A DNA stretch of 64,000 bases, taken from NCBI RefSeq assembly GCF_003711515.1, contig NW_021167091.1, positions 17,315 to 81,314 on the forward strand, in the 5' to 3' direction. The stretch is from Sodiomyces alkalinus F11. Its lineage: Eukaryota; Ascomycota; Sordariomycetes; Glomerellales; Plectosphaerellaceae. Under the pieces are notes generated by a model that worked only from the letters and a program-made list of their open reading frames with translations, was not told where the DNA came from and ran no database searches. Shown in pieces: positions 1 to 64,000 of the stretch; the first letter of the stretch is position 1; each line of letters opens with the position of its first letter. The position numbers and the translations under genes are program-made.

Positions 1-499
1 TTCGTATTTACGGATATTAGACGGCGTAGGTATAGGGAGGAGGTAGGCGTTAGCCTCCTTATTGCTTAGCTTTAGATTAAGATAGTTATCCTAGTAGGAG
101 GCAGATTTACTGTATACGGCGCGCTCCTATACTATCTAATCTCTCTGGTTAATAAGGGTAGGAGCGGCTACCTTTTAATCGGCGTTAGATACGTTAGAAG
201 ATATCTTTACTTACTTATTAGTTAATTAATTAATTAATAAGTAGGTTATTAGGTTAATGAATCGCTTAATTACTCTAATTAGGTCGATAGTAGTTATTTA
301 AGAGTGCTTATATAAATATAATTACTTTTTATAATAGAAGAGGGGTAGCCTTATTAATATCTATCGTTTAGGCGCTCTAAACCGTGCTTATAACTATCGT
401 ATATTAAAATAACACTTATATAATTAACTTAATAGAGTAGAAATCTCGTGTATATATATTATAGTAAGTTATATCTATATAAGTATCTTATGCCCTTAA
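1..499. repeat. RIP-mutated AT-rich sequence, no gene
   Basis: This stretch is dense in TpA and almost lacks CpA/TpG, the signature of repeat-induced point mutation, so it was probably repetitive DNA. No frame longer than a few tens of codons survives and I recognise no element in it. It ends near position 500, where composition switches abruptly to ordinary fungal sequence in front of the Anp1-family gene. Confidence 0.6.
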
Positions 500-962
500 G
501 TTAGGTGGTGAAGACTCTGTTATAGGTACTATATCATTTGGATCCTATCCGGTCTTTTCCGGTATCCGACCTTGTCATATCCTAATGCCCGAGGTCCCCG
601 AGATCCGAAGCCCTTAGTCAGGCATGGATCCCCTAGGGACCACGTAGTGGTCCGTGTGCCCATGCGACACCTAATCGCCATCCATGACGAGTTGGTCAGG
701 CAGTCCTCTTTCCAACATTTCCCAGTCCCTTTCCCAATGCCCAGGGATACCAGGTTACTCCTATGAGGCCCCAACATCAGACCGCCCGGTTGGCCAATGG
801 CTATCCGGTCGGCAAAACGACATTTGAGATATTACCACATCGGTATGGGTTGCTCTCGCCTCTCCGTCTAGTTGTTAAACTCCCTTATTGAATCATTCTA
901 CCAGCTACCAGCCACGTACTCTAACGTCCGCCTTTCGCGGCCGGAGAGGGCTCTCCGCATGT
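500..962 (+). promoter_or_regulatory. Upstream region of the Anp1-family gene, with a CCAAT box
   Basis: Composition is normal here, with abundant CA and TG, unlike the sequence to the left. A CCAAT motif lies at 794-798, about 165 bases before the first in-frame ATG. The region contains short open frames on both strands, but none looks like a known protein, so I read it as promoter and 5' leader. The bases from 879 to 962 are open in the frame of the following gene but contain no ATG; the in-frame stop before them is TAA at 876-878. GTGAAGA.TCTG at about 510-523 weakly resembles the inner part of the TIR described at 40.7 kb. Confidence 0.45.
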
Positions 963-2407
963 ATGGGCACAGCGATGTCCATTGTCCTCCTCGTCGGTTT
1001 TCTCCTCTGGACCACCTGCACGATAGAGTCTCCGATATCCCCGTTCATATACTTCTCCAAAAGCGGAGATCTTCAGGTCGAAACCGTGCGTTATTATGAT
1101 CTTGCCGACGTACAAGGCTCTGCTCGAGGCTGGGAACGGGAAGAGCGCATCCTGTTGTGCGTCCCTCTTCGCGACGCCGAACCTCACCTCCATATGTTCT
1201 TCTCCCATCTGAGGAACTTCACCTACCCTCACCACCTCATAGACCTCGCATTCCTCGTTTCCGACTCGAAGGATAGGACGCTTGAAGTCCTCGCTGACAA
1301 TCTCGAGGCGATCCAATCCTCGGAGGATCCAGAACAGCCTTATGGGGAGATATCAATCATGGAAAAAGACTTTGGGCAAAAAGTCAACCAAGATGTTGAG
1401 AGCCGACACGGGTTCGCGGCGCAGGCCAGCAGGAGAAAGCTAATGGCGCAGGCACGTAATTGGCTATTGAGTGCGGCACTGCGACCCTACCACTCATGGG
1501 TGTATTGGAGGGATGTTGACGTGGAAACGGCACCGTATACTATTCTCGAGGATCTGATGCGTCATAACAGAGACGTCATTGTCCCGAGTAAGTCCAGGTT
1601 TATAATGTCTATCTATCCAAGGGTCTGCGATCGGGTGCTAACTTTGCTCTTCCCTAGATGTATGGCGGCCACTTCCGGATTGGATGGGTGGGGAACAGCC
1701 ATACGACCTCAATTCGTGGCAAGAGTCCGAAACTGCGCTTGCTCTGGCAGATACCCTGGATGAGGATGCCGTCATTGTAGAGGGCTACGCAGAATACGCA
1801 ACCTGGCGTCCACATCTTGCATATTTGCGGGACCCTAACGGTGATCCAGGCATGGAAATGGAGATCGATGGCGTTGGTGGCGTTAGCATTCTAGCAAAGG
1901 CCAGGGTGTTCCGATCAGGTGTCCATTTCCCTGCGTTTAGCTTCGAGAAGCATGCAGAGACAGAAGGGTTTGGAAAGGTGAGCCAGGCCGGCCATGTCCG
2001 TTAAAGTTCGTGTGATGCTAAGCTTCCCGCAGATGGCTAAACGTATGCACTACACCGTAGTCGGCCTACCCCATTATACCATCTGGCACTTGTACGAGCC
2101 AAGTATCGATGACATCAAGCAGATGGAGGTGAGTGTACACAGCGTTACGCCATGGGCTGTGGCATTTGCTAACATGTTCTAGGCAAGGGAACAACAGATA
2201 AGAGAGCAAGCTGAGGCAGAAAAGGAGAGCGCAGCAAAGTCTAAGCAGATAAAACAGGAGTTTGCAGACCCCAATGTACAATGGGAAAAGGACAAATCGG
2301 ATATACAGGACATTGTATCTGATGACCAAGAGGCTTTGAAACAGGACTCAAGGAGAATAGGAAAACAAGGAACAAATGGTCGTACTATGGCAGAGGTCTT
2401 GTTCTAG
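963..2407 (+). CDS. anp1: Anp1/Mnn9-family alpha-mannosyltransferase (mannan polymerase II subunit), four exons
   Basis: Exons 963-1587, 1658-1977, 2033-2128 and 2183-2407 join in frame (421 codons plus TAG). Introns begin GTAAGT, GTGAGC and GTGAGT and end in AG; CTAAC branch sites are clear in introns 1 and 3. From the first ATG the product starts with a hydrophobic signal-anchor (about residues 3-19), then a Golgi-lumen catalytic domain. Family hallmarks are RILLCVPLRDAEPHL, a GFAAQASRRKLMAQARNW block, the DVDVE (DxD-type) motif in WVYWRDVDVETAPYTILEDL, VWRPLPDW across intron 1, and IDGVGGVSILAKARVFRSG. A charged Glu/Lys-rich tail follows, as in fungal Anp1. The family extends alpha-1,6-mannan on N-glycans in the cis-Golgi. 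Oddity: the signal-anchor lies at the very N-terminus, while 25 open codons upstream encode a basic stretch (FRGRRGL) that would suit the cytosolic tail but have no ATG. The true start may be an upstream exon, or the 5' end may be lost. Van1/Anp1/Mnn9 paralogues cannot be separated with full certainty by eye. Confidence 0.85.
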
Positions 2408-2565
2408 AAGAGCAAGTGAAAATATTAGCCTAACAGATAATGTCAGAACACAAATAAAGTAGGGCCCTACTAGGGACCCAGTACAGATGACTATTGTGCC
2501 AGTATACCGGTGGGGCCCGCTAAGCATAATAAGATACCTAAGTACTAGCCTATTATATATATACA
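2408..2565 (+). other. 3' flank of the Anp1-family gene with AATAAA
   Basis: The un-mutated composition continues about 150 bases past the stop. AATAAA at 2453-2458, 46 bases after the stop codon, is a plausible polyadenylation signal. Around 2560 the sequence turns into TpA-rich RIP-type DNA. Confidence 0.5.
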
Positions 2566-3138
2566 CTTCGAGTACCTAAATATATAGATACAGTCTCTTT
2601 TTAATTAATCGGTAAATATAAACTAAAGCACTAAACCACTATAATAACTATCACGACACGATAACCTATCTTTTAAGAATAGTTAGCACCGCTTCTATTT
2701 CCTCTATCTCTTATATATCTTCCTGCCGACTAAGCGCCTCTTCTTTAACGTTCCTTAATAACGTATCTATTTTACCCTTAAACTTAGCAGAAATAAGCTT
2801 TAAATTATACGTATCTAAATCGCCCTTATTAATTGACTCTAGGGTATCGAAAATCCGGACGGACTTCCAAGGAGTCTATATACCTGCCTTATATATAGCT
2901 AGGGCAGGCGGGGCCGTTAATAGTAGGAGGGCGGGGCCGTTAATAGTAGGAGGGCAGGCCCGGGGGTAGGGGGTAGTAAGGTATCGCGTCGCTCTTTTAT
3001 AGCCGCGATTTTAAAGCTTAAAGGGAGCTGTTTAGTACTATTCTTCCCTTAGCCCTTTTACTTTCCCGTGCTGGATATTGTAATAGCTCTATTTAGCCGG
3101 CCTTTTCCACGTACTATTATAGGCTTTAGGGGCCTAAT
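2566..3138. repeat. RIP-mutated spacer with a 23-bp direct duplication
   Basis: This is TpA-rich sequence. A GC-rich 23-bp unit starting GGCGGGGCCGTTAATAG occurs twice in tandem at 2907-2929 and 2930-2952. The minus strand between about 2880 and 2620 keeps a short hydrophilic frame (reads IFDTLESINKGDLDTYN) with stop codons, perhaps a transposon gag relic. I cannot name it. Confidence 0.45.
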
Positions 3139-3345
3139 ATCGAATAGACCATAGTCTTTTCGGTTACGTAATAGGCCGGATTGCCAAGAGTATAATCCGG
3201 GTGGACGCTTACAGAATCTGCACTATATAAAATACGGTGGCAGCGTTTCCCTAACGGTCTGAGACAGTTATAATTATACACAAATGCCTTAATCAATTTT
3301 TGACCTATCTTGTGACGATTTCAACTACGCTTTATCTGACACCTA
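3139..3345 (+). repeat. RIP-mutated copy of the long TIR, right-end orientation
   Basis: The reverse complement of this segment aligns along nearly its whole length with the left TIR at 40596-40831. Shared blocks include TGTATAATTATAACT, the TTAGGGAA/TCAGGGAA core, GCAGATTCTG / GAAGATTCTG, ACCCGGATT and ATTACGTAACCG / GTTACGCAACCG. Differences are largely C-to-T and G-to-A. Its orientation is that of a right terminus, so the element it closed would have lain to the left, toward the Anp1-family gene. No convincing left partner is visible. Confidence 0.65.
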
Positions 3346-3643
3346 AGGCTAGGAGGTAGAAGCGTGGTACCCGTAATCGCTATAACTATTTTATAGCGAA
3401 TCTATCGCGAATACTAATTAATTAAGGTAATACTAAGCGGCTCGGAACTACGATAATAATTATATAGTATATACTAATAGGGTAAGTCTAGGCTAGTCGT
3501 GATAGTATAAGAATTATAGGGCCCGGGCGGTAGTAGTAGTTATTATAATAAGTTCTGTTTATAGACCTTTTCTAAGGCGGTAAGCTTGATTTTAAGCCGC
3601 TTAAGAGCCTATAGGATAACCTATTAACTAATAAGGCTAAAGA
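3346..3643. repeat. RIP-mutated sequence, nothing recognised
   Basis: The sequence is TpA-rich, with no long frame and no match to other repeats in the window that I could see. Confidence 0.4.
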
Positions 3644-3752
3644 GAACTCTAGCTATAAAAGAACTCTAGCTATAAAAGAACTCTAGCTATAAAAGAACTC
3701 TAGCTATAAAAGAACTCTAGCTATAAAAGAACTCTAGCTATAAAAGAACTCT
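3644..3752 (+). repeat. 17-bp tandem array, six perfect copies plus a partial
   Basis: The unit GAACTCTAGCTATAAAA is repeated head to tail without mismatch at 3644-3660, 3661-3677, 3678-3694, 3695-3711, 3712-3728 and 3729-3745, followed by GAACTCT. The unit holds TpA but no CpA or TpG, consistent with amplification after RIP or loss of all targets. There are no spacers, so it is a minisatellite and not a CRISPR array. Confidence 0.95.
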
Positions 3753-3881
3753 ACTCTATTAATTCGACGCTACCTCTTTAAAGCTAGATCCGCCTCTTAG
3801 TTATTGTAATATAACCGTAGGCTACGGAAAATAGTTATTAGGTTACACGTAGAAGAGTGGATATACTATTTAAGGCTAGTA

Positions 3882-4252
3882 TATATTAGGTGCCTGCAGC
3901 AGTGGTCATAATAGGTCCCTATTGTAAACCCATAGGGGTCTAGGCGTGTCTAGTCTAAGACCCCTTAAGGTATAAATAAGGCAGTTATTATATAAGTAAC
4001 CAGAATAGCCTCTTAAAGTAAATAAAGCAGCCCTTAAGAAAGTAACTAAGTAGTCCTTAAGGAGTAACCCAAAGTAGCGGAGTATGGACTTAAGGAGCGG
4101 AGCAGCCTCCCCTTTAAAGAGAGAGGCCAGCGATTAATCTAATTCTTTAGCTACCCCTATACTTTCCCTATTATAATCCTATTATAATCATACCTAGTTC
4201 CTTACTTAACCCTACCTTTTCACTCTTTACGACTACCTATTCAATATTTTAA
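3882..4252 (+). repeat. LTR-like/leader repeat in front of gypsy gag relic
   Basis: This segment is repeated at about 40087-40452. Shared blocks include GGTGCCT(G/A)(C/T)AGCAGTGGTCAT, CTTAAGGTATAAATAA, AGCCTCCCCTTTAAAGAG and TTTTCACTCTTTACGACTACC. The 40-kb copy keeps CA/TG where this one has TA. Its position directly upstream of a gag-like frame, together with the stand-alone second copy, suggests an LTR. Possible termini are TG at 3890 and a CA near 4246, but no target duplication was found. Confidence 0.6.
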
Positions 4253-5485
4253 TCGCTCTACCCTTAAGGGCGCGAAGACCGTCAAGGAGAGTTACTAAGA
4301 TATCTAACTATCACGAAATAAATAATCCTACCTTCGATTGTAATAAGGCTACTAGTTAGTTTAAGCGACAGCTCCGAGATAGCGAGACCGCCTTTATAGA
4401 AGACGACCCCGCCGATAAGGAACACGACGGGAATACACCGGGAACTAACACGGCTCCCGTATCTACTACCGCACCGGTACCTATCCCTATCCCTGTATCT
4501 ATTCCTATCCCTATTACTAGCACCGCCTCTACTACTACTTCTACCTCTACTACTACCTCTACCCTTATCGCCGCCCCTATTCCTTAAACCACGATTATAA
4601 CAGGACTAGTATATAATCCTAACCTACCCCCGTATATAAATAGTAACCTAGCCACGCTAATAAAGGAATAACTAAACGAACGCGTTAAGTGGATAAAGGC
4701 GTAGAACCACCGTAAACGTAAGCTCGCTTATCTCGCTAAGCTTAAGGCGGATACTATTACCGTCGCTACCGCTACTATTAATCCTACTATTAATCCTAAC
4801 ACGGCCGATATTACCTACCACTATATAGCTAAGCCCCGATATCGCGTTATAACCCTGATAGGATCCTAGTATACCTATAACGTATCCATAACGATATCTA
4901 TACAGGGCTCCGCTACCTAGGCTAAGTTTAATTTCCTCTTACTAAAATAGGATAGCGTATCCTAGGCTAAGTATCGCACGTTTATCTAGGAAATAAATTA
5001 ACGGTTTAACCTAGACTCTTAGTCTTTCCCCACGGACGCTACGAAGAACTATTTCGTTATATTATACCTCCCCTACTACCTTAAAGAACGCTAGCAGGCT
5101 ATACTACGATATAAGTACGATAGCGACTCTAATAGGGTTAGCTAGGCCGCCCTATAAGCCTAGTTATCCTATTAGGTTAATAATAACGATACCCGCCTAT
5201 AAGAAGTAGCGGTATAGATCTAGAGCGAGTCTATCTCCTCCTAGAGAGAGGGGCAGTCTAATGCTAAATTTATATAATAGTAGGAAGCCCTAGAAGCGGA
5301 ACTACCGGGCAAGGTCCTAGACTAGTAGAGGATTTAGATAGTGCTAATAAGGGTACTCCCACCTATCCAGGACTATATAGTGTTTATAGGGGTTCTTAAG
5401 GATTACCAAGACCTAGCCCCGGCCTATTATAGGGCGGAAGCCTTGACCGTTAATGAGGGACTAGCCGTTACTCGGACAGACTTCT
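4253..5485 (+). pseudogene. Gypsy-type gag relic, RIP-inactivated
   Basis: One plus-strand frame, broken only by TAG/TAA, reads through a gag-like domain at about 4910-5450. It includes AKYRTFI.EIN.RFNLDS, then FPTDATKNYFVILYLP and a downstream ALTVNEGLAVTRTDF. The pattern of a hydrophobic FVILYL helix after an Arg/Phe-rich helix is typical of retrotransposon capsid. An N-terminal Pro/Thr/Ala-rich segment lies at about 4440-4590. Pol is missing: the element stops near 5830, where the 3' end of LINE-2 begins. Confidence 0.55.
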
Positions 5486-5844
5486 AATCCACCACCTAAT
5501 AACATTGTTTCCGTTCGCGTGCCCCGGGACAAAGTACCTAAATAACTACCTACGGTTCCACCAGTATCCCTACGTCCACCCCTATATCTGCCCCTACGCC
5601 CGTACTAGCCCCTACTCCTAGCTACTCTATATACCCTGGACCGTTATCGTACCTTAACTCTATTACTTACTATAACTATAACCAAAAAAGACACTATGCT
5701 ACTATATACCCTAGCCCTTAGGCATAGCGCTTAAGCAATAATAACCCGAGTACCTAACCAGTATCTACGCCTTATATCGGCCGTGTTATAGGCGAAATAC
5801 CCTAAGAATAACACCCGCCTCGAGTAACCCCCTCTATCACTACT

Positions 5845-6775
5845 TTTTTTTTTGGATTCATTACACGTATGCAGCCCTAAAGCTATGGCGTGGCGCCTAT
5901 CGCCCTAAGGGCTAGAGGCTATTAGAAGCTAGGTATAGTAACATATAACGTAGTAGTAAGAAATAAAGGAAATCCTGCGTAATAATCTGCCTAATAGACC
6001 TAAATAGGTAAAATAAACCAAAGCAAAATAACTAGACCGTAGGATTTATGGTTTACGCCCTGTACCACTCCGCCGAAGCTATTCTAGTAGCTAAAAGATA
6101 GGCCAGTAAGGCCTGTATTTCTGTTTTAGTACCGAATAATAGCGGTAGAGATAGCGGTAGGCCTGTTAGGGCTTCCTGTAGGGCTTTTTATTCGTTTTTA
6201 TAAAAAGGGCAGGAAAGGATAAGGTGTGCTATATCCTGTATAGGGGAGCCGAGACAGGAATAGCGATCGTTCGCGCAGTTTTAGGCCCTTTTTTAGTGGG
6301 TTTTTAGGTATCCGAAGTCGGTTTTTAACTGCATAAAAGCCGATTTTACCTACCTAAGGCCCTGTGTTAGTAGTGGTTTTCGGGAGAAACGGAGGTTATC
6401 ACGGACTAAGCGTCTATATATGCGGCCTAAACACACCGATTTACCTCTTTTCTCCGCCTCTTCTTCGTCGTTCTAAAGGGCCTTCTAGTCTTTAATTAAG
6501 GCTTTGTTAGCCCGGCGTTTTAGGTGGCTAAGGGTAACTAAACTAACGGATTTAGTAGCTTTTTCGGGCTTTAACGCCCCTTTAGCCACTTTATCCACTA
6601 TTTCGTTCCCTTCTATCTCTATATACGAGGGGCACTACTAAATAGAAACCGAGGTGCGTAGCTATTTAAGGCGAGAGATAAGGGATTTAGCTTCTATAGC
6701 CTATTATAAGGTGCGCTAAAGCTTCTGAATAGCCGCCTAGGAATCACTAAATATATAGCACTCTAGGGGCCTAGG
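5845..6775 (-). mobile_element. LINE-2 (Tad-like), 3' part, separated from its 5' part by an LTR element
   Basis: A run of T at about 5845-5854 is the poly(A) end of a minus-strand LINE. The following sequence matches the 3' end of LINE-1 (from 11341), including CATGCAGCCCTAAAGCTATG (CGTATGCAG here) and the sequence up to the RNase H region. The match stops at CTAGG (6771-6775), exactly where an LTR begins, and resumes at 18093 after the second LTR. Heavily RIP-mutated. Confidence 0.85.
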
Positions 6776-7104
6776 TGATATGTCTGTCCGGTATATCCCC
6801 TGGCCAGCCAGTACTCTAGGACTCGTAAGCCAGGCTTTTCTCGAGGGGTGACCTTTACTGCAAAATATAAGGTATAATAAAGATATCTTAACTAAACTAA
6901 GGGGCGAAGGCCGCCGAGGATATATATCCTCGGCGGGCCCGGACTATCCATTTTCCGGTTCCTATACGGATATATAGTTCCGGCTCTATACGGACGTATA
7001 GGTCCGGCCTAAATAAGCGGATAGCTTAGGGCTATACGTTCGTATAGGGTCCGTACCGCGTATTCCTTACGCGCGTATAGCTCCTGCCTATCGTGGTCGT
7101 ATTA
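6776..7104. repeat. Left LTR of LTR-A (329 bp)
   Basis: It begins TGATATGTCTGTCCGG and ends TCGTATTA. It aligns end to end with 17764-18092, and most differences are C/T or G/A. It contains the short inverted repeat CCGCCGAGGATATATATCC / TCGGCGG near 6912-6938. Confidence 0.9.
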
Positions 7105-7529
7105 TATATCCCGGGCGAGAAGAGCCCTGCGTCCCGCGGGCGTCCCGGGGAGTAGTCCCGCGACGGGGGTATACGACGCGTGTGCGGCGGGTATACTAGA
7201 CGGAATAGTCGTTACTTATAACCGGTCACGAATAGATAGTATTTAAGACGAAAAGAAAAAAGGGGGGTAGGTGTGTATAGGGGGCGCTAACTACGCTAAC
7301 TATTAACTCCTCCCGCTACTATATAGCTATAAACTAATAGCGACCGCGTCGCTTAACGCGTCCTACTATAAATATAATAGTGAACAGAGATATAAAAAGA
7401 AAAATAAAACTATACCGTTAAATATAACCTATATATCTTTTTACGATAGCGCACTTATACGCTATCTTTTCCTCCTTATATACTAATTCTAAACGAACTC
7501 TATATATCCGCGCTATACCCCTAAAAAAA

Positions 7530-8990
7530 ACTCGTGCCTTAGACTTCCTCTACTTATAATAGCTCCTCGTTATCGTCTAGGAAACCCTAGTTCTCCTTAT
7601 TATAGCCGAGGATAGTTTCGATATCCCTGGAGCTTAATTCTACTATATATCTATTGATCTTATCGCGGTCGATATTATACGATAAGAGGAGACCTTTACT
7701 ACCCGGCTTATCGTAATACAAGGCGAGGACGCTGATATAGATTAGTAGGTCCCACGTACGTGTCTAGTGCGTAGTAAAACGCTCGGCTATAGTTATACGT
7801 TTATCGGCGTCTATAGTGCTATTAGGGTTAAGCCTGGTAATTTAGGTATAGTCTTCTATACGCTAAACACCGAGTAGGAAAGGCAGGCCGATAGCGTTCT
7901 AGGTTTTATTAGGGATAACTTAATTTGCGATAAACTTCCTTACCTACGCGGTGACTGGGATTAGTAGGATAATACCTTAGCCGCGCTAAAGGAACGTGGC
8001 TAACCTTTACTTATCGTATATAAACTCCTCCGATATAAATACGGCGCCGGAGTTAAATAGTCGTTTAGCTAAATACTTATAGCCTATTATCTAAATTATT
8101 TCCTCGCCCAGTTATACTACAAAGCGCTTAGGGAGGGGGGAGCTAGTATATCCTTAGTAAGGATATTTAGTGTTAGTAGAGGGCGTGGCGGAGATATTTT
8201 AGGAGGCTACGGTTTAGTTAGGCGTAGTCGTGCCGCTTATACGAAGCTAGGCGAGAATATTTATAGCGCGCTGGATAGTGGGGGCTAGCTTTTACGCGGG
8301 CGTTTAGAGGAATTACGCTACGGATATAGCCCACGGCTTAATAAGACTATCGTAATTACTAGTGCGCGCGAGAAATATAGCTTTATCTATTTTACCCTTA
8401 TAGTAGGCTTTTATAGCGCCTGCTAGGCCGAGGGCTAGGTAGGCTAACTCGTTTATTTCCTATAGTATACGTGCGGGGACTATTCTATCGGTTATAGGAA
8501 TAGTGCTAGGTATAATAGGAGTGGCGACGTTTATAGCGCTCGCGCCCGAACGTATAGGGAAAGTAATAGGGGCGCCAGTGGTGCGTTGGTTCTACGGAGT
8601 GGCCGGGTTACTAAGGCGCGATACGGATAACGGATTAGGGAGGAAACGTCCGTCTAGCCCCTATAGGGCGTTATACCGCGGTATACTTATAAGGTATTAC
8701 TTAAATATTTACTTAGGTTTAGTCTAGCTTTATACGTTACGATTATAGTCGAGTAAAAACTACGGCTAGGGGTAGATTAGGGCTAAAGTTTTAGCGATAT
8801 CTATTTTAACTACTCTATTCGCCTCGAAAACAGGCGCGAATACCGTGCGATAGAGTATACGATTAAGGGGGTTATTATAGCCTAATACCGTGGCACGATT
8901 ACGGTAGTCTATAACGATTTCCTTATTCTCCCGTCGGTAAGCTTAGAAGGCTATACCCGATAAGGAAAGCTTACTAATAAGTAAACTCTT
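7530..8990 (-). pseudogene. Unidentified RIP-broken reading frame inside LTR-A
   Basis: Reading the minus strand from about 8990 to 7530 gives long stretches free of frameshift signals but with TAG/TAA stops. Examples are YLALGLAGAIKAYYKGKID, KRFVV.LGEEII.IIGYKYL, FISEEFIYDK, DADKRITIAERFTT and a C-terminal YIVELSSRDIETILGYNK region. The frame has conserved-looking helices and no motif of RT, integrase, protease or zinc knuckle that I can see. It could be the element's gag or a captured host gene. I do not recognise the family. Confidence 0.35.
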
Positions 8991-10027
8991 ATCACTAAAT
9001 AGGGTAATAGCTCTAAAGTATCCTTAAAAGGGTAGCCCTTCGCCCGTGCGTCCTTAGTGGAAATACTTAGAGAACTACTACTTAAATACCACGTCCTTAG
9101 ATCTATTAACGGTAGATAGGTACTCCACGATATACTATTAAGCTATAAATAGTGTTAGGTAGGTAGGCGTAGAAGAGAGGTATAAAAGAAGTGTAAAAGG
9201 TATATACGTGATACAACGAAATTATAATAGGGATAGTTTAGTGGAGAGGTAAAAGATAGCGCGAGATACTACGAGAGGAAACGAAAATATACGGTTTAGT
9301 CGATATTAATAAATACCCCCGTTATCATAGTGAATAATAGGGGAAGGTCGGCTAGGATATTAGGTAAAAGAAGAATTTTATAATCGGTTAGGTAGGCGGC
9401 CTAATGTAGTAGAGCGTCGCGGTTTATATTATTTTTATTATTCCGCTTTATTCTTCTTTTATATACCTGCTATTCGGAGATCGGATAATAGCCCTCGTGC
9501 CTTCCCTTACCCGAGTTTAAGGCTATTCGCTATACGTGAATAGCACGTGGTTACCTCGGGTAACTCGAGTTCCTTATTCGATACCTAATAAGGCTATAAG
9601 GCCGTGCTAGAGCCTCTTTAAGGGTCTTTGCCTCGAGTATTCTTTAACCTATTAGTTCCTTTAACGTTTCCTGGCTAAAGCACCCTTAGAACCTACGCTT
9701 TCTTTAAGGCTATCCTTAGACTAACTAAGGTCTTTTTATCTCTCCTTTAAGGCGCCGGTTAACTCTTTAAGCCACTATGGTTTCTTCCGGTATTAGTATC
9801 ATCTGGGTATCGCCTAGAGTAGCGGCCTTTAGCGCCCCGGCTTTTCTCGCGCGACGCTAGAGTGCTTATCCGTATTCTGTAGATAGTCTATAAACTAACG
9901 TCCCTAAGTATCTACCCCGGGCGATATAAGCCCTACGTCCCGCGGGCGTCCTTTAGCGGGGGATAGTAACCTATAGCGCCGCACGGTGACTACTTAGTGA
10001 CCGTGGGCGGCGATAGTGTTTATAACC

Positions 10028-10151
10028 GGAAAGGAAGAAGGGAAAAGAAAGAAGGGAAAGGAAAGAAGGGAAAGGAAAGAAGGGAAAGGAAAGAAGGGAA
10101 GGAAAAAAGGGAAAGAAAAAAAGAGAAAGGAAAGAAGGGAAAGAAAAGGAG
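10028..10151 (+). repeat. Homopurine tract of about 124 bp
   Basis: Every base on the plus strand is A or G, built from irregular repeats of GAAAGAAGGGAAAG. Such purine-pyrimidine strands can form triplex DNA; that is general knowledge, not shown here. An apparent Lys/Arg/Glu-rich frame through it is a composition artefact. Confidence 0.9.
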
Positions 10152-10494
10152 TATACGTTACGAAATAACGGAGATATATTAAGGGGAGACGGTAAACCAC
10201 GATATAAAGCGACAACGTAGCGGTATACTACGGGCGGATATAAGGAACTAATAGTAAGCTACGATATTCGCCCGGAGAATAGGTCCGTATTCGGATTCTT
10301 AGCCGGTATCGAGGCGAGTAAAGATCTCTGCTATCTAGTTATCCGGGGATACCTCGGCCTTCCACAGTGTTATCCCGAAGTCTGCGAGGAGCTTAGGGGG
10401 GAGCTTAGGGTCCTGGTCGGAAACGATAGACACGGCGGTATACGTGCTATAGTCCGTGGATAAGCCGGTGGGCCTTAGTAAACTTATCGGCGGC

Positions 10495-10760
10495 GGCTAA
10501 GGGAAGCCCTCCCTTTAATAGGGAGGATAAGCCGAGGGAACCTAAGGTAAATCCAATAAAACGAGCTATATAAATAGCAGGCTATTTTAGTAAAGTTATC
10601 GGTAGTCTAAAGCAGGTAGACTAAAAGGAGCCCTCCCTCTAATAGAGAGAATACGCTAAGGGACCTTAGGTAAATCCGCTAAAGGCTTGCGGAATAAAGG
10701 GAAGCCCTCCTTTTACTAGGGAGAATAAGCCGAGGGGGCCTCGGGTAATTCGATAATAAA
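10495..10760. repeat. Three diverged tandem copies of a GC-rich module
   Basis: Three copies of a block follow one another: (A)AGCCCTCC..T followed by AATAGGGAG or AATAGAGAG or ACTAGGGAG, then AAGCCGAGGG / TACGCTAAGGG and ACCTAAGGTAAATCC or a variant. They start near 10500, 10620 and 10700. Each carries a local inverted repeat (CCCTCCCT...AGGGAGG) that could form a stem. Confidence 0.6.
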
Positions 10761-11327
10761 ATCTATAGCTCGCGATTAAGCTATTTCTCTTACGGCGGAG
10801 GCTAGGGTATACCCCTAAGCCTTAGGATATATAGCCTCTCGCACGGATACTGGTTCTATGCTTTTCCTTTTAGGGTTATTACGCTGCTAGCCTCGGATAT
10901 TCTCGGTATATTAAGCCGGTCGGATAAAGGCGAGCCGCGCTAGGAGGAAAACATTCTCCCGCGAAGTACGGGTAATAGGAAACTTACAGTAAGGGGAGGC
11001 TAGCTCCCCTTATACTCCGCGGGAAAAGGAGGGAAAAAAGGGGGGGGGGGATTGTCGAGTAGCTCGGGGCTACGGTGAAGAAGGGGGGGAAGGTTAGTAC
11101 GCCCCGTGGTTCTTTTACTGGAGCTCGGGTTCCACGGAGGACGCTAGTATATAGGATTGTGATCGTTATCCTACGCCCTTAGTGATCGTTAGGAACGGTT
11201 AGCGTCGGTATAGGTTAGTATAGTCGCCTACGCTAACTAGCGATTATTAGGAAGATTAATATTATATTTAAAGCTAGGGATCTATAGTGGGTGCTGGTAT
11301 AGGTTAGTATAGTCGCTATTCCTGCGC

Positions 11328-11336
11328 TTAACGGTG
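11328..11336 (+). repeat. Target-site duplication of LINE-1 (left copy)
   Basis: TTAACGGTG here is repeated at 17529-17537, on either side of LINE-1. It sits immediately before the T-run that is LINE-1's poly(A) end on the minus strand. Confidence 0.85.
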
Positions 11337-12272
11337 TTTTTCTTTTTTTTAATTCGTTTCGCGCATGCAGCCCTAAAGCTATGGCGCGGCGCCTTTTGCC
11401 CTATAGACTCGAGGCTAGAATAAACTATAGTAAGGAGTGGAGTAGTAATAAACAAAAGAAATCCTCCGTAACAGTCTGCCTAATATACCGAAAAACAGGA
11501 AAAAAACCAAAACAGAAAACTAGACCGCAGGATCCGAGGTTTACGCCCTATACCACTCCGCCGAGGCTATTTTAGTAGCTAAAAGATAGGCCTCTAAGGC
11601 CTGTATACCTCTTTTAGTACCGAATAATAGCGGCAGGGATAGCGGTAGGCCTGCTAGGGCTTCCCGTAGGGCTTTTCGTTCGTTTTTATAAAAAGGGCAC
11701 GAAAGGATAAGGGGGGCTATATCCTGTATAGGGGAGCCGGGGCAGGAATAGCAGTCGGTAGCGCTATTTCGGGCCCTCTTTAAGTAGGATTTTAGGTATC
11801 CGAAGCCGGTTTTTAACTAAGTAAAAGCCGACTTTACCCACCTAAGGCCCTATATCGGCAATAATAGTGGTTTTCGGGAAAAGCGGAGGTTATCTCGGAC
11901 TAAGCGCCTATAAAGGCGGCCTAAACGCACCGATGTACCCCTTTTCTCCGCCTCTTCCTCTTCGTTCTATAAAGCCTTCTAGTCTCGAACTAAGGCCTCG
12001 TTAACCCGACGCTTTAAGTGACTAAGGGTAATTAAGCTAATAGATTTAGCAGCTTTTTTAGGGTCTAACGCCTGTTTAGCTACCTTATCCGCTAGTTCGT
12101 TCCCTTCTATCCCTATATACGAAGGGCACCACCACACAGAGACAGAAGTGCCCTATTATTTTAGCTGTAGGATAAGGGTCTCAGCCTTTATAGCCCACTA
12201 AGAGGAGCGCTAAAGCTTCTGAATAGCCGCCTATAAATCGCTAAAGATATAGCACTTTAGAGGCCTAGGCGA

Positions 12273-12482
12273 CTACTCTAGGGTAATCTGAAGGGCCTGA
12301 AGAATAGCGTATAATTCGGCGTCGGCGACCTCGGCAGAGTTCCCTAGGTTATAGCCTATAGCTCTACAGGGTCTACCGGTATTAGCTACCTGTATTATAG
12401 CAGCTATAGCCTGCGTAGGCCCTATAGGAGGCCTTATAGGGTGGCCTAAGGAGCCGTCGGTATAGAAAACAGAAGCCCACAA
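12273..12482 (-). pseudogene. LINE-1 RNase H domain segment
   Basis: This 69-codon open piece of ORF2 reads FYTDGSLGHPI, then NTGRPCRAIGYNLG and ADAELYAILQALQIT. The D of YTDGS and the E of AELYAIL are the first two catalytic acids of RNase H1-type domains. Stops on both sides come from RIP. It would remove RNA from the RNA:DNA hybrid during target-primed reverse transcription. Confidence 0.8.
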
Positions 12483-13070
12483 GCCTAAGGATTATTATAT
12501 ATCCTTAAGGGCTTCGAGGTGGGCTGTTTTTAGGTCTTAGGTGCCGGGTTCGGTGTTTTTCGCGGTTATAGGCTATTCTTTTAAGGGAAAAAAGGGTCTA
12601 AGGTCTGCTATAGGTTCGGAGGCCTAGGGGGCCTCCTACCTAGCTATAGGGCCCTCTATTTCCCAGGACTGCCCTACTGAAGCAGCTAATTCTAGGCCTA
12701 GCCTATAGAGCTATATAGTGTGCTATAGGTCTTATAGGCGGGCGAGGCCTTCTCCTAGCTCCCCTAGAAGCTAGCGTCTTATAGGGTCGTTCGGTAAGAA
12801 CTTTAAAGACCTAAAGGCATAAAGTCTATTAGATCTAGTTAACCGAATCAACGCTAGGGGCACTACTACTTCTAGTTCTAGAGGCCGTAAGGGGGCCCCC
12901 CTAAAAGCCCCTAGAGCCCTGACTAGAGCGCCGTACTATAGGCGTTCTAGGCGGTCGACTAGGTGCTTTTTAGGTGATTTAGGGTCCCACTATAGCTATA
13001 AGCTAAAGTTAGCTAATAAGGCTATACAGGCTATATATAGCTACTATAGGGCCTTAAAAGAAAGGCCCCT

Positions 13071-14440
13071 CTACGAGCTAGCTAGCCTATAGAGTCTACT
13101 TAAGGCCCCTATAGCTGAATTTAGGCGTTCTTCGACGTGGGGTTTAAAAGATAGCTTATGGTTAAACCAGACCCCTAGCCACCTAATAGCACCTAGCGTA
13201 GGTTTAACTAAGTACCCCCCTATAATAACCGGGGCGTCTTCGATAGAGCGTCTTCGGTGGAAGTGAATAAGCTCTGTCTTATCCGGGTCGAAAAGAACGT
13301 GGGTATTATTAGCTGCTTCGAAAAGGGAGGCTACGGCTCTTTCTAGGATCTTATAGTTTTTCCTAGCCGACGTAAACGCTATAGATAGCTGAAAATAGTC
13401 CATATAGGATAACTAAAAACCTTCAAAATCCGGCCCCGCTATAACCTTCCTAATATAAACTAGGAATAGAATAGGGGAAACCGGGGAGCCTTATAGGACC
13501 CCTATATTTAGGGGGGTAGGCTACTAAACCTGACCCTTAAAGGCTAGTTGGATACGCCTGTTTTCTATAAAGGAGGCTACCTATTTAACTAGATTCGAGG
13601 GTAGTTAGAGCTCTTAAAGGATTCTTAGTAGCTAAGGGCGGGCGATATAGTCGAAGGCTCCTTTAATATCTAAAAATAGCGTAGAAATTACGGCGTTTTA
13701 CCGTGATTTACGCTGTTTTTCGATATAGTGGAGGAGAAGAAGGGCCGTATCGATAGCGGATCGTTATTTTCTACCCCCTATCTAACTAGGGTGTAGAAGG
13801 TCGTCGGGGGTATTAGCTAAAAAGCATAGTCTAGTAGCTATAACCCTCTCGAGGACTTTACCTAAGCAGTTTAGAAGGGCTATAATCCTATAAGACTTAG
13901 AATTAGAATAGTCCTTCTTCCCTGGCTTTAGTAGAACGACCCCTGGGGCCTCTTTCTAGCAGGTAGGGTGGTAGCCTACTAAAAATAAAGCTGAGTAGGC
14001 CTTTAAGAAGGGCCCGAGAATAGCCTTATAGGCGTATTAGATCGGCTATAAGCTTATCCTATGATGCCCTAGGGCTTTCTCCTTAGCAGCTCTAAAGATA
14101 GCGCGTTATAGTTTGGTAGCCTATAGGCTAGGCTACTCCCACGGTCTTCTAAGGCCCTTACTACGTGATCTAGTTAGGCTTTAGGGGCCGTTAGAAGGGT
14201 TAGAGGGGCCTAGGTCCCCCGAAGGGCCTATAAATACAGGGGCTTTAGGGGCGTCGGTGGCGGAAGGAAGAGGAAGAGGAAAAAGGGTCTGAATAAGGGC
14301 GTTGCATTTTTTATCGAAGGCGTAGGCTTTCTGCTTCGTAGGGGTTTAAATCGGTGGGAATTTGGCGTTTAGGCCGCTCTTTATATAGTTATAGGCCTTA
14401 AGAATCTCAGCGCCTTAAGCATTAGCTAGGAAGGCCTCTT
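13071..14440 (-). pseudogene. LINE-1 reverse transcriptase domain, RIP-broken
   Basis: The GSPVSPILFLVYI block (about 13490-13440) and the catalytic box YMDYFQLS (about 13403-13380) mark motifs 4-5 of a non-LTR RT. The box is YIDDFQLS in LINE-2, so the second Asp is lost here. An open 110-codon stretch (13403-13071) continues into thumb-like sequence: LFDPDKTELIHFHRR, then IRWLGVWFNHKLSFKPHVEER, which is diagnostic of LINE RTs. Stops occur upstream. The product would copy LINE RNA at nicked target DNA. Confidence 0.8.
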
Positions 14441-14654
14441 AGTGGTTCTTTTTTACTGTTTTTACTGCCCTATAATAGGCGTTTCGAGCCTTTTTCCAGG
14501 TGGTTTCTAGAGCCGCTAGCCGGGTAGCCGAGGCCCCCTTTTTAGCTTTAGCTTTTCTAAAAACTCTAAAAGCCCTATTAGCTGATTTCCGCAGGGCTTT
14601 TAGCTTTAGGGTCCACCACGGTTTCGAACGCTCTACTACCCTTAGCTTAGGCAT
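14439..14654 (-). pseudogene. LINE-1 ORF2 linker between endonuclease and RT
   Basis: This is an open 71-codon piece, strongly basic, reading RSKPWWTLKLKALRKSANRA and so on. The PWW..ELK..R...... pattern is the usual sequence between the endonuclease SDH motif and the RT in Tad/Jockey-like LINEs. It is flanked by stops from RIP. Confidence 0.7.
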
Positions 14655-14749
14655 AGAGGCCTTAAGAGCCAGGGAGATAGTATCCGTTAGGTAGCGACCT
14701 ATAGAGTCCTAATCCGAGGCGTTAATAGCCTGCTATAGCTGCTAGTCGA

Positions 14750-15700
14750 GGCTAGGCTCTAGGCTCTTTAGGGTGCTAGTAAATAGACCCTAGTCCGCTA
14801 GCTTATAATTATAGGCCGGTGGAAGGGATCTTTTTATAGGACTTTTAGAGCCTAGAATAGAGGCTAAAATCAGGATAGCGCTGTGTAAAGAGGGAGTATT
14901 TTCGATATATTCCCACTTATAAAAGTGGAGACGATTAAACCTGGGCGTGTAAAATGCTAGGTCTATAACCGACTCTTAACGAAGATTAGACCTAAAAAAG
15001 GTCCCCCCGTTTAGGTTAACTTCTTTAAGATCCACTAAATAGGTGGCTTTAAGGCTATTTCACTAGTCTATTAGGGCCTAGGCCTTAATAGGAGCCTAAT
15101 TTGTAGTAGCCCTATTCTACTACTAGTGGTTCCTATTAAAGTCCCCTATAATAAGGGTCGGTTTAGGGACCTAAAGGCCCTATAGCACGCGATCTTCGGT
15201 CTAGGGTCGGCTTCTAGAGCCTAAAAAAGAAGGAAAGGAAGGGGAAGAAGAAGTCGAAGAGGTAGAGGGTGTAGGGCTAGGGGGCCTTAAAGGCCCTCTG
15301 CCTCTTATTTCGGGATCCTGCTCTGTCTGATTATAGACGTTTAGGATATAGAAGGTCTGCGGATAATAGACCTTTATAAGCTGCGCGTCTATATTATCTA
15401 GAAGGTCTTCGCGGTGTGAAAAATCGATACCTGAGCCCTTTCTTATATACGTAAGGACCCTAGGTTTAATAGGAAAAAACTAGGTTTTCCGAGACGTAGG
15501 CGTGATAGTATAGAAGGCTAGGTAGTTTCGAATATACTACCCTTCTGGTTTTAGGACACAGGAAGGCTCTTAGATAAGGACTATATTAGCCGAAGCCTCC
15601 GAAGCCTGTTCTAGGATAGCTTCCTACGCCGGACCCTGTTTATCGACGTTATGCGAAATAAACCGGATTTCTTTCGAATGAAAAGACCCTTTATTTATAG
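14750..15700 (-). pseudogene. LINE-1 apurinic-type endonuclease domain, RIP-broken
   Basis: The minus strand reads PTLIIGDFNRNH at about 15165-15130; GDFN is a catalytic motif of LINE endonucleases. The order relative to the linker and RT is correct. Several TAG stops interrupt it. Confidence 0.7.
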
Positions 15701-17300
15701 GATTTAGGGTTTAATAGCTCGAAAGACCTCGTAGTTTTGACTATAAGGGGGGTATACCCCCTCGTAGTTATAGCACTTATAGGTCCTGTATTCGTAGTCG
15801 CCGTATTCCTCGCACTCGTTATAGTAGTAGTCTTTATCGCTATAGCCCTCCGTAGCGCAGATAGGGCAGGTAGTTAGGCTTTTATAGGTCCCTCGGGTAT
15901 ACCCGAATTTCTAGCAGTTAGAGCATTAGGTCCTAGGGATTATAGGCCTATATTTATAGACCTTTAGCCGCTGGTCGGCTATATAGAGCCCCTGTTTTAA
16001 GTAGTATTTCTGCTCTTTAGTAGTTAGCACTAAAACGATAATAGTGCTATAAAGCCCGTCTAGGGTTCCTAACCACCGAGGCTTCCCTACTACCCTAATA
16101 GGGTTAACGGTGCCGATTTTAGTAACTAGGTCCTTTAAACCTAGGCCCTGTCGAAGGCTGCGGTTCAGGGCTTCTAGCGGTGTGTTGGAAGGGTCGGCAG
16201 GGTCGGATAATAGCGTTTCTCCACCTCCGAAGGCCTTAGTAGGCACCTGTTTAATAATAAGCTTAAACTAGTCGCCTATAGGTTAGGGGGTCTGAAAAGG
16301 CAGGTTTAGCTCCTTAAACCACTGATTCTAAGAGTCTAGGAGCTACTGAATGCTATAGTTCGGGCCCGGGGTTAAAATAAGGTTCCCGTTAGTCAATAGG
16401 CTAATAGCCGTAATAGCAGGGATTTTTAGGGCCTTATTTAGCCTATTCCGGAGCTTAAGAGGATTGAAGTTCTCCCGGGGGATTATTTCCCCTGCCATAG
16501 GCTATACAATAACCTTAGGGACCTTTTTAGGGTCCGTGGGGAGGAGGGCCGGGGGGGTTAAAGGTGCTAAGGCCTTTTAGGGGGCCTAGGGTGCTATAAA
16601 GCCTGTTTTTCTCTTTATAGCCTCGCTATAAAGGGGTTTAGGTTATTCTGTAAGCCTACGAACTGCTTAGGCTAGTTTATCGACCTTCTGCTCGAGTGTA
16701 GAGGGCTAGGAACCTTATAGGATTCTATTAATAGTAGATTTAAGCCCTATAGATAGGGCTTTAATCTAGGTGATAGGGTCGAGGTCGTAGGCCTATTAGA
16801 GTAGCTAAAAAGCCTGCTAGAGAAGCGCCCTAGCCTGGGCCTTACTAGCCAAACTAGTCGCCTTCTAGGGCGTAGTAGAGGGGTTTCCAGCAGTTCTAGG
16901 GGTCTTTTTAGCCTATTTAGAGCCTATAAGGCCCTGTTTTTTTAGCAGGGGGGGGGGCCTAGAGGGCGTTTCGAAGAGGCCTTCGGCCTTAGAGTCGGAG
17001 GGGGGCTTGGTTCGGGTCCTAGAAAACCTTCTAGTGGTTGGGGTCAAAGGGCTAAGCTGCCTTTTCGAATTAAGGGGCGTAATAAAGGTAGAAGTCCCTG
17101 TATTTACAGGGATTTTAGGGATTTCCCCTATTTCTACCTCCCCTAAGCCCTCTATAATTATAGAGGGCTTAGGGTTAGTTCCGGGGGCGTTATGGTAGGC
17201 TAGGGCGTTATTATGGCTAGTACTATAGCTGTTATTATGGCTGGGGTCTTTTGTGGGGTGCTGGGGTCGCCAGGCGTTAGTGGTTACGGCTCTGCGCGGC
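15700..17300 (-). pseudogene. LINE-1 ORF1 (nucleic-acid-binding protein) with zinc knuckles
   Basis: An open piece at 16246-15926 reads NRSLRQGLGLKDLVTKIGT and VVGKPRWLG...YSTIIVLV, typical of LINE ORF1 proteins. Downstream (about 15930-15780) two Cys-rich knuckles remain: CSNC.KFGYTRGTYKSLTTC and CPICATEGYSDKDYYYNEC, where Tyr probably replaces zinc-binding His through RIP. The N-terminal half (about 17300-16500) is Pro/Lys/Leu-rich and carries stops. The protein would bind the LINE RNA. Confidence 0.7.
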
Positions 17301-17528
17301 TGCTTTATTAGCGGCGCACGGGCTATATTAGATTTTTCCCCCGCACGTGGGGCACCCGTATGTGCGTTTCCAGGCGTTTTCGCACTTATTTTGCGCCCTA
17401 AATAGCGCCTGCGCGATACAGGGCTATACGTAGGCGTATAGAGCTTGAAAAGAGCTATCGATTGATATAGCTTTTAAGTGGTTTAGAGCGTTTGCGCGTA
17501 CAACGTAGGTCCCCCTATGTGAGTTGTG

Positions 17529-17763
17529 TTAACGGTGGTTCCCTTTATTACTCTACGCCTAAACCTATTAAAGGGGAGGCGTCTTCACCTGGCGCGCCTT
17601 ATATGTATTTAGTCTTAGCACACGAAGTTCGCGCCTTTAAGGGCGGCTACGCCTAATACGCTAGCGTTCGCTAGTAAACCACGTGTCTATTTAGTCTTAG
17701 TATACGTAGTCCGCGCCGGGCGGCGGCACGCGAACCTTATCTAAAAGCTTAGTTACTACTATT
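17529..17763. repeat. Interior of LTR-A, right part, with a 33-bp direct repeat
   Basis: The right copy of TTAACGGTG (17529-17537) is followed by the last 226 bases of the LTR-A interior. A diverged direct repeat, TATTTAGTCTTAG(C/T)A(C/T)ACG(A/T)AGT(T/C)CGCGCC, occurs at about 17605-17635 and 17688-17717. Several GGCGCGCC/GCGCGCC words are present. I see no coding sequence. Confidence 0.55.
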
Positions 17764-18092
17764 TAATATGCCTGTCCGGTATATCCCCTGGCTAGCCAGT
17801 ACTCTAGGACCTATAAGCTAGGCTTTTCTTAAGGGGTGACCTTTACTATAAAATATAAGGTGTAAAAAAGATGTCTTAACTAAACTAAGGGGCGAAGGCC
17901 GCCGGGGATATATATCCTCGGCGGGCCCGGACTATCTATCTTCCGGTTCCTATACGGACGTATAGTTTCGGCTCTATACGGATGTATGGCTCCGGCCTTA
18001 ACGAGCGGATAGCTAAGGGCTATATGTTCGTATAGGGTCCGTGCCGCGTAATCCTTACGCGCGTATAGCTCCTGCCTATCGTGGTCGTATCA
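17764..18092. repeat. Right LTR of LTR-A (329 bp)
   Basis: It begins TAATATGCCTGTCCGG and ends TCGTATCA, and it is the same length as the left LTR. The flanking CTAGG at 18093-18097 completes the target duplication with 6771-6775. Confidence 0.9.
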
Positions 18093-21000
18093 CTAGGCGT
18101 CTACTCTAAAGTAGTATAAAGGGCCTAAAGAATAGCGTATAATTCAGCATCCGCGACTTTAGTAGCGGCCCCTAGGTTAAAACCTATAGCTTTACAGGGC
18201 CTTCCGCTATTAGTCCACTATATTATAGCGGCTATAGCCTACGAAGGCCCTATAGAGGGCCTAGTAGGGAGGCCTAGAGAGCCGTCGGTATAGAAAACGG
18301 TAGCCTATTCTCCTAGGCCCTGTTATATTTTAGCGAGGGCTTCGAGGTAGGCTATTTTCTAGTCGAGGGTATTAGGGCCAGGGCTAGGGCCAGGCCGGTC
18401 TTTAAGGGGGAAAAAGGGTTTTAGGTCCGCTATAGGTTCCGAGGCCTAGGGGGCCTCCTACCTAGCCGAAGAACCCTCGATATCCTAAGACTAACCTACT
18501 AAAGCCACTATTTCTAGGCCTAGCCTATATAGTTATATAGTAGACTATAGGTTCTGAAGAAGGGTAAGGCTTTCCTGGTTTTCGCTTAGTAGGAGCTAGC
18601 GTTTAATAGGGTGGTTCTGTAGAAATTGTACGGTTCTAAAGGTATAAAGGCTATTAGACCTAGTTAATCTAACCGCTGTTAGGGGGACTACTACTTCGAG
18701 TTCTAGAGGCCGTAAAGGGGCCCCACTAAAAGCACCTAAGGCCCTAACTAGAGCGCCGTATTATAGACGTTCTAGGCGGTCTACGAGGTGTTCTTTCGGT
18801 GATTTAGGGTCCTACTAGAGCTACGAGCCAAAGTCAGCTAAGCAAGCTATACAGGCTATATATAGCTACCGTAGGGCCTTAAAAGAAAGGCCCTTCTATA
18901 AGCTAGCTAACCTGTATAGCCTATTTAGGGCCTCTAAAGCTAAGTTTAGGCGTTTTTCGACGTGGGGTTTAAAGGAAAGCTTAGGATTAAACTAGACCCT
19001 AAGCTACCCAGTAGCACCTAGGGCTAGTTTAACTAAGTGCCCCCCTAGAGTGACCGGAGTGTATTCTATAGTCCGTTTTCGGTGGAAGTAAATAAACTCT
19101 GTTTTTCCACGGTCGAAAAGGACTTGGTTAACTTTTACTGCTTCGAAAAGGTAGGCTACGGCTTGTTCTAGGGTTTTATAGTTTTTCCTAGTCGATGTAG
19201 ACGCTATAGATAGCTGGAAATCGTCTATATAGGATAGCTAAAGCCCCCGAAAATCCGGTCCGGCTATAGCCTTCCTTATATAAATCAGGAATAGAATAGG
19301 GGAAACCGGAGAGCCTTATAGAACCACTATACTTAGGGGGTACGCTATTAAAGCTGCCCCTCGAAGGCTAGTTAGATACGCCTATTTTCTGTAAAAGAGG
19401 CTACCTATTTAACCAGGTTCGGGGGTAGTTATAGTACTTAAAGGGTCCTGAGTAGCTAAGGACGGGCGACGTGATCGAAGGCTCCTTTAATATCTAAAAA
19501 TAGCGTAGAGATTATAAGATTCTGGCGTAATTTACGCTATTCTCCGATATAGTAGAGGAGGAGAAGGGCCGTATCGATAACAGAGCGTTATTTTCTACCC
19601 CCTATTTAACTAGGGTGTACAAGGTCGTCGCGGGTATTAGCTAGATAGCTAAGCCTAGTAGCTATAACCCGTTCGAGTACTTTACCTAGGTAGTTTAGAA
19701 GGGCTCTAGTTCTATAAGATTTAGGGTCTAAATAGTCCTACTTCGCTGGTTTTAGCAGAATAACCCCGAGGGCTTCTTTCTAGCAGGTAGGGTAATACCC
19801 TGCGGAAAAGAGTGCTAAGTAGGCCTATAAAAGGGACCTAGTAATAGCCTTATAGGCCTGTTGGACCGGTTTTAAACCTATCCTATTAGGTCCAGGGGCC
19901 TTCCTTTCAGCGTCTCCGAAAATCGCGCGTTATAGCTCTATAGCCTATAAGCTAGACTACTTCTACGGTCTTCTAAGGCCCTTACTACGTGATCTAGTTA
20001 GGCTCTAGGGACTATTATAAGTGTAAGAGGGGCCCAAGCCCCCCGAAAGGCCTATAAATACAGGGGCTTCGGGGGCGTCGGTGGCGGTGGTAGAGGGTGC
20101 TAGAAAAAGGGTTTAAAGTAGGGCGTTATATTTATCTTCTAAGGCGTAGGCCTTCTAGTTTATAGGCGTCTGGATCGGTGGGATTTCCGCGTTAAGGCCT
20201 CTTTTTGTATAGTTATAGGCCTTAAAAATCTCGGCGCCTTTAGCGTGGGCTAGGAGGGCCTCTTAGGGGTCCTTTTTTACGGTTTTTACCGCCCTATAGA
20301 AAGCGTTTCGTGCTTCTTTCCAGGAGGTTTCTAAAGACGCTAGCTAGCTAGCCGAGGCCCCCTTTTTAGACGTCTTTCTAAATATCCTAAAAGCCCTACT
20401 AGCTGTTTTTCGCAGGGCTTTTAGCTCTTTAGTCTACCACGGCTTCGAACACTCTACTACCCTTAACTTAGGCACTAAAGCCTAAGGCGCTAGGGTAAAA
20501 GTGGCCGAGAGGTAGCCACCTAAAAAGTGCTAGTCCGAGTCGTTAATAGCCTATTAGAGGTCCCGGTTAAGGCTAGGTTCTAGGCTCCTTAGGGTACTAG
20601 AAAATAGGTCCTAGTTTGCTAGCTTATAGTTATAAGCCGGCGGGAGAGACCTATTTATAGGACCTTCGGAGCCTAAAACAATAGCCGAAATAAGGATAGC
20701 GCGGTGTAAAGAGGTAGTGTTTTCGATAGATTCCTACTTAACGAAGCAGAGACAATTAAAGCCGGGCGTGTAAAAGGCTAGGTCTATAACCGACTCTTAA
20801 CGAAGATTAGACCTAAAGAAGGTCCCCCCGTTTAGGTTAACTTCTTTAGAATCCACTAAATACTTAGCTCCCAGGGTATCTAACCAGTCTACTAAGGCCT
20901 AGGCCTTAATAGAAGCCTGGTTAGTAGTAGCTCCGTTCTACTATTAGTGGTTTCTGTTAAAGTCCCCTATAATAAGGGTAGGCTTACTGACCTATAGGCT

Positions 21001-23141
21001 CTATAGTACTCGATCCTCGGTCCAGGGCCAGCTTCTAGGGCCTAAGAAGGAGGGAGAAGAAGAAAAAGAAGAAGTGGAAGAGGTAGAAGGAGTAGGGCTA
21101 GGGGGCCGCCCTCGGCCTATCGTTTCGGGGTCCTATTCTATTTAATTATAAACGTGTAGACTATAAAAGGTCTGTGGATAGTAGACCTCCATAATCTACG
21201 CGTCTATATCGTCTAGAAGGTTATCGCGGTGTGAAAAATCAATACTAGAAAAATCAATACTAGACCCCTTTCTTATATAAGTAAGGACCCTAGGCTTAAT
21301 AGGGAAGAACTGGGTTTTTTAGGATAGGGGCGTAACGGTGTAAAAACTATAGTTGTTTCAGATAAGCCACCCCTCTAGTGTAGAGACGTAGGTTGGTTCC
21401 TGAATAAGGACTATATTAGCCGAAGCCTCTAAAGCCTATTCTAGGATAGCAATTTACGCCGGGGCCTGTTTATCGACGTTATATTAAATAAACCGGATAT
21501 CTTTCGAACTAAAAGGCCCCGTATTTATAGAATATAGGGTTTTATAACTCGAAAGACCTTATAGTCCCTGCTAAATAGGGGGTGATCTCCCTCGTAGTTA
21601 TAGCACTTATAGGTCTTATACTCGTAGTCTCCGTATTCTTTATACTCGTTATAGTAGTGGTATTCCTCCTTATAGCCTTTAACGGTATAGATACGGCAGG
21701 TAACTAGGCCTTTATAGGTCCCTCGGGTATACTCGAATTTCTATCAGTTAGAGCAGTGGGTTCTAGGGGTTATAGGCCTATGTTTATAGACCTTTAGCCG
21801 CTAGCCGGCTATATAAACCCCGTTTTAGGCAGTATTTCTGTTTTTAGTAGAGGGTATAAAAATAACCACTATACCGTAAAATGCGTTTAGAGCCCCTAGC
21901 TACCGAGGCTTCCCTACTACCCTAATAGGGTTAATGGTGCCGATTTCAGTGGGTAGGTCCTATAGGCCTAGGCCCTGTTATAGGCTTCGGTTTAGGGCCT
22001 TTTACGGCGGCTCGGAAGTGTCGGGTAGAGGGGTATCGCTACCCTTAGCGCTAAAGGCTTTAGAAGGCACCTGTTTAATAATAAGCTTAAACTAGTCGCC
22101 TATAGACTAGGGGGGCTAGAGAGGGAGGTTTAGCTCTTTAAGCCAATACTTCTGTGAGTCTAGGAGCTATTAAACGGTGTATTTCGGCCCCAAGGTTAAA
22201 ATAAGGTTCCTGTTAGTCGACCGGCTAATAGCGGGAACTCTAGGGGTTTTTAGGGCCTTATTAATCTTATTCCGAAGCGCGAGGGGGTCGAAGTTATCCC
22301 TAGGAATCGCTGCCCCTGCCGTAGGCTATAGAATAACCTTAGGGACCTTTTTAGGGTCTATTAGGAGGGGTGCTAGGTGGAGAGGGGCTAATAGTGTTAA
22401 AGCTGCTAAAGTCACTAAAATAGGGGTCTAGGTAGGGCCTTTCTTTCCCTTTAAAGCCTCGCTATAAAGGGGTTTAGACTGCTGCTCTATAAGCGTACGA
22501 ACTCCGTAAGCTAGTTTATCGACCTTTTATTTGAGTATCGGAGGCTAGGGGCTCGGGGTTCCGTCGATAGTAGGTTTAAGTCCTACGCTATGGCTAGGGC
22601 TTTAATCTAGGGAACAGGGTCGAGGGTATAGGCCTATTATAGCAGCTAAAGGGCCTATTATAGTAGGTCCTTAGCCTATGCCTTACTAGCCGAACTAGTC
22701 GACTTCTAGGGCTCGGCCGAGGTTTCTCCAGGGGCATTAGCTATTCCAGGGGCCCTTTTGGCTTATTTAGAGCCTAAAAGGCTAGGCTTTTCAGCAGGGG
22801 GGGCGTTAAAGGTGTTAGGGGCGTTATTATGGCTAGCGTTATAGCTAGTAGGTTATTATTTATAGCGTTATGGTTAGGTAGAGGTCGGGGGTGCGGCTCT
22901 ACGTAGCTAGGCCTGCTGCTTTATCAGCGTGGGCGCACGGGCCACGTTAGACTTTTCCCCCGCACACGGGGGAGTAGGCCCGTTTCCAGGCATTTTCGCA
23001 CTTATAATACGCCTAAACTAGTGCCTACGCGATACAGGACTATAGATAGGCGTATAGAGCTTGAAAAAAACTATCGATTAATATAGGGTTTGATTGGTTT
23101 AGGGCGTTTGCGCGTAAAATGTAGGTCCCCCTATATAAGTT
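18093..23141 (-). mobile_element. LINE-2 (Tad-like), 5' part
   Basis: Sequence collinear with LINE-1 resumes immediately after the right LTR and runs to the shared 5' end (GTAGGTCCCCCTAT at both 17510-17523 and about 23122-23135). The RT box reads YIDDFQLS (about 19232-19209). GDFN lies at about 20968-20957, the linker basic region at about 20470-20270, and ORF1 with knuckles at about 22900-21550. Together with 5845-6775 this was one full-length element. RIP stops are dense. No target duplication was found at its outer ends. Confidence 0.85.
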
Positions 23142-23149
23142 AAAGAAAA

Positions 23150-24272
23150 GATAACTCGTAGTACTATAACGGCACCGAAACGACTTATATCCTTATATAG
23201 ACGGCGACTATTAGTATACTAATAATAGGCCGCGCTTATTCTACTAGTATTAGCGTAGTCCTCTATATTATTAGGGTAACTACCTAGGCGCTTACTATAA
23301 CGAATATAACTACCCTAAGTTAGCCGCTATAATACCGCTCCGATACTACTAAGGTCTATATACAGTATAATACGAACCGTACCGCGTTTATAGCGGCGAT
23401 TATTATTAGTAGTATTATTATTAGGAGACGATATCTACGACTATTAGCATATTACTACCAAGGCACCACTACGTTATAAGGATACTTATATTATAGTACT
23501 ACTATAGATTATATAGTTAGTTATATACGATTTAATACTATACTACCTAGTTAACTACACGCTACCACGCTACCGTAACGTTACCTATAAAGCACCTATA
23601 GTAAGATTAAGATAGTAGAATAATAAGGGGAAAACTAGAGGCTAGTTAGCATAGAGCCGTAACGATAATCCTACGGAACCGTAAATAGTAGTACTTCGGG
23701 ACGGAAACCTATAATACACTCGTTAGCGTTATAGGAGGAAGAGAGAGGAAAAAGAGATATAAAGACCTTATAGAATATTAACTATCTAATTTTTATAATA
23801 GGGTAGAGCCCTACCCTCCTTACCTACCGCCGGATATAGTAGGAACCTACCTAGGGGAGGTAGGAGGCGCCTGCCCCCCCTACTCTTTTTATTAACCGAA
23901 TAGAAGGAATACAAGGTATAAACCTCGAGGATATAGGGAGGCCGAGGCTAAAAGGCCGTAGCCGCCGTACCGCGGAGGCGTAGCGGCGCCCCCTTAGCCC
24001 TTACTCCGTCGCTAACGATTAGCTTAGGCTAACCTACCTAACTACTAGCCTACTATACTTCCCGTTAGCCACTAGCCTAGAGGTGCGATCTAGATCTATA
24101 GCAGAGACGAACCGGGGCTATATCGGCCCTATAGCGGCACTACTCCACCTAAGGAAGTGTATAGAGGTTTTCCCCGGGTTTTACCCGGGTTTTCCCCTTT
24201 ATAGCCACCCGAGAATAACCGTATAGCCTAAAAAGGCTCTTATAGATTAGTTAGGATAGCGGAGTAAGATCG

Positions 24273-24365
<93 letters not shown>

Positions 24366-24370
24366 GGAGT
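23150..24370 (+). mobile_element. LINE family B fragment, plus strand, 5'-truncated, ending in (AAT)n
   Basis: This segment is the inverted counterpart of the 3' part of LINE-3 (24975-26130). Shared words include GTATCTACGACTATTAGCA / GATATCTACGACTATTAGCA, TAGCGGCGATTATTA and the flank ending TAGGATAGCGGAGTAAGA. It ends in about 30 AAT units (24272-24364), the simple-repeat tail of this family. It abuts the 5' end of LINE-2 on the left. Confidence 0.7.
24272..24364 (+). repeat. (AAT)n microsatellite, LINE tail
   Basis: Near-uninterrupted AAT/TAA triplets with a few ACT variants. The equivalent (ATT)n occurs at the minus-strand 3' ends of LINE-3 (about 24975) and of the 42.2-kb copy, so it is best read as a retrotransposon tail and not an independent repeat. 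Confidence 0.9.
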
Positions 24371-24974
24371 ATAGTTATGGACTATTAGGGTTATAATAGA
24401 GTACCCTAAAGCTAGTTAAAAGGAAAAACCTAACCTGAAGGCTAGTAAAAAACCTAAAAAAGAAAACCCCCTGTTCCTCTATATACACTATTATAGCCCC
24501 TTTAGGGCGTCCTTAAACCCCACTAACTTATTATCCACAGGGGGAGGCTTGTGTCTAGCCGCCTCGCTATTATCCTCTATATATACTTAGCTCTACCCCG
24601 TAATAGCCGCTATTACCCCCTCTTACCCACTACCCGCGGATAGCGTCGAAGGACTATAAAAAGATAAAGGCGTTTTCGCCTTCTACTATTTCTTCTTCTT
24701 CTTCCCTAATAAAGGAGTTAAGGACGTTAGAGCCTTCTTCTTCTTTTTCTTCGCTAATAAGGCCGGCACTAACTATATCGTTATCGTCGGGCACTTCGTA
24801 AAGGTCTAGCGGACCTTAGGGACCTTATAATATAAAGCCTTAAGGTTATATAGAGCTACCGTCACTAAATATATCGTTACCTATAAAGCTAACGCCCGTA
24901 TAAGCTAAGGTAGGCCCTAAGGGTATAAGCAGGTCTCCCTAAGCCTAGGCTAGGTTAAGAGTAGTAATTTACTT
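24371..24974. repeat. Spacer between two inverted LINE copies
   Basis: This is RIP-type sequence with runs of TTCTTCTTCTT around 24690-24760. No frame or motif is recognised. It would form the loop between the inverted LINE 3' ends. Confidence 0.4.
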
Positions 24975-27900
24975 AAAAGCAGTATATTATTATTATTATT
25001 CTTACTCTGCTATCCTATCTAATCCATAAGAGCCTAGTTTAGACTATACGGTCCTTCTCGGGTGGCTATAGATGGGACAACCCAGGATCCCGGGGAAAAC
25101 CTTTATACTCGTCCTTAGCTAGAGTAGTGCTGCTACGGGGCTAATATGGCCCCGGTTTATTCCTTCTATATATCTGGATTATACCTTTAGGCTAGTGGCT
25201 AATAGGAAGGGTAGTAGGCTATAGTTCGGGTTAGCCTAGGCCGGTTATTAGTAAGGGGGCGGGGGCTAAAAGGGTGCCGCGGCGTCTCCACTATATAACG
25301 GCCGCGGCACGCTATGTCTAGCCTCCCTATATCCCCGGGGACTAAGCCTATTATTCCTTCTATTTAATTAATCAAGAAAAGGTAGGGCAGGCGTTCCTGC
25401 CTCCTTTAGGGGGGGGGTGACTACCGTATCCGGTAGTAGGTAGGGAGGGTAGGGCTCCGCTATACCCGTAAAGAATCGTAGATAGTTAATAAAGGGTATA
25501 GTCTTTCTCCTTTCCTCTTTTCCTTTCCATAACGCTATAAAGCTTATTATAAGTATTCCTTATTACGTTCCCGCCTACGGTCTTATAGGTTTACCGTCGC
25601 GGCGTTATACAAACTAGTAATAACTCCTAGTTCTCTATTCTTAAATCCTAATTTCGTTACTCGATTCTAGTACATAGTCCATAGTTTATAGGTAGCGTCG
25701 CGGTAGCGCGGGGTTAACTAGCTAGTATAATAGTAATAGTAATAATAACTTCGATATTAACCGCTACAATCGTTATATTATAAGTATCTCTATATCGTGG
25801 CGGCGCTATCGTAGTAGCGTGCTAATAGTCGTAGATACCCTCTCCTAATAGTAATAATCACCGCTACGAATAGGGAACTATTCGTATTATACCGTATATA
25901 TACCTTAGTAGTGCTAAGGTAGTATTATGGCGGCTAATATACAGTAGTTATTTACGTTATAATAAGTGTTTGGGAATATACCCTAACAACGTTAAAGCTT
26001 ATACTAATACTATAGGCACTAGTGCTACTTATTTTTAATACGCTAATAGCTAACGCCCCTATAAGAATATAAGTCGTCCCTATACCGTCGCGGTACCGCC
26101 GGTATTTTAAGGTAGTCTAACTAGTTAATAGGTCCCCCCTGCTCCTAAGAAGCAGTAATAACGTTTTATAGATATTTATAGTCTCTACCTATGAGTAAAG
26201 GCTACTAGTAATAGCGGTATCGCTATAGTAAGTGGTCTCCCTTTACTATCGCAGTAGCGCCTTACTAATAGCCTATAGGCTAAAGAGCGCCTAAAGACGG
26301 CGGTTTTACCCTTTAGACAGGCTATCGCTTAGGCGCCGCCTTTCGGTCGTGGCCGTGGCGGCACCTTATCGGTGGAGGTAGTTTTATAAGACATTCTTCA
26401 CCGAACTTATCGTATAAACGGTATACTAGGTGTTCTGATAGACTATTATATACGTGGTCCCTCTTCGATTTCGCTACGGCGCCTCTACGGTAGTAGTATA
26501 GCTAACTAATTCTAGGGTCTTAAATATATAGAGAGCGGCATTAGCGCCTTTAAGGGGGGCGATACTATTAGCGAGGAGTAAAGGGCTTTAGACGGTAACG
26601 CTTCTATACCGCTAGGGTCCCGGCTTATAAGGCCCCATATTAATACTAAACCGGACTATTATATTACTTTTTCCCCGCTACGGTGCTATTATACTCATAT
26701 AGTCTTCTATAACTTTAAGGGCGAGGCGGAAGTCGTTAAGGCTTTTCTAGTATAGGAACTACTTAGCTATTGCCGTGGCTTCTATATTATGGTTTAGTAC
26801 GCCGTATAAGTCCTCCCTAGTCGTAAGTAGTCTCCCTACGGTACCGAAGAGCTCCTTACGCTTATCCTCGGTTATATCCTAGTATTAGAGTACTACGTGC
26901 TCCGCTATCTCTGGCCCCCTATCGCCGTAAGGGCACCGTGTTACTAAGAATCCCGGTACCCTTATTTTAGCTAGGAAAGCTTATAGGCCTAGTTTTTCTA
27001 ATCTAATCTAGGTAAGTACGGAGCTTTATAGCTTAAGGAGTCCTTTATATTTTTAGAGGGTGCGTTATATTAGGGGGCGGCTCGGTGCTATTACGGCGTA
27101 GATATAGGGCCGCCGGGCTTCCGCCTAGGCTCGGCCTTATTCTTTTATAAACGCCTTCCTCGGGGGCGAGGTTCCGGCCTAGGTTATTAGAGGGGTAAGC
27201 TAAGCTATTTATACAAGGGTAGTATAGGTCCTATAGTGCCGATACGGTATTATTAGGGCTCTCGCCGCGGGGTATACTCCGGCTAATATCTTATCGGTGC
27301 CCTTTCTCTATATCCGGGGGATCTTTTAGGCGGTTAGACTAGAGAAGTATAGGTTAAGGGGGGGAATAAAGGTCTTTTTTTCGAGGACCCTAACCGGTAT
27401 AGCCTTATAGGCTCCGGCTACTAATCGGAGGTATTAGTTCTATACCGCTATAAGTGCCGTTACGGGGCCGTGCCGGGGGCTAGCCCCTATCTTATAAATA
27501 GTTAAGGCGTAATAAGTAACTACTAGTCTTATTACTACGAGGTATAGTCTCCTTATATCTACGAAGCTATACCCCTACGCTACCGCACTAAGCCTTAAGA
27601 GGGCGTATGTTTAGGTAGCTAGTCGGCTCTTTATCTTTTTAGTGTATCGCCGGAAATCGAGTTTCTTATTAAGCTAAACGCCTAGGAGCCTTCTCGCCTC
27701 CATTATTAGTACCGAAATAGCGTTAAGGGGGAGCGAGGTAAGGGAGGGTTAGCCTGACTTCATCAAGAGGATATAGATATACTTAGCTAGTTCAAATTAT
27801 ATTCCGCTCGCTATCTCTTAGTCTAGGTAAGTACGTTACGCGGCGGCGAGGCGGTATTATATTTATACCTTTATTCTAATAGAAGCGATAATATTCGTAT

Positions 27901-29299
27901 TATTGGTAAAATCTATAACTATTATTGTAGAGACCCTTTCTAGCTCCTTATAAAGGGTGGAGATATAGAGGATAAAAACGAAAGGGGAGATCGGGGAGCC
28001 TTATAGTATACCCCTGCGGAGGTATTACGGGGGCGCCGTTTTACTATTAAGTAATAGTTAGGCTATACGTTCTTAAAGGAAGCTACTAATTAGGGTAATA
28101 AGCTATCGAGGGAAGCCTTTCCTTTTAAATACCTTAAGGAGGCAGGAGTAAGGGACTATATTAAAGACGCCTTTAATATCTAGTTAAAGTATTAAACCGG
28201 TGCCGTTATAGGCCTAGCTCGCTCTTATAGCCTTTATAACTCTTTATACTATTATCTCTATACTCCGCTTAGTCCGGTTATTTATTTATCCTTCCGGGAG
28301 GAGCTAAGACTCCTCCGTAATAGTAGCGATACGGTTAGCTAGTATCCCCTTAAGGACCTTACCTATTATATTAAGGAGTAATATCGGTTATTAGCCTTTT
28401 ATTATCTTATAGTCGGCCGGCGGCCGGCCTTCGTTCTTAAGGACTACAACGGTAGTATAGCGGCACCTCTTCGGGTAGTAGCCCTTTTCGAGGTATACTA
28501 TAGAGATAGTATTTAGTCTTTAGTATAGGGGAGGTCTATATACTTTTAAGAGCCTTACTAGGAGCCCATTAGGCCCTAGTACCGCCTAGGGTTTAATCCT
28601 CTTAAGGCGCCCCTATATATCCGTTACGGTAATATCGCGGCGGATATCCTATCTAGGGGGGAAATTCCGCGCTTAGGGGTCTAAGGGCGGTAAGGAGGGG
28701 GGTAGGAAGAACTTCCGGTTAAGGGCTTTAGCTTTCTCTGCGTGTATAGTAGCTAGGTTATTATTATCGTCTTAGTGTAATAGCGGTACTAATAAAGGGT
28801 TTTGCAGGGCTCCTCCTTTTATTCGTGCCTATTTCTATAAACGCTAAAGGAGGTTATTATTCTTCCTAATTTTATAGAGTAGGTATCGCTAGTATAGTCG
28901 CTTTACTACCGCTATAGCCTTATCGCGGCGCTTCTCCGCTTCCTAGATAAGGGCGGTTAGCTCCGCGTTCTACTAAGGGGTAGGTAGGAGTCTAGAGGTG
29001 GCCCCGCGACGGCGCTATACGGTCTTATCGGCTATACTTATAAGGTCCCCAATTAGGCTATTTAGCGCTAAGTCGATATCTCCTAGTATTATAAGGGTGC
29101 TAGTCTTCTATAGTTATATAGCGGCGAGCTAGGGGACCTATAAGGGGTTAAAGTCCTTCTAGACCTAATAGGGCCCGCCTAGGTCCTATAGTAGTATCGT
29201 CGCGGGCCTTAACGTGGTATTTATCTTTATATAGATTTAGGCCGTCTATAAGTGCGAAATCGTAGCGGAGCCCCTATATCGCCTATATAAGGTTAATAG
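24975..29299 (-). mobile_element. LINE-3 (family B, Tad-like), 3' part: RT and 3' UTR
   Basis: The minus strand starts (5' side) in the endonuclease C-terminus, broken at 29299 by a copia element. It continues with the linker (PTPWWNAELTALI, about 29000-28950), RT (VLGPNGLLVRLLKVY, and a catalytic box reading FTNNTN where FADDTN is expected, about 27918-27895), then a long 3' UTR and the (TTA)n tail at 24975-24990. The replacement of both catalytic Asp by Asn is what G-to-A RIP yields. The 3' UTR recurs at 42177-42935 and, inverted, at 23150-24280. Confidence 0.8.
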
Positions 29300-29698
29300 T
29301 TTTGAAGATATCTGACGATATCGGATAAACGGAAGGGACGAAAGTCACGAAAAGCAGTGGAAAACTAAGAAGGTAATAATGGGATTGTAAGGTAGAATCT
29401 CTGCGCGCGTATTGTATCTTCTTCGGATCGAAAAAGGGATTGAGATAAAGGATTTTCGAATAAAGAACAAAGAAACGAAGAACCGAACCGAGGGAACGGG
29501 TAGATATCCTTTGTTCTTTGTAAAGGATCGATATCGTAATAGTATCGTAATCCATTGTATCCTTTGTCTGACTCGTAACAGATGAACAGACTCGAAAGAG
29601 AACGGTCTAGGCTTGCGGGGAAGATATCCTTTGTTCGAGTACGAAGGATATACTCGAAAGATATTAAGGATTTATTAGTAATAATATTAATATTAAAA
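29300..29698 (-). repeat. 3' LTR of the copia element, nearly RIP-free
   Basis: It aligns with 35885-36285. At almost every difference this copy has TG or CA and the other has TA (for example GGGATTGTAAGG against AGGATTATAAGG). Its inner edge is next to GGAGGGG (minus strand), a polypurine tract. The CCAAAA end of the other LTR is TTAAAA here. Confidence 0.85.
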
Positions 29699-29979
29699 CC
29701 CCTCCGTAAGCTGGTTCTTATATAAGGAGCAGCTTAAAACGAGTATATATATTATAGAGTTATAGCGCAGAAACCCTAGTTAACTAACTAGGACTAATTA
29801 CAAGAGGAAAAAATGAAATACAACCTCTAAGGGAAAATTGGAAACCCCTTTTTATAATACTAGGAAAACCCGTAGGTAGAAACCTAGTTATAGTATAGTA
29901 GGAAAACCCGTAGGTAAAAAACCTAAGTATATATGTGTAGGAAAATCCGAAGATACAAAACCTAGTTCTATTATAGACC

Positions 29980-30681
29980 TTAGTATTTTAATTCTTGAAT
30001 TCGGGTATAAGGTGGTATATCGTAGTCAGGTAACGTGTTGTCTTTATAGCCTAAATTCATATAACCGCCTAGTGTATTATGTAAGTCTTTAGGTAGACCG
30101 TTAGTTATTATATCGGCTATATTAAATTTAGTATCTATATAAACAACCTTTATTTTATTATTTTGAAGCTGTTGTCGGTAGTAATGATACTGACGGTCTA
30201 TATGCTTTACACGTTTATGAAATTCAGGATTTTCATAAAGCTTCTTTGCGCTTTCGCTGTCTATTAATATAGTCGGAATCGGTATATTAATATTATTATT
30301 ATTATTATTATACAAACCAAAATTTATATCAGTAAATAACCTAAGGTTATCTACTAGGTCTGTATATATATTATGTATATAGATTCCTTCTTTAAAAGCT
30401 TCGGTTAAAGCCATATATTCTGATTCTGTTATTGATAAAGTAACGACTTTCTGTTTAGTAGAAGTCCAGCTTATTAAATTATTTACACCTATATAGTAGA
30501 TGTAGCCTGACGTAGAAGTCCTGTCTTCGATTATATCTGAAAAACTAGCGTTAGAATAACCGTATATATTAAGGTCTTTTTTATTAGAACAGTTATATAA
30601 AAGCCCGATATTAGGAAAAGTACTTATGTAGGCCCAGACTCGATTTAACGATACAGTATGCTCTGAAGACGGATTACTCAT
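29980..30681 (-). CDS. Copia RNase H and C-terminus of Pol (open 233-codon segment)
   Basis: This segment is the 3' end of the copia polyprotein. It opens with RT thumb/connection sequence (MSNPSSEHTVSLNRVWAYIS; family form RYMSNP..EHW), then a Ty1/copia RNase H: NIYGYSNASFSD, EDRTSTSGYIYYIG, NLISWTSTKQKVVTLSITES and EYMALTEAF. The distal part is HKRVKHIDRQYHYYRQQL and ADIITNGLP, the usual copia ending. The Asp of A(D)WA-type motif 1 reads YSNAS here, a likely RIP change. The first ATG is only where the open segment starts; the native frame continues upstream into the RT. Confidence 0.85.
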   Translation of the reverse strand: MSNPSSEHTVSLNRVWAYISTFPNIGLLYNCSNKKDLNIYGYSNASFSDIIEDRTSTSGYIYYIGVNNLISWTSTKQKVVTLSITESEYMALTEAFKEGIYIHNIYTDLVDNLRLFTDINFGLYNNNNNNINIPIPTILIDSESAKKLYENPEFHKRVKHIDRQYHYYRQQLQNNKIKVVYIDTKFNIADIITNGLPKDLHNTLGGYMNLGYKDNTLPDYDIPPYTRIQELKY

Positions 30682-31700
30682 ATATCGAGCACACTTATTA
30701 ACATCGTAGGTTATATCTGGTCTTAAGTGTAGTGCTAAATATAATAAAGCACCGATTTCTTGTTAGTATATTTTAATATCGGCTTTTAACGCCTGTTCTT
30801 GATTTGGTACAAGGACCTTTTTATTTATATAGGGGGTATCAACGCGGTTGAGGCTTCGTTTATTATACTTATCGAGGATCTTATTCGTATAAGGCAACTG
30901 ATTTATAGAAAGGGTCTTATTTGATTTATTTATAGTAATTTCGTGGCCTAAAAAGGCATAAAGTTCACCTAGTTCTTTAAGTGAAATCTTCTTCGATATT
31001 TCAGTAAAGAAATACTATATCGGTATAGTAGAAGGGCTTAGTATTACTATATCGTCTATATAGGATAGTAGTATAGCACGGTCTGTTTTATTCTTATAAA
31101 AATTAAATATACCGTTATCGAAATCAGAGACTAGGCAGCCGATATCGCGGAGTATTTTTACTAGGAAATTATACTAAAGTCTGAGGCTTTATTTTAAAGA
31201 GTATAAAGCTTTATTTAGTTTACAAACTAATTTATTATTATTATTATTATTAGTAGAGCCTTCATTTTCCTCGAAGCCTGTGGGTTATATAGTATAAATC
31301 TCGGTATCTATATCAGCGTGAACAAAAGCGTTCTTTACGTCGAACTATCTAAAATTCCAGCCTAGGGATACGCCTAGTATAAAAGCTAATCTATAGCTCT
31401 CAGGTCTACAGGTGGTAGAAAAGGTTTCTAAATAATCAATACCGAGTACTTAATTAAACCCTTACATACACCATCGTGCTTTATATTTTATAGCCTCGCC
31501 TTTATCGTTATATTTAATCTTATATACCTAACGGCCTCCTAAGACGTTTAAGGCATTTTTCTGCTTATTATTATTATTATTGTTGTTATTATATTAAGGC
31601 GTATCTTTTATACTTATTAAATCCCAGGTGTTTCTATATTTAAGTTCTGTTATTTCAGCTACCATAGCTTCTATCCACTTATCTTTATTAGAGCAGTTCA
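30682..31700 (-). pseudogene. Copia reverse transcriptase, few RIP stops
   Basis: The minus strand reads LLSYIDDIVIL at about 31071-31039; YIDDI matches the YVDDI catalytic box of copia RTs, with both Asp intact. Upstream (about 31560-31200) are fragments of the finger/palm region (NALNVLGG, YKIKYNDKGEAIKYKA-like). Stops are scattered TAG/TAA. The RT would copy the element's RNA inside gag particles. Confidence 0.75.
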
Positions 31701-32149
31701 TAGCCTATTTATAAGTAGCTGGTCCGTATAAAGAATTTACAGGTAAAAGAAAGTGGGGATCTTGTTGAAACTGTAGGTTCCCGAGTATAGTATCTTTAGT
31801 TATATATAATAAGCGCTTATTATCATCGTACGACATATAATCGTTATAGTTTTCCTTCGAAGATTTAGAAGGAATTTAAAGTTCTAACCTGGATTTAAGG
31901 CCGTTATTAACCGGGTCGGTTATATTATCCTTCTTATTATTTTCGGCTGGAATAATACCACCCGCTACTCGAAGACCCTTTCGTCTTTTATTATTATTAT
32001 CCTTATCCTTATCTTCTTCCTCGATTTGGATAGACCTAAACGTACGTTTAGTACTATTATAGTACTCGCCGAGTAGATAAGACTCGGGGTCGGAAACCGG
32101 TTCTGCCTATGGTATATTTATAGTAGGAGATTTATTATTATTATTTATA

Positions 32150-33075
32150 TAGGTTATAGGGTTATTTTTATAAATTATAGTATCTAAAAAAGAAGTTAGA
32201 AACTGATTTTCTAGAATATAAACGTCACGATACCAGGTAGTCTTCCTAGATCGAGGATTATATATTTTATAGTTATAATCGTTATAAACTACTAAAGCAC
32301 CCTAAAGTGCTCGTGGATTCAGTTTCTTTGTTTTCGGGTCGTTGTTTTTATAATATATAACGGAACCCTAAACCGGAATATTAGTTATATTAGGTTTACG
32401 ATTTTCTACTAATTCGTAGGGCGTTTTAAACCCTACTGCTGAATTAGGTGTTCTATTATACGTATAAACGGCTGAATAAACCGTATCCCCCTAAAGGTAT
32501 TTTAGTAGGCCTAAGTGGAAAAGAAAATAACGGACTTTTTCTATTATAGTCCTTATAACCCGTTCTATCGAGCCTTGAGTCTTGTAGGTATACGGGGGTT
32601 TTATATTATGATTTATTCCGACGAACAGTCTTTTAAACGAGGCATTCGTGAATTCTTTCCCGCCGTCGGTATCTACTTCTTTTATTTTTATATTATATTT
32701 ATTATTTTCAACGGGAATCTTCCACTCTTTTATTACGTTTATAACAGTTATTTCTGATTTATCTATAAGCAGTTTTGCCTATAGATACCGTGTGGAACGG
32801 TCTATTATAAAAAGAATCCAACGCTTTCTATTATAGGTTATAGGGTCCATAGGCCCACATAGATCCATATGAACCTTTTTAAGGCAGGAAAAATCCTTAT
32901 ATTTATTAATGGATTCTTTATTTATAAGCGTGGCTGACTTGCTTTTTCTATAGGCTTCACAGCTCTGTATTTCTAGTATATCTTCTTTAGATATATTTAT
33001 AGTACCTTTATTTATATATTTTAAAGCAGTGGGGGTAATATGTTCTATCCTGTAGTGCCATAGCGTTGTGTTTTC
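32150..33075 (-). pseudogene. Copia integrase with pre-integrase zinc region
   Basis: The minus strand from 33065 gives LWHYRIEHITPTALKYIN and IQSCEAYRKSKSA, the HHCC pre-integrase motif with one Cys changed to Tyr. The catalytic triad is in place: VHMDLCGPM (about 32873-32847), DTDGGKEF (about 32674-32649) and QGSIERVIRTI (about 32590-32555). Downstream come YNRTPNSAVGFKTPYEL and RALVVYNDYNYKIYNPRSRK, typical of the copia GKGY-like C-terminal region. Three or four stops are present, all explicable as TGG-to-TAG. Plus-strand frames over this region are shadows. Confidence 0.8.
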
Positions 33076-34200
33076 TTTGTTGTTTGTTGTTTTCCGACGG
33101 TTATTTCGGTCTCTTTGTTCTATTCTTTGTTCTACCGGTTTTCTTTGTTCTATCGGTTGTTCTTTTCTTTGTTCTACGACCTGTATATTCCTTTGTGCCC
33201 CTGAAGAGTGGGTCTTTAAGTGGGTCTTTAAGTGGGTCTTTTCTGAGACCGTGTTCTTTATGCCTGACTGTTCCTTTGTTCCTAGAATCTGTTTCTTTAT
33301 TCCTCTTCTTTTATCTAAAACAGTCTTCTTTATTCCTGTTATATTTATAGCACTATAGGGCTTTGAGGACCGTGACGACGACCCTATTACCCCCCCGTAC
33401 GTCAGGGCCCGTGCCGAAGCCCAGTAGAGACCGTTGTGTAAAATAGCTCTAGTATAAACGTCGGTTTTATTATGGTTATTTTGGAATAGAATAAGCTGGT
33501 TATTTCCTGTAAGGCCGTAGATTTTCGTCTTATCTAGGACGGGAAGGCTAATGATATGTATACCTAATTCGGGAATATATAAATAGTTCTGAAGTAATAG
33601 TATTCTTCCTGAATCCCTAAATTGAATACAACAGTCACCAGTACCTGTTACTTTTATTGTATTTGCATCACCCTAACTAGCAGTACTTTCGGTAGTTTTA
33701 TACGTAGAAAAGAGCGTTTTATTTACTATAACGTGTGCTATAGCACCACTATCAATACAAAAATTCAAATCCAATTTAGTTGAACTATCTGAAATCCTGT
33801 TAATCTTTTCCACTACCCGTCCTATATTTATATTAGTATCTTTATTAATTTGGGGTTTATTTTAAAGGATAAATACCTGTTTAATATCTATCAGGTCTTC
33901 CGCGTAGGGGTCAGGGAGACGTATAGCCTTAGTTATAATAGGAACGTCTTCTAGAAGAGCCTCGTCGTCCGAGTCTTCTTCTTCTTCTTCCTGATCTTCT
34001 TTTTCTTTTTCTTCTTCTAATTCTTCTTCTTCTTCGGCTTCATCGTCGGCATCAGCTTCGGAAAAAGGCTCCTCCGTAGGGGGTAAATCAGAAACTAAAT
34101 TAATAGTTTCGTCGTTACTTATTTTCCCTAGGAGCTTCTATTACTCACACTAACGGCAGAAATTGAGTATTTCTGTCTCTCGCAACGATAGCATCGACGG
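33076..34200 (-). pseudogene. Copia Pol/Gag junction: protease region, Glu-rich linker and short tandem repeats
   Basis: The minus strand carries a Glu/Asp-rich segment (about 34075-33950, GAA/GAT repeats), then a region compatible with the aspartic protease (reads KLDLNFCIDSGAIAHVIVNK-like near 33780-33720, with a D-S-G-A core). After that comes a spacer with repeated AGAACAAAG words (33100-33185) and a 12-bp unit AAGTGGGTCTTT repeated at about 33209-33243. The hydrophobic plus-strand frames here are mirror images of this low-complexity sequence. Confidence 0.55.
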
Positions 34201-35037
34201 TTCCGTCTTCTTCTTCGGAGGCTTTTTATTTATATTTGCCCGATTTTAGGTATTTTTCCTCGATCCTGAATTTCCCTTAATTACCTAGCCAGCAGAGGCT
34301 TTTTCAGGGTATAAAAAGAAATAGTTCGTCGGCAGGTATCCAGACCTTTTACAGTTACTACAGAAAAGGGTCTTCTGGTTCTTCTACTATTAGCTGCTAT
34401 TCGACTAGTTTTTCTGATTTTTCTATGCTTTTATAAGCAGGGCCTTTAAGGTGGAGGAGTCGATTTTCCTTAACGCGTCTATTAGTTTACTAACGATTTT
34501 ATCGAACGTATAGCTATCGATATCGTGCCTAAGAGCCTACGTGATCTACGAGGTGACTACGTCGTAACGCTCATCGAGGCGGTTCAGAGTCCAGGCAAAA
34601 ACCACCTTTTCTAGTAGAATAATATCCCTTCCTCGAAGGATAATCAACCTTTCTTAGACTTTATATAAAAAGTCCTCGAGCGTGGGGAATTCTAAGATAT
34701 CTAGGTTAAAAAACGACGTAAGGACGTCGTAGTCTGCTTAAAAACCCTTTTTCTCGTATAGAGATTTCAGCTTTTCCTAGATTTCTGAAGTAAAATTACG
34801 GTCCTAAACCTGCGTCAGGGGCCCGTCTTACAGAGCGGAGAGTAGATCTCCAGTAGTCTTTAAATCTTCTTCTTTTACCTTATTAGAGGCATTTTTAGGC
34901 AGGGGTTTTATAAGCTCTTTTAGTAGCTTTCACTTACGTGCAAAGTAAGCACGCATAGCTATCGTCCAGGTTTAGTAGTCCTGACTACCCTTTAGCTTCT
35001 TCACGTTGATTTCCTTGAGTTCAGCCTACGCGGGCAT
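34200..35037 (-). pseudogene. Copia Gag with zinc knuckle
   Basis: An ATG at 35037 (minus) is followed by MPA.AELKEINVKKLKGSQ, then DY.TWTIAMRAYFARK, matching the KL.G..NY..W..... start of copia gag (UBN2-type). The frame continues through LERLDERYDVV-like sequence to a knuckle at about 34385-34330 reading CSNCKRSGYLPTNY. There Tyr stands for the His and the last Cys of CX2CX4HX4C, both C-to-T or G-to-A changes. TAG stops occur in place of CAG/TGG. The product would package element RNA. Confidence 0.75.
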
Positions 35038-35522
35038 CTTTAGAGCTTCTGAACGGTATTTATTTTGTTTATTTTGGATAAGAACTGACGAAGTTATACT
35101 ATAAATAAGGAAAACAGTCCTTTTCTTTATTATTTTCTTTATTCTAAGCATAGTCGTGGTCACCACAGCGATGCCTTTATTCGTGCGGGTCCAAAGTGGA
35201 ACCGGTATACAGTTCTTTATTCTGAAAGAGGAAAAAACAGCTTCGTAGATAAAGAAAACGATACCCGTACGTGCGAATAACAGAATTCCTTTATTTCCAA
35301 AGACAGTATTCCTTTATTCCGGCGGATCCAAAGTAGGGCCGGTATAATTCCTTTATTCGCGAGGATCCTAAAATAGGTCTTCGCGTAGCGAGGGGATTCA
35401 CGGTCGCGTAGAAAACACGATATTTATATAGGATTCCACGGTCGGAAAACACACAGGGGAAATCTCAGGTAGAACCAAAGACTTATAAGCAACAAAGATA
35501 TCCTAGTATCAACAACTACAAT

Positions 35523-35605
35523 AGCCCTCGTAGTATAGTGGTTATTATATCCGTACGTAAAGAACAGTGCCCCTGTTCAATTTACGTAATCGTAGCTTTT
35601 ATGAT
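35523..35605 (+). ncRNA. tRNA-like relic in the copia leader
   Basis: The plus strand reads CCTCGTAGTATAGTGGTTAT, matching the acceptor/D-arm half (A box) of eukaryotic tRNA-Asp-type genes, and about 30 bases later CTGTTCAATTTACG resembles a B box. The 3' acceptor strand does not pair with the 5' one. Instead ACGTAAAGAACAG...CTGTTCAATTTACGT forms a strong separate hairpin. It is therefore a degraded or rearranged tRNA-derived sequence, not a functional tRNA gene. It lies between primer site and gag, antisense to the element. Confidence 0.35.
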
Positions 35606-35684
35606 TTTTCTGATTTTATAGATTTATAAGCGTACGACTAAGCCGACCGACCGATCAAACCGTAGAATCGTAGATATAGAAATA

Positions 35685-35737
35685 TAGGTCGGTAGAAAGG
35701 TAGGTCGGTAGGAAGGTAGGTCGGTAGGAAGGTAGGC
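35685..35737 (+). repeat. 16-bp tandem repeat in the copia leader
   Basis: The unit GGTAGGTCGGTAGGAA is repeated about three times with one variant (GTAGAAA), ending GGTAGGCAG. Confidence 0.85.
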
Positions 35738-35870
35738 AGTGTCGGTAGTATATAGAGTGGTATATCGGATAGGAATACGGACTATTATTTAGAATCGGGG
35801 GATTCTCTTTTTAGCTTACGACCGTAGGCAATTAAGGAATGTGTTGTTTCGAGACTTTAGTCGAGCTTTT

Positions 35871-35884
35871 CCGGGCTCATAACC
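35871..35884 (-). promoter_or_regulatory. Primer-binding site: half-tRNA(iMet) type
   Basis: On the minus strand GGTTATGAGCCCGG directly follows the 5' LTR. Its complement, GGGCTCATAACC, is the anticodon stem-loop sequence of fungal initiator tRNA-Met. Priming from a tRNA cut in the anticodon loop is established for Drosophila copia and Ty5-like elements. This fixes the element's orientation and the LTR inner boundary. Confidence 0.8.
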
Positions 35885-36285
35885 TTTTAAAGATATCTGA
35901 CGATATCGGATAAACGGAAGGGACGAAAGTCACGAAAAGCAGTGGAAAAATAAAAAGATAATAATAGGATTATAAGGTAGGATCTCTGCGCGCGTATTAT
36001 ATCTTCTTCGGATCGAAAAAGGGATTAAGATAAAGGATTTTCGAATAAAGAATAAAGAACGGAAGAACCGAACCAAGGGAACGGGTTAATATCCTTTATT
36101 CTTTATAAAGGATCGATATTGTAATAGTATCGTAATCCATTATATCCTTTATCTGACTCGTAACAGATAAACTAACTCGAAAGAGAACGGTCTAGGCTTA
36201 CGGGGAAGATATCCTTTATTCGAGTATAAAGGATATACTCGAAAGATATTAAGGATATTATTAGTCATATTATTAATATCCAAAA
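35885..36285 (-). repeat. 5' LTR of the copia element, RIP-mutated copy
   Basis: It aligns with 29300-29698 but has TA at most positions where the other LTR has TG or CA. Outer end ...ATATCCAAAA, inner end TTTTAAAGATATC. Confidence 0.85.
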
Positions 36286-38450
36286 ATAGTACTACTATAC
36301 CGGCCCGGGCGGTACTATATAGTAGTTCTAGGGGGTATTACTAAGTCTAGGTTCTACCGGATTATGGGGGTAAGTAGGGTATTAGCCTAGGGGTAATAAC
36401 ACGGTGGTTATATTTATAGGGAGTAGTATAAGTTAAAGTCCCCTATAAGGACGTAACGGCCCTATAGTAGTGCTATATCGAATATATCTTATAGGGATAT
36501 ATTCTAGGGGGTCCTAGCGAACTAGTAGTTCTCTAAGTAGATTAACTAGATTATAAGGGTATTATCTCCAGTTCTAAATATAACCGCGTAGGTACCGTGG
36601 TAGGCCTGCTACGTCTACGTATATAGCAGGTGTCTCTTATATATATATAGGAGGGCGTGGCTTCCTCCTTAGATTAGCCGGTATACCCCTTAGGGGGTGT
36701 AGGCAGGGCTTTTCGTGAAAGGGTTAAGGCCGGGTTCCTAGATTACTATTATATTATACTCGGCGCGGTACTAAAATAGGAGCTCCCTCTATGCCTAACT
36801 CCTCCTTATACTCTATAAAAGGACCTGGATTCTTATTAATTAAAAGGGGGGGGTTAAGATAGCATGCCCGGTATACCCGGGGTCTAGCTCTAGGGTTCTT
36901 ACTACGGTATCTTACTAGTCCCGCGGGGGACTATATAGGCGCTTGTTAGGCCGGGTATTGGGGAGCCCTCCTATCCTCTAGTCCTTTTTATGGGCTATCC
37001 TCTACCTTTATAAAGGGGTCGGTCCTAGTCTTTGGTAATAATAATCAGGGGGAACATCTACGGCTAATATAGGTATACCGCTTCGGTCTAGCAGGTAATA
37101 TCGAAGTCCCTGGCTCGGTACTTATAAGCTTCGTGGGTCTTTTTAGCCTTTTTCTATAATAGTCGGTATAAATTATTAAAGGTATCGTGATCTCCGGTAT
37201 AGGCGGTATAGTGGCGGGGGCGCCCGGGCGCCGCGGCGTCGTAGTATTTAAGGCCCTATAGGTACGCTAATTCGGGCTTAGCGTAATAGCGGTATACCCT
37301 CTCCATTATAAAGTAGCCGTTAGCTTTATAGCCAAAGTAAAGGTATTTATAGTATTATAGGGGGCTAAGGTTAGGATTATATAGTTTATAGATATGGCTA
37401 CCCCCCTCGAAGAGGAGGGTATTTCGGATAAGGCTTATTACCCTTTCCGATAAAGCCGATTCGATAAGGAGAAGCGCTACCCTGCTAATACCGTGGCGGG
37501 GTACTTATTATCGTGCTTAGAGGATTTTAGCCTCGGGATTTATATCTTATAGGGATACTAATAGGTCTTTTTTGGATAGGGTATTTAGGACCTCCTAAGG
37601 AATAGCCTTAGCTAATATAGGGTAGGTGCGTATAGCTAGGATAGCCCTTTTACTAAAGGCCTTCTTAACCTATTACTCTTCATAGGTAGTCTATTACTAT
37701 ACCTTTTCCGTAAAGGTAAGGTAAATATCTCCGCTTAGTAGCTTCTGTACCTTTATAGTATTATATTACGTGGTCGTGGTATTTATAGTTTAAATAATTT
37801 CCTCTAGGGTCTTGGCTCTAAGGGATTAGTCTTTAGGGAGGGTTCCTTAGCGGACGATTAGTTCCTAGTAGTGCTTAGCGGGGATTATTTTAGGGGGGCG
37901 GGATCTTATAGCGGTACTGCCGCGGGAGCCCGGGCTATAATATTAGCCTAGGCCTTTTTTATACCGCTTATTCCTTTTCGGAGTTCCTCTTAGATAAGGT
38001 GGCGGACGGAAGCGTATAGGTATATTAGTAGCGGCGTGCCAGCGTTATTATAGGTACTATATATTATAATTAGTTCCTCTACTAGCTCTATAACCTACTT
38101 AATCGTATTCCTATTAGCTAGTAGGGCCTGAATTTCTGCTTTAATCTTAGCTATTCTCGGTTCCGGGGGGCGTAGTAATCCCCTTGCGGTCTTATATTAG
38201 TTCCGCGCTATATCCTGCCTTGGGCGGGGGGGGAGCGTTTATACTACGAAAAGTGGGTCCGTGACGAGTTTTACGTTATCGAGGTCGGGACGACGCTATC
38301 CTATATTTCTTGCGGTTATACCGTAGCGCCGGTATTACGGTATCGCTATACTAGTATCCCGGGAGGGAGGCGGTAGTTAGAATTCCTATCTTAGTAGTTT
38401 TATCGATTTTACTCCTATTACGCGCCTGTGGTGGATAGGCGTGTCGAAAT
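36286..38450 (-). mobile_element. LINE-3 (family B), 5' part: endonuclease and ORF1
   Basis: The minus strand directly continues the frame broken by copia: LGDFN-type motif (YVLIGDFNLYYSL, about 36460-36420), then LDLVIPPRTTI and YRPGRYSSTINLI (the S-T-I-D-L motif), resuming after copia with GLRYDFALIDG. Upstream (about 36650-38400) lies the rest of the endonuclease and ORF1, with many stops. Sequence 36651-37275 recurs inverted at 42945-43305. The 5' end is not exactly defined. Confidence 0.75.
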
Positions 38451-40086
38451 CGCTTTTTTATAGAAAGGGGTGTATCGAAAGCAGTAACCGTCCGCTCTTC
38501 GGCTACGAGGTCGCGCCTATATAATATAAGGCGTTATTATTTAATATTAAAGCGCTTATACTTAACGGTAAAGCGCTACTACTATAGCCCGACAAATTAC
38601 TTAAGGCGCGACTCTATACTATTCAGCGTCTTATGGATATCTTTCGCTATTTGCTAATAGGCGTTAGCAACTTCCTTAGCGTAACGCCGAGTAATAATAG
38701 CATTCTTAGTAGCCGACCGGTTACTCTTCTACACTGACTAACCCAGAGTCTCCCTAAGGATAACCTAGTATCGGACTACTATAGCCTAATACTATATAGG
38801 ATTAATAAAAGTACAATACAGGATTAATAAAGGGATACAATACTTACGCGGCGACTCTTATTCAGGCTACCTTTCTTAATAGCGATAACTAATACCTTTT
38901 ATAGCTACTCGGTAGTATTCTTACTAATAATAGGAAGCTACTATATATATTAGACTAACTAGACTACGGAGTAGTCTATAATAAGAGGGGCTATAAGAAT
39001 AATAATAAAGATATATAACTTACCACACAGTATTCAAGGCTATTATACTTAGAATAGTAATAGTACTTATTCGTCTGCCCACTATTATCGGCATAGCGGT
39101 ATATCTCGGCCTTAATACTATACGTCTTCTCCTTAAGGTTAATCGCCACTAACTTACTCGTATAATGTATATAAGGGGCCCTTAGATCCCCGCCTATACT
39201 CATATCCACCACCTTCTAGCGGGGAGCGACCGATAAAGCAGCAGTTAATAACAACGTAGCCGTAATAGGAGCAGGAGGCTCTAGTATAGCTAGCTATAGG
39301 GTAAACTGCCTAGCAGACTATAAGGTCAACGCCGTAACCGTGGTCTTAAGCCTCTTAGAGGCCCGCGTTATACGTACGGGAGTAACGACGCGTTTATTAT
39401 TATTATCTTCCTATAAAGGTATAATAACTATACTATATCGCGTGGTTAGCTAGTATTATAGACTGGAGACGGGTCTAGAACCACTTATAAGATAGTAGTT
39501 AGTTAATTAGTTAATTAGTTATTTAATTAAGACTATAAAACCGTTAGTACGCGATGCCTTAGATTGGGTAGAACTTACTAGGCGTAGTATAATCGAAAAA
39601 TTAAGTATAGGAGAGGACGAAAAGAATAGAAAGAGAGAATATCGGCAGGTTACGAGATATCTCTAATAAGCAGTTATATAGGCAACTATTTTTAGTCTAC
39701 CGAAGGAAGCTATACATTCGCGGGGGGAGTAATATCGGGCCCCACGTAATACTAGGAAGGAGAGTCTTTATAGATAAATAAAAAGGATAACCTAGAAGAA
39801 TAAAGGGGCGGATTAGAAAGCCCGGGAAGTAGCTCTTTAGAAACCTATTAGGGTCCCGGATAGAGTAGCCTTTATTAGTGGATTAAAGGGAGGGAATATA
39901 TACCCGAGTTAGAGCCCCGGGGGTTTATATAGGCACTAAGCGGGGACCTATTAGGGTCCCGTTATAGAGAGTTCTAGTTCGGGGTAATAAGGGATTTAGG
40001 AACGGACTCGGGGACTAGGTTCGGAAAAGCCAAGAGGCCGGCACGGATTAGGCGCTCCTAAGGATAAGAGTATCCAGGGGAGGTCG
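38451..40086. repeat. RIP-mutated region, no gene recognised
   Basis: No protein is recognised on either strand. A 74-codon minus-strand frame (39212-38991) has no known motif. There is a direct repeat AGGATTAATAAA...ACAATAC at about 38799-38819 and 38820-38843, and a run of TTAGTTAATTAGTTAATTAG at about 39489-39512. A region at about 39840-39990 contains paired ACCTATTAGGGTCCCG words (39846 and 39949). Confidence 0.45.
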
Positions 40087-40452
40087 CTATATCAGGTGCC
40101 TATAGCAGTGGTCATACTAGTTCCTAAGTATAAACCTATTAGGGTCTAGCTGCTCTTGGTCTAAGACACCTTAAGGTATAAATAAAGCAGTTATCACACA
40201 GTAAACACAATAGCCCCTCGAAGTAAATACAATAGCCCTTAAGGAAGCAAACAAAGCAGTCCTCAAGGAGCAGTAAAGCGTAGTCTTAAGGAGCGGGGGA
40301 GCCTCCCCTTTAAAGAGGGAGGCTAGCGATTAATCTGATTCTTTGGTTACCCCCACGTTTAGTCCCATCACTTTCCCACTCGTGAACCTATTAGGGACCC
40401 CTTTGGTTCCTTACTGCCTCTACCTTTTCACTCTTTACGACTACCTATTTAA
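40087..40452 (+). repeat. Stand-alone copy of the LTR-like repeat (possible solo LTR)
   Basis: It is homologous along its length to 3882-4252 but with more CA/TG retained. No gag follows it. It ends at ...ACGACTACCTATTTAACATT, after which similarity to the first copy stops. No target duplication was identified. Confidence 0.6.
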
Positions 40453-40595
40453 CATTTATCTTATCAAAGGGAAGTCGTTAAAGTAGTTCTTTTAGTACGG
40501 TTATAAAGGGTTCTCGGTTTACTATACTGGCTCCGCTAGTATAATTTTTGAACGGTAGTAGGATTAGTAAAAGGGTATATCGTTACTTAGTAATT

Positions 40596-40831
40596 AAGAC
40601 TCTTAATGATTAGATATAGTGTAATCGGAACGGTCTAAATAGTGTTAAAATTAAAGGTTAAATTGAGTAAGGCAATTATGTATAATTATAACTTTGCAGG
40701 ACCGTCAGGGAACTGCTACCACCATAATCTATATGGTGAAGATTCTGCAGGTGTCTACCCGGATTGCCGAGATTATAATCTTGGTCAAATCCGGTCCGTT
40801 ACGCAACCGTAAAACTACGGTCTGTTCAACA
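40596..40831 (+). repeat. Left terminal inverted repeat
   Basis: The best-conserved core is 40735-40776 (GGTGAAGATTCTGCAGGTGT onward), which matches the reverse complement of about 41967-42013 with only two or three mismatches in about 40 bases. Outward similarity continues through CAGGGAACTGCTACC to the end, and inward through AAATCCGGTCCGTTACGCAA to TCTGTTCAACA. Confidence 0.8.
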
Positions 40832-40955
40832 GGGTCTGAAATTCAAATCTGATTTCAGCTCGTAGCTGCAAACCACTTCTTAACCCGTGCTCGTTACTTC
40901 TACCTGCCTCGGAGTTGAGCCTCTCCCACAACGGCTGCCGTGTATAGTCCGGGGA

Positions 40956-41971
40956 ATGACAGGCCGACGAAGAATTAACGGGCCGTCTGGTCTCACCTTC
41001 TCTCCTGTTTACTTGGAAGATGAGGTTGCCTCTTCACGCAAACAGTCGAGGACAAGGCCGGCGACGACTACAAGGAATCTCTGTTCGTCTTCATCATCCA
41101 ACTCGATATTCCCAGTGCTGACTTTCCGACATCAGTTCTAAAGACCGGCGTTGCCCCCGCTTCCTCCGGATCTGCCTACTTGGAGATTGAAAACCCAGTT
41201 GGGAGTTTTAATGTCAGCACAAGCGGAATGAAACTAGTCTGCACTGTACATGGTCCACGTGCTCTTCCTAAGTCGGCACCATTTTCACCGCACCTCGTTC
41301 TTTCAACCCACGTGAAATACGCTCCTTTCGCAACGCGTCAGAGACGGGGATATCTCCGCGACTTCAGCGAGCAGGACCTCAGTGCCCATCTCGAGTTGGC
41401 ACTACGCGGCGTCATTGTGGGCGAACGGTGGCCCAAAAGCAACCTCGACGTTACCGTCACCGTCCTCGAGGGAGATCACGAGCAAGAGATGTCGCGAATT
41501 CAGGGTCATGGTGATTGGCATATGATGAATGTTTTATCTGGGTGCATTACGGTAGCCTCGGCTGCCATTGCTGATGCAGGCGTGGACTGTGTTGATATGG
41601 TTGCTGGAGGAGTTTCCGCCCTAGTTGCAGGGAGTAACGGACAGTCACCCAGCGTTATGCTAGACCCCGTCGGTTTGGAGACCGAGTCACTCTTGGGCGG
41701 GTGCTGCATCGCTTATATGCCCAACAGGGATGAAATCACTAATCTCTGGGTCAGAGGCCAAAGTTTGTCTTCGGACGTTCTATTGCAGACAAAACTGGTT
41801 CACGGGGCAATCCAAGCATCTAAGGCAAGCCATTGTGTTATCGTAGGAGAGCTAGTTAGTTCTGCTGGAATAACCGAAAACATTAGGACCTGCTCGGGGA
41901 GACCGAAGAATGTTGAACAGGCCGTGAGATACGGTTACGTAACGGGCACGGATTTCACCGAAGGATTGTAA
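40956..41971 (+). CDS. MTR3: Exosome subunit Mtr3 (RNase PH-like), C-terminus replaced by TIR sequence
   Basis: Exons 40956-41082 and 41136-41971 give 320 residues. The 53-bp intron starts GTTCGT, has CTGAC as branch site and ends CATCAG; splicing restores NLFLKTGVAPASSGSAYLEI. The start ATG gives MTGRRRINGP, the usual fungal Mtr3 N-terminus. RNase PH domain 1 is seen as LVCTVHGPRALP, YAPFATRQRRGYLRD and LRGVIVGERWPKSNLDVTVT; domain 2 as MNVLSGCITVASAAIADAG and VDMVAGGVSALV through NRDEITNLWVRG. Mtr3 is a catalytically inactive ring subunit of the RNA exosome in nucleus and cytoplasm. The intron shows that genomic DNA, not a retrocopy, was captured. Codons from about 41912 on (VEQAVRYGYVTGTDFTEGL) and the stop lie in the right TIR, so the native C-terminus is lost. 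Whether this copy is expressed is unknown. Confidence 0.85.
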
Positions 41972-42176
41972 TCTCGGTTATCCGGGTAGACACCTGCAGA
42001 ATCTTCACCATAGAAATTACGTTGGCAGGAGTTCCCTAACAGTGAGGGATTTTAGATAGTTACACACACACAGATCTACAGATTTACAAGCCTTAATTAA
42101 ATCAACGGATTAACTACCCTATTACTATTCTATATTATTTTTTACAGTTACGCTGTATCTAATAATTAAGAGTCTT
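41911..42176 (-). repeat. Right terminal inverted repeat, coding at its inner end
   Basis: Read on the minus strand it repeats the left TIR. The first 61 bases (41911-41971) are simultaneously the 3' end of the MTR3 frame. The (CA)5 run ACACACACACA at about 42062-42072 is not in the left TIR. It abuts the (TTA)n tail of the next LINE copy. Confidence 0.8.
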
Positions 42177-43312
42177 TATTCTTATTATTATTCTTACTCC
42201 GCTATCTTTTTTAATCTATAGGAGACTAATTTAGATTATAGTCCTTCTTAGGTAGCTATAAAGGGGAAAACCCGGGATCCCGGGGAAAAACCTTTATACT
42301 TATCCTTAATTAGAGTAATATCGTTATAAGGCCTATATAGCCCCGGTTCGTCCCCTCTATATATCTAGATTATACTTTTAGGCTAATAGATAACGGGAAG
42401 GGTAGTAGGCTATAGTTTAGGTTAGCCTAGGCCGGGCGTTAGCGAGGGAGCGGGGGGTGAAAAGGGTGCCGCGGCGTCTCGCCGTGTAGCGGCCGCGGTA
42501 CGCTATCTCCGGCCTCCCTATATCCCCGGGGGACTATTCTTATTATCCTTTCTATTTAATTAATAAAGAGAAAAGGTAAGGTAGGCGTTACTGCCTCCTT
42601 TAAGGGGGGGGGGTGCTTACTATATCCGGCGGTAAGTAAGAAGGGCAGGGCTTTACCTATACCCGTAAAAATAGTAGATAGTTAATAAAGGCTAAGGTCC
42701 TTTTCCTTTTCCTTTTTTCTTTCCTATAATGCCTTAGAGCTTATTATAGGGTTTCCTTATTACGTTCCTGTTTACGGTCTTATATACTAACCGTCGCGGT
42801 ATCGTATAACTAATAGCCTCTTCTAGTTCTCTATTTCTAATTTTCCTCTATAATTCTAGTATATGGTTTATAGTTCTAGGTAGCGTTATAGTAGCGCGGG
42901 GTTAACTAGGTAATATATAGAAGTAATAATAATTATAATGCCTGAATCGGCGTACCTATAGGGCCTAGGATACTACGACGCTACGGCGCTTAGCCGCCCC
43001 GGCCGCTATACCGCCTATACCGGAGATCACGATACCTTTAACGATATATACCAATTACTAAGGAAAGAGGCTAAGAAGATCCGCGAAGCGTATAAGTACC
43101 GAGCTAAGGATCTCGATATCACCCGCTAGACCGAAGCGGTATACCTATAGTAGACGTAGGGGGAGCTCCCGCTTTAGTGCCGCGCCGAGTATAATATCAT
43201 AGTAATCTAAGAACCCGGCCTTAACCCTTTTACGAAAAGCCCTGCCTACCCCTCCTAAGGGGTATACCGGCTAATCTAGGGAGGGGGCCGCGCCCTCCTA
43301 TATATCCAAAAA
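42177..43312 (-). mobile_element. Short LINE family B copy with inverted 5' part (twin-priming structure)
   Basis: Positions 42177-42935 match the LINE-3 3' UTR (24975-25740) on the minus strand, starting with the ATT tail. From about 42945 to 43305 the sequence matches LINE-3 36651-37275 but on the plus strand. So the 3' end is joined to an inverted, internally deleted 5' segment. This is the arrangement twin priming yields in mammalian L1 insertions. All of it is RIP-mutated. Confidence 0.75.
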
Positions 43313-44689
43313 ACCCTGCCCTTAAAGTAAGCTTCGAGGGAAGTGACAGCGGAGCGTTAGATAGCGATAGATAGACAGTAGCTGCTACGGCCCCCTTTTT
43401 CCTTTCCCGCTTTTTCTTTTTCCTCCGGCGGCCACTGCCGTGGAGGCCGTTAGTACACTAAGCACACGTATAAATAAACAACACGATATCTATATTCTAT
43501 TGCCTTAAAGTACTAATTGCTGCCACTACTATAGAAACTATTAAGGAAGCCTAGTAAATAAAGTCACGAGAAGCATAAAGTATAAATGGTAAGTGGTGAC
43601 GTAACTTATACCTACTCCTAACTGCCTATCTTAATAACTTCCACAGGATTAAATTTTCCTTCTATATATCGCCTTAATTATCCTCTATACCTAATACCTT
43701 TACTATCCTTATTACTTACTATACTATTATTACTTACTACTTTTATTACTTACTATACTTTTATTACGGATAGTTACTATATACTCTACCTATAGGAACG
43801 AGAGACCGGCACTCTCGCGGCCTCGCTATAAAGATATAAGGCCGGGAGCTTATAGAGGGCCACCATTCGTTTAACCCGTAGATTACGCTTTAACACGAGC
43901 TAACACGTTACAGGATAATAATAATAAGGTGGTACCGCTATGCGTGCGAATAGCTAGCTATATTAGCTTTTAGGTTCGTTACTCCGTACTCGCTTACTAT
44001 TAAGTTAATACACGCTGATACTAATAAGTGGTCAGCTTCGTTAAGTCCTATTACCCGTTATAGTATAGCCCCCGTGACCCGCCCCGCGACCCTCCCCGTG
44101 CCCCTCCTAAGTTAACGCTATATTTATTCGATAATATCTTCGACCTAACTAGCGACCTATATAGATACCGATATCCACGAGAAGGAACCTTCAAGATAAG
44201 TTATAGGGAGGGGACCTTTAAGATAAGCCATTAACGGCTAGGGAAATATTAACTAAGGGTTTGAACGCTAACTAGCGAATAACTATTATATAGGGGTTTT
44301 CTTATAAGTACTTTATCTAAGAGCGTTACTTTATATACCACTAATACTTATTTTACTAGTCCCCTCTATAACCCTCCACGATATAACGAATAAGGTAATA
44401 GACCTACTCCTATTAAGTCCCTCTCCCTCTTTAGGATATAGGTGATCTTAACGTAAATAGGAACCATTATCGTATACTATAAGGAATAGAAAGAGAACGG
44501 AAGAGACGATAAATAAAGAGAAAGAGGAGATAATAGGGTATTAAATAAATTATTAAACTTATACCTTAAACTTATAGGAAGATAAACGTGTTATATAAAG
44601 TATTCCTAAACCTAATATAATTTAAATTAAAACAGAAAACTAAAAAATATTATTTAAGTTATTATAGAAGAACTATTTATACTTAGTGT
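43313..44689. repeat. RIP-mutated region, no gene recognised
   Basis: No frame with a recognisable motif. Low-complexity ATTACTTACTA repeats lie at about 43700-43770. Several purine-rich AGAGAAAGAG words occur around 44460-44540. Confidence 0.45.
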
Positions 44690-44936
44690 CCTCCTCCTCC
44701 TTAGTAGAGCTAATCACCACGGCCTCCGCTATAGCCTTTACCTGCTCCTCCTGCTATTACTATTACTGCTGTTGCTGTTGCTGCTGTTGCTGCTACTGCT
44801 GCTGCTGCTGTATCTGTTGCTGCTGTTACTGCTGTTGCTGCTGCTGCTGCTCTTGCTGAAGCTTAAACTTGGCCTAAACCAGGGCCGCCGTCTCCACTAG
44901 TATCCTAGCCTTAGCGCTAGCCCGCTAGGTATCCAT
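44690..44936 (-). pseudogene. Gln-rich short reading frame, RIP-broken
   Basis: From ATG at 44936 (minus) the frame reads MDT.RASAKARILVETAALV.AKFKLQQEQQQQ, a polyglutamine stretch (CAG/CAA with several TAG/TAA) at about 44870-44750, then EEQVKAIAEAVVISSTKEEE and a stop near 44690. The CAG/CAA runs are unusual in RIP-treated DNA because each is a CpA target; some were converted, many not. It could be the C-terminal part of a transposon protein. I do not recognise it. Confidence 0.4.
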
Positions 44937-46599
44937 TATCCTCTTTTAAAGTCTTACTTTAACTATACTAGATCCGGGCTAGTAGATCTAGGCAGAGTAT
45001 TGCTGGCGGCGGGGGGGGCTAGGGTAACGGGAACTCGATTTTCTATAATAGCGGTTAGACAGCTAGTTTAGAGTAGTAAGTTAGGGATAGGCACGTACTA
45101 TTATAAGGGGAGCAGCCGCTCCCTAATAAGTTAAAGTGGTCGTTAGCGTAGGCACCCTTAATAATACTATAATATCCGTCCGGCGGCACTATATACTAGG
45201 CCTAAAGCCCGAACCTCTTAGCGTAGCAGGTATACGCCGCCGTGATCTTATCTCTAATAAGCTAAACTATAGTAGCCGGGACGTTAGTAGGCTTCTTCGT
45301 AGAGAAGGCGCTACGGCTAGCCTTATTAGATACGAGGTCACGATATATAGGAAGGTCGGCGAGGTTATATATGGTATTAGTAGCCGGGCGGGAGTACTTA
45401 GTTAGGAGGTTAGCCATAATATATTTAAAAGCGCCTATATATATTAACACATGGTTAGTAACGTCTATACTCTATCTATAAAGGTATAATACCTTACTTA
45501 ACGCCTTAGAGGTAGAAGGGGGGGGGGGGGGCTATATCCTTATCGGTAGAGGGGGGGGCGGTATCTTTTTCGATAGGAGGGGCGGCGGGAGAGACGTTAG
45601 CGGGGGGGGAGGCGGTAGCGGCGACTTACTCGGTACCGGCGACGACTTAGTCGTGGGCTAACTTACGTTTCTTTAAGGTTACTATATATAGAAATATTAG
45701 CTATTATAATAGCTCTGTACTAGATAGCTAGCGATATATCTTACGAGGTAAACCCGCAAGCTCTTCCTTAATAGTATTAGGAATATCGTAGATATTAAAA
45801 GGCATAATACTAATAATAAGGATAGTGGCGATAATAGTAACTATGATAATAAAAACGGTATTAGCGATAGCGATGGTAAAAACGAATCTATTAATATTAT
45901 AATAGCTGTAGTAGTTAGAAGTTTCTATCGAGGGCAAAGAAGGTCGTATAGCGAGCTATTATTCTATAGAAGGCAGGAATAAAGGCACGGCAAGAGAGTA
46001 CCTTTCTTACCTTGGCTATATACGTGGCTATTATACTACGCTGCTAATTATACTAATAGTAAAGCTCTGTTTATTATAAAGGTAAACGTTACAAGTAAGA
46101 GATAAAGACGTAGTGGCACCAAATCGTCAAGATAAATATCGGATTAAGAGGTTAGTCTAGTAAAACCACGATACATAACCAAAATATAACTAACACCGCT
46201 ATAACCTTTAGCAAAGAAGTAGATCGGTAGTCACTATTCTGATTAGAGTAATATAGGTTAAACTAAAAAGATACCTTAAACGTAGAATAAGTAATTATAA
46301 AAGAGGATAATAATTAAATGATAGTCCTTTGATAGGGATATCCGGAGCCTGTCCTTAATATATATACGGGTAGTGGATCTAGCGGCCTTAAAAGGGGGGT
46401 TATATAACCGTCTGCCAAAACTACTTTAACGCGGTATCTACGCGGATATAATACGGCCCTAGTTATATTGATTACGCCCTTATAGCGTAGATAACTCCTA
46501 AACATAAGCAGATATAAGTAAATAAACTAAGTAAAGACCTATAATATAGTCTTATTCCTTTAATTACCCCGTCCTCCACGTATACCTAATTAGGGATCC
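44937..46599. repeat. RIP-mutated region with short minus-strand coding remnants
   Basis: Minus-strand open pieces at 45450-45262, 45937-45728 and 46505-46314 are hydrophilic to moderately hydrophobic, with no motif I know. G-runs occur at 45520-45531, 45551-45558 and 45602-45609. The pieces may belong to the same dead element as the Gln-rich frame. Confidence 0.35.
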
Positions 46600-47760
46600 T
46601 CTTAGTTTTAGTTCCTCTATATATACTATTCCCTTACTATCTTTACTAACCGTATCCTTAAGACGCCGCTTGTCTAATCCTCTATATATACCTTTACTTA
46701 CGCTTTCGAAAGGTTCTTGCTCCTACTATATAGTTAGGCTCGCTAGCTTTCTTAGTCTTTTATTTAGTAGCAGCTTTATCTGCCTCCTATTTAATCCCCG
46801 CGTTATAATAAAGCTATCCTTCCTAAGGTACTACCCGAGGTAGTAGTACAGATAGCGCGCTATTAGCTACTACGTTTTAGAGGCTAGCTCGGTACGGATT
46901 ATTAAAGGACTTAACCTATTCTTCCTTAGTGTATAGGCTTAGCCTAATAGAACTAACGCGCTTAGCTAGAGGCCGTATATCTACGAGTCTATAGTAAAGG
47001 AGGTAATAAGATATCTTAGTGCCCTTAGCCTAGTACTTCGCTTCCTCTTCCTATTTATCTTAGATATCGTAACTTCTCTTCTTTAAAATAGCAGAGGGCT
47101 TAGGCGCCTTTAGAGTCTTAGGCGTCTTCGGCGTTTTAGGAAACGGCGTTCTTTTAATAGCTAGAGGCGTTTTCTTCGTGGCTTTCTTGCCTTTAGGCGT
47201 CTGGAGCTCGAGACTATTAAGACCTGCGTTATCGACGTTACTACTACTATTAGATAATACTAGGGGGTCCTGGAAACTCTAGCCTAACGTGCTAGTAAGG
47301 TCTATAATCTCGGAATTAGGGGAACTAATAAGGTTAATAGACTTGTTCTCGACTTTAGGCGTCTTAGGAGTCTTAGGATACTTAGGCGGGTTAACCGATA
47401 TCTACTTTTTAGTTTTATTAATAGGCTAGAATCTAGTCGTTTTAGGGGCTTTAGGAGGCGGTATCGCGGGCTTTATAGCTAGTTCTATATACTAACCGAA
47501 GCCGAAGAGTTTACTAATATAAATTATCTAGCCTTCTTTAATATACCGAGTATATTCCCCTCTATTATTCCTGTAATAGCGGCCTTAAGTAAATCTATAA
47601 ATCTTAGAGCTCTAAGGGAATAGGTATCTCTCTTAGACTAAAGCTTTTAATAAAGAGACTATAAGTAACCGTCTAGCTATATAGGGCTAAGGATAATATA
47701 GAACTTCTAGCTATACTATTAACGGCTTTTTTAGGGGCTTTAATAGAAATTATCTATAGT
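46600..47760 (-). pseudogene. Long basic Lys/Pro-rich frame, RIP-broken, family unknown
   Basis: One minus-strand frame runs from about 47760 to 46600 with only TAG/TAA interruptions. The N-terminal part is structured (ARRLLIVSLLLKALV, then NRGEYTRYIKEG, IIYISKLFGFG). The middle is a flexible segment with PPKYPKTPKTPKVEN and TPFPKTPKTPKTLKAPKP repeats. A C-terminal part follows (YYLLYYRLVDIRPLAKRVSS, PNYIVGARTFRKRK). This resembles a nucleic-acid-binding or structural transposon protein, but no catalytic motif is evident. It is divergent to the frame at 49080-50095. Confidence 0.4.
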
Positions 47761-49079
47761 ACTATAAGGCGGGCGACTTTAAGGAGGCGTTATTTACCTT
47801 TACCGTTAGACTATATACTATTATACCTATATATAATCTAAGTCTCCTAGTCGATAATTAGACTAATAAAATAATTACCGTTAACGTGGTAGATTATAGG
47901 GATAAAGCGGCTGGTTTTAGCACGCTGCCGTGCCTTATCGGAGAGAGTTATAAACTCCGCCTTATCCTTAGTATCTATTCCCTAGCACGGAATCTTATTA
48001 AAAGGAATACCGTAGGCCTTAAATCCCCTTACCTGCGGTTAACTACCGCACTTATTATTTCTTCCATAATACTCTTCTCTTACCACCTATTAGCCTTAAT
48101 ATCTTTACGTAGCCGGTAGGCCGATACTAAGATAGAATAGACCTTAAGATATTCTTCGCTATATAAGACTATTAGAGGCGATTATAATACCGCGAGCCCT
48201 ACGGCCTCTACGTCTAACCCGTTATTTTTATTCTTATCTAGGAGTCCCTAAACTATTTACCAGCTATCCTTCAAAATAGCTCTAAGCCTAGTATAAAGAG
48301 GCTTTATTATCTATAGCCTTAAAGAGGCGGTATGGTAAACTGTTTACTAGGAATACCTATCTACTCTTTTTAGGGTTATAGTCCTTATAAGGCCTAGTGC
48401 TTAGTTTAATAGCGGTTCGTCCTTTAGGTTAGATGCTCTTATTTAGGTCCAAGCCCTTAGGGGCGGTGGCCTAGTAGTCTACTAAGTTATTAGCGGCTAT
48501 GGCGTTAGTGCTTACGGGTTCTAGCGTCTACGGTTACTTATATTACCCTAATTGGGGTCTTTAGCGATAGTTCTTTATGGATAAGAAAGAGAAGGGGAAA
48601 GGAGGGCGTTTAAGAGGGGGGGAACGGGGAGGTCGAAATAGTGAAAAAGGGGTAAAATATAATAGGACAAAGACGGGTAATCCGGAGTCTATAAGGATAT
48701 TTTAAAGGGGAAGATTAGGATTAAGGCTAAAGAAAGGGTTCTATTTATCCTCGGAGGATTTCTTCTAAAGGCCCTTTCCTTTAAGCAGGAGTCCTTAACC
48801 TGTAACTATAGCTCGAACGGTCTTTTAGTCGTTAAAGGAGGTTATTTCCTAAGTCGTGATAAAGATAGCCTTCATGAATCGGAAAGAAGGTGCTAAATTA
48901 GGAAATCGATATTAGAAACGCTTACTATAATTAGCTAACTAGCTTTAGCGCTTATTATATTTAGCTGGCAAGTACTGGATAAGGCTTTTCGTTTATTATT
49001 AGGTAGTGGGCGGAGTTGTGATTCTATAATAAAGGGAAATAAAAGGAGGTAGCTATAAATAGCTATAAAGGCAGGTTGA
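47761..49079. repeat. Region between two divergent broken frames
   Basis: RIP-type sequence. Minus-strand remnants (for example around 48119-47886) may be the start of the frame to the left. An open plus-strand stretch there is probably a shadow. Nothing else is recognised. Confidence 0.35.
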
Positions 49080-50095
49080 ATAGCCGTGATTACTTCGTTA
49101 GTAACGCCTCCTCTGACTTATAGAAGGTCGGTTAGTTCAAGGTGGCTAGTAAGGGCGGTGTTTTATACGTCGAGCTCGACCTTCTGTCTTCGGTCGTTGA
49201 TTTAGATACCCGGCTTACCGTTACGAACCGGTATTAGGATACATTATTAAATATTGCTAACCGGGATATAGAATAGGCTTTATTTAGGGAGATACGTGAC
49301 TTCTTTAAGATGCCCTTATTCCGTTATTATATCTTTATAGCTAAGGACCTTACGGGTCCCTGGAGAGAGTATATTATAAAGATCGTGACGAGGCCTTACG
49401 CCGCTAGGGCACTTATCGTGTAGCTATATAGCGTAGTTAATAAGGTGCCCTATTAGTACTACGAAGAACGCTAGATAGCTATAATAGATCGGGGTAATAA
49501 TAAGATTATATACCCCTTTTATAAGTGTGTCTCCCTATCGTAGAATCCACGCTTCCCTGACTACGCTAACGATTTATTCTATAAGTCTGCTTATATATTC
49601 CGGGATAATAGCCTTCGTAAGGAGTTTTAGTGGGCTAAGTATAAGATTAGCTAGTCTAATAATGATTACCCCGGCTTTAAACACTATAGTCCCCTCTCTA
49701 AGGATAACTTAGTGCTGCCTTAGTCCTTTTATAACGATAAACGGCACCCGATCTACTCGCCTCGGACTAGTATTTTCCTGGTTAATATAACCGCTATAGC
49801 CTATAAGATTACCCGCTAGATACGCTAGGCTTATAGCGGTAAGACCGCTAAGGCTTACGATAGCTTACTTAGTTTTATCTTAGTGCTTTTAGCACGGTAT
49901 AGAAAGGAGGTAGATAGGTATTATAATATTATTCGTAAGGCTAAGGAGGTACTTAATTGGGAGCAAATAGTTATCTACTAGATTATTCCACTCCCTAAAA
50001 GGGCTTAGGTCTAGCGCCGGGTCTCTAAGAAGTACAGTCTTAAGGAAGGTAATTATAAAAGCGACTCTAACCTAAAAACTAGGTTACTTACTTAA
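49080..50095 (+). pseudogene. Unrecognised frame of about 338 codons, interrupted only by RIP-type stops
   Basis: A single plus-strand frame gives VASKGGVLYVELDLLSSVVD, LFREIRDFFKMPLFRYYIF, AKDLTGPWREYIIKIVTRPY, DRGNNKIIYPFYKCVSLS, YSGKTAKAYDSLLSFILVLL, ARYRKEVDRYYNIIRKAKEV and a basic C-terminus ending at TAA 50093-50095. About a dozen internal TAG codons fit CAG/TGG conversion. The content is clearly protein-like (mixed helices, few glycine runs), but I recognise no family. It may be a cargo or accessory protein of an unclassified element. Confidence 0.45.
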
Positions 50096-51500
50096 TAGAG
50101 TCCTTTATAATTAGAGGAATAGGTAGTAAGGATAGGTACGTGGTTTACTAGGTGCTTATAAGGAGGGGAATTAGATAATTAATTAACTAAATAATATAAC
50201 TCTATTAGGTAAACGGGATTTCTATGAAGCGACGTTCCTTAGTACCTAGGGTATTACTCTTTTCGCGAGAACTTCGTAATAGGTCTAATGAGGGGAATAG
50301 GTAGTAAGGTTAGGGGAAGTAGGTATAAAAGGAGGTCTTCTTCGTGGCTTATCTTCTTTATTTTTCTTTCTCTTTATAATAATCCGTTTTCTATTCTATA
50401 TAGGTGGACTCCACGAACCTATCTATTAAGAAAGCCCTTATAAGAAGAATAAGATTTATAGGTAGCGGCCAGTAGTCGCTTAATTAGACTAATAAAGCTA
50501 GGGAATCCCCGGATTTTCCGGTTTTTATTATTATTATCGCTATTATTATCGTGATAGTACGTTTTTCTTTTTCAGGGGTTTTTCTGGCGGGGCTCTTAAT
50601 ACCGTTAACTTAGTGTCTTGAACTTACTCTTCTAGTAATAGGTATAGTATTAGTCTTTTCTTTCCGGACAAGGAACTTAAGTATAGTAGGTTTAAGGGTA
50701 GTATATATAGGCGTGGTTAGGGGAATAGGGGTATAATATTAGTAATAAGGAGAGTAATCAGTAATAGAGATCAGGAAAAGGGGCTTTAAGTAGTAGGAAG
50801 GAGAGGGCTTTTATACTACTAAAATCGGGCCTTTACGATTAACGTAATAACTTAATAAGTTATTAGTACTAGAGTTAGTAAAGGAGGGATTTACGGTTTA
50901 CGGCATATAGGCTTTAACGGTATTTCTCTTAATTATATTATACCCTTAGTAACCGTCCTTATACTAGTTATTCCTAATTATAACTCCCTTCCGCAGAATA
51001 CATAGTTTATATTAAACTAAGTGTAATTTAGCTTAGGTCCGATAAATTATACGGTAATTAGGGGAATAGAAGTAAAGAATTCGATATTATGATACAAGAA
51101 ACCTATACTTTGTATAGAAAAGAGTATATATAGTGGTACATGTCTATAACATCCACGTAGTTAGGCTTACTTATAAATATAATAAATAATAAATATAGAG
51201 AAAAGTCTTCTAATCGGGGAAATAAGTCTAGATAGCTTTATAGTGCTTCTGATTAGAGTAATAAAGGTAAAAATCTGATAAAAAAACAGACTAGGGTGGT
51301 AGTTAGGAAGATTATTTATAGGTTTACACCCTTTATACTAGCGTTTATCGCGACTCTAGGTGGATAAAAGACTTAGCTTTATTTACCCTCGGCCCTAAGA
51401 CTATACGCTAGCCTCCTAGCGAGTATAGGCTTTATAAATAAAGGAAAATAGGGAAAGTAATAATAAGGAATAAAATATAGCTTACTAGTATAATCCTTAT
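50096..51500. repeat. RIP-mutated region, nothing recognised
   Basis: It could contain the 3' LTR of the gypsy element to the right, but no repeat partner lies inside the window, so no boundary can be given. Confidence 0.35.
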
Positions 51501-54500
51501 ACTTACTTAGGTTAAAATCTAGGCGTTATAGAATCTGCACCTTAATAGTACTAGACTCCTTTACCTTTTTTAACTCTTCCTCTAGCTTCTTATAATACTC
51601 CTCTAATAACTCTCTTAGTCTCTCGGAGCGGCGTAAAAGACCGTTAATAGTATAATTAGGGGAATTAATATTATCCTTAGCCCTAGTATCTTCCTTAGGG
51701 TCCTTACTAGGTAAAAGGGGTACTTCGGTGACTTTTCCGGTAATAGGCGCTCCTTAGGCAGGGTATATAATGTTAAGCTCCTCGTTATAGTCTCGCTTAA
51801 GTATAGTCTAGTCCTTAGGCTCTTAGTATCTATTTATTACGACGGCTTCCGGTCCTCTATAGTATAGCGGACGATAGGGGACTAGCGTCGACGTTTTAGT
51901 TTAATATAAGAAGAGGATATTAACTAAAGAGCAGTAACTGTCGTTCGTAGTGGTCTGGTCGTAGTTACGTCGTAAAGACTAGGCGTCTTCTTTATAAGGT
52001 AGGTTTAAGCGTAGAATAGTAGTCTAGGTGAAGACTTAGATTAATCGATGTCTTAGTCTCTAGTAGAAGTAAGACCTAGGATACTGTGGTTTATATAGAC
52101 GAGCGTTAATAGTCCTAGCCACCCTCGTGATAACCGCGTAGTATACGAGGTTACCGTGACTCTATAGTATTTCCACGGGTTTAGTACTAATCCCTTAGGC
52201 TTAGTGCTGATCCCTTTCTTAGAGGCGTGGGCCTACCCTTCGACGTATACTAACGTCTTCCTCGTGTTAGCACACGTACGTTACTACGTGATCCTTCCTG
52301 AGTCATACTTCCTTAGCTATATCCTAGTACGCTGCCCGCCCTAGTATATTACATACCAGTGTATCCTTTATGCTAATACATGTTAGGCCCGTTAGCCGCT
52401 GGCCGTAACACTATTATCGTTTTAGATAAACTTCCTTCGGCGGTTAGCGGTAAAAGTAATTCTTTTTAGTTCTTCCCTAGTAAGAGTCTTAAGGATAAAG
52501 GACTTATTATTGTAGTCAGCCTTCCGGATATAATATAGGCTATTCTATCGGTAGTTAAGCTTAGCCTTACGGCTTATATCGATAGCTTTTTTAGTATCGT
52601 AAACTAGTCTAAGATCCTTAACTTATAGCCTTTACTTACGGAGTACCCGGGTGGAGCTAGCGTTAATATAGGCTATCCATCGCCGTTATTCTTTAGTAAT
52701 TATAGTAATAGTAGTATATTAGTCGGTATTAAGTTAGGTAAAAGCCCTTAACCGAAGCATTATCTTATCCTTAGGGGTTTTAACGCGGCTCTAATCTAGT
52801 ACTCTTTAGGTTAGGTAGGTCGTCTTAATCGAGGTAATAGCCTTATAGCCGTGTAGAAGGAAGAAAGGGGTATAGCTAGTAGAAGCTTTTACCGTTATAC
52901 GGTTAGCGAAGAGGATTATCGGGAGGATCTCATAAAGGGCTCTAGGGTAAAGCTTCGATTAGATAGATAGAGCGTGGGTAATAGGCGAAGGCGAGCTTTT
53001 AAGTAGTCCTATAGTAACGGTTTAGCTTAATTATATAACCTTTATTCTCTAGACCTCTATCTATAAGAAGGATTATATAAAGCCTATACCTATAGATTAT
53101 ATCTTCCTATAGAAATAAGGTAACCGCCTTAGACGTGTTTTTCTTTAGTAGTTAAGCCTTAACCTAATCTATAAATATATAGCGGGCCTTTATAAGATAC
53201 TACCCTTAGAGATATTCAATATCTAGGCTAACCTAGGTAAAAGATAGAGCGGTTTTATATAGGCTTATAGCGATTAAGGGATCCTCCTAGGAATGGCTAT
53301 AACGGGCCTAGTATTTAGAATAGGACTTAATAAACCTCTAAATGCTTTTATAGATACTATCCTAGAAGTAGTTAGCAGCGAGGCGGTAATAAGTGCCCTG
53401 CCTTCCTCGGCATCCGGATTCGTCGTGGGCTCTCCTAATCATGTTAACCTAGGTATCCTTATCGTTAATCTAGCGTTTAGGGGTCGAATCGGCCTTAGTT
53501 ACTCGGGTCTATAGTAGTCTATTCTTAAGGAATACCCGGGTAGCCCTACCTTTAACTCTATAGGCTTCCTTAGGATCTATTCCTCTAGGTATATAAAAGG
53601 TTATTAGAAAGGTAGTTATTTATCGGGAAAACTAACTCTAGGTAAGGTCCTTAGCGAGGATATTATTAGCTAGGGTAGGGTTATTAAACTGCTTTTTAGT
53701 TTCTGTGAGGAAGATTCTATTATCCACGAAGTTATTTAGGTCTTTTTCGGTATCGTTATTAGTCTAATTAAAGGGTGTTCCGGGTATCCGAGAGAGTCTA
53801 TCGGGTATAGTATTCTTAGATCCCTTAATATACTTAACGTTAAAGTCGAAGAGCCGGATCGAAGCGAGCTATTAGGTAATTAGAGTATTAGGGAGGTTAA
53901 GTAGCAGATCCCTTTAACTAGGATAAGAGGGCTTAGGTATCGGTTTTAAGGATAAAGTAAACCCTATAAAGGTAGTTACGTAGGCGTTAAAGGGTCTTTA
54001 GGACTCACCTTAGCTCTAGCTTACTAGTATTATAGACTCTCTCCGTAGGAGACTAATAACCGCTTTCGTACTATGCCACGGCTCTTTTATCCTTAATATA
54101 CTATTCGAGGATTCTACCCTATCTATCTATACTAGCGTTAACGATAACGTAGATAACTCCTACGCCTTCGCCGTACTAGATAGTAATTAGGATAGGGGTA
54201 GTAATAAGGGCTTTCTTAAGGGCGTCTATAGCGTAATATTATGGCTCCTCCTACTTAAAGGTAGTATTCTTCCTTAGTAGGTCGGTTAGGGGTCTAGCGA
54301 TAATAGCGAAGTTATAAATCCAGACTCGGTAAAAGGTAGTAAGACCGAGGAATAAATAAACGTTAAAGACCGTATTATACCTTTCCTACTCTCGGACCTT
54401 AGCAATCTTAGCCTACTTAGGGGAATAACTATTAATACCGTAGATATAGCCTATAATAGTAGCTACTTTCTAATACTACTAGCTTTTAATACCTACGATA

Positions 54501-54624
54501 ATACCTTTAGCTAGCTCGATATTAAGAAGCACTTTATTAATATTAGCGATAGACTTAGCTACAAAACGGTAAATTCTAGGTTTAATTAGGGTAATCTTAT
54601 AGGTAGTTATTAGTCCTTTTACTA
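51501..54624 (-). mobile_element. Gypsy element (Gypsy-2), 3' part: RNase H, integrase and C-terminus
   Basis: The minus strand reads, from 54650 leftward, the end of the RT (IIVKGL, FVAKSIANINKVLLNIELAK), FLGLTTFYRVWI and the RNase H (EGVGVIYVIVNAS, YNTSKLELR.VLKTLYAYVT), then NTIPDRLSRIPGTPFN. After this comes the integrase H2C2 region (RRAHDESGCRGRQGTYYRLA, about 53470-53370, with Cys changed to Tyr). The core follows to about 52850, and a coiled-coil-like LRELLEEYYKKLEEELKKVK near 51640-51560. Domain order RT-RNH-INT marks Ty3/gypsy. TAG/TAA stops are dense. Confidence 0.8.
54613..54624. repeat. Target-site duplication of LINE-4 (left copy)
   Basis: TCCTTTTACTAT here equals 61534-61545. 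The two copies are the same piece of the gypsy RT gene, placed on either side of LINE-4. Confidence 0.75.
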
Positions 54625-56519
54625 TTATTTTATTATTATCTATTACTCTACTCTCGCATAGCTAAGCTAGGCTAGCCACCTAGGTAATAGTCCTTCTCTA
54701 ATTCTCGAAGGGAAACGGTTAATAGATAAAAACCCCTACGCTCTTATTATATAAGAGGTTTATTATGCTTAGCCGCTACGGTATTACTCCGCGGCCCCGT
54801 TTTTATCGCTATTCGAAAACCGGATCTTACCTCCGGGCTAGTAGCTAATAGGGGTTAGCTAATTAGTTTAGTAGGTGCCATATCGGGTCGTACGCGCCCT
54901 TAATACGTTATCGCCACAGTTACTCGCTATTATCCTTTCCTTTATTCCGGATCCGGCGAGGTTATTCTCCCCTCGCTATAGTACCCTTTATGCCCTCCCT
55001 TCCTTCCTTCTATAAGGGGGGGCGCGCCTACCCCCCCTTTACTCCTTCCTTTATTTATTATTTATTTCTAAACCTCCTTTATATACCTGCTATTTATAGT
55101 GGCCCTTATTTAGTTATATACCTCCCTTACTCGCATTACGTAGACTCTCCGGGGTAGGCGCTATAGTATAGGCCGGGCGTGGCTACCGTTCTCTAGAAAG
55201 CACGGTAACTCGTAAGGCTAATCTACCGCCCCCTTTTCCTATAAACCTCCCTCTTTTCCTCTCCTTTTTCTTTTTTTCCCTTTTTCCCCTCTTTAAACTA
55301 TCGTTTTTTAAGGTAAGTTCCGTGTAGTCGGTGCGGTATAGGTACGGCCCTAGGACTTCCTATATAGGACCCCCGGTGCTATTCGGCTATAGTATAGGGG
55401 ATCCCTCGGGGTCCTAGGTTATACCGTCCTTAATCCGCTACCGCTCCGCCCCCGTAATACCCGCCCCGGTCTAACTCTCCTTCCCCTTTAAATACCCCTT
55501 AATAAGACCTCTATTAATAAAGGGAGAGCCGGTGCCAGCGCCTATAAGGGTAAAGGTCCAGTTACCCCCTAGCCCTCTACTATAAGTTCCCCGCTCTATT
55601 ATTATCGCGCCCGCTTTACGCCCCTGTTTCGTATTCTAACCCGGTATAGTCCGCCCCTACTATCCGCTTATCGCCCTATACCTTATACGTCGTATCGCTA
55701 ACCCGCGATTACTAGGTAGCTCTATACTAGAAGCCGCCTAGTAAGTAATCCTATTATATTCCCGTTACGCTCCCGCTACGCCTTTACTCCGTGCCGTATC
55801 TACTAACCCGATTTAGGGGCGGGTGCCTATTACGTAAAATATATTAATAATAATCGTAATACTCACGACTACGCCCCGGTCTATCCCTGTTATACCCCCG
55901 TTACGGCCTTACTCCGCTAATCCTTTTATTAAATCCCCCCCCCCCTACTAAGATACTGCTAACGCCCTTATCTCCGCCGCCGCCGCCGCCTATACCACGC
56001 CAATACCCTTTATAGGTTTTCCCCTTTTCCGTTACACTATAAACGTTATATTCTTATTACTAATCCTATTATAGTATATCCGTAAATACTAGGAGGCTAT
56101 TACTTACTAAACCCGCGCCCTCCGGGCTTACTATACCGCCCTCTGCTAGACTAGTACTAGTATAGTTACTATTACCACCGCTACGCCTTTAGAGTATTAT
56201 AGTAGATACTCTTATAATGACGAGATATTAAAGACTATTATAGCCTACCTTATAGGTTACCGCGCCTCCCCTATATCGACCCTGTTACCAATATATATCG
56301 TAGAATATCCTTATCCTATCTTCGGGGGACCCTATCGCCTCCGTTACTAAGGATAAGGGTAATAGCGAGGATAAGGTTATCCTAGTAGATAGTGGAGTAA
56401 TTTGCTCCGATAATAACGATAATAATAACTCCGATAAATATATGGATAATAACGAGTAAATAGGGTTATAACGCGATTATAGTATAGCCGTATAGCGGCT
56501 ATTAATAAATATCTTACTT

Positions 56520-59500
56520 TAGTCTCTCTTTACTTATCCCCTTTATAGCTATCTTTACCTCCCCGTCTATATACCTAAGGGTCTAGCGCTATAAGGGCTT
56601 CACTATACCTCTAATTCTAGTTATTATATTAGTCGGAAGTCTGGGAGGCGCCCGGTTTATAGGAACTACTTCGCGACCTTCCCCACGGTCTCCTTACTCC
56701 GGAGCGCCAAAAGCTAGTTCTATTTTATTAGTAGGCGCGCCTATAACGGCCGCGAGGCGCTCTTATATCTCCCCTAATATATCCCGGCACTATAACGCGA
56801 TACATTCCGCTATCTCCGGCCCTCCGTTAGAACACCGGTAACGCGGTATTACCGTGTCCGGCACGCCTTTAATAAAAAGGAAATAGTAAAGGCCTATCTT
56901 TTCTATTCGAATCTAGGTAAGAATAGAACTCTATAGTTTTATAAGGCCCTTATATTTCCTAAGCGCTACGCGGTCGAACTAAGGCGTTTACGCTACGGCT
57001 ATACTATTATATTAATATAGCGAGGTATTTTTTTACCGGTATACCTATTCCTCTTAAAGAGGTTAGGCTAATTCCCTCCTAAGGAGCTAGGACTCGATTT
57101 CCTGCATTTATACCCCCTAGGACTTTAAGTAAGGCCTAACCCCTCCCCTATATTTTCTACGCTATGAAGCTGCTTCGGCTACTCGTTATACCTAAAGTAT
57201 CGCTTACTTTATCTAGGTACCCTTTACCCGTAATACTACTCGCGCGGCTAAGGCGTTATAGTATAAGTTAAGGGGGGGACCCCCGCCTTTATCTTAACTA
57301 CCTTTATAGCCGTGGCCTAATACGCGCCGGTAATAATATATAAGTATTACGCCTACTCGCTAGCTAGTCCTTTTAGTATTCCGCTTAGCTTCTCCCCTTT
57401 TCCCGTTATCGTATAGAAGGCTAGGGCCGTGTATAGTATAGCGCTCCGGACTACTATTTAGTATAGTTTACGCGTGTCCCTGATACGGTAGCCCTATACT
57501 AATGCTATAAGGCGTATAAAGGCGTATTTCTAGGTAAGGAGTTTACCTTTAAATTTCCGGATATAAGGACGGAATATAAGCTTCTAGTCGAGGATAACCC
57601 CTAGGACCTTTATCTTTATAATTTACGGCCCCGGTACGCCCTTAAATCGTAATTAGAGTAGTAGCGGGTTATATTTTCTCGTAAAGTAGAGGAGCTTATA
57701 TTATCGTGGCGTAAATTATAGTCTACTCGTTTATAACTAGCTTTAATAGACTTACCACGCCCGTTTAAGGTATATCTATAGCGCGGCCTTATTACATCTA
57801 AAGGCCACGATATTCGTATTATCGGTAAAGCCGACTACCACGACCCACGGTATCCAGATTAGTTCCTAGTAAAGCGTCCTAATAAATAGTATAAAGAGGA
57901 TTAGGGAAAGGGGTAATCCTTAGGGGACCCCCGCCTAAATATCTACCTAATACGCCGTATCGCTATTAAAGCGTAAGCGTACTATACGCGCTATAAGGTA
58001 TAACTAAGTCTCTTTCGTGACCTAGTCCGGGAATCTATACTAAACAAGGACTTTAAGGAGTTTTTAGTATAATACTATATTAAAGGCGCCCTGGATATTA
58101 AGCTTTAATTACGCTACGGCCCTGCTATAGTCCTACACGGCGTAAACTCCCTCTATAATAGCCCTAACCGTTACCGTTTTATTATAGTATTTTTAATTAC
58201 CTATCTATCTAGCGGGGAGGAGTCGGTACTCCTCCGCTACTATTATAATTCTCTTTACTACTATCTTTTTAAGGACTTTCCCCGTCACGCTTAGGAGTAA
58301 TATCGGTTATTACCCCGAGGCTATTATATAAGCTTCCTTTAGTTTACCCGGTTTCTTAAATACTATTACCTTTACGGTACGGTATCGTTACGGGAAATAT
58401 ATAGCCTTAAGGCTCGCGGAGAAGAGTTCTACTAATCGCCTCTAACGTGGTTAGCTATAGGCGAGTAGGAATTTATTTAATAGGCCGTCCTCTCCGGATA
58501 CCTTCTACTTTCCTCTTTATTATATAACCTACTATACCTCCTTTTTTATAACCTTTTATATAAGTAGTATTATCGCTATCCTCGGCGTGCCGCTAGTACG
58601 CCCGGTTTCTATAGGGTATAATAGGGGGAAGAATTTCGCTATAAGGATTATCGCTTTTCCGGTATATATTATTATAACTAGTCCGCCCGCGCTATACTAT
58701 AAGGGCGGGATAGATAGGAAGCTTAGAGGTAAGTGGCTTATTATCCAGGCTTAGTATTATAATACCTAGAGGCTTTTCTAGTCTATTACCATTATATTAA
58801 CGGTATTATACCAGCTTTTCCGCTTCTTTATCCTAATTAGTATATTATAATATTTTTCTACCTCCTTAAGTTTATCCTACCTACCGCGTAACCTCCGCCT
58901 ATAATAGCGCCGTATTAGCTATATTACCTCCTTATTCGCCTTTACTATTTCCTGTATCTATTATAGCGGTCTATCACGGAAGGCGGCTAGCTCGCGGCGC
59001 GGCGCTATAGCGTCCGCGATATTAATAACGTCCTATAGTATCTAGTTTATAGCCTAGTCGATTACTTCCGGGGTAAGGGGTATTTCTTTATAGTCTAGCC
59101 TCTAAGCCTCTCTTTAGACCGCTTTATAGTCTAACTTCCTTTACCTTTATCCTTTACTAGTAGTACGCTAGCGCGGGTACGCCGTGGTAACATTCATTAC
59201 CTAGGCTATATAGTCTAAGCCTATTAGGTCTAGATAATCCCTTTATTATACGTAGGTTAGGTCCGCTAAAACCTAGGTAAGATTTAGCGTGCTATACTAT
59301 CGATTAGTATCGGCTAAGGTCCTAGTAATATATCTTTTCGGGGTTATAAGGTCGAGTTACTATTAGTGCGCGAGCGTAATAAGGTCTTCCGATTATTTTT
59401 CGTATTTATCGTATCTATCCTAAAAGGAGTCTTTTAGGTTAAAGTCTCTTACTAGGACGGTGCGTTACCGCTCCGGTTCCGCCGCGAGACTATATATTAG

Positions 59501-59900
59501 GGTCTCCTACGCTCCTCCTTTATAGTATAGTAAGTATACTACTTATATACTTATTTCCTACTATTATATCCTGACTTTAATTATAGACTAAGCCTAATCC
59601 TCGCCCGTATACTATATAAATATAGCGGCCTTATACCGCTTATATATATAGAGTAGGGCGCGCTTACTCCCCTATACTATTATATATTTATATCCCCTTA
59701 AGTAAATCGGGTTTTTCCTTTTATCTAACCCGGGCTTTATTACCGCTATTATATTATACCCGTTACGGGTATAAAACGCTTATTATACTTTATCCCGCTA
59801 TCCTCCTATATTCCACTAAATAATTCTAATTATTTATCTTAAGCGGTTACGCTATACTTATTTTACTTTATAGTTATATCTTAGGTATAGCCCCGGGGTA
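56520..59900 (-). pseudogene. LINE-4 ORF2 (endonuclease and RT), RIP-broken
   Basis: The minus strand runs from the endonuclease (about 59900-58900) through a basic linker to an RT with FTDNTNIVAF, where the second Asp of the catalytic pair is changed to Asn by a G-to-A change. Sequence is parallel to LINE-3 RT (compare 27880-27930 with 57806-57840). The encoded enzyme would nick DNA and reverse-transcribe the LINE RNA. No intact frame longer than a few dozen codons remains. Confidence 0.65.
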
Positions 59901-59999
59901 AATGGTAAGGCTTTATAAGGGCTAGAAGGTAGTATTAAAGGCGAGGAACCTTATAATATTATTATCCTAAGTAGGTGTAAGGAGGGCGGTACGCGATCT

Positions 60000-61450
60000 A
60001 AGGAGGATATTCCGCGACCCTAAAGGGTATCCTATCTATTTTCTTTTTTTTAGGCGGTTTAGAGATTATTATTATTTCTTATAACGCCGCGAAAACGCTA
60101 TACTCCCTCTCCGCCCTATATTTCTCGAGGTAGCTAAGGTTAAATCCCTTTACCCTATTAGTATATACCTCCTTAATCCGCGCCCTTTTCTTTACTTTAT
60201 TCGGGTACTTATTATTAAACGGTATATACGGCCTTTTATAGACGGCGTAGCGCTATTTCTTCGGGTCCGTCTTAGCTTCGCACGCTGTAAAGCCCCCTTA
60301 ATATACCGACTCTACGCCGCCGTAATACCCGTATAGCGCTTTTATTGCCTAGTACTAGCCTACTTTATATCCGAACTTAAGGCACTTAAAGTACCGTTAT
60401 AGGGAGATCTTAGGGTTATAGGGTTCGCTATTATAGTATTTATAATTAAAGAAGACTCCCTCCTTTATTAGTCGCTCTATATCCTCGGGGCGGGCGACCT
60501 TAATAATTAGTAGCGTTATCCGCGCTACGTTATTCCTGGGTTTCCTAGCCTTAATCCGGGTAATTACTATATTATTCTATAGCCGAAGTTTTTATAGCGC
60601 CGTATCGGGGTTATTAGCTAGTAGCTACGTTATCGGTAATTATTTTACTATAGCTTATTATATTTTCTTTTATATCGTGGCTCTTATACTAAATACGCCT
60701 TTAACCTAGTTATTTATATACATTATCCACCACTTATTCCTATACTTAAATATAATACTTATATCTCCGCTTAGGAGTCGTCGCGCGGCTATTATATCTA
60801 TATAGCAGGCGATTTAGTTAACCGCCTTAGTAATCTCTTATAGGGTCTAGCTTTTAAGGTCGGTCTTAGCGTCCCCGTATCGGACTATTAGTTCTTAGGC
60901 GTATCGGGTAGGTATAACCTTCGCCGGTGCTATCTTAATACGTTAGCGTTACGCGGGCGTGCTCCTTACTACCTAGGCGTAGGTCTTAGATCCTACTACC
61001 CCGAGTAATTCCTTTAGTATACCCTTAATCGCTTATTAAATCGTGTCGGTAAGCCCTTCAGTTATAAGGGGGGTAATATCGCTACCGGCTTATCAGCGTA
61101 GCCGCTTCCCTATAATAGTCTTATAGTATTATATTTAAAGGATATTCTATATAAGCTATAACGCCTTTTCGGCGTTTACCCTATTAGCTAGTAGTCTAGA
61201 AAATTAGGTACGTAGTTTATATAGTGCGCTTTTGGTACTCCTGCTTAGTGCCTAGGACTTTAGAGGCTCCCTTAGGGCTACGCGCCCCGCGGGTTAATAT
61301 TAGTCGTCGTATTCTGGGCGCTTTATAGTAGTATACTAGTATCGTGTTCGGTTAGCCCTACGGGCCGCCCTATAGCGTATAACCTACCGCGCCCTCTACG
61401 ACCTCGCTACGATATCGGTCTGCGGTGCTTTTAGGGGCGTAGAGTCCGAA
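60000..61450 (-). pseudogene. LINE-4 ORF1 region, RIP-broken
   Basis: It lies 5' of ORF2 on the minus strand, by analogy with LINE-1 and LINE-3. A Ser/Thr/Ala-rich N-terminal half and a Cys-containing C-terminal half (about 60300-60400, where TGC/TAC codons recur as in zinc knuckles) are suggested, but stops prevent a firm reading. Confidence 0.45.
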
Positions 61451-61533
61451 TCCGATATCAGAATTGATTTTATCGATAATACGGCACCTTAGGGTCACTT
61501 TCGGCTTAATAATACTCGTTTCGCTTATATATC

Positions 61534-64000
61534 TCCTTTTACTATAATATTATTAATTAAGAGTTTATAGTATTAGGGAATAAGGTCGTAAAGAATACTG
61601 GTTATAATATATATAAAACTAGACGACTAAATTAGTAGCCCCCTAGGGAAGGGTATATATCCTAAAGAGTCTAATAATAGTTACAAAGATGGTTAGATCT
61701 TAAGACTCCTTATTAAGGGTAACCTAATTATAGCCGGAGAAAAGGTCTAAGAGGGATATAAGCTTATATATAGCGAAATCCTCGGAGAACTCGTTGGCCC
61801 TAAGCGGTATAAAGGTATCTTAAAGGGTTACTGCGTTAATCTTAGTAGCCGAGTTAATAAGCCGTATATTACTATTCTTTTTCTTAACTAGGAACCAGGG
61901 GTTATGGTAGGCTACATGGCTCTCCTCGATTATACCTTTTATAAGGCGGTCTTTTAGTATCTATATAACTATAGACCGTAGAGCCTTAGGGATAGAGATC
62001 CTCTTTGCCTACCACGCTTTATAAGGAACCGCCCGAATCTTCTATAAAGGGGTTACCCGTTTATTGAGACGGCCGTACTTAGTCTAATCCGACGTCGTAG
62101 CTGCCTCGCGGTTTAGGAGAACCTTTATTAGGAGCTCCTATTCCTTAGGGGTTAAGTGGTCAACGGTCTTTAGGATAGTGTTAAGTCTTTCGGGTATAAG
62201 GCGCGAATAAGGTATAATTTTAGAAAACTTTAGTATAATTAGGCTAATAAACCGCTTACCTTCTAGCTCCTAGTCTTTCTCTTTAATTTCTATAAGGATA
62301 TTCTTCTTCTAGTAGGGGTCTTTATTAAGGATACTTCTATTAGAAGGAATATCGTTAAGAGGGTAAACCTTAAGAGTCTTAGGCTTCTATATAGTAAAGA
62401 CGCCTCCGGGATTAAGGGGATAGTGCGCTTCTTTAATAAGATCCTAGGACTTCCTCTTCTTTAGCTACTATAGCCTCTTCGTCGTAACTACGGCTACACT
62501 AATAATACTATCCTCCTCTTTCTTTAGAGCCTTAAGCACTCTTATCTAGGAATTATCCCACGTCGTCCGGTTCTTCTAAAAATATAAGACTAAGAGGCTA
62601 TTAGGGTAATTAGGCTAATAGTGGTATAGAAAAGTCGAAAAACATAAGTGGTTAGTGTGAATTAGTTATTATTATATAGTCGTAGTTATTATATAGGGAG
62701 CCTCCGCGATATACCTCTTATATCCTTAGCCCTAATTGCGTGGCATCGCTCTTAAGGCTATATAAATTCTCTGCGTTAGGGGCTTTACCTCCTCTATAAA
62801 TAGGAAGACTACTAAAGTAGCAGCGTCCTTATTATCTAAATAAAAGAAAATATCGTCGTCGCTCTTCTTCTTCTCCTTCTCCTTCTTCGCCTCCTCCTTC
62901 TCTTTCGCCCCCTAATCGGGCGAACCGCTAGTCCTATTATTACTCGATATTAAGCTAGCGGCCCCGGACTAACTATAAGGGACGCCGTCCTCCCCTTACT
63001 ATCCGATACTTAGATCGATTAAATCCTCCTCCTCTTAATGCTTTTCCTCCTCTTTAAACTTAGGCTAGCTCTATCTATATGGGCGGTTATCGACCTATTC
63101 TCTACTAGCGATAAGGACGATAATACGGGCGTCCCCGTGGGCGAAGTCTATATCGATTTATCCGTCCCTATAGGTAAAAGAGACATAACTATTAAGTAAG
63201 AACGGCAGGCTAAGAAATATCCTAGGCCCTATTCTCTCGATCACGATAAGATAGACCTTTTTATACTAGTCCCCGACCTAGAGGTACTCTTCTAGATATC
63301 CTGCGTAGTTTACCCTATCTATATCGTTAATTCCCTTAATCGCGATATTACTTTTCCCTATACGGCTCCGTAATCCTAGCTTTTCCACGAGATCTAGCCG
63401 GATAATATTAAAGACGGCTCTTATATTAATAACTACGTAAAAATAATCCTCCGTAGGGTAGGCGTTAGCTATTCGCTTAGTTAGGCTAACCCGTATCGTT
63501 ATATACTTAGCGTAGATAGTAGGAGGCTTTAGTGTATCTATTATCGGGGCGGGCGTAATAGATAGGGCATTATTAGGCGTAGGGGTAATAGTCGTGGTAT
63601 TCGTAAACTATATAGGACGTTCGGGTCCTAGGGGTAAAGAGTCCGTGAAAAAGGCCTTTTTAGGGGTTAAGCGGATAACTTTACGAGGCTTTACCTAGCT
63701 ACCGATCGACCTTAGCGTCTTTTCGTAGTCTGCGAGGATAGCTCTATTAGTAGAGAGGAGGTAAACTATAGGAACCTTAACCTCTATCTCTAAAAGGTGC
63801 TTTAGGCTCTTTTCTCGGACCTTCTATATAATAGCCTCCTAGTTAAATAAATTAAGGGTATCCTTCTAAGCAGAGGCTTATAAGGCAGGCCGGGTAATAG
63901 TTAATGTAGTAGTAGGTCTAGATATAGGGGCTATCGAATTAGGGGTTAGACTATCGTCTATATCGGTGTCGTTAACTATCTCTATAACCCTTTAGGAGCT
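61534..64000 (-). mobile_element. Gypsy-2, 5' part: RT N-terminal half and upstream Pol/Gag, runs off the window
   Basis: The minus strand reads KGIIEESHVAYHNPWFLVKK (about 61950-61890), RLINSATKINAVTL, then LLDLFSGYN.VTLNKES and a catalytic box LINNIIVKG at about 61566-61540, where YIDDI is expected and both Asp appear as Asn. Upstream are SIPKALRSIVI.ILKDRLIK, and further right acidic and Lys/Glu-rich stretches (about 62930-62860) that fit a Gag-Pol linker. The frame continues seamlessly at 54612 after removing LINE-4. No 5' LTR is inside the window. Confidence 0.8.

Follow-up and report, generated by a model that had tools for sequence, protein, structure and literature searches.

Two LTR retrotransposon ends beside the MTR3 gene of Sodiomyces alkalinus and a probable LTR-encoded C-terminus

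MTR3 and its setting

Sodiomyces alkalinus is a fungus of soda lakes. The DNA analysed here, referred to as the window, is a stretch of 64,000 nucleotides (positions 17315-81314 of contig C13), and searches in its own genome covered 43.4 Mb. The window carries on its plus strand the gene MTR3, whose first exon (40956..41082) opens with the ATG at 40956. It is followed by an intron of 53 nt with GT...AG borders (41083..41135), placed by the splicing of the frame and containing a CTGAC that we take to be a branch-point-like motif, and by a second exon that includes the stop codon (41136..41971). The spliced translation is identical in every letter to the public S. alkalinus F11 protein P0001 ('exoribonuclease', 320 aa), which is probably a model built on this same assembly and not independent of it. 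A domain search of the product detected an RNase_PH domain (PF01138, E 7.9e-15), and its best relative among solved structures is the MTR3 chain of an exosome (8pel_F, E 2.4e-88). The frame ends in ...RTCSGRPKN-VEQAVRYGYVTGTDFTEGL*, with the stop codon at 41969-41971. The AlphaFold model of the protein is poor throughout (mean pLDDT 54), and the low score of residues 293-320 is therefore uninformative.

Analysis of the copy number returned a single locus. Positions 40833-41909, used as a DNA query, had one match in the own genome, the MTR3 locus itself, and the MTR3 orthologue of Verticillium dahliae likewise matched that genome at this locus only. A protein query with exon 2 recovered the locus together with three short and weak matches (E 6e-4, 0.03 and 0.27), all located at copies of the LTR family described below. 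The second, parental MTR3 that had been sought on the strength of an earlier sequence-only reading was thus not found in the assembly by DNA, own-protein or Verticillium orthologue searches. Conservation was then evaluated by aligning 30 proteins taken from the best 120 of 1160 homologues. All 81 columns that are invariant in the other 29 relatives are kept in S. alkalinus MTR3, and two of the columns conserved in at least 95% of the relatives are altered (A52S and K249R). Measured against six outgroups, the gene shows 10-13 unique changes vs 16-23 in S. alcalophilus. Judged by this alignment, MTR3 is under constraint, shows no decay and is not fast-evolving. Since the gene is single-copy, keeps the 81 invariant residues and does not evolve fast, it is best explained as the resident, single and functional gene for this exosome subunit.

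The surroundings of MTR3 are strongly marked by RIP. The composite RIP index (CRI), as defined in PMC7482064, is -0.40 for the MTR3 body vs +1.37 for positions 1-40454 and +1.59 for positions 42177-64000. The body therefore shows no RIP signature and is intact and spliced, much as the sequence-only reading had described it. The two LTRs that flank the gene have intermediate values (left +0.42, right +0.62), and the 5' flank of MTR3 gives +0.57 over about 125 bp, a length too short to judge. A CRI below 0.3 was obtained for 11 of 254 500-bp windows, all of them in two patches, 501-2500 and 40751-42000, the latter being MTR3. Outside the window, ten samples of 1 kb from the stretch of C13 that runs from 1 to 141 kb all exceeded 1.0. 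None of the 143 protein-kinase matches listed in the genome falls on C13, vs about 3 expected by its length, which is a weak sign of low gene density on this contig. The single-copy DNA between the two LTR ends measures 1079 bp (40832..41910; CRI -0.33), and MTR3 is a small single-copy island of 1.08 kb that has stayed unmutated within a desert of RIP-mutated repeats. Repeats may have grown around the gene at an ancestral locus, or a rearrangement may have moved it there.

The window has just one further RIP-poor patch, at 501-2500, which contains an Anp1-family (mannosyltransferase) gene. Two overlapping frames match successive parts of the domain, and this gene therefore probably has an intron.

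The flanking repeats and their family

The inverted repeats reported around MTR3 by the sequence-only reading are real. They pair at 40817-40831 / 41911-41925 (93%), 40701-40780 / 41964-42043 (86%) and 40592-40624 / 42148-42180 (88%), and the left and right repeats match each other with E = 1.1e-28 in the genome search, so that chance similarity is excluded. The right repeat is a 5' LTR of 254 bp (41911..42164, plus strand, in the sense of MTR3), followed by an internal remnant of about 11 bp (42165..42175, plus strand) at the point where another repeat cuts the element, at about 42176. The left repeat is a 5' LTR of about 224 bp (40608..40831, minus strand, pointing away from MTR3) that lies 124 bp from the ATG. 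Its internal region (40455..40607, minus strand) extends the repeat to 40455, farther than had been stated earlier, and another repeat family cuts this element at about 40454. Both window copies start with TGTTGAACA; their far ends read AATC on the left and AATA on the right, vs GACA in the family copies. A 3' partner LTR of either copy was not found within the window, and for these two copies, both of them cut off, patterns of an LTR end plus a target duplication were not above chance.

The repeat that adjoins the cut right element is separate from the LTR, measures 764 bp (42176..42939) and has many near-full-length copies genome-wide. A (TTA)n-like run forms its edge at 42176. Read on the minus strand, where it would have an (AAT)n-like tail, this repeat may be an element of the LINE or SINE type. 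On the other side, at about 40454, the cut left element meets the end of a repeat family that occupies 38500-40454. Copies of this family, about 2 kb long and 74-81% identical, are numerous, and its minus-strand start, TGTTAAATAGG, is perhaps another LTR terminus. An additional LTR copy of the left-arm type is present in the window at 3142-3337 (80% identity to copy L035).

To the window repeats belong at least 93 genome matches (40 of 677 candidates scored), and 32 stretches read around matches yielded 43 recognised copies of the family. Other copies had been expected as TIR elements; the dozens that were found lack MTR3 and carry the hallmarks of LTRs. Alignments start no more than 12 bp from the MTR3-facing boundary in 39 of the 43 copies, and queries extending into MTR3 never matched more than 3 bp beyond this boundary. 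Among 27 of the 43 copies, picked for intact starts and aligned with the two window copies, homology is lost after about 255-278 bp in 11 (3' LTRs and solo LTRs) and continues on the far side, to 315-1200 bp, in 16 (5' LTR and internal DNA). The LTRs of the family have TG...CA termini (TGTCGGACA...CTGACA). A purine run like TTAAGGGGGTG stands directly 5' of five of the eight non-solo short copies (L014b, L019a, L020b, L016 and L027), is degraded before two others (L025b and L036) and is absent before one (L037). Target duplications of 5 bp were scored in eight pairs or solo copies, which are all of subfamily A and were picked after their flanks had been seen; all eight match at 4-5 of 5 positions, vs 1 of 56 non-partner combinations that match at 4 or more of 5. 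On these hallmarks the repeats that flank MTR3 are identified as LTR retrotransposon ends and not as TIRs of one element.

A search for reverse transcriptase listed no PF00078 or PF07727 match inside five paired elements (150 of 978 and 150 of 527 candidates scored). Eight pieces were scanned for domains, five inside paired elements, two outside them (L047, beyond the 5' LTR) and one a SNARE frame of L025. The five stop-to-stop pieces, which come from two paired elements, contained no TE domain. Based on these two results, the LTR family may be non-autonomous. At C6:1481722-1502311 a 5' LTR and a 3' LTR (L023 and L027) lie about 20 kb apart with a perfect common 5-bp flank, GGGTC, which suggests one insertion that was later divided by nested elements.

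Comparison within the family places the two arms beside MTR3 in different subfamilies. The right arm has 79-88% identity to 22 aligned members of subfamily A, and the left arm has 77-80% identity to 5 aligned members of subfamily B. Between left and right the identity is 70% over the LTR columns, made up of 85% in the first 140 columns and 50% beyond. The LTRs of one element are direct repeats, and an inverted pair from different subfamilies therefore represents two insertions. The outer ends of both LTRs face MTR3, so the pair would not have been able to carry the gene as a composite element.

The C-terminal tail and the native stop

The right repeat begins at 41911 and the MTR3 frame ends at 41969-41971, so that 61 coding bases (41911-41971), the first 61 bp of the LTR, account for the last 19 residues and the stop, in agreement with the sequence-only reading. 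The predicted tail, of which YGYVTGTDFTEGL is an example peptide, has three successive parts on the plus strand. The native-type last 20 codons, ASHCVIVGELVSSAGITENI (41825..41884), end in I and have the same length as the S. alcalophilus tail (P0003, 20 aa), which ends in ...KLI. They are followed by the nine codons RTCSGRPKN (41885..41911), which would be former 3' untranslated DNA that became coding when the native stop was lost, and then by the LTR-encoded VEQAVRYGYVTGTDFTEGL and its TAA stop (41912..41971), as given by the spliced frame. When tail length was counted after the conserved ASK in the best 120 of 1160 homologues, S. alkalinus had 48 aa vs 13-29 aa in the other 119 listed; none of the 119 exceeds 29 aa. 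The closest relatives, S. alcalophilus (P0003) and Verticillium (P0004 and P0005), have tails of 20-21 aa.

At the end of the native-type tail the codons AAC ATT AGG contain a TAG at 41884-41886, one base out of frame, and the frame stays open for 28 codons past ENI, to the in-frame stop in the LTR. The native stop, about 25-26 bases ahead of the LTR, seems to have been lost, perhaps through deletion of one base that turned ATN-TAG into ATT-AGG. A single deletion is the simplest route because two substitutions would be required to turn TAG or TGA into AGG. We infer this step from just one base and from the protein relatives. Exonization of the LTR at the 3' end of MTR3 is probable from the frame and the tail comparison.

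RIP was also scored along the right LTR. Of the scorable sites, 0 of 5 are mutated within the first 66 columns of the alignment vs 10 of 30 in the whole LTR, a contrast with a probability of about 0.11 (hypergeometric, computed by hand), and copy L019b likewise has 0 of 6. These counts do not establish that RIP specially spared the coding part of this LTR.

Explanations of the locus

Taken together, the termini, the subfamilies and the family copies make it almost certain in our judgement that two LTR insertions lie beside MTR3 and that no capture occurred. The whole account, in which a resident MTR3 received two LTR insertions, lost its stop and acquired an LTR-encoded tail, is on balance probable. 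Two LTR retrotransposons of different subfamilies would have inserted on either side of MTR3 with their 5' ends facing the gene. The left one, directed away from MTR3, would have landed 124 bp upstream of the ATG, and the right one, which shares the sense of MTR3, about 25 bp past the native stop. Other repeats would then have cut off both elements, and RIP would have degraded the surroundings and spared the single-copy gene. Once the native stop had gone, for which deletion of one base is the simplest route, the frame would run through nine codons of the former 3' flank into the LTR. The LTR would provide 19 residues, a stop and, probably, the transcript's 3' end. The order of these events, the mechanism of the stop loss and the use of LTR signals in the transcript are what we infer.

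Capture of MTR3 by a TIR or Pack-MULE-like transposon, the explanation put forward in the sequence-only reading, would fit the inverted arms and the intron kept in the gene. It is nevertheless highly improbable, given that copies without MTR3 have their conserved terminus on the side that in the window is turned towards MTR3 (alignments start no more than 12 bp from that boundary in 39 of 43), that the family copies show LTR features and 5-bp duplications, that the arms come from two different subfamilies (70% mutual identity, 77-88% to their own) and that a parental MTR3 was not found in the assembly. What survives of that proposal is the chimeric tail, which repeat DNA does supply and which is absent in the 119 other listed homologues; the TIR capture does not. 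A simple flanking pair, which the same reading rejected, comes close to being right, with LTR elements instead of MITEs and with one of them inside the coding frame. That reading would also have been undone by a left repeat that is an inverted duplicate of MTR3's own 3' end, an idea which has nothing in its favour beyond the left/right similarity itself and which is hardly credible against dozens of MTR3-less copies genome-wide and a left arm that groups with subfamily B. Retroposition of MTR3 is ruled out by the presence of the intron.

The remaining alternatives accept the LTR insertions and concern the tail. The right LTR may be confined to the 3' untranslated region if an assembly or base-calling error dropped a base near 41882-41886, in which case the protein would end in ...GITENI and the tail would be an artefact of the gene model. 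The out-of-frame TAG lies exactly where the S. alcalophilus protein ends, both 20-aa tails end in I, and P0001, probably modelled on the same assembly, is not an independent witness. Because the TAG sits one base out of frame, such an error is a serious rival, but with the frame open for 28 codons to the in-frame LTR stop we consider it unlikely. The LTR could also have inserted straight into a longer native coding tail and replaced both C-terminus and stop, which would make a separate stop loss unneeded and the nine extra residues native. Tails in the other 119 homologues listed reach 29 aa, which equals 20 + 9, but the closest relatives (S. alcalophilus P0003, Verticillium P0004 and P0005) have tails of only 20-21 aa, and this course of events appears rather unlikely. 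Two LTR insertions followed by loss of the native stop thus remain the reading that we prefer. An extension of it is domestication of both LTR ends, in which the upstream end would contribute to the MTR3 promoter and the downstream end would serve as C-terminus and terminator. Selection would then shield both from RIP at the gene edge, and a core RNA-exosome gene, bordered by retrotransposon ends, would survive and be expressed within a RIP-mutated, presumably heterochromatic desert. We regard this extension as decidedly improbable.

In 3' exonization of LTR retrotransposons, the LTR supplies C-terminal codons, a stop and probably the transcript end. The MTR3 locus shares with such cases a sense LTR entered in frame at the 3' end of its host, a new stop in the first quarter of the LTR and a tail missing in the listed homologues. 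It differs from them in that RIP is strong in this genome and the host gene, which is single-copy, encodes a core exosome subunit, that a second LTR lies just upstream and that the case is known from sequence. The kind of event is known; the gene and the setting in which it would have happened are unusual. Among TIR transposons, Pack-MULEs are known to capture genes. The locus resembles them in having a gene between inverted repeats and differs from them in its termini, in the subfamily membership of its arms, in the target duplications of the family and in the parental copy, of which none was found. A literature search of partial coverage, which leaves absence unproven, found no published report of this MTR3 locus. 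Verticillium belongs to the same family as Sodiomyces. Its centromeres are described in PMC7482064 as AT-rich, high in CRI, RIP-degraded and dense in LTR elements. The C13 window is like the centromeres described there (PMC7482064) in its dense LTR elements and high CRI; it is unlike them in harbouring a conserved core gene, preserved as an island of 1.08 kb that repeats adjoin directly at either end, and centromere identity is not claimed.

Should reads confirm the tail, MTR3 would be a clean case of a retrotransposon end turned into the C-terminus of a core RNA-exosome subunit, and the locus would serve as a marked natural test case for the sharpness with which RIP and heterochromatin end where repeats directly adjoin a core gene on both sides. 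Should the base near 41882-41886 be an error, there would be nothing unusual about the right repeat, an LTR within the 3' untranslated part of the gene.

A second gene beside this LTR family was observed at L025:5913-7100, where an open frame with a SNARE domain begins about 200 bp past a 3' LTR.
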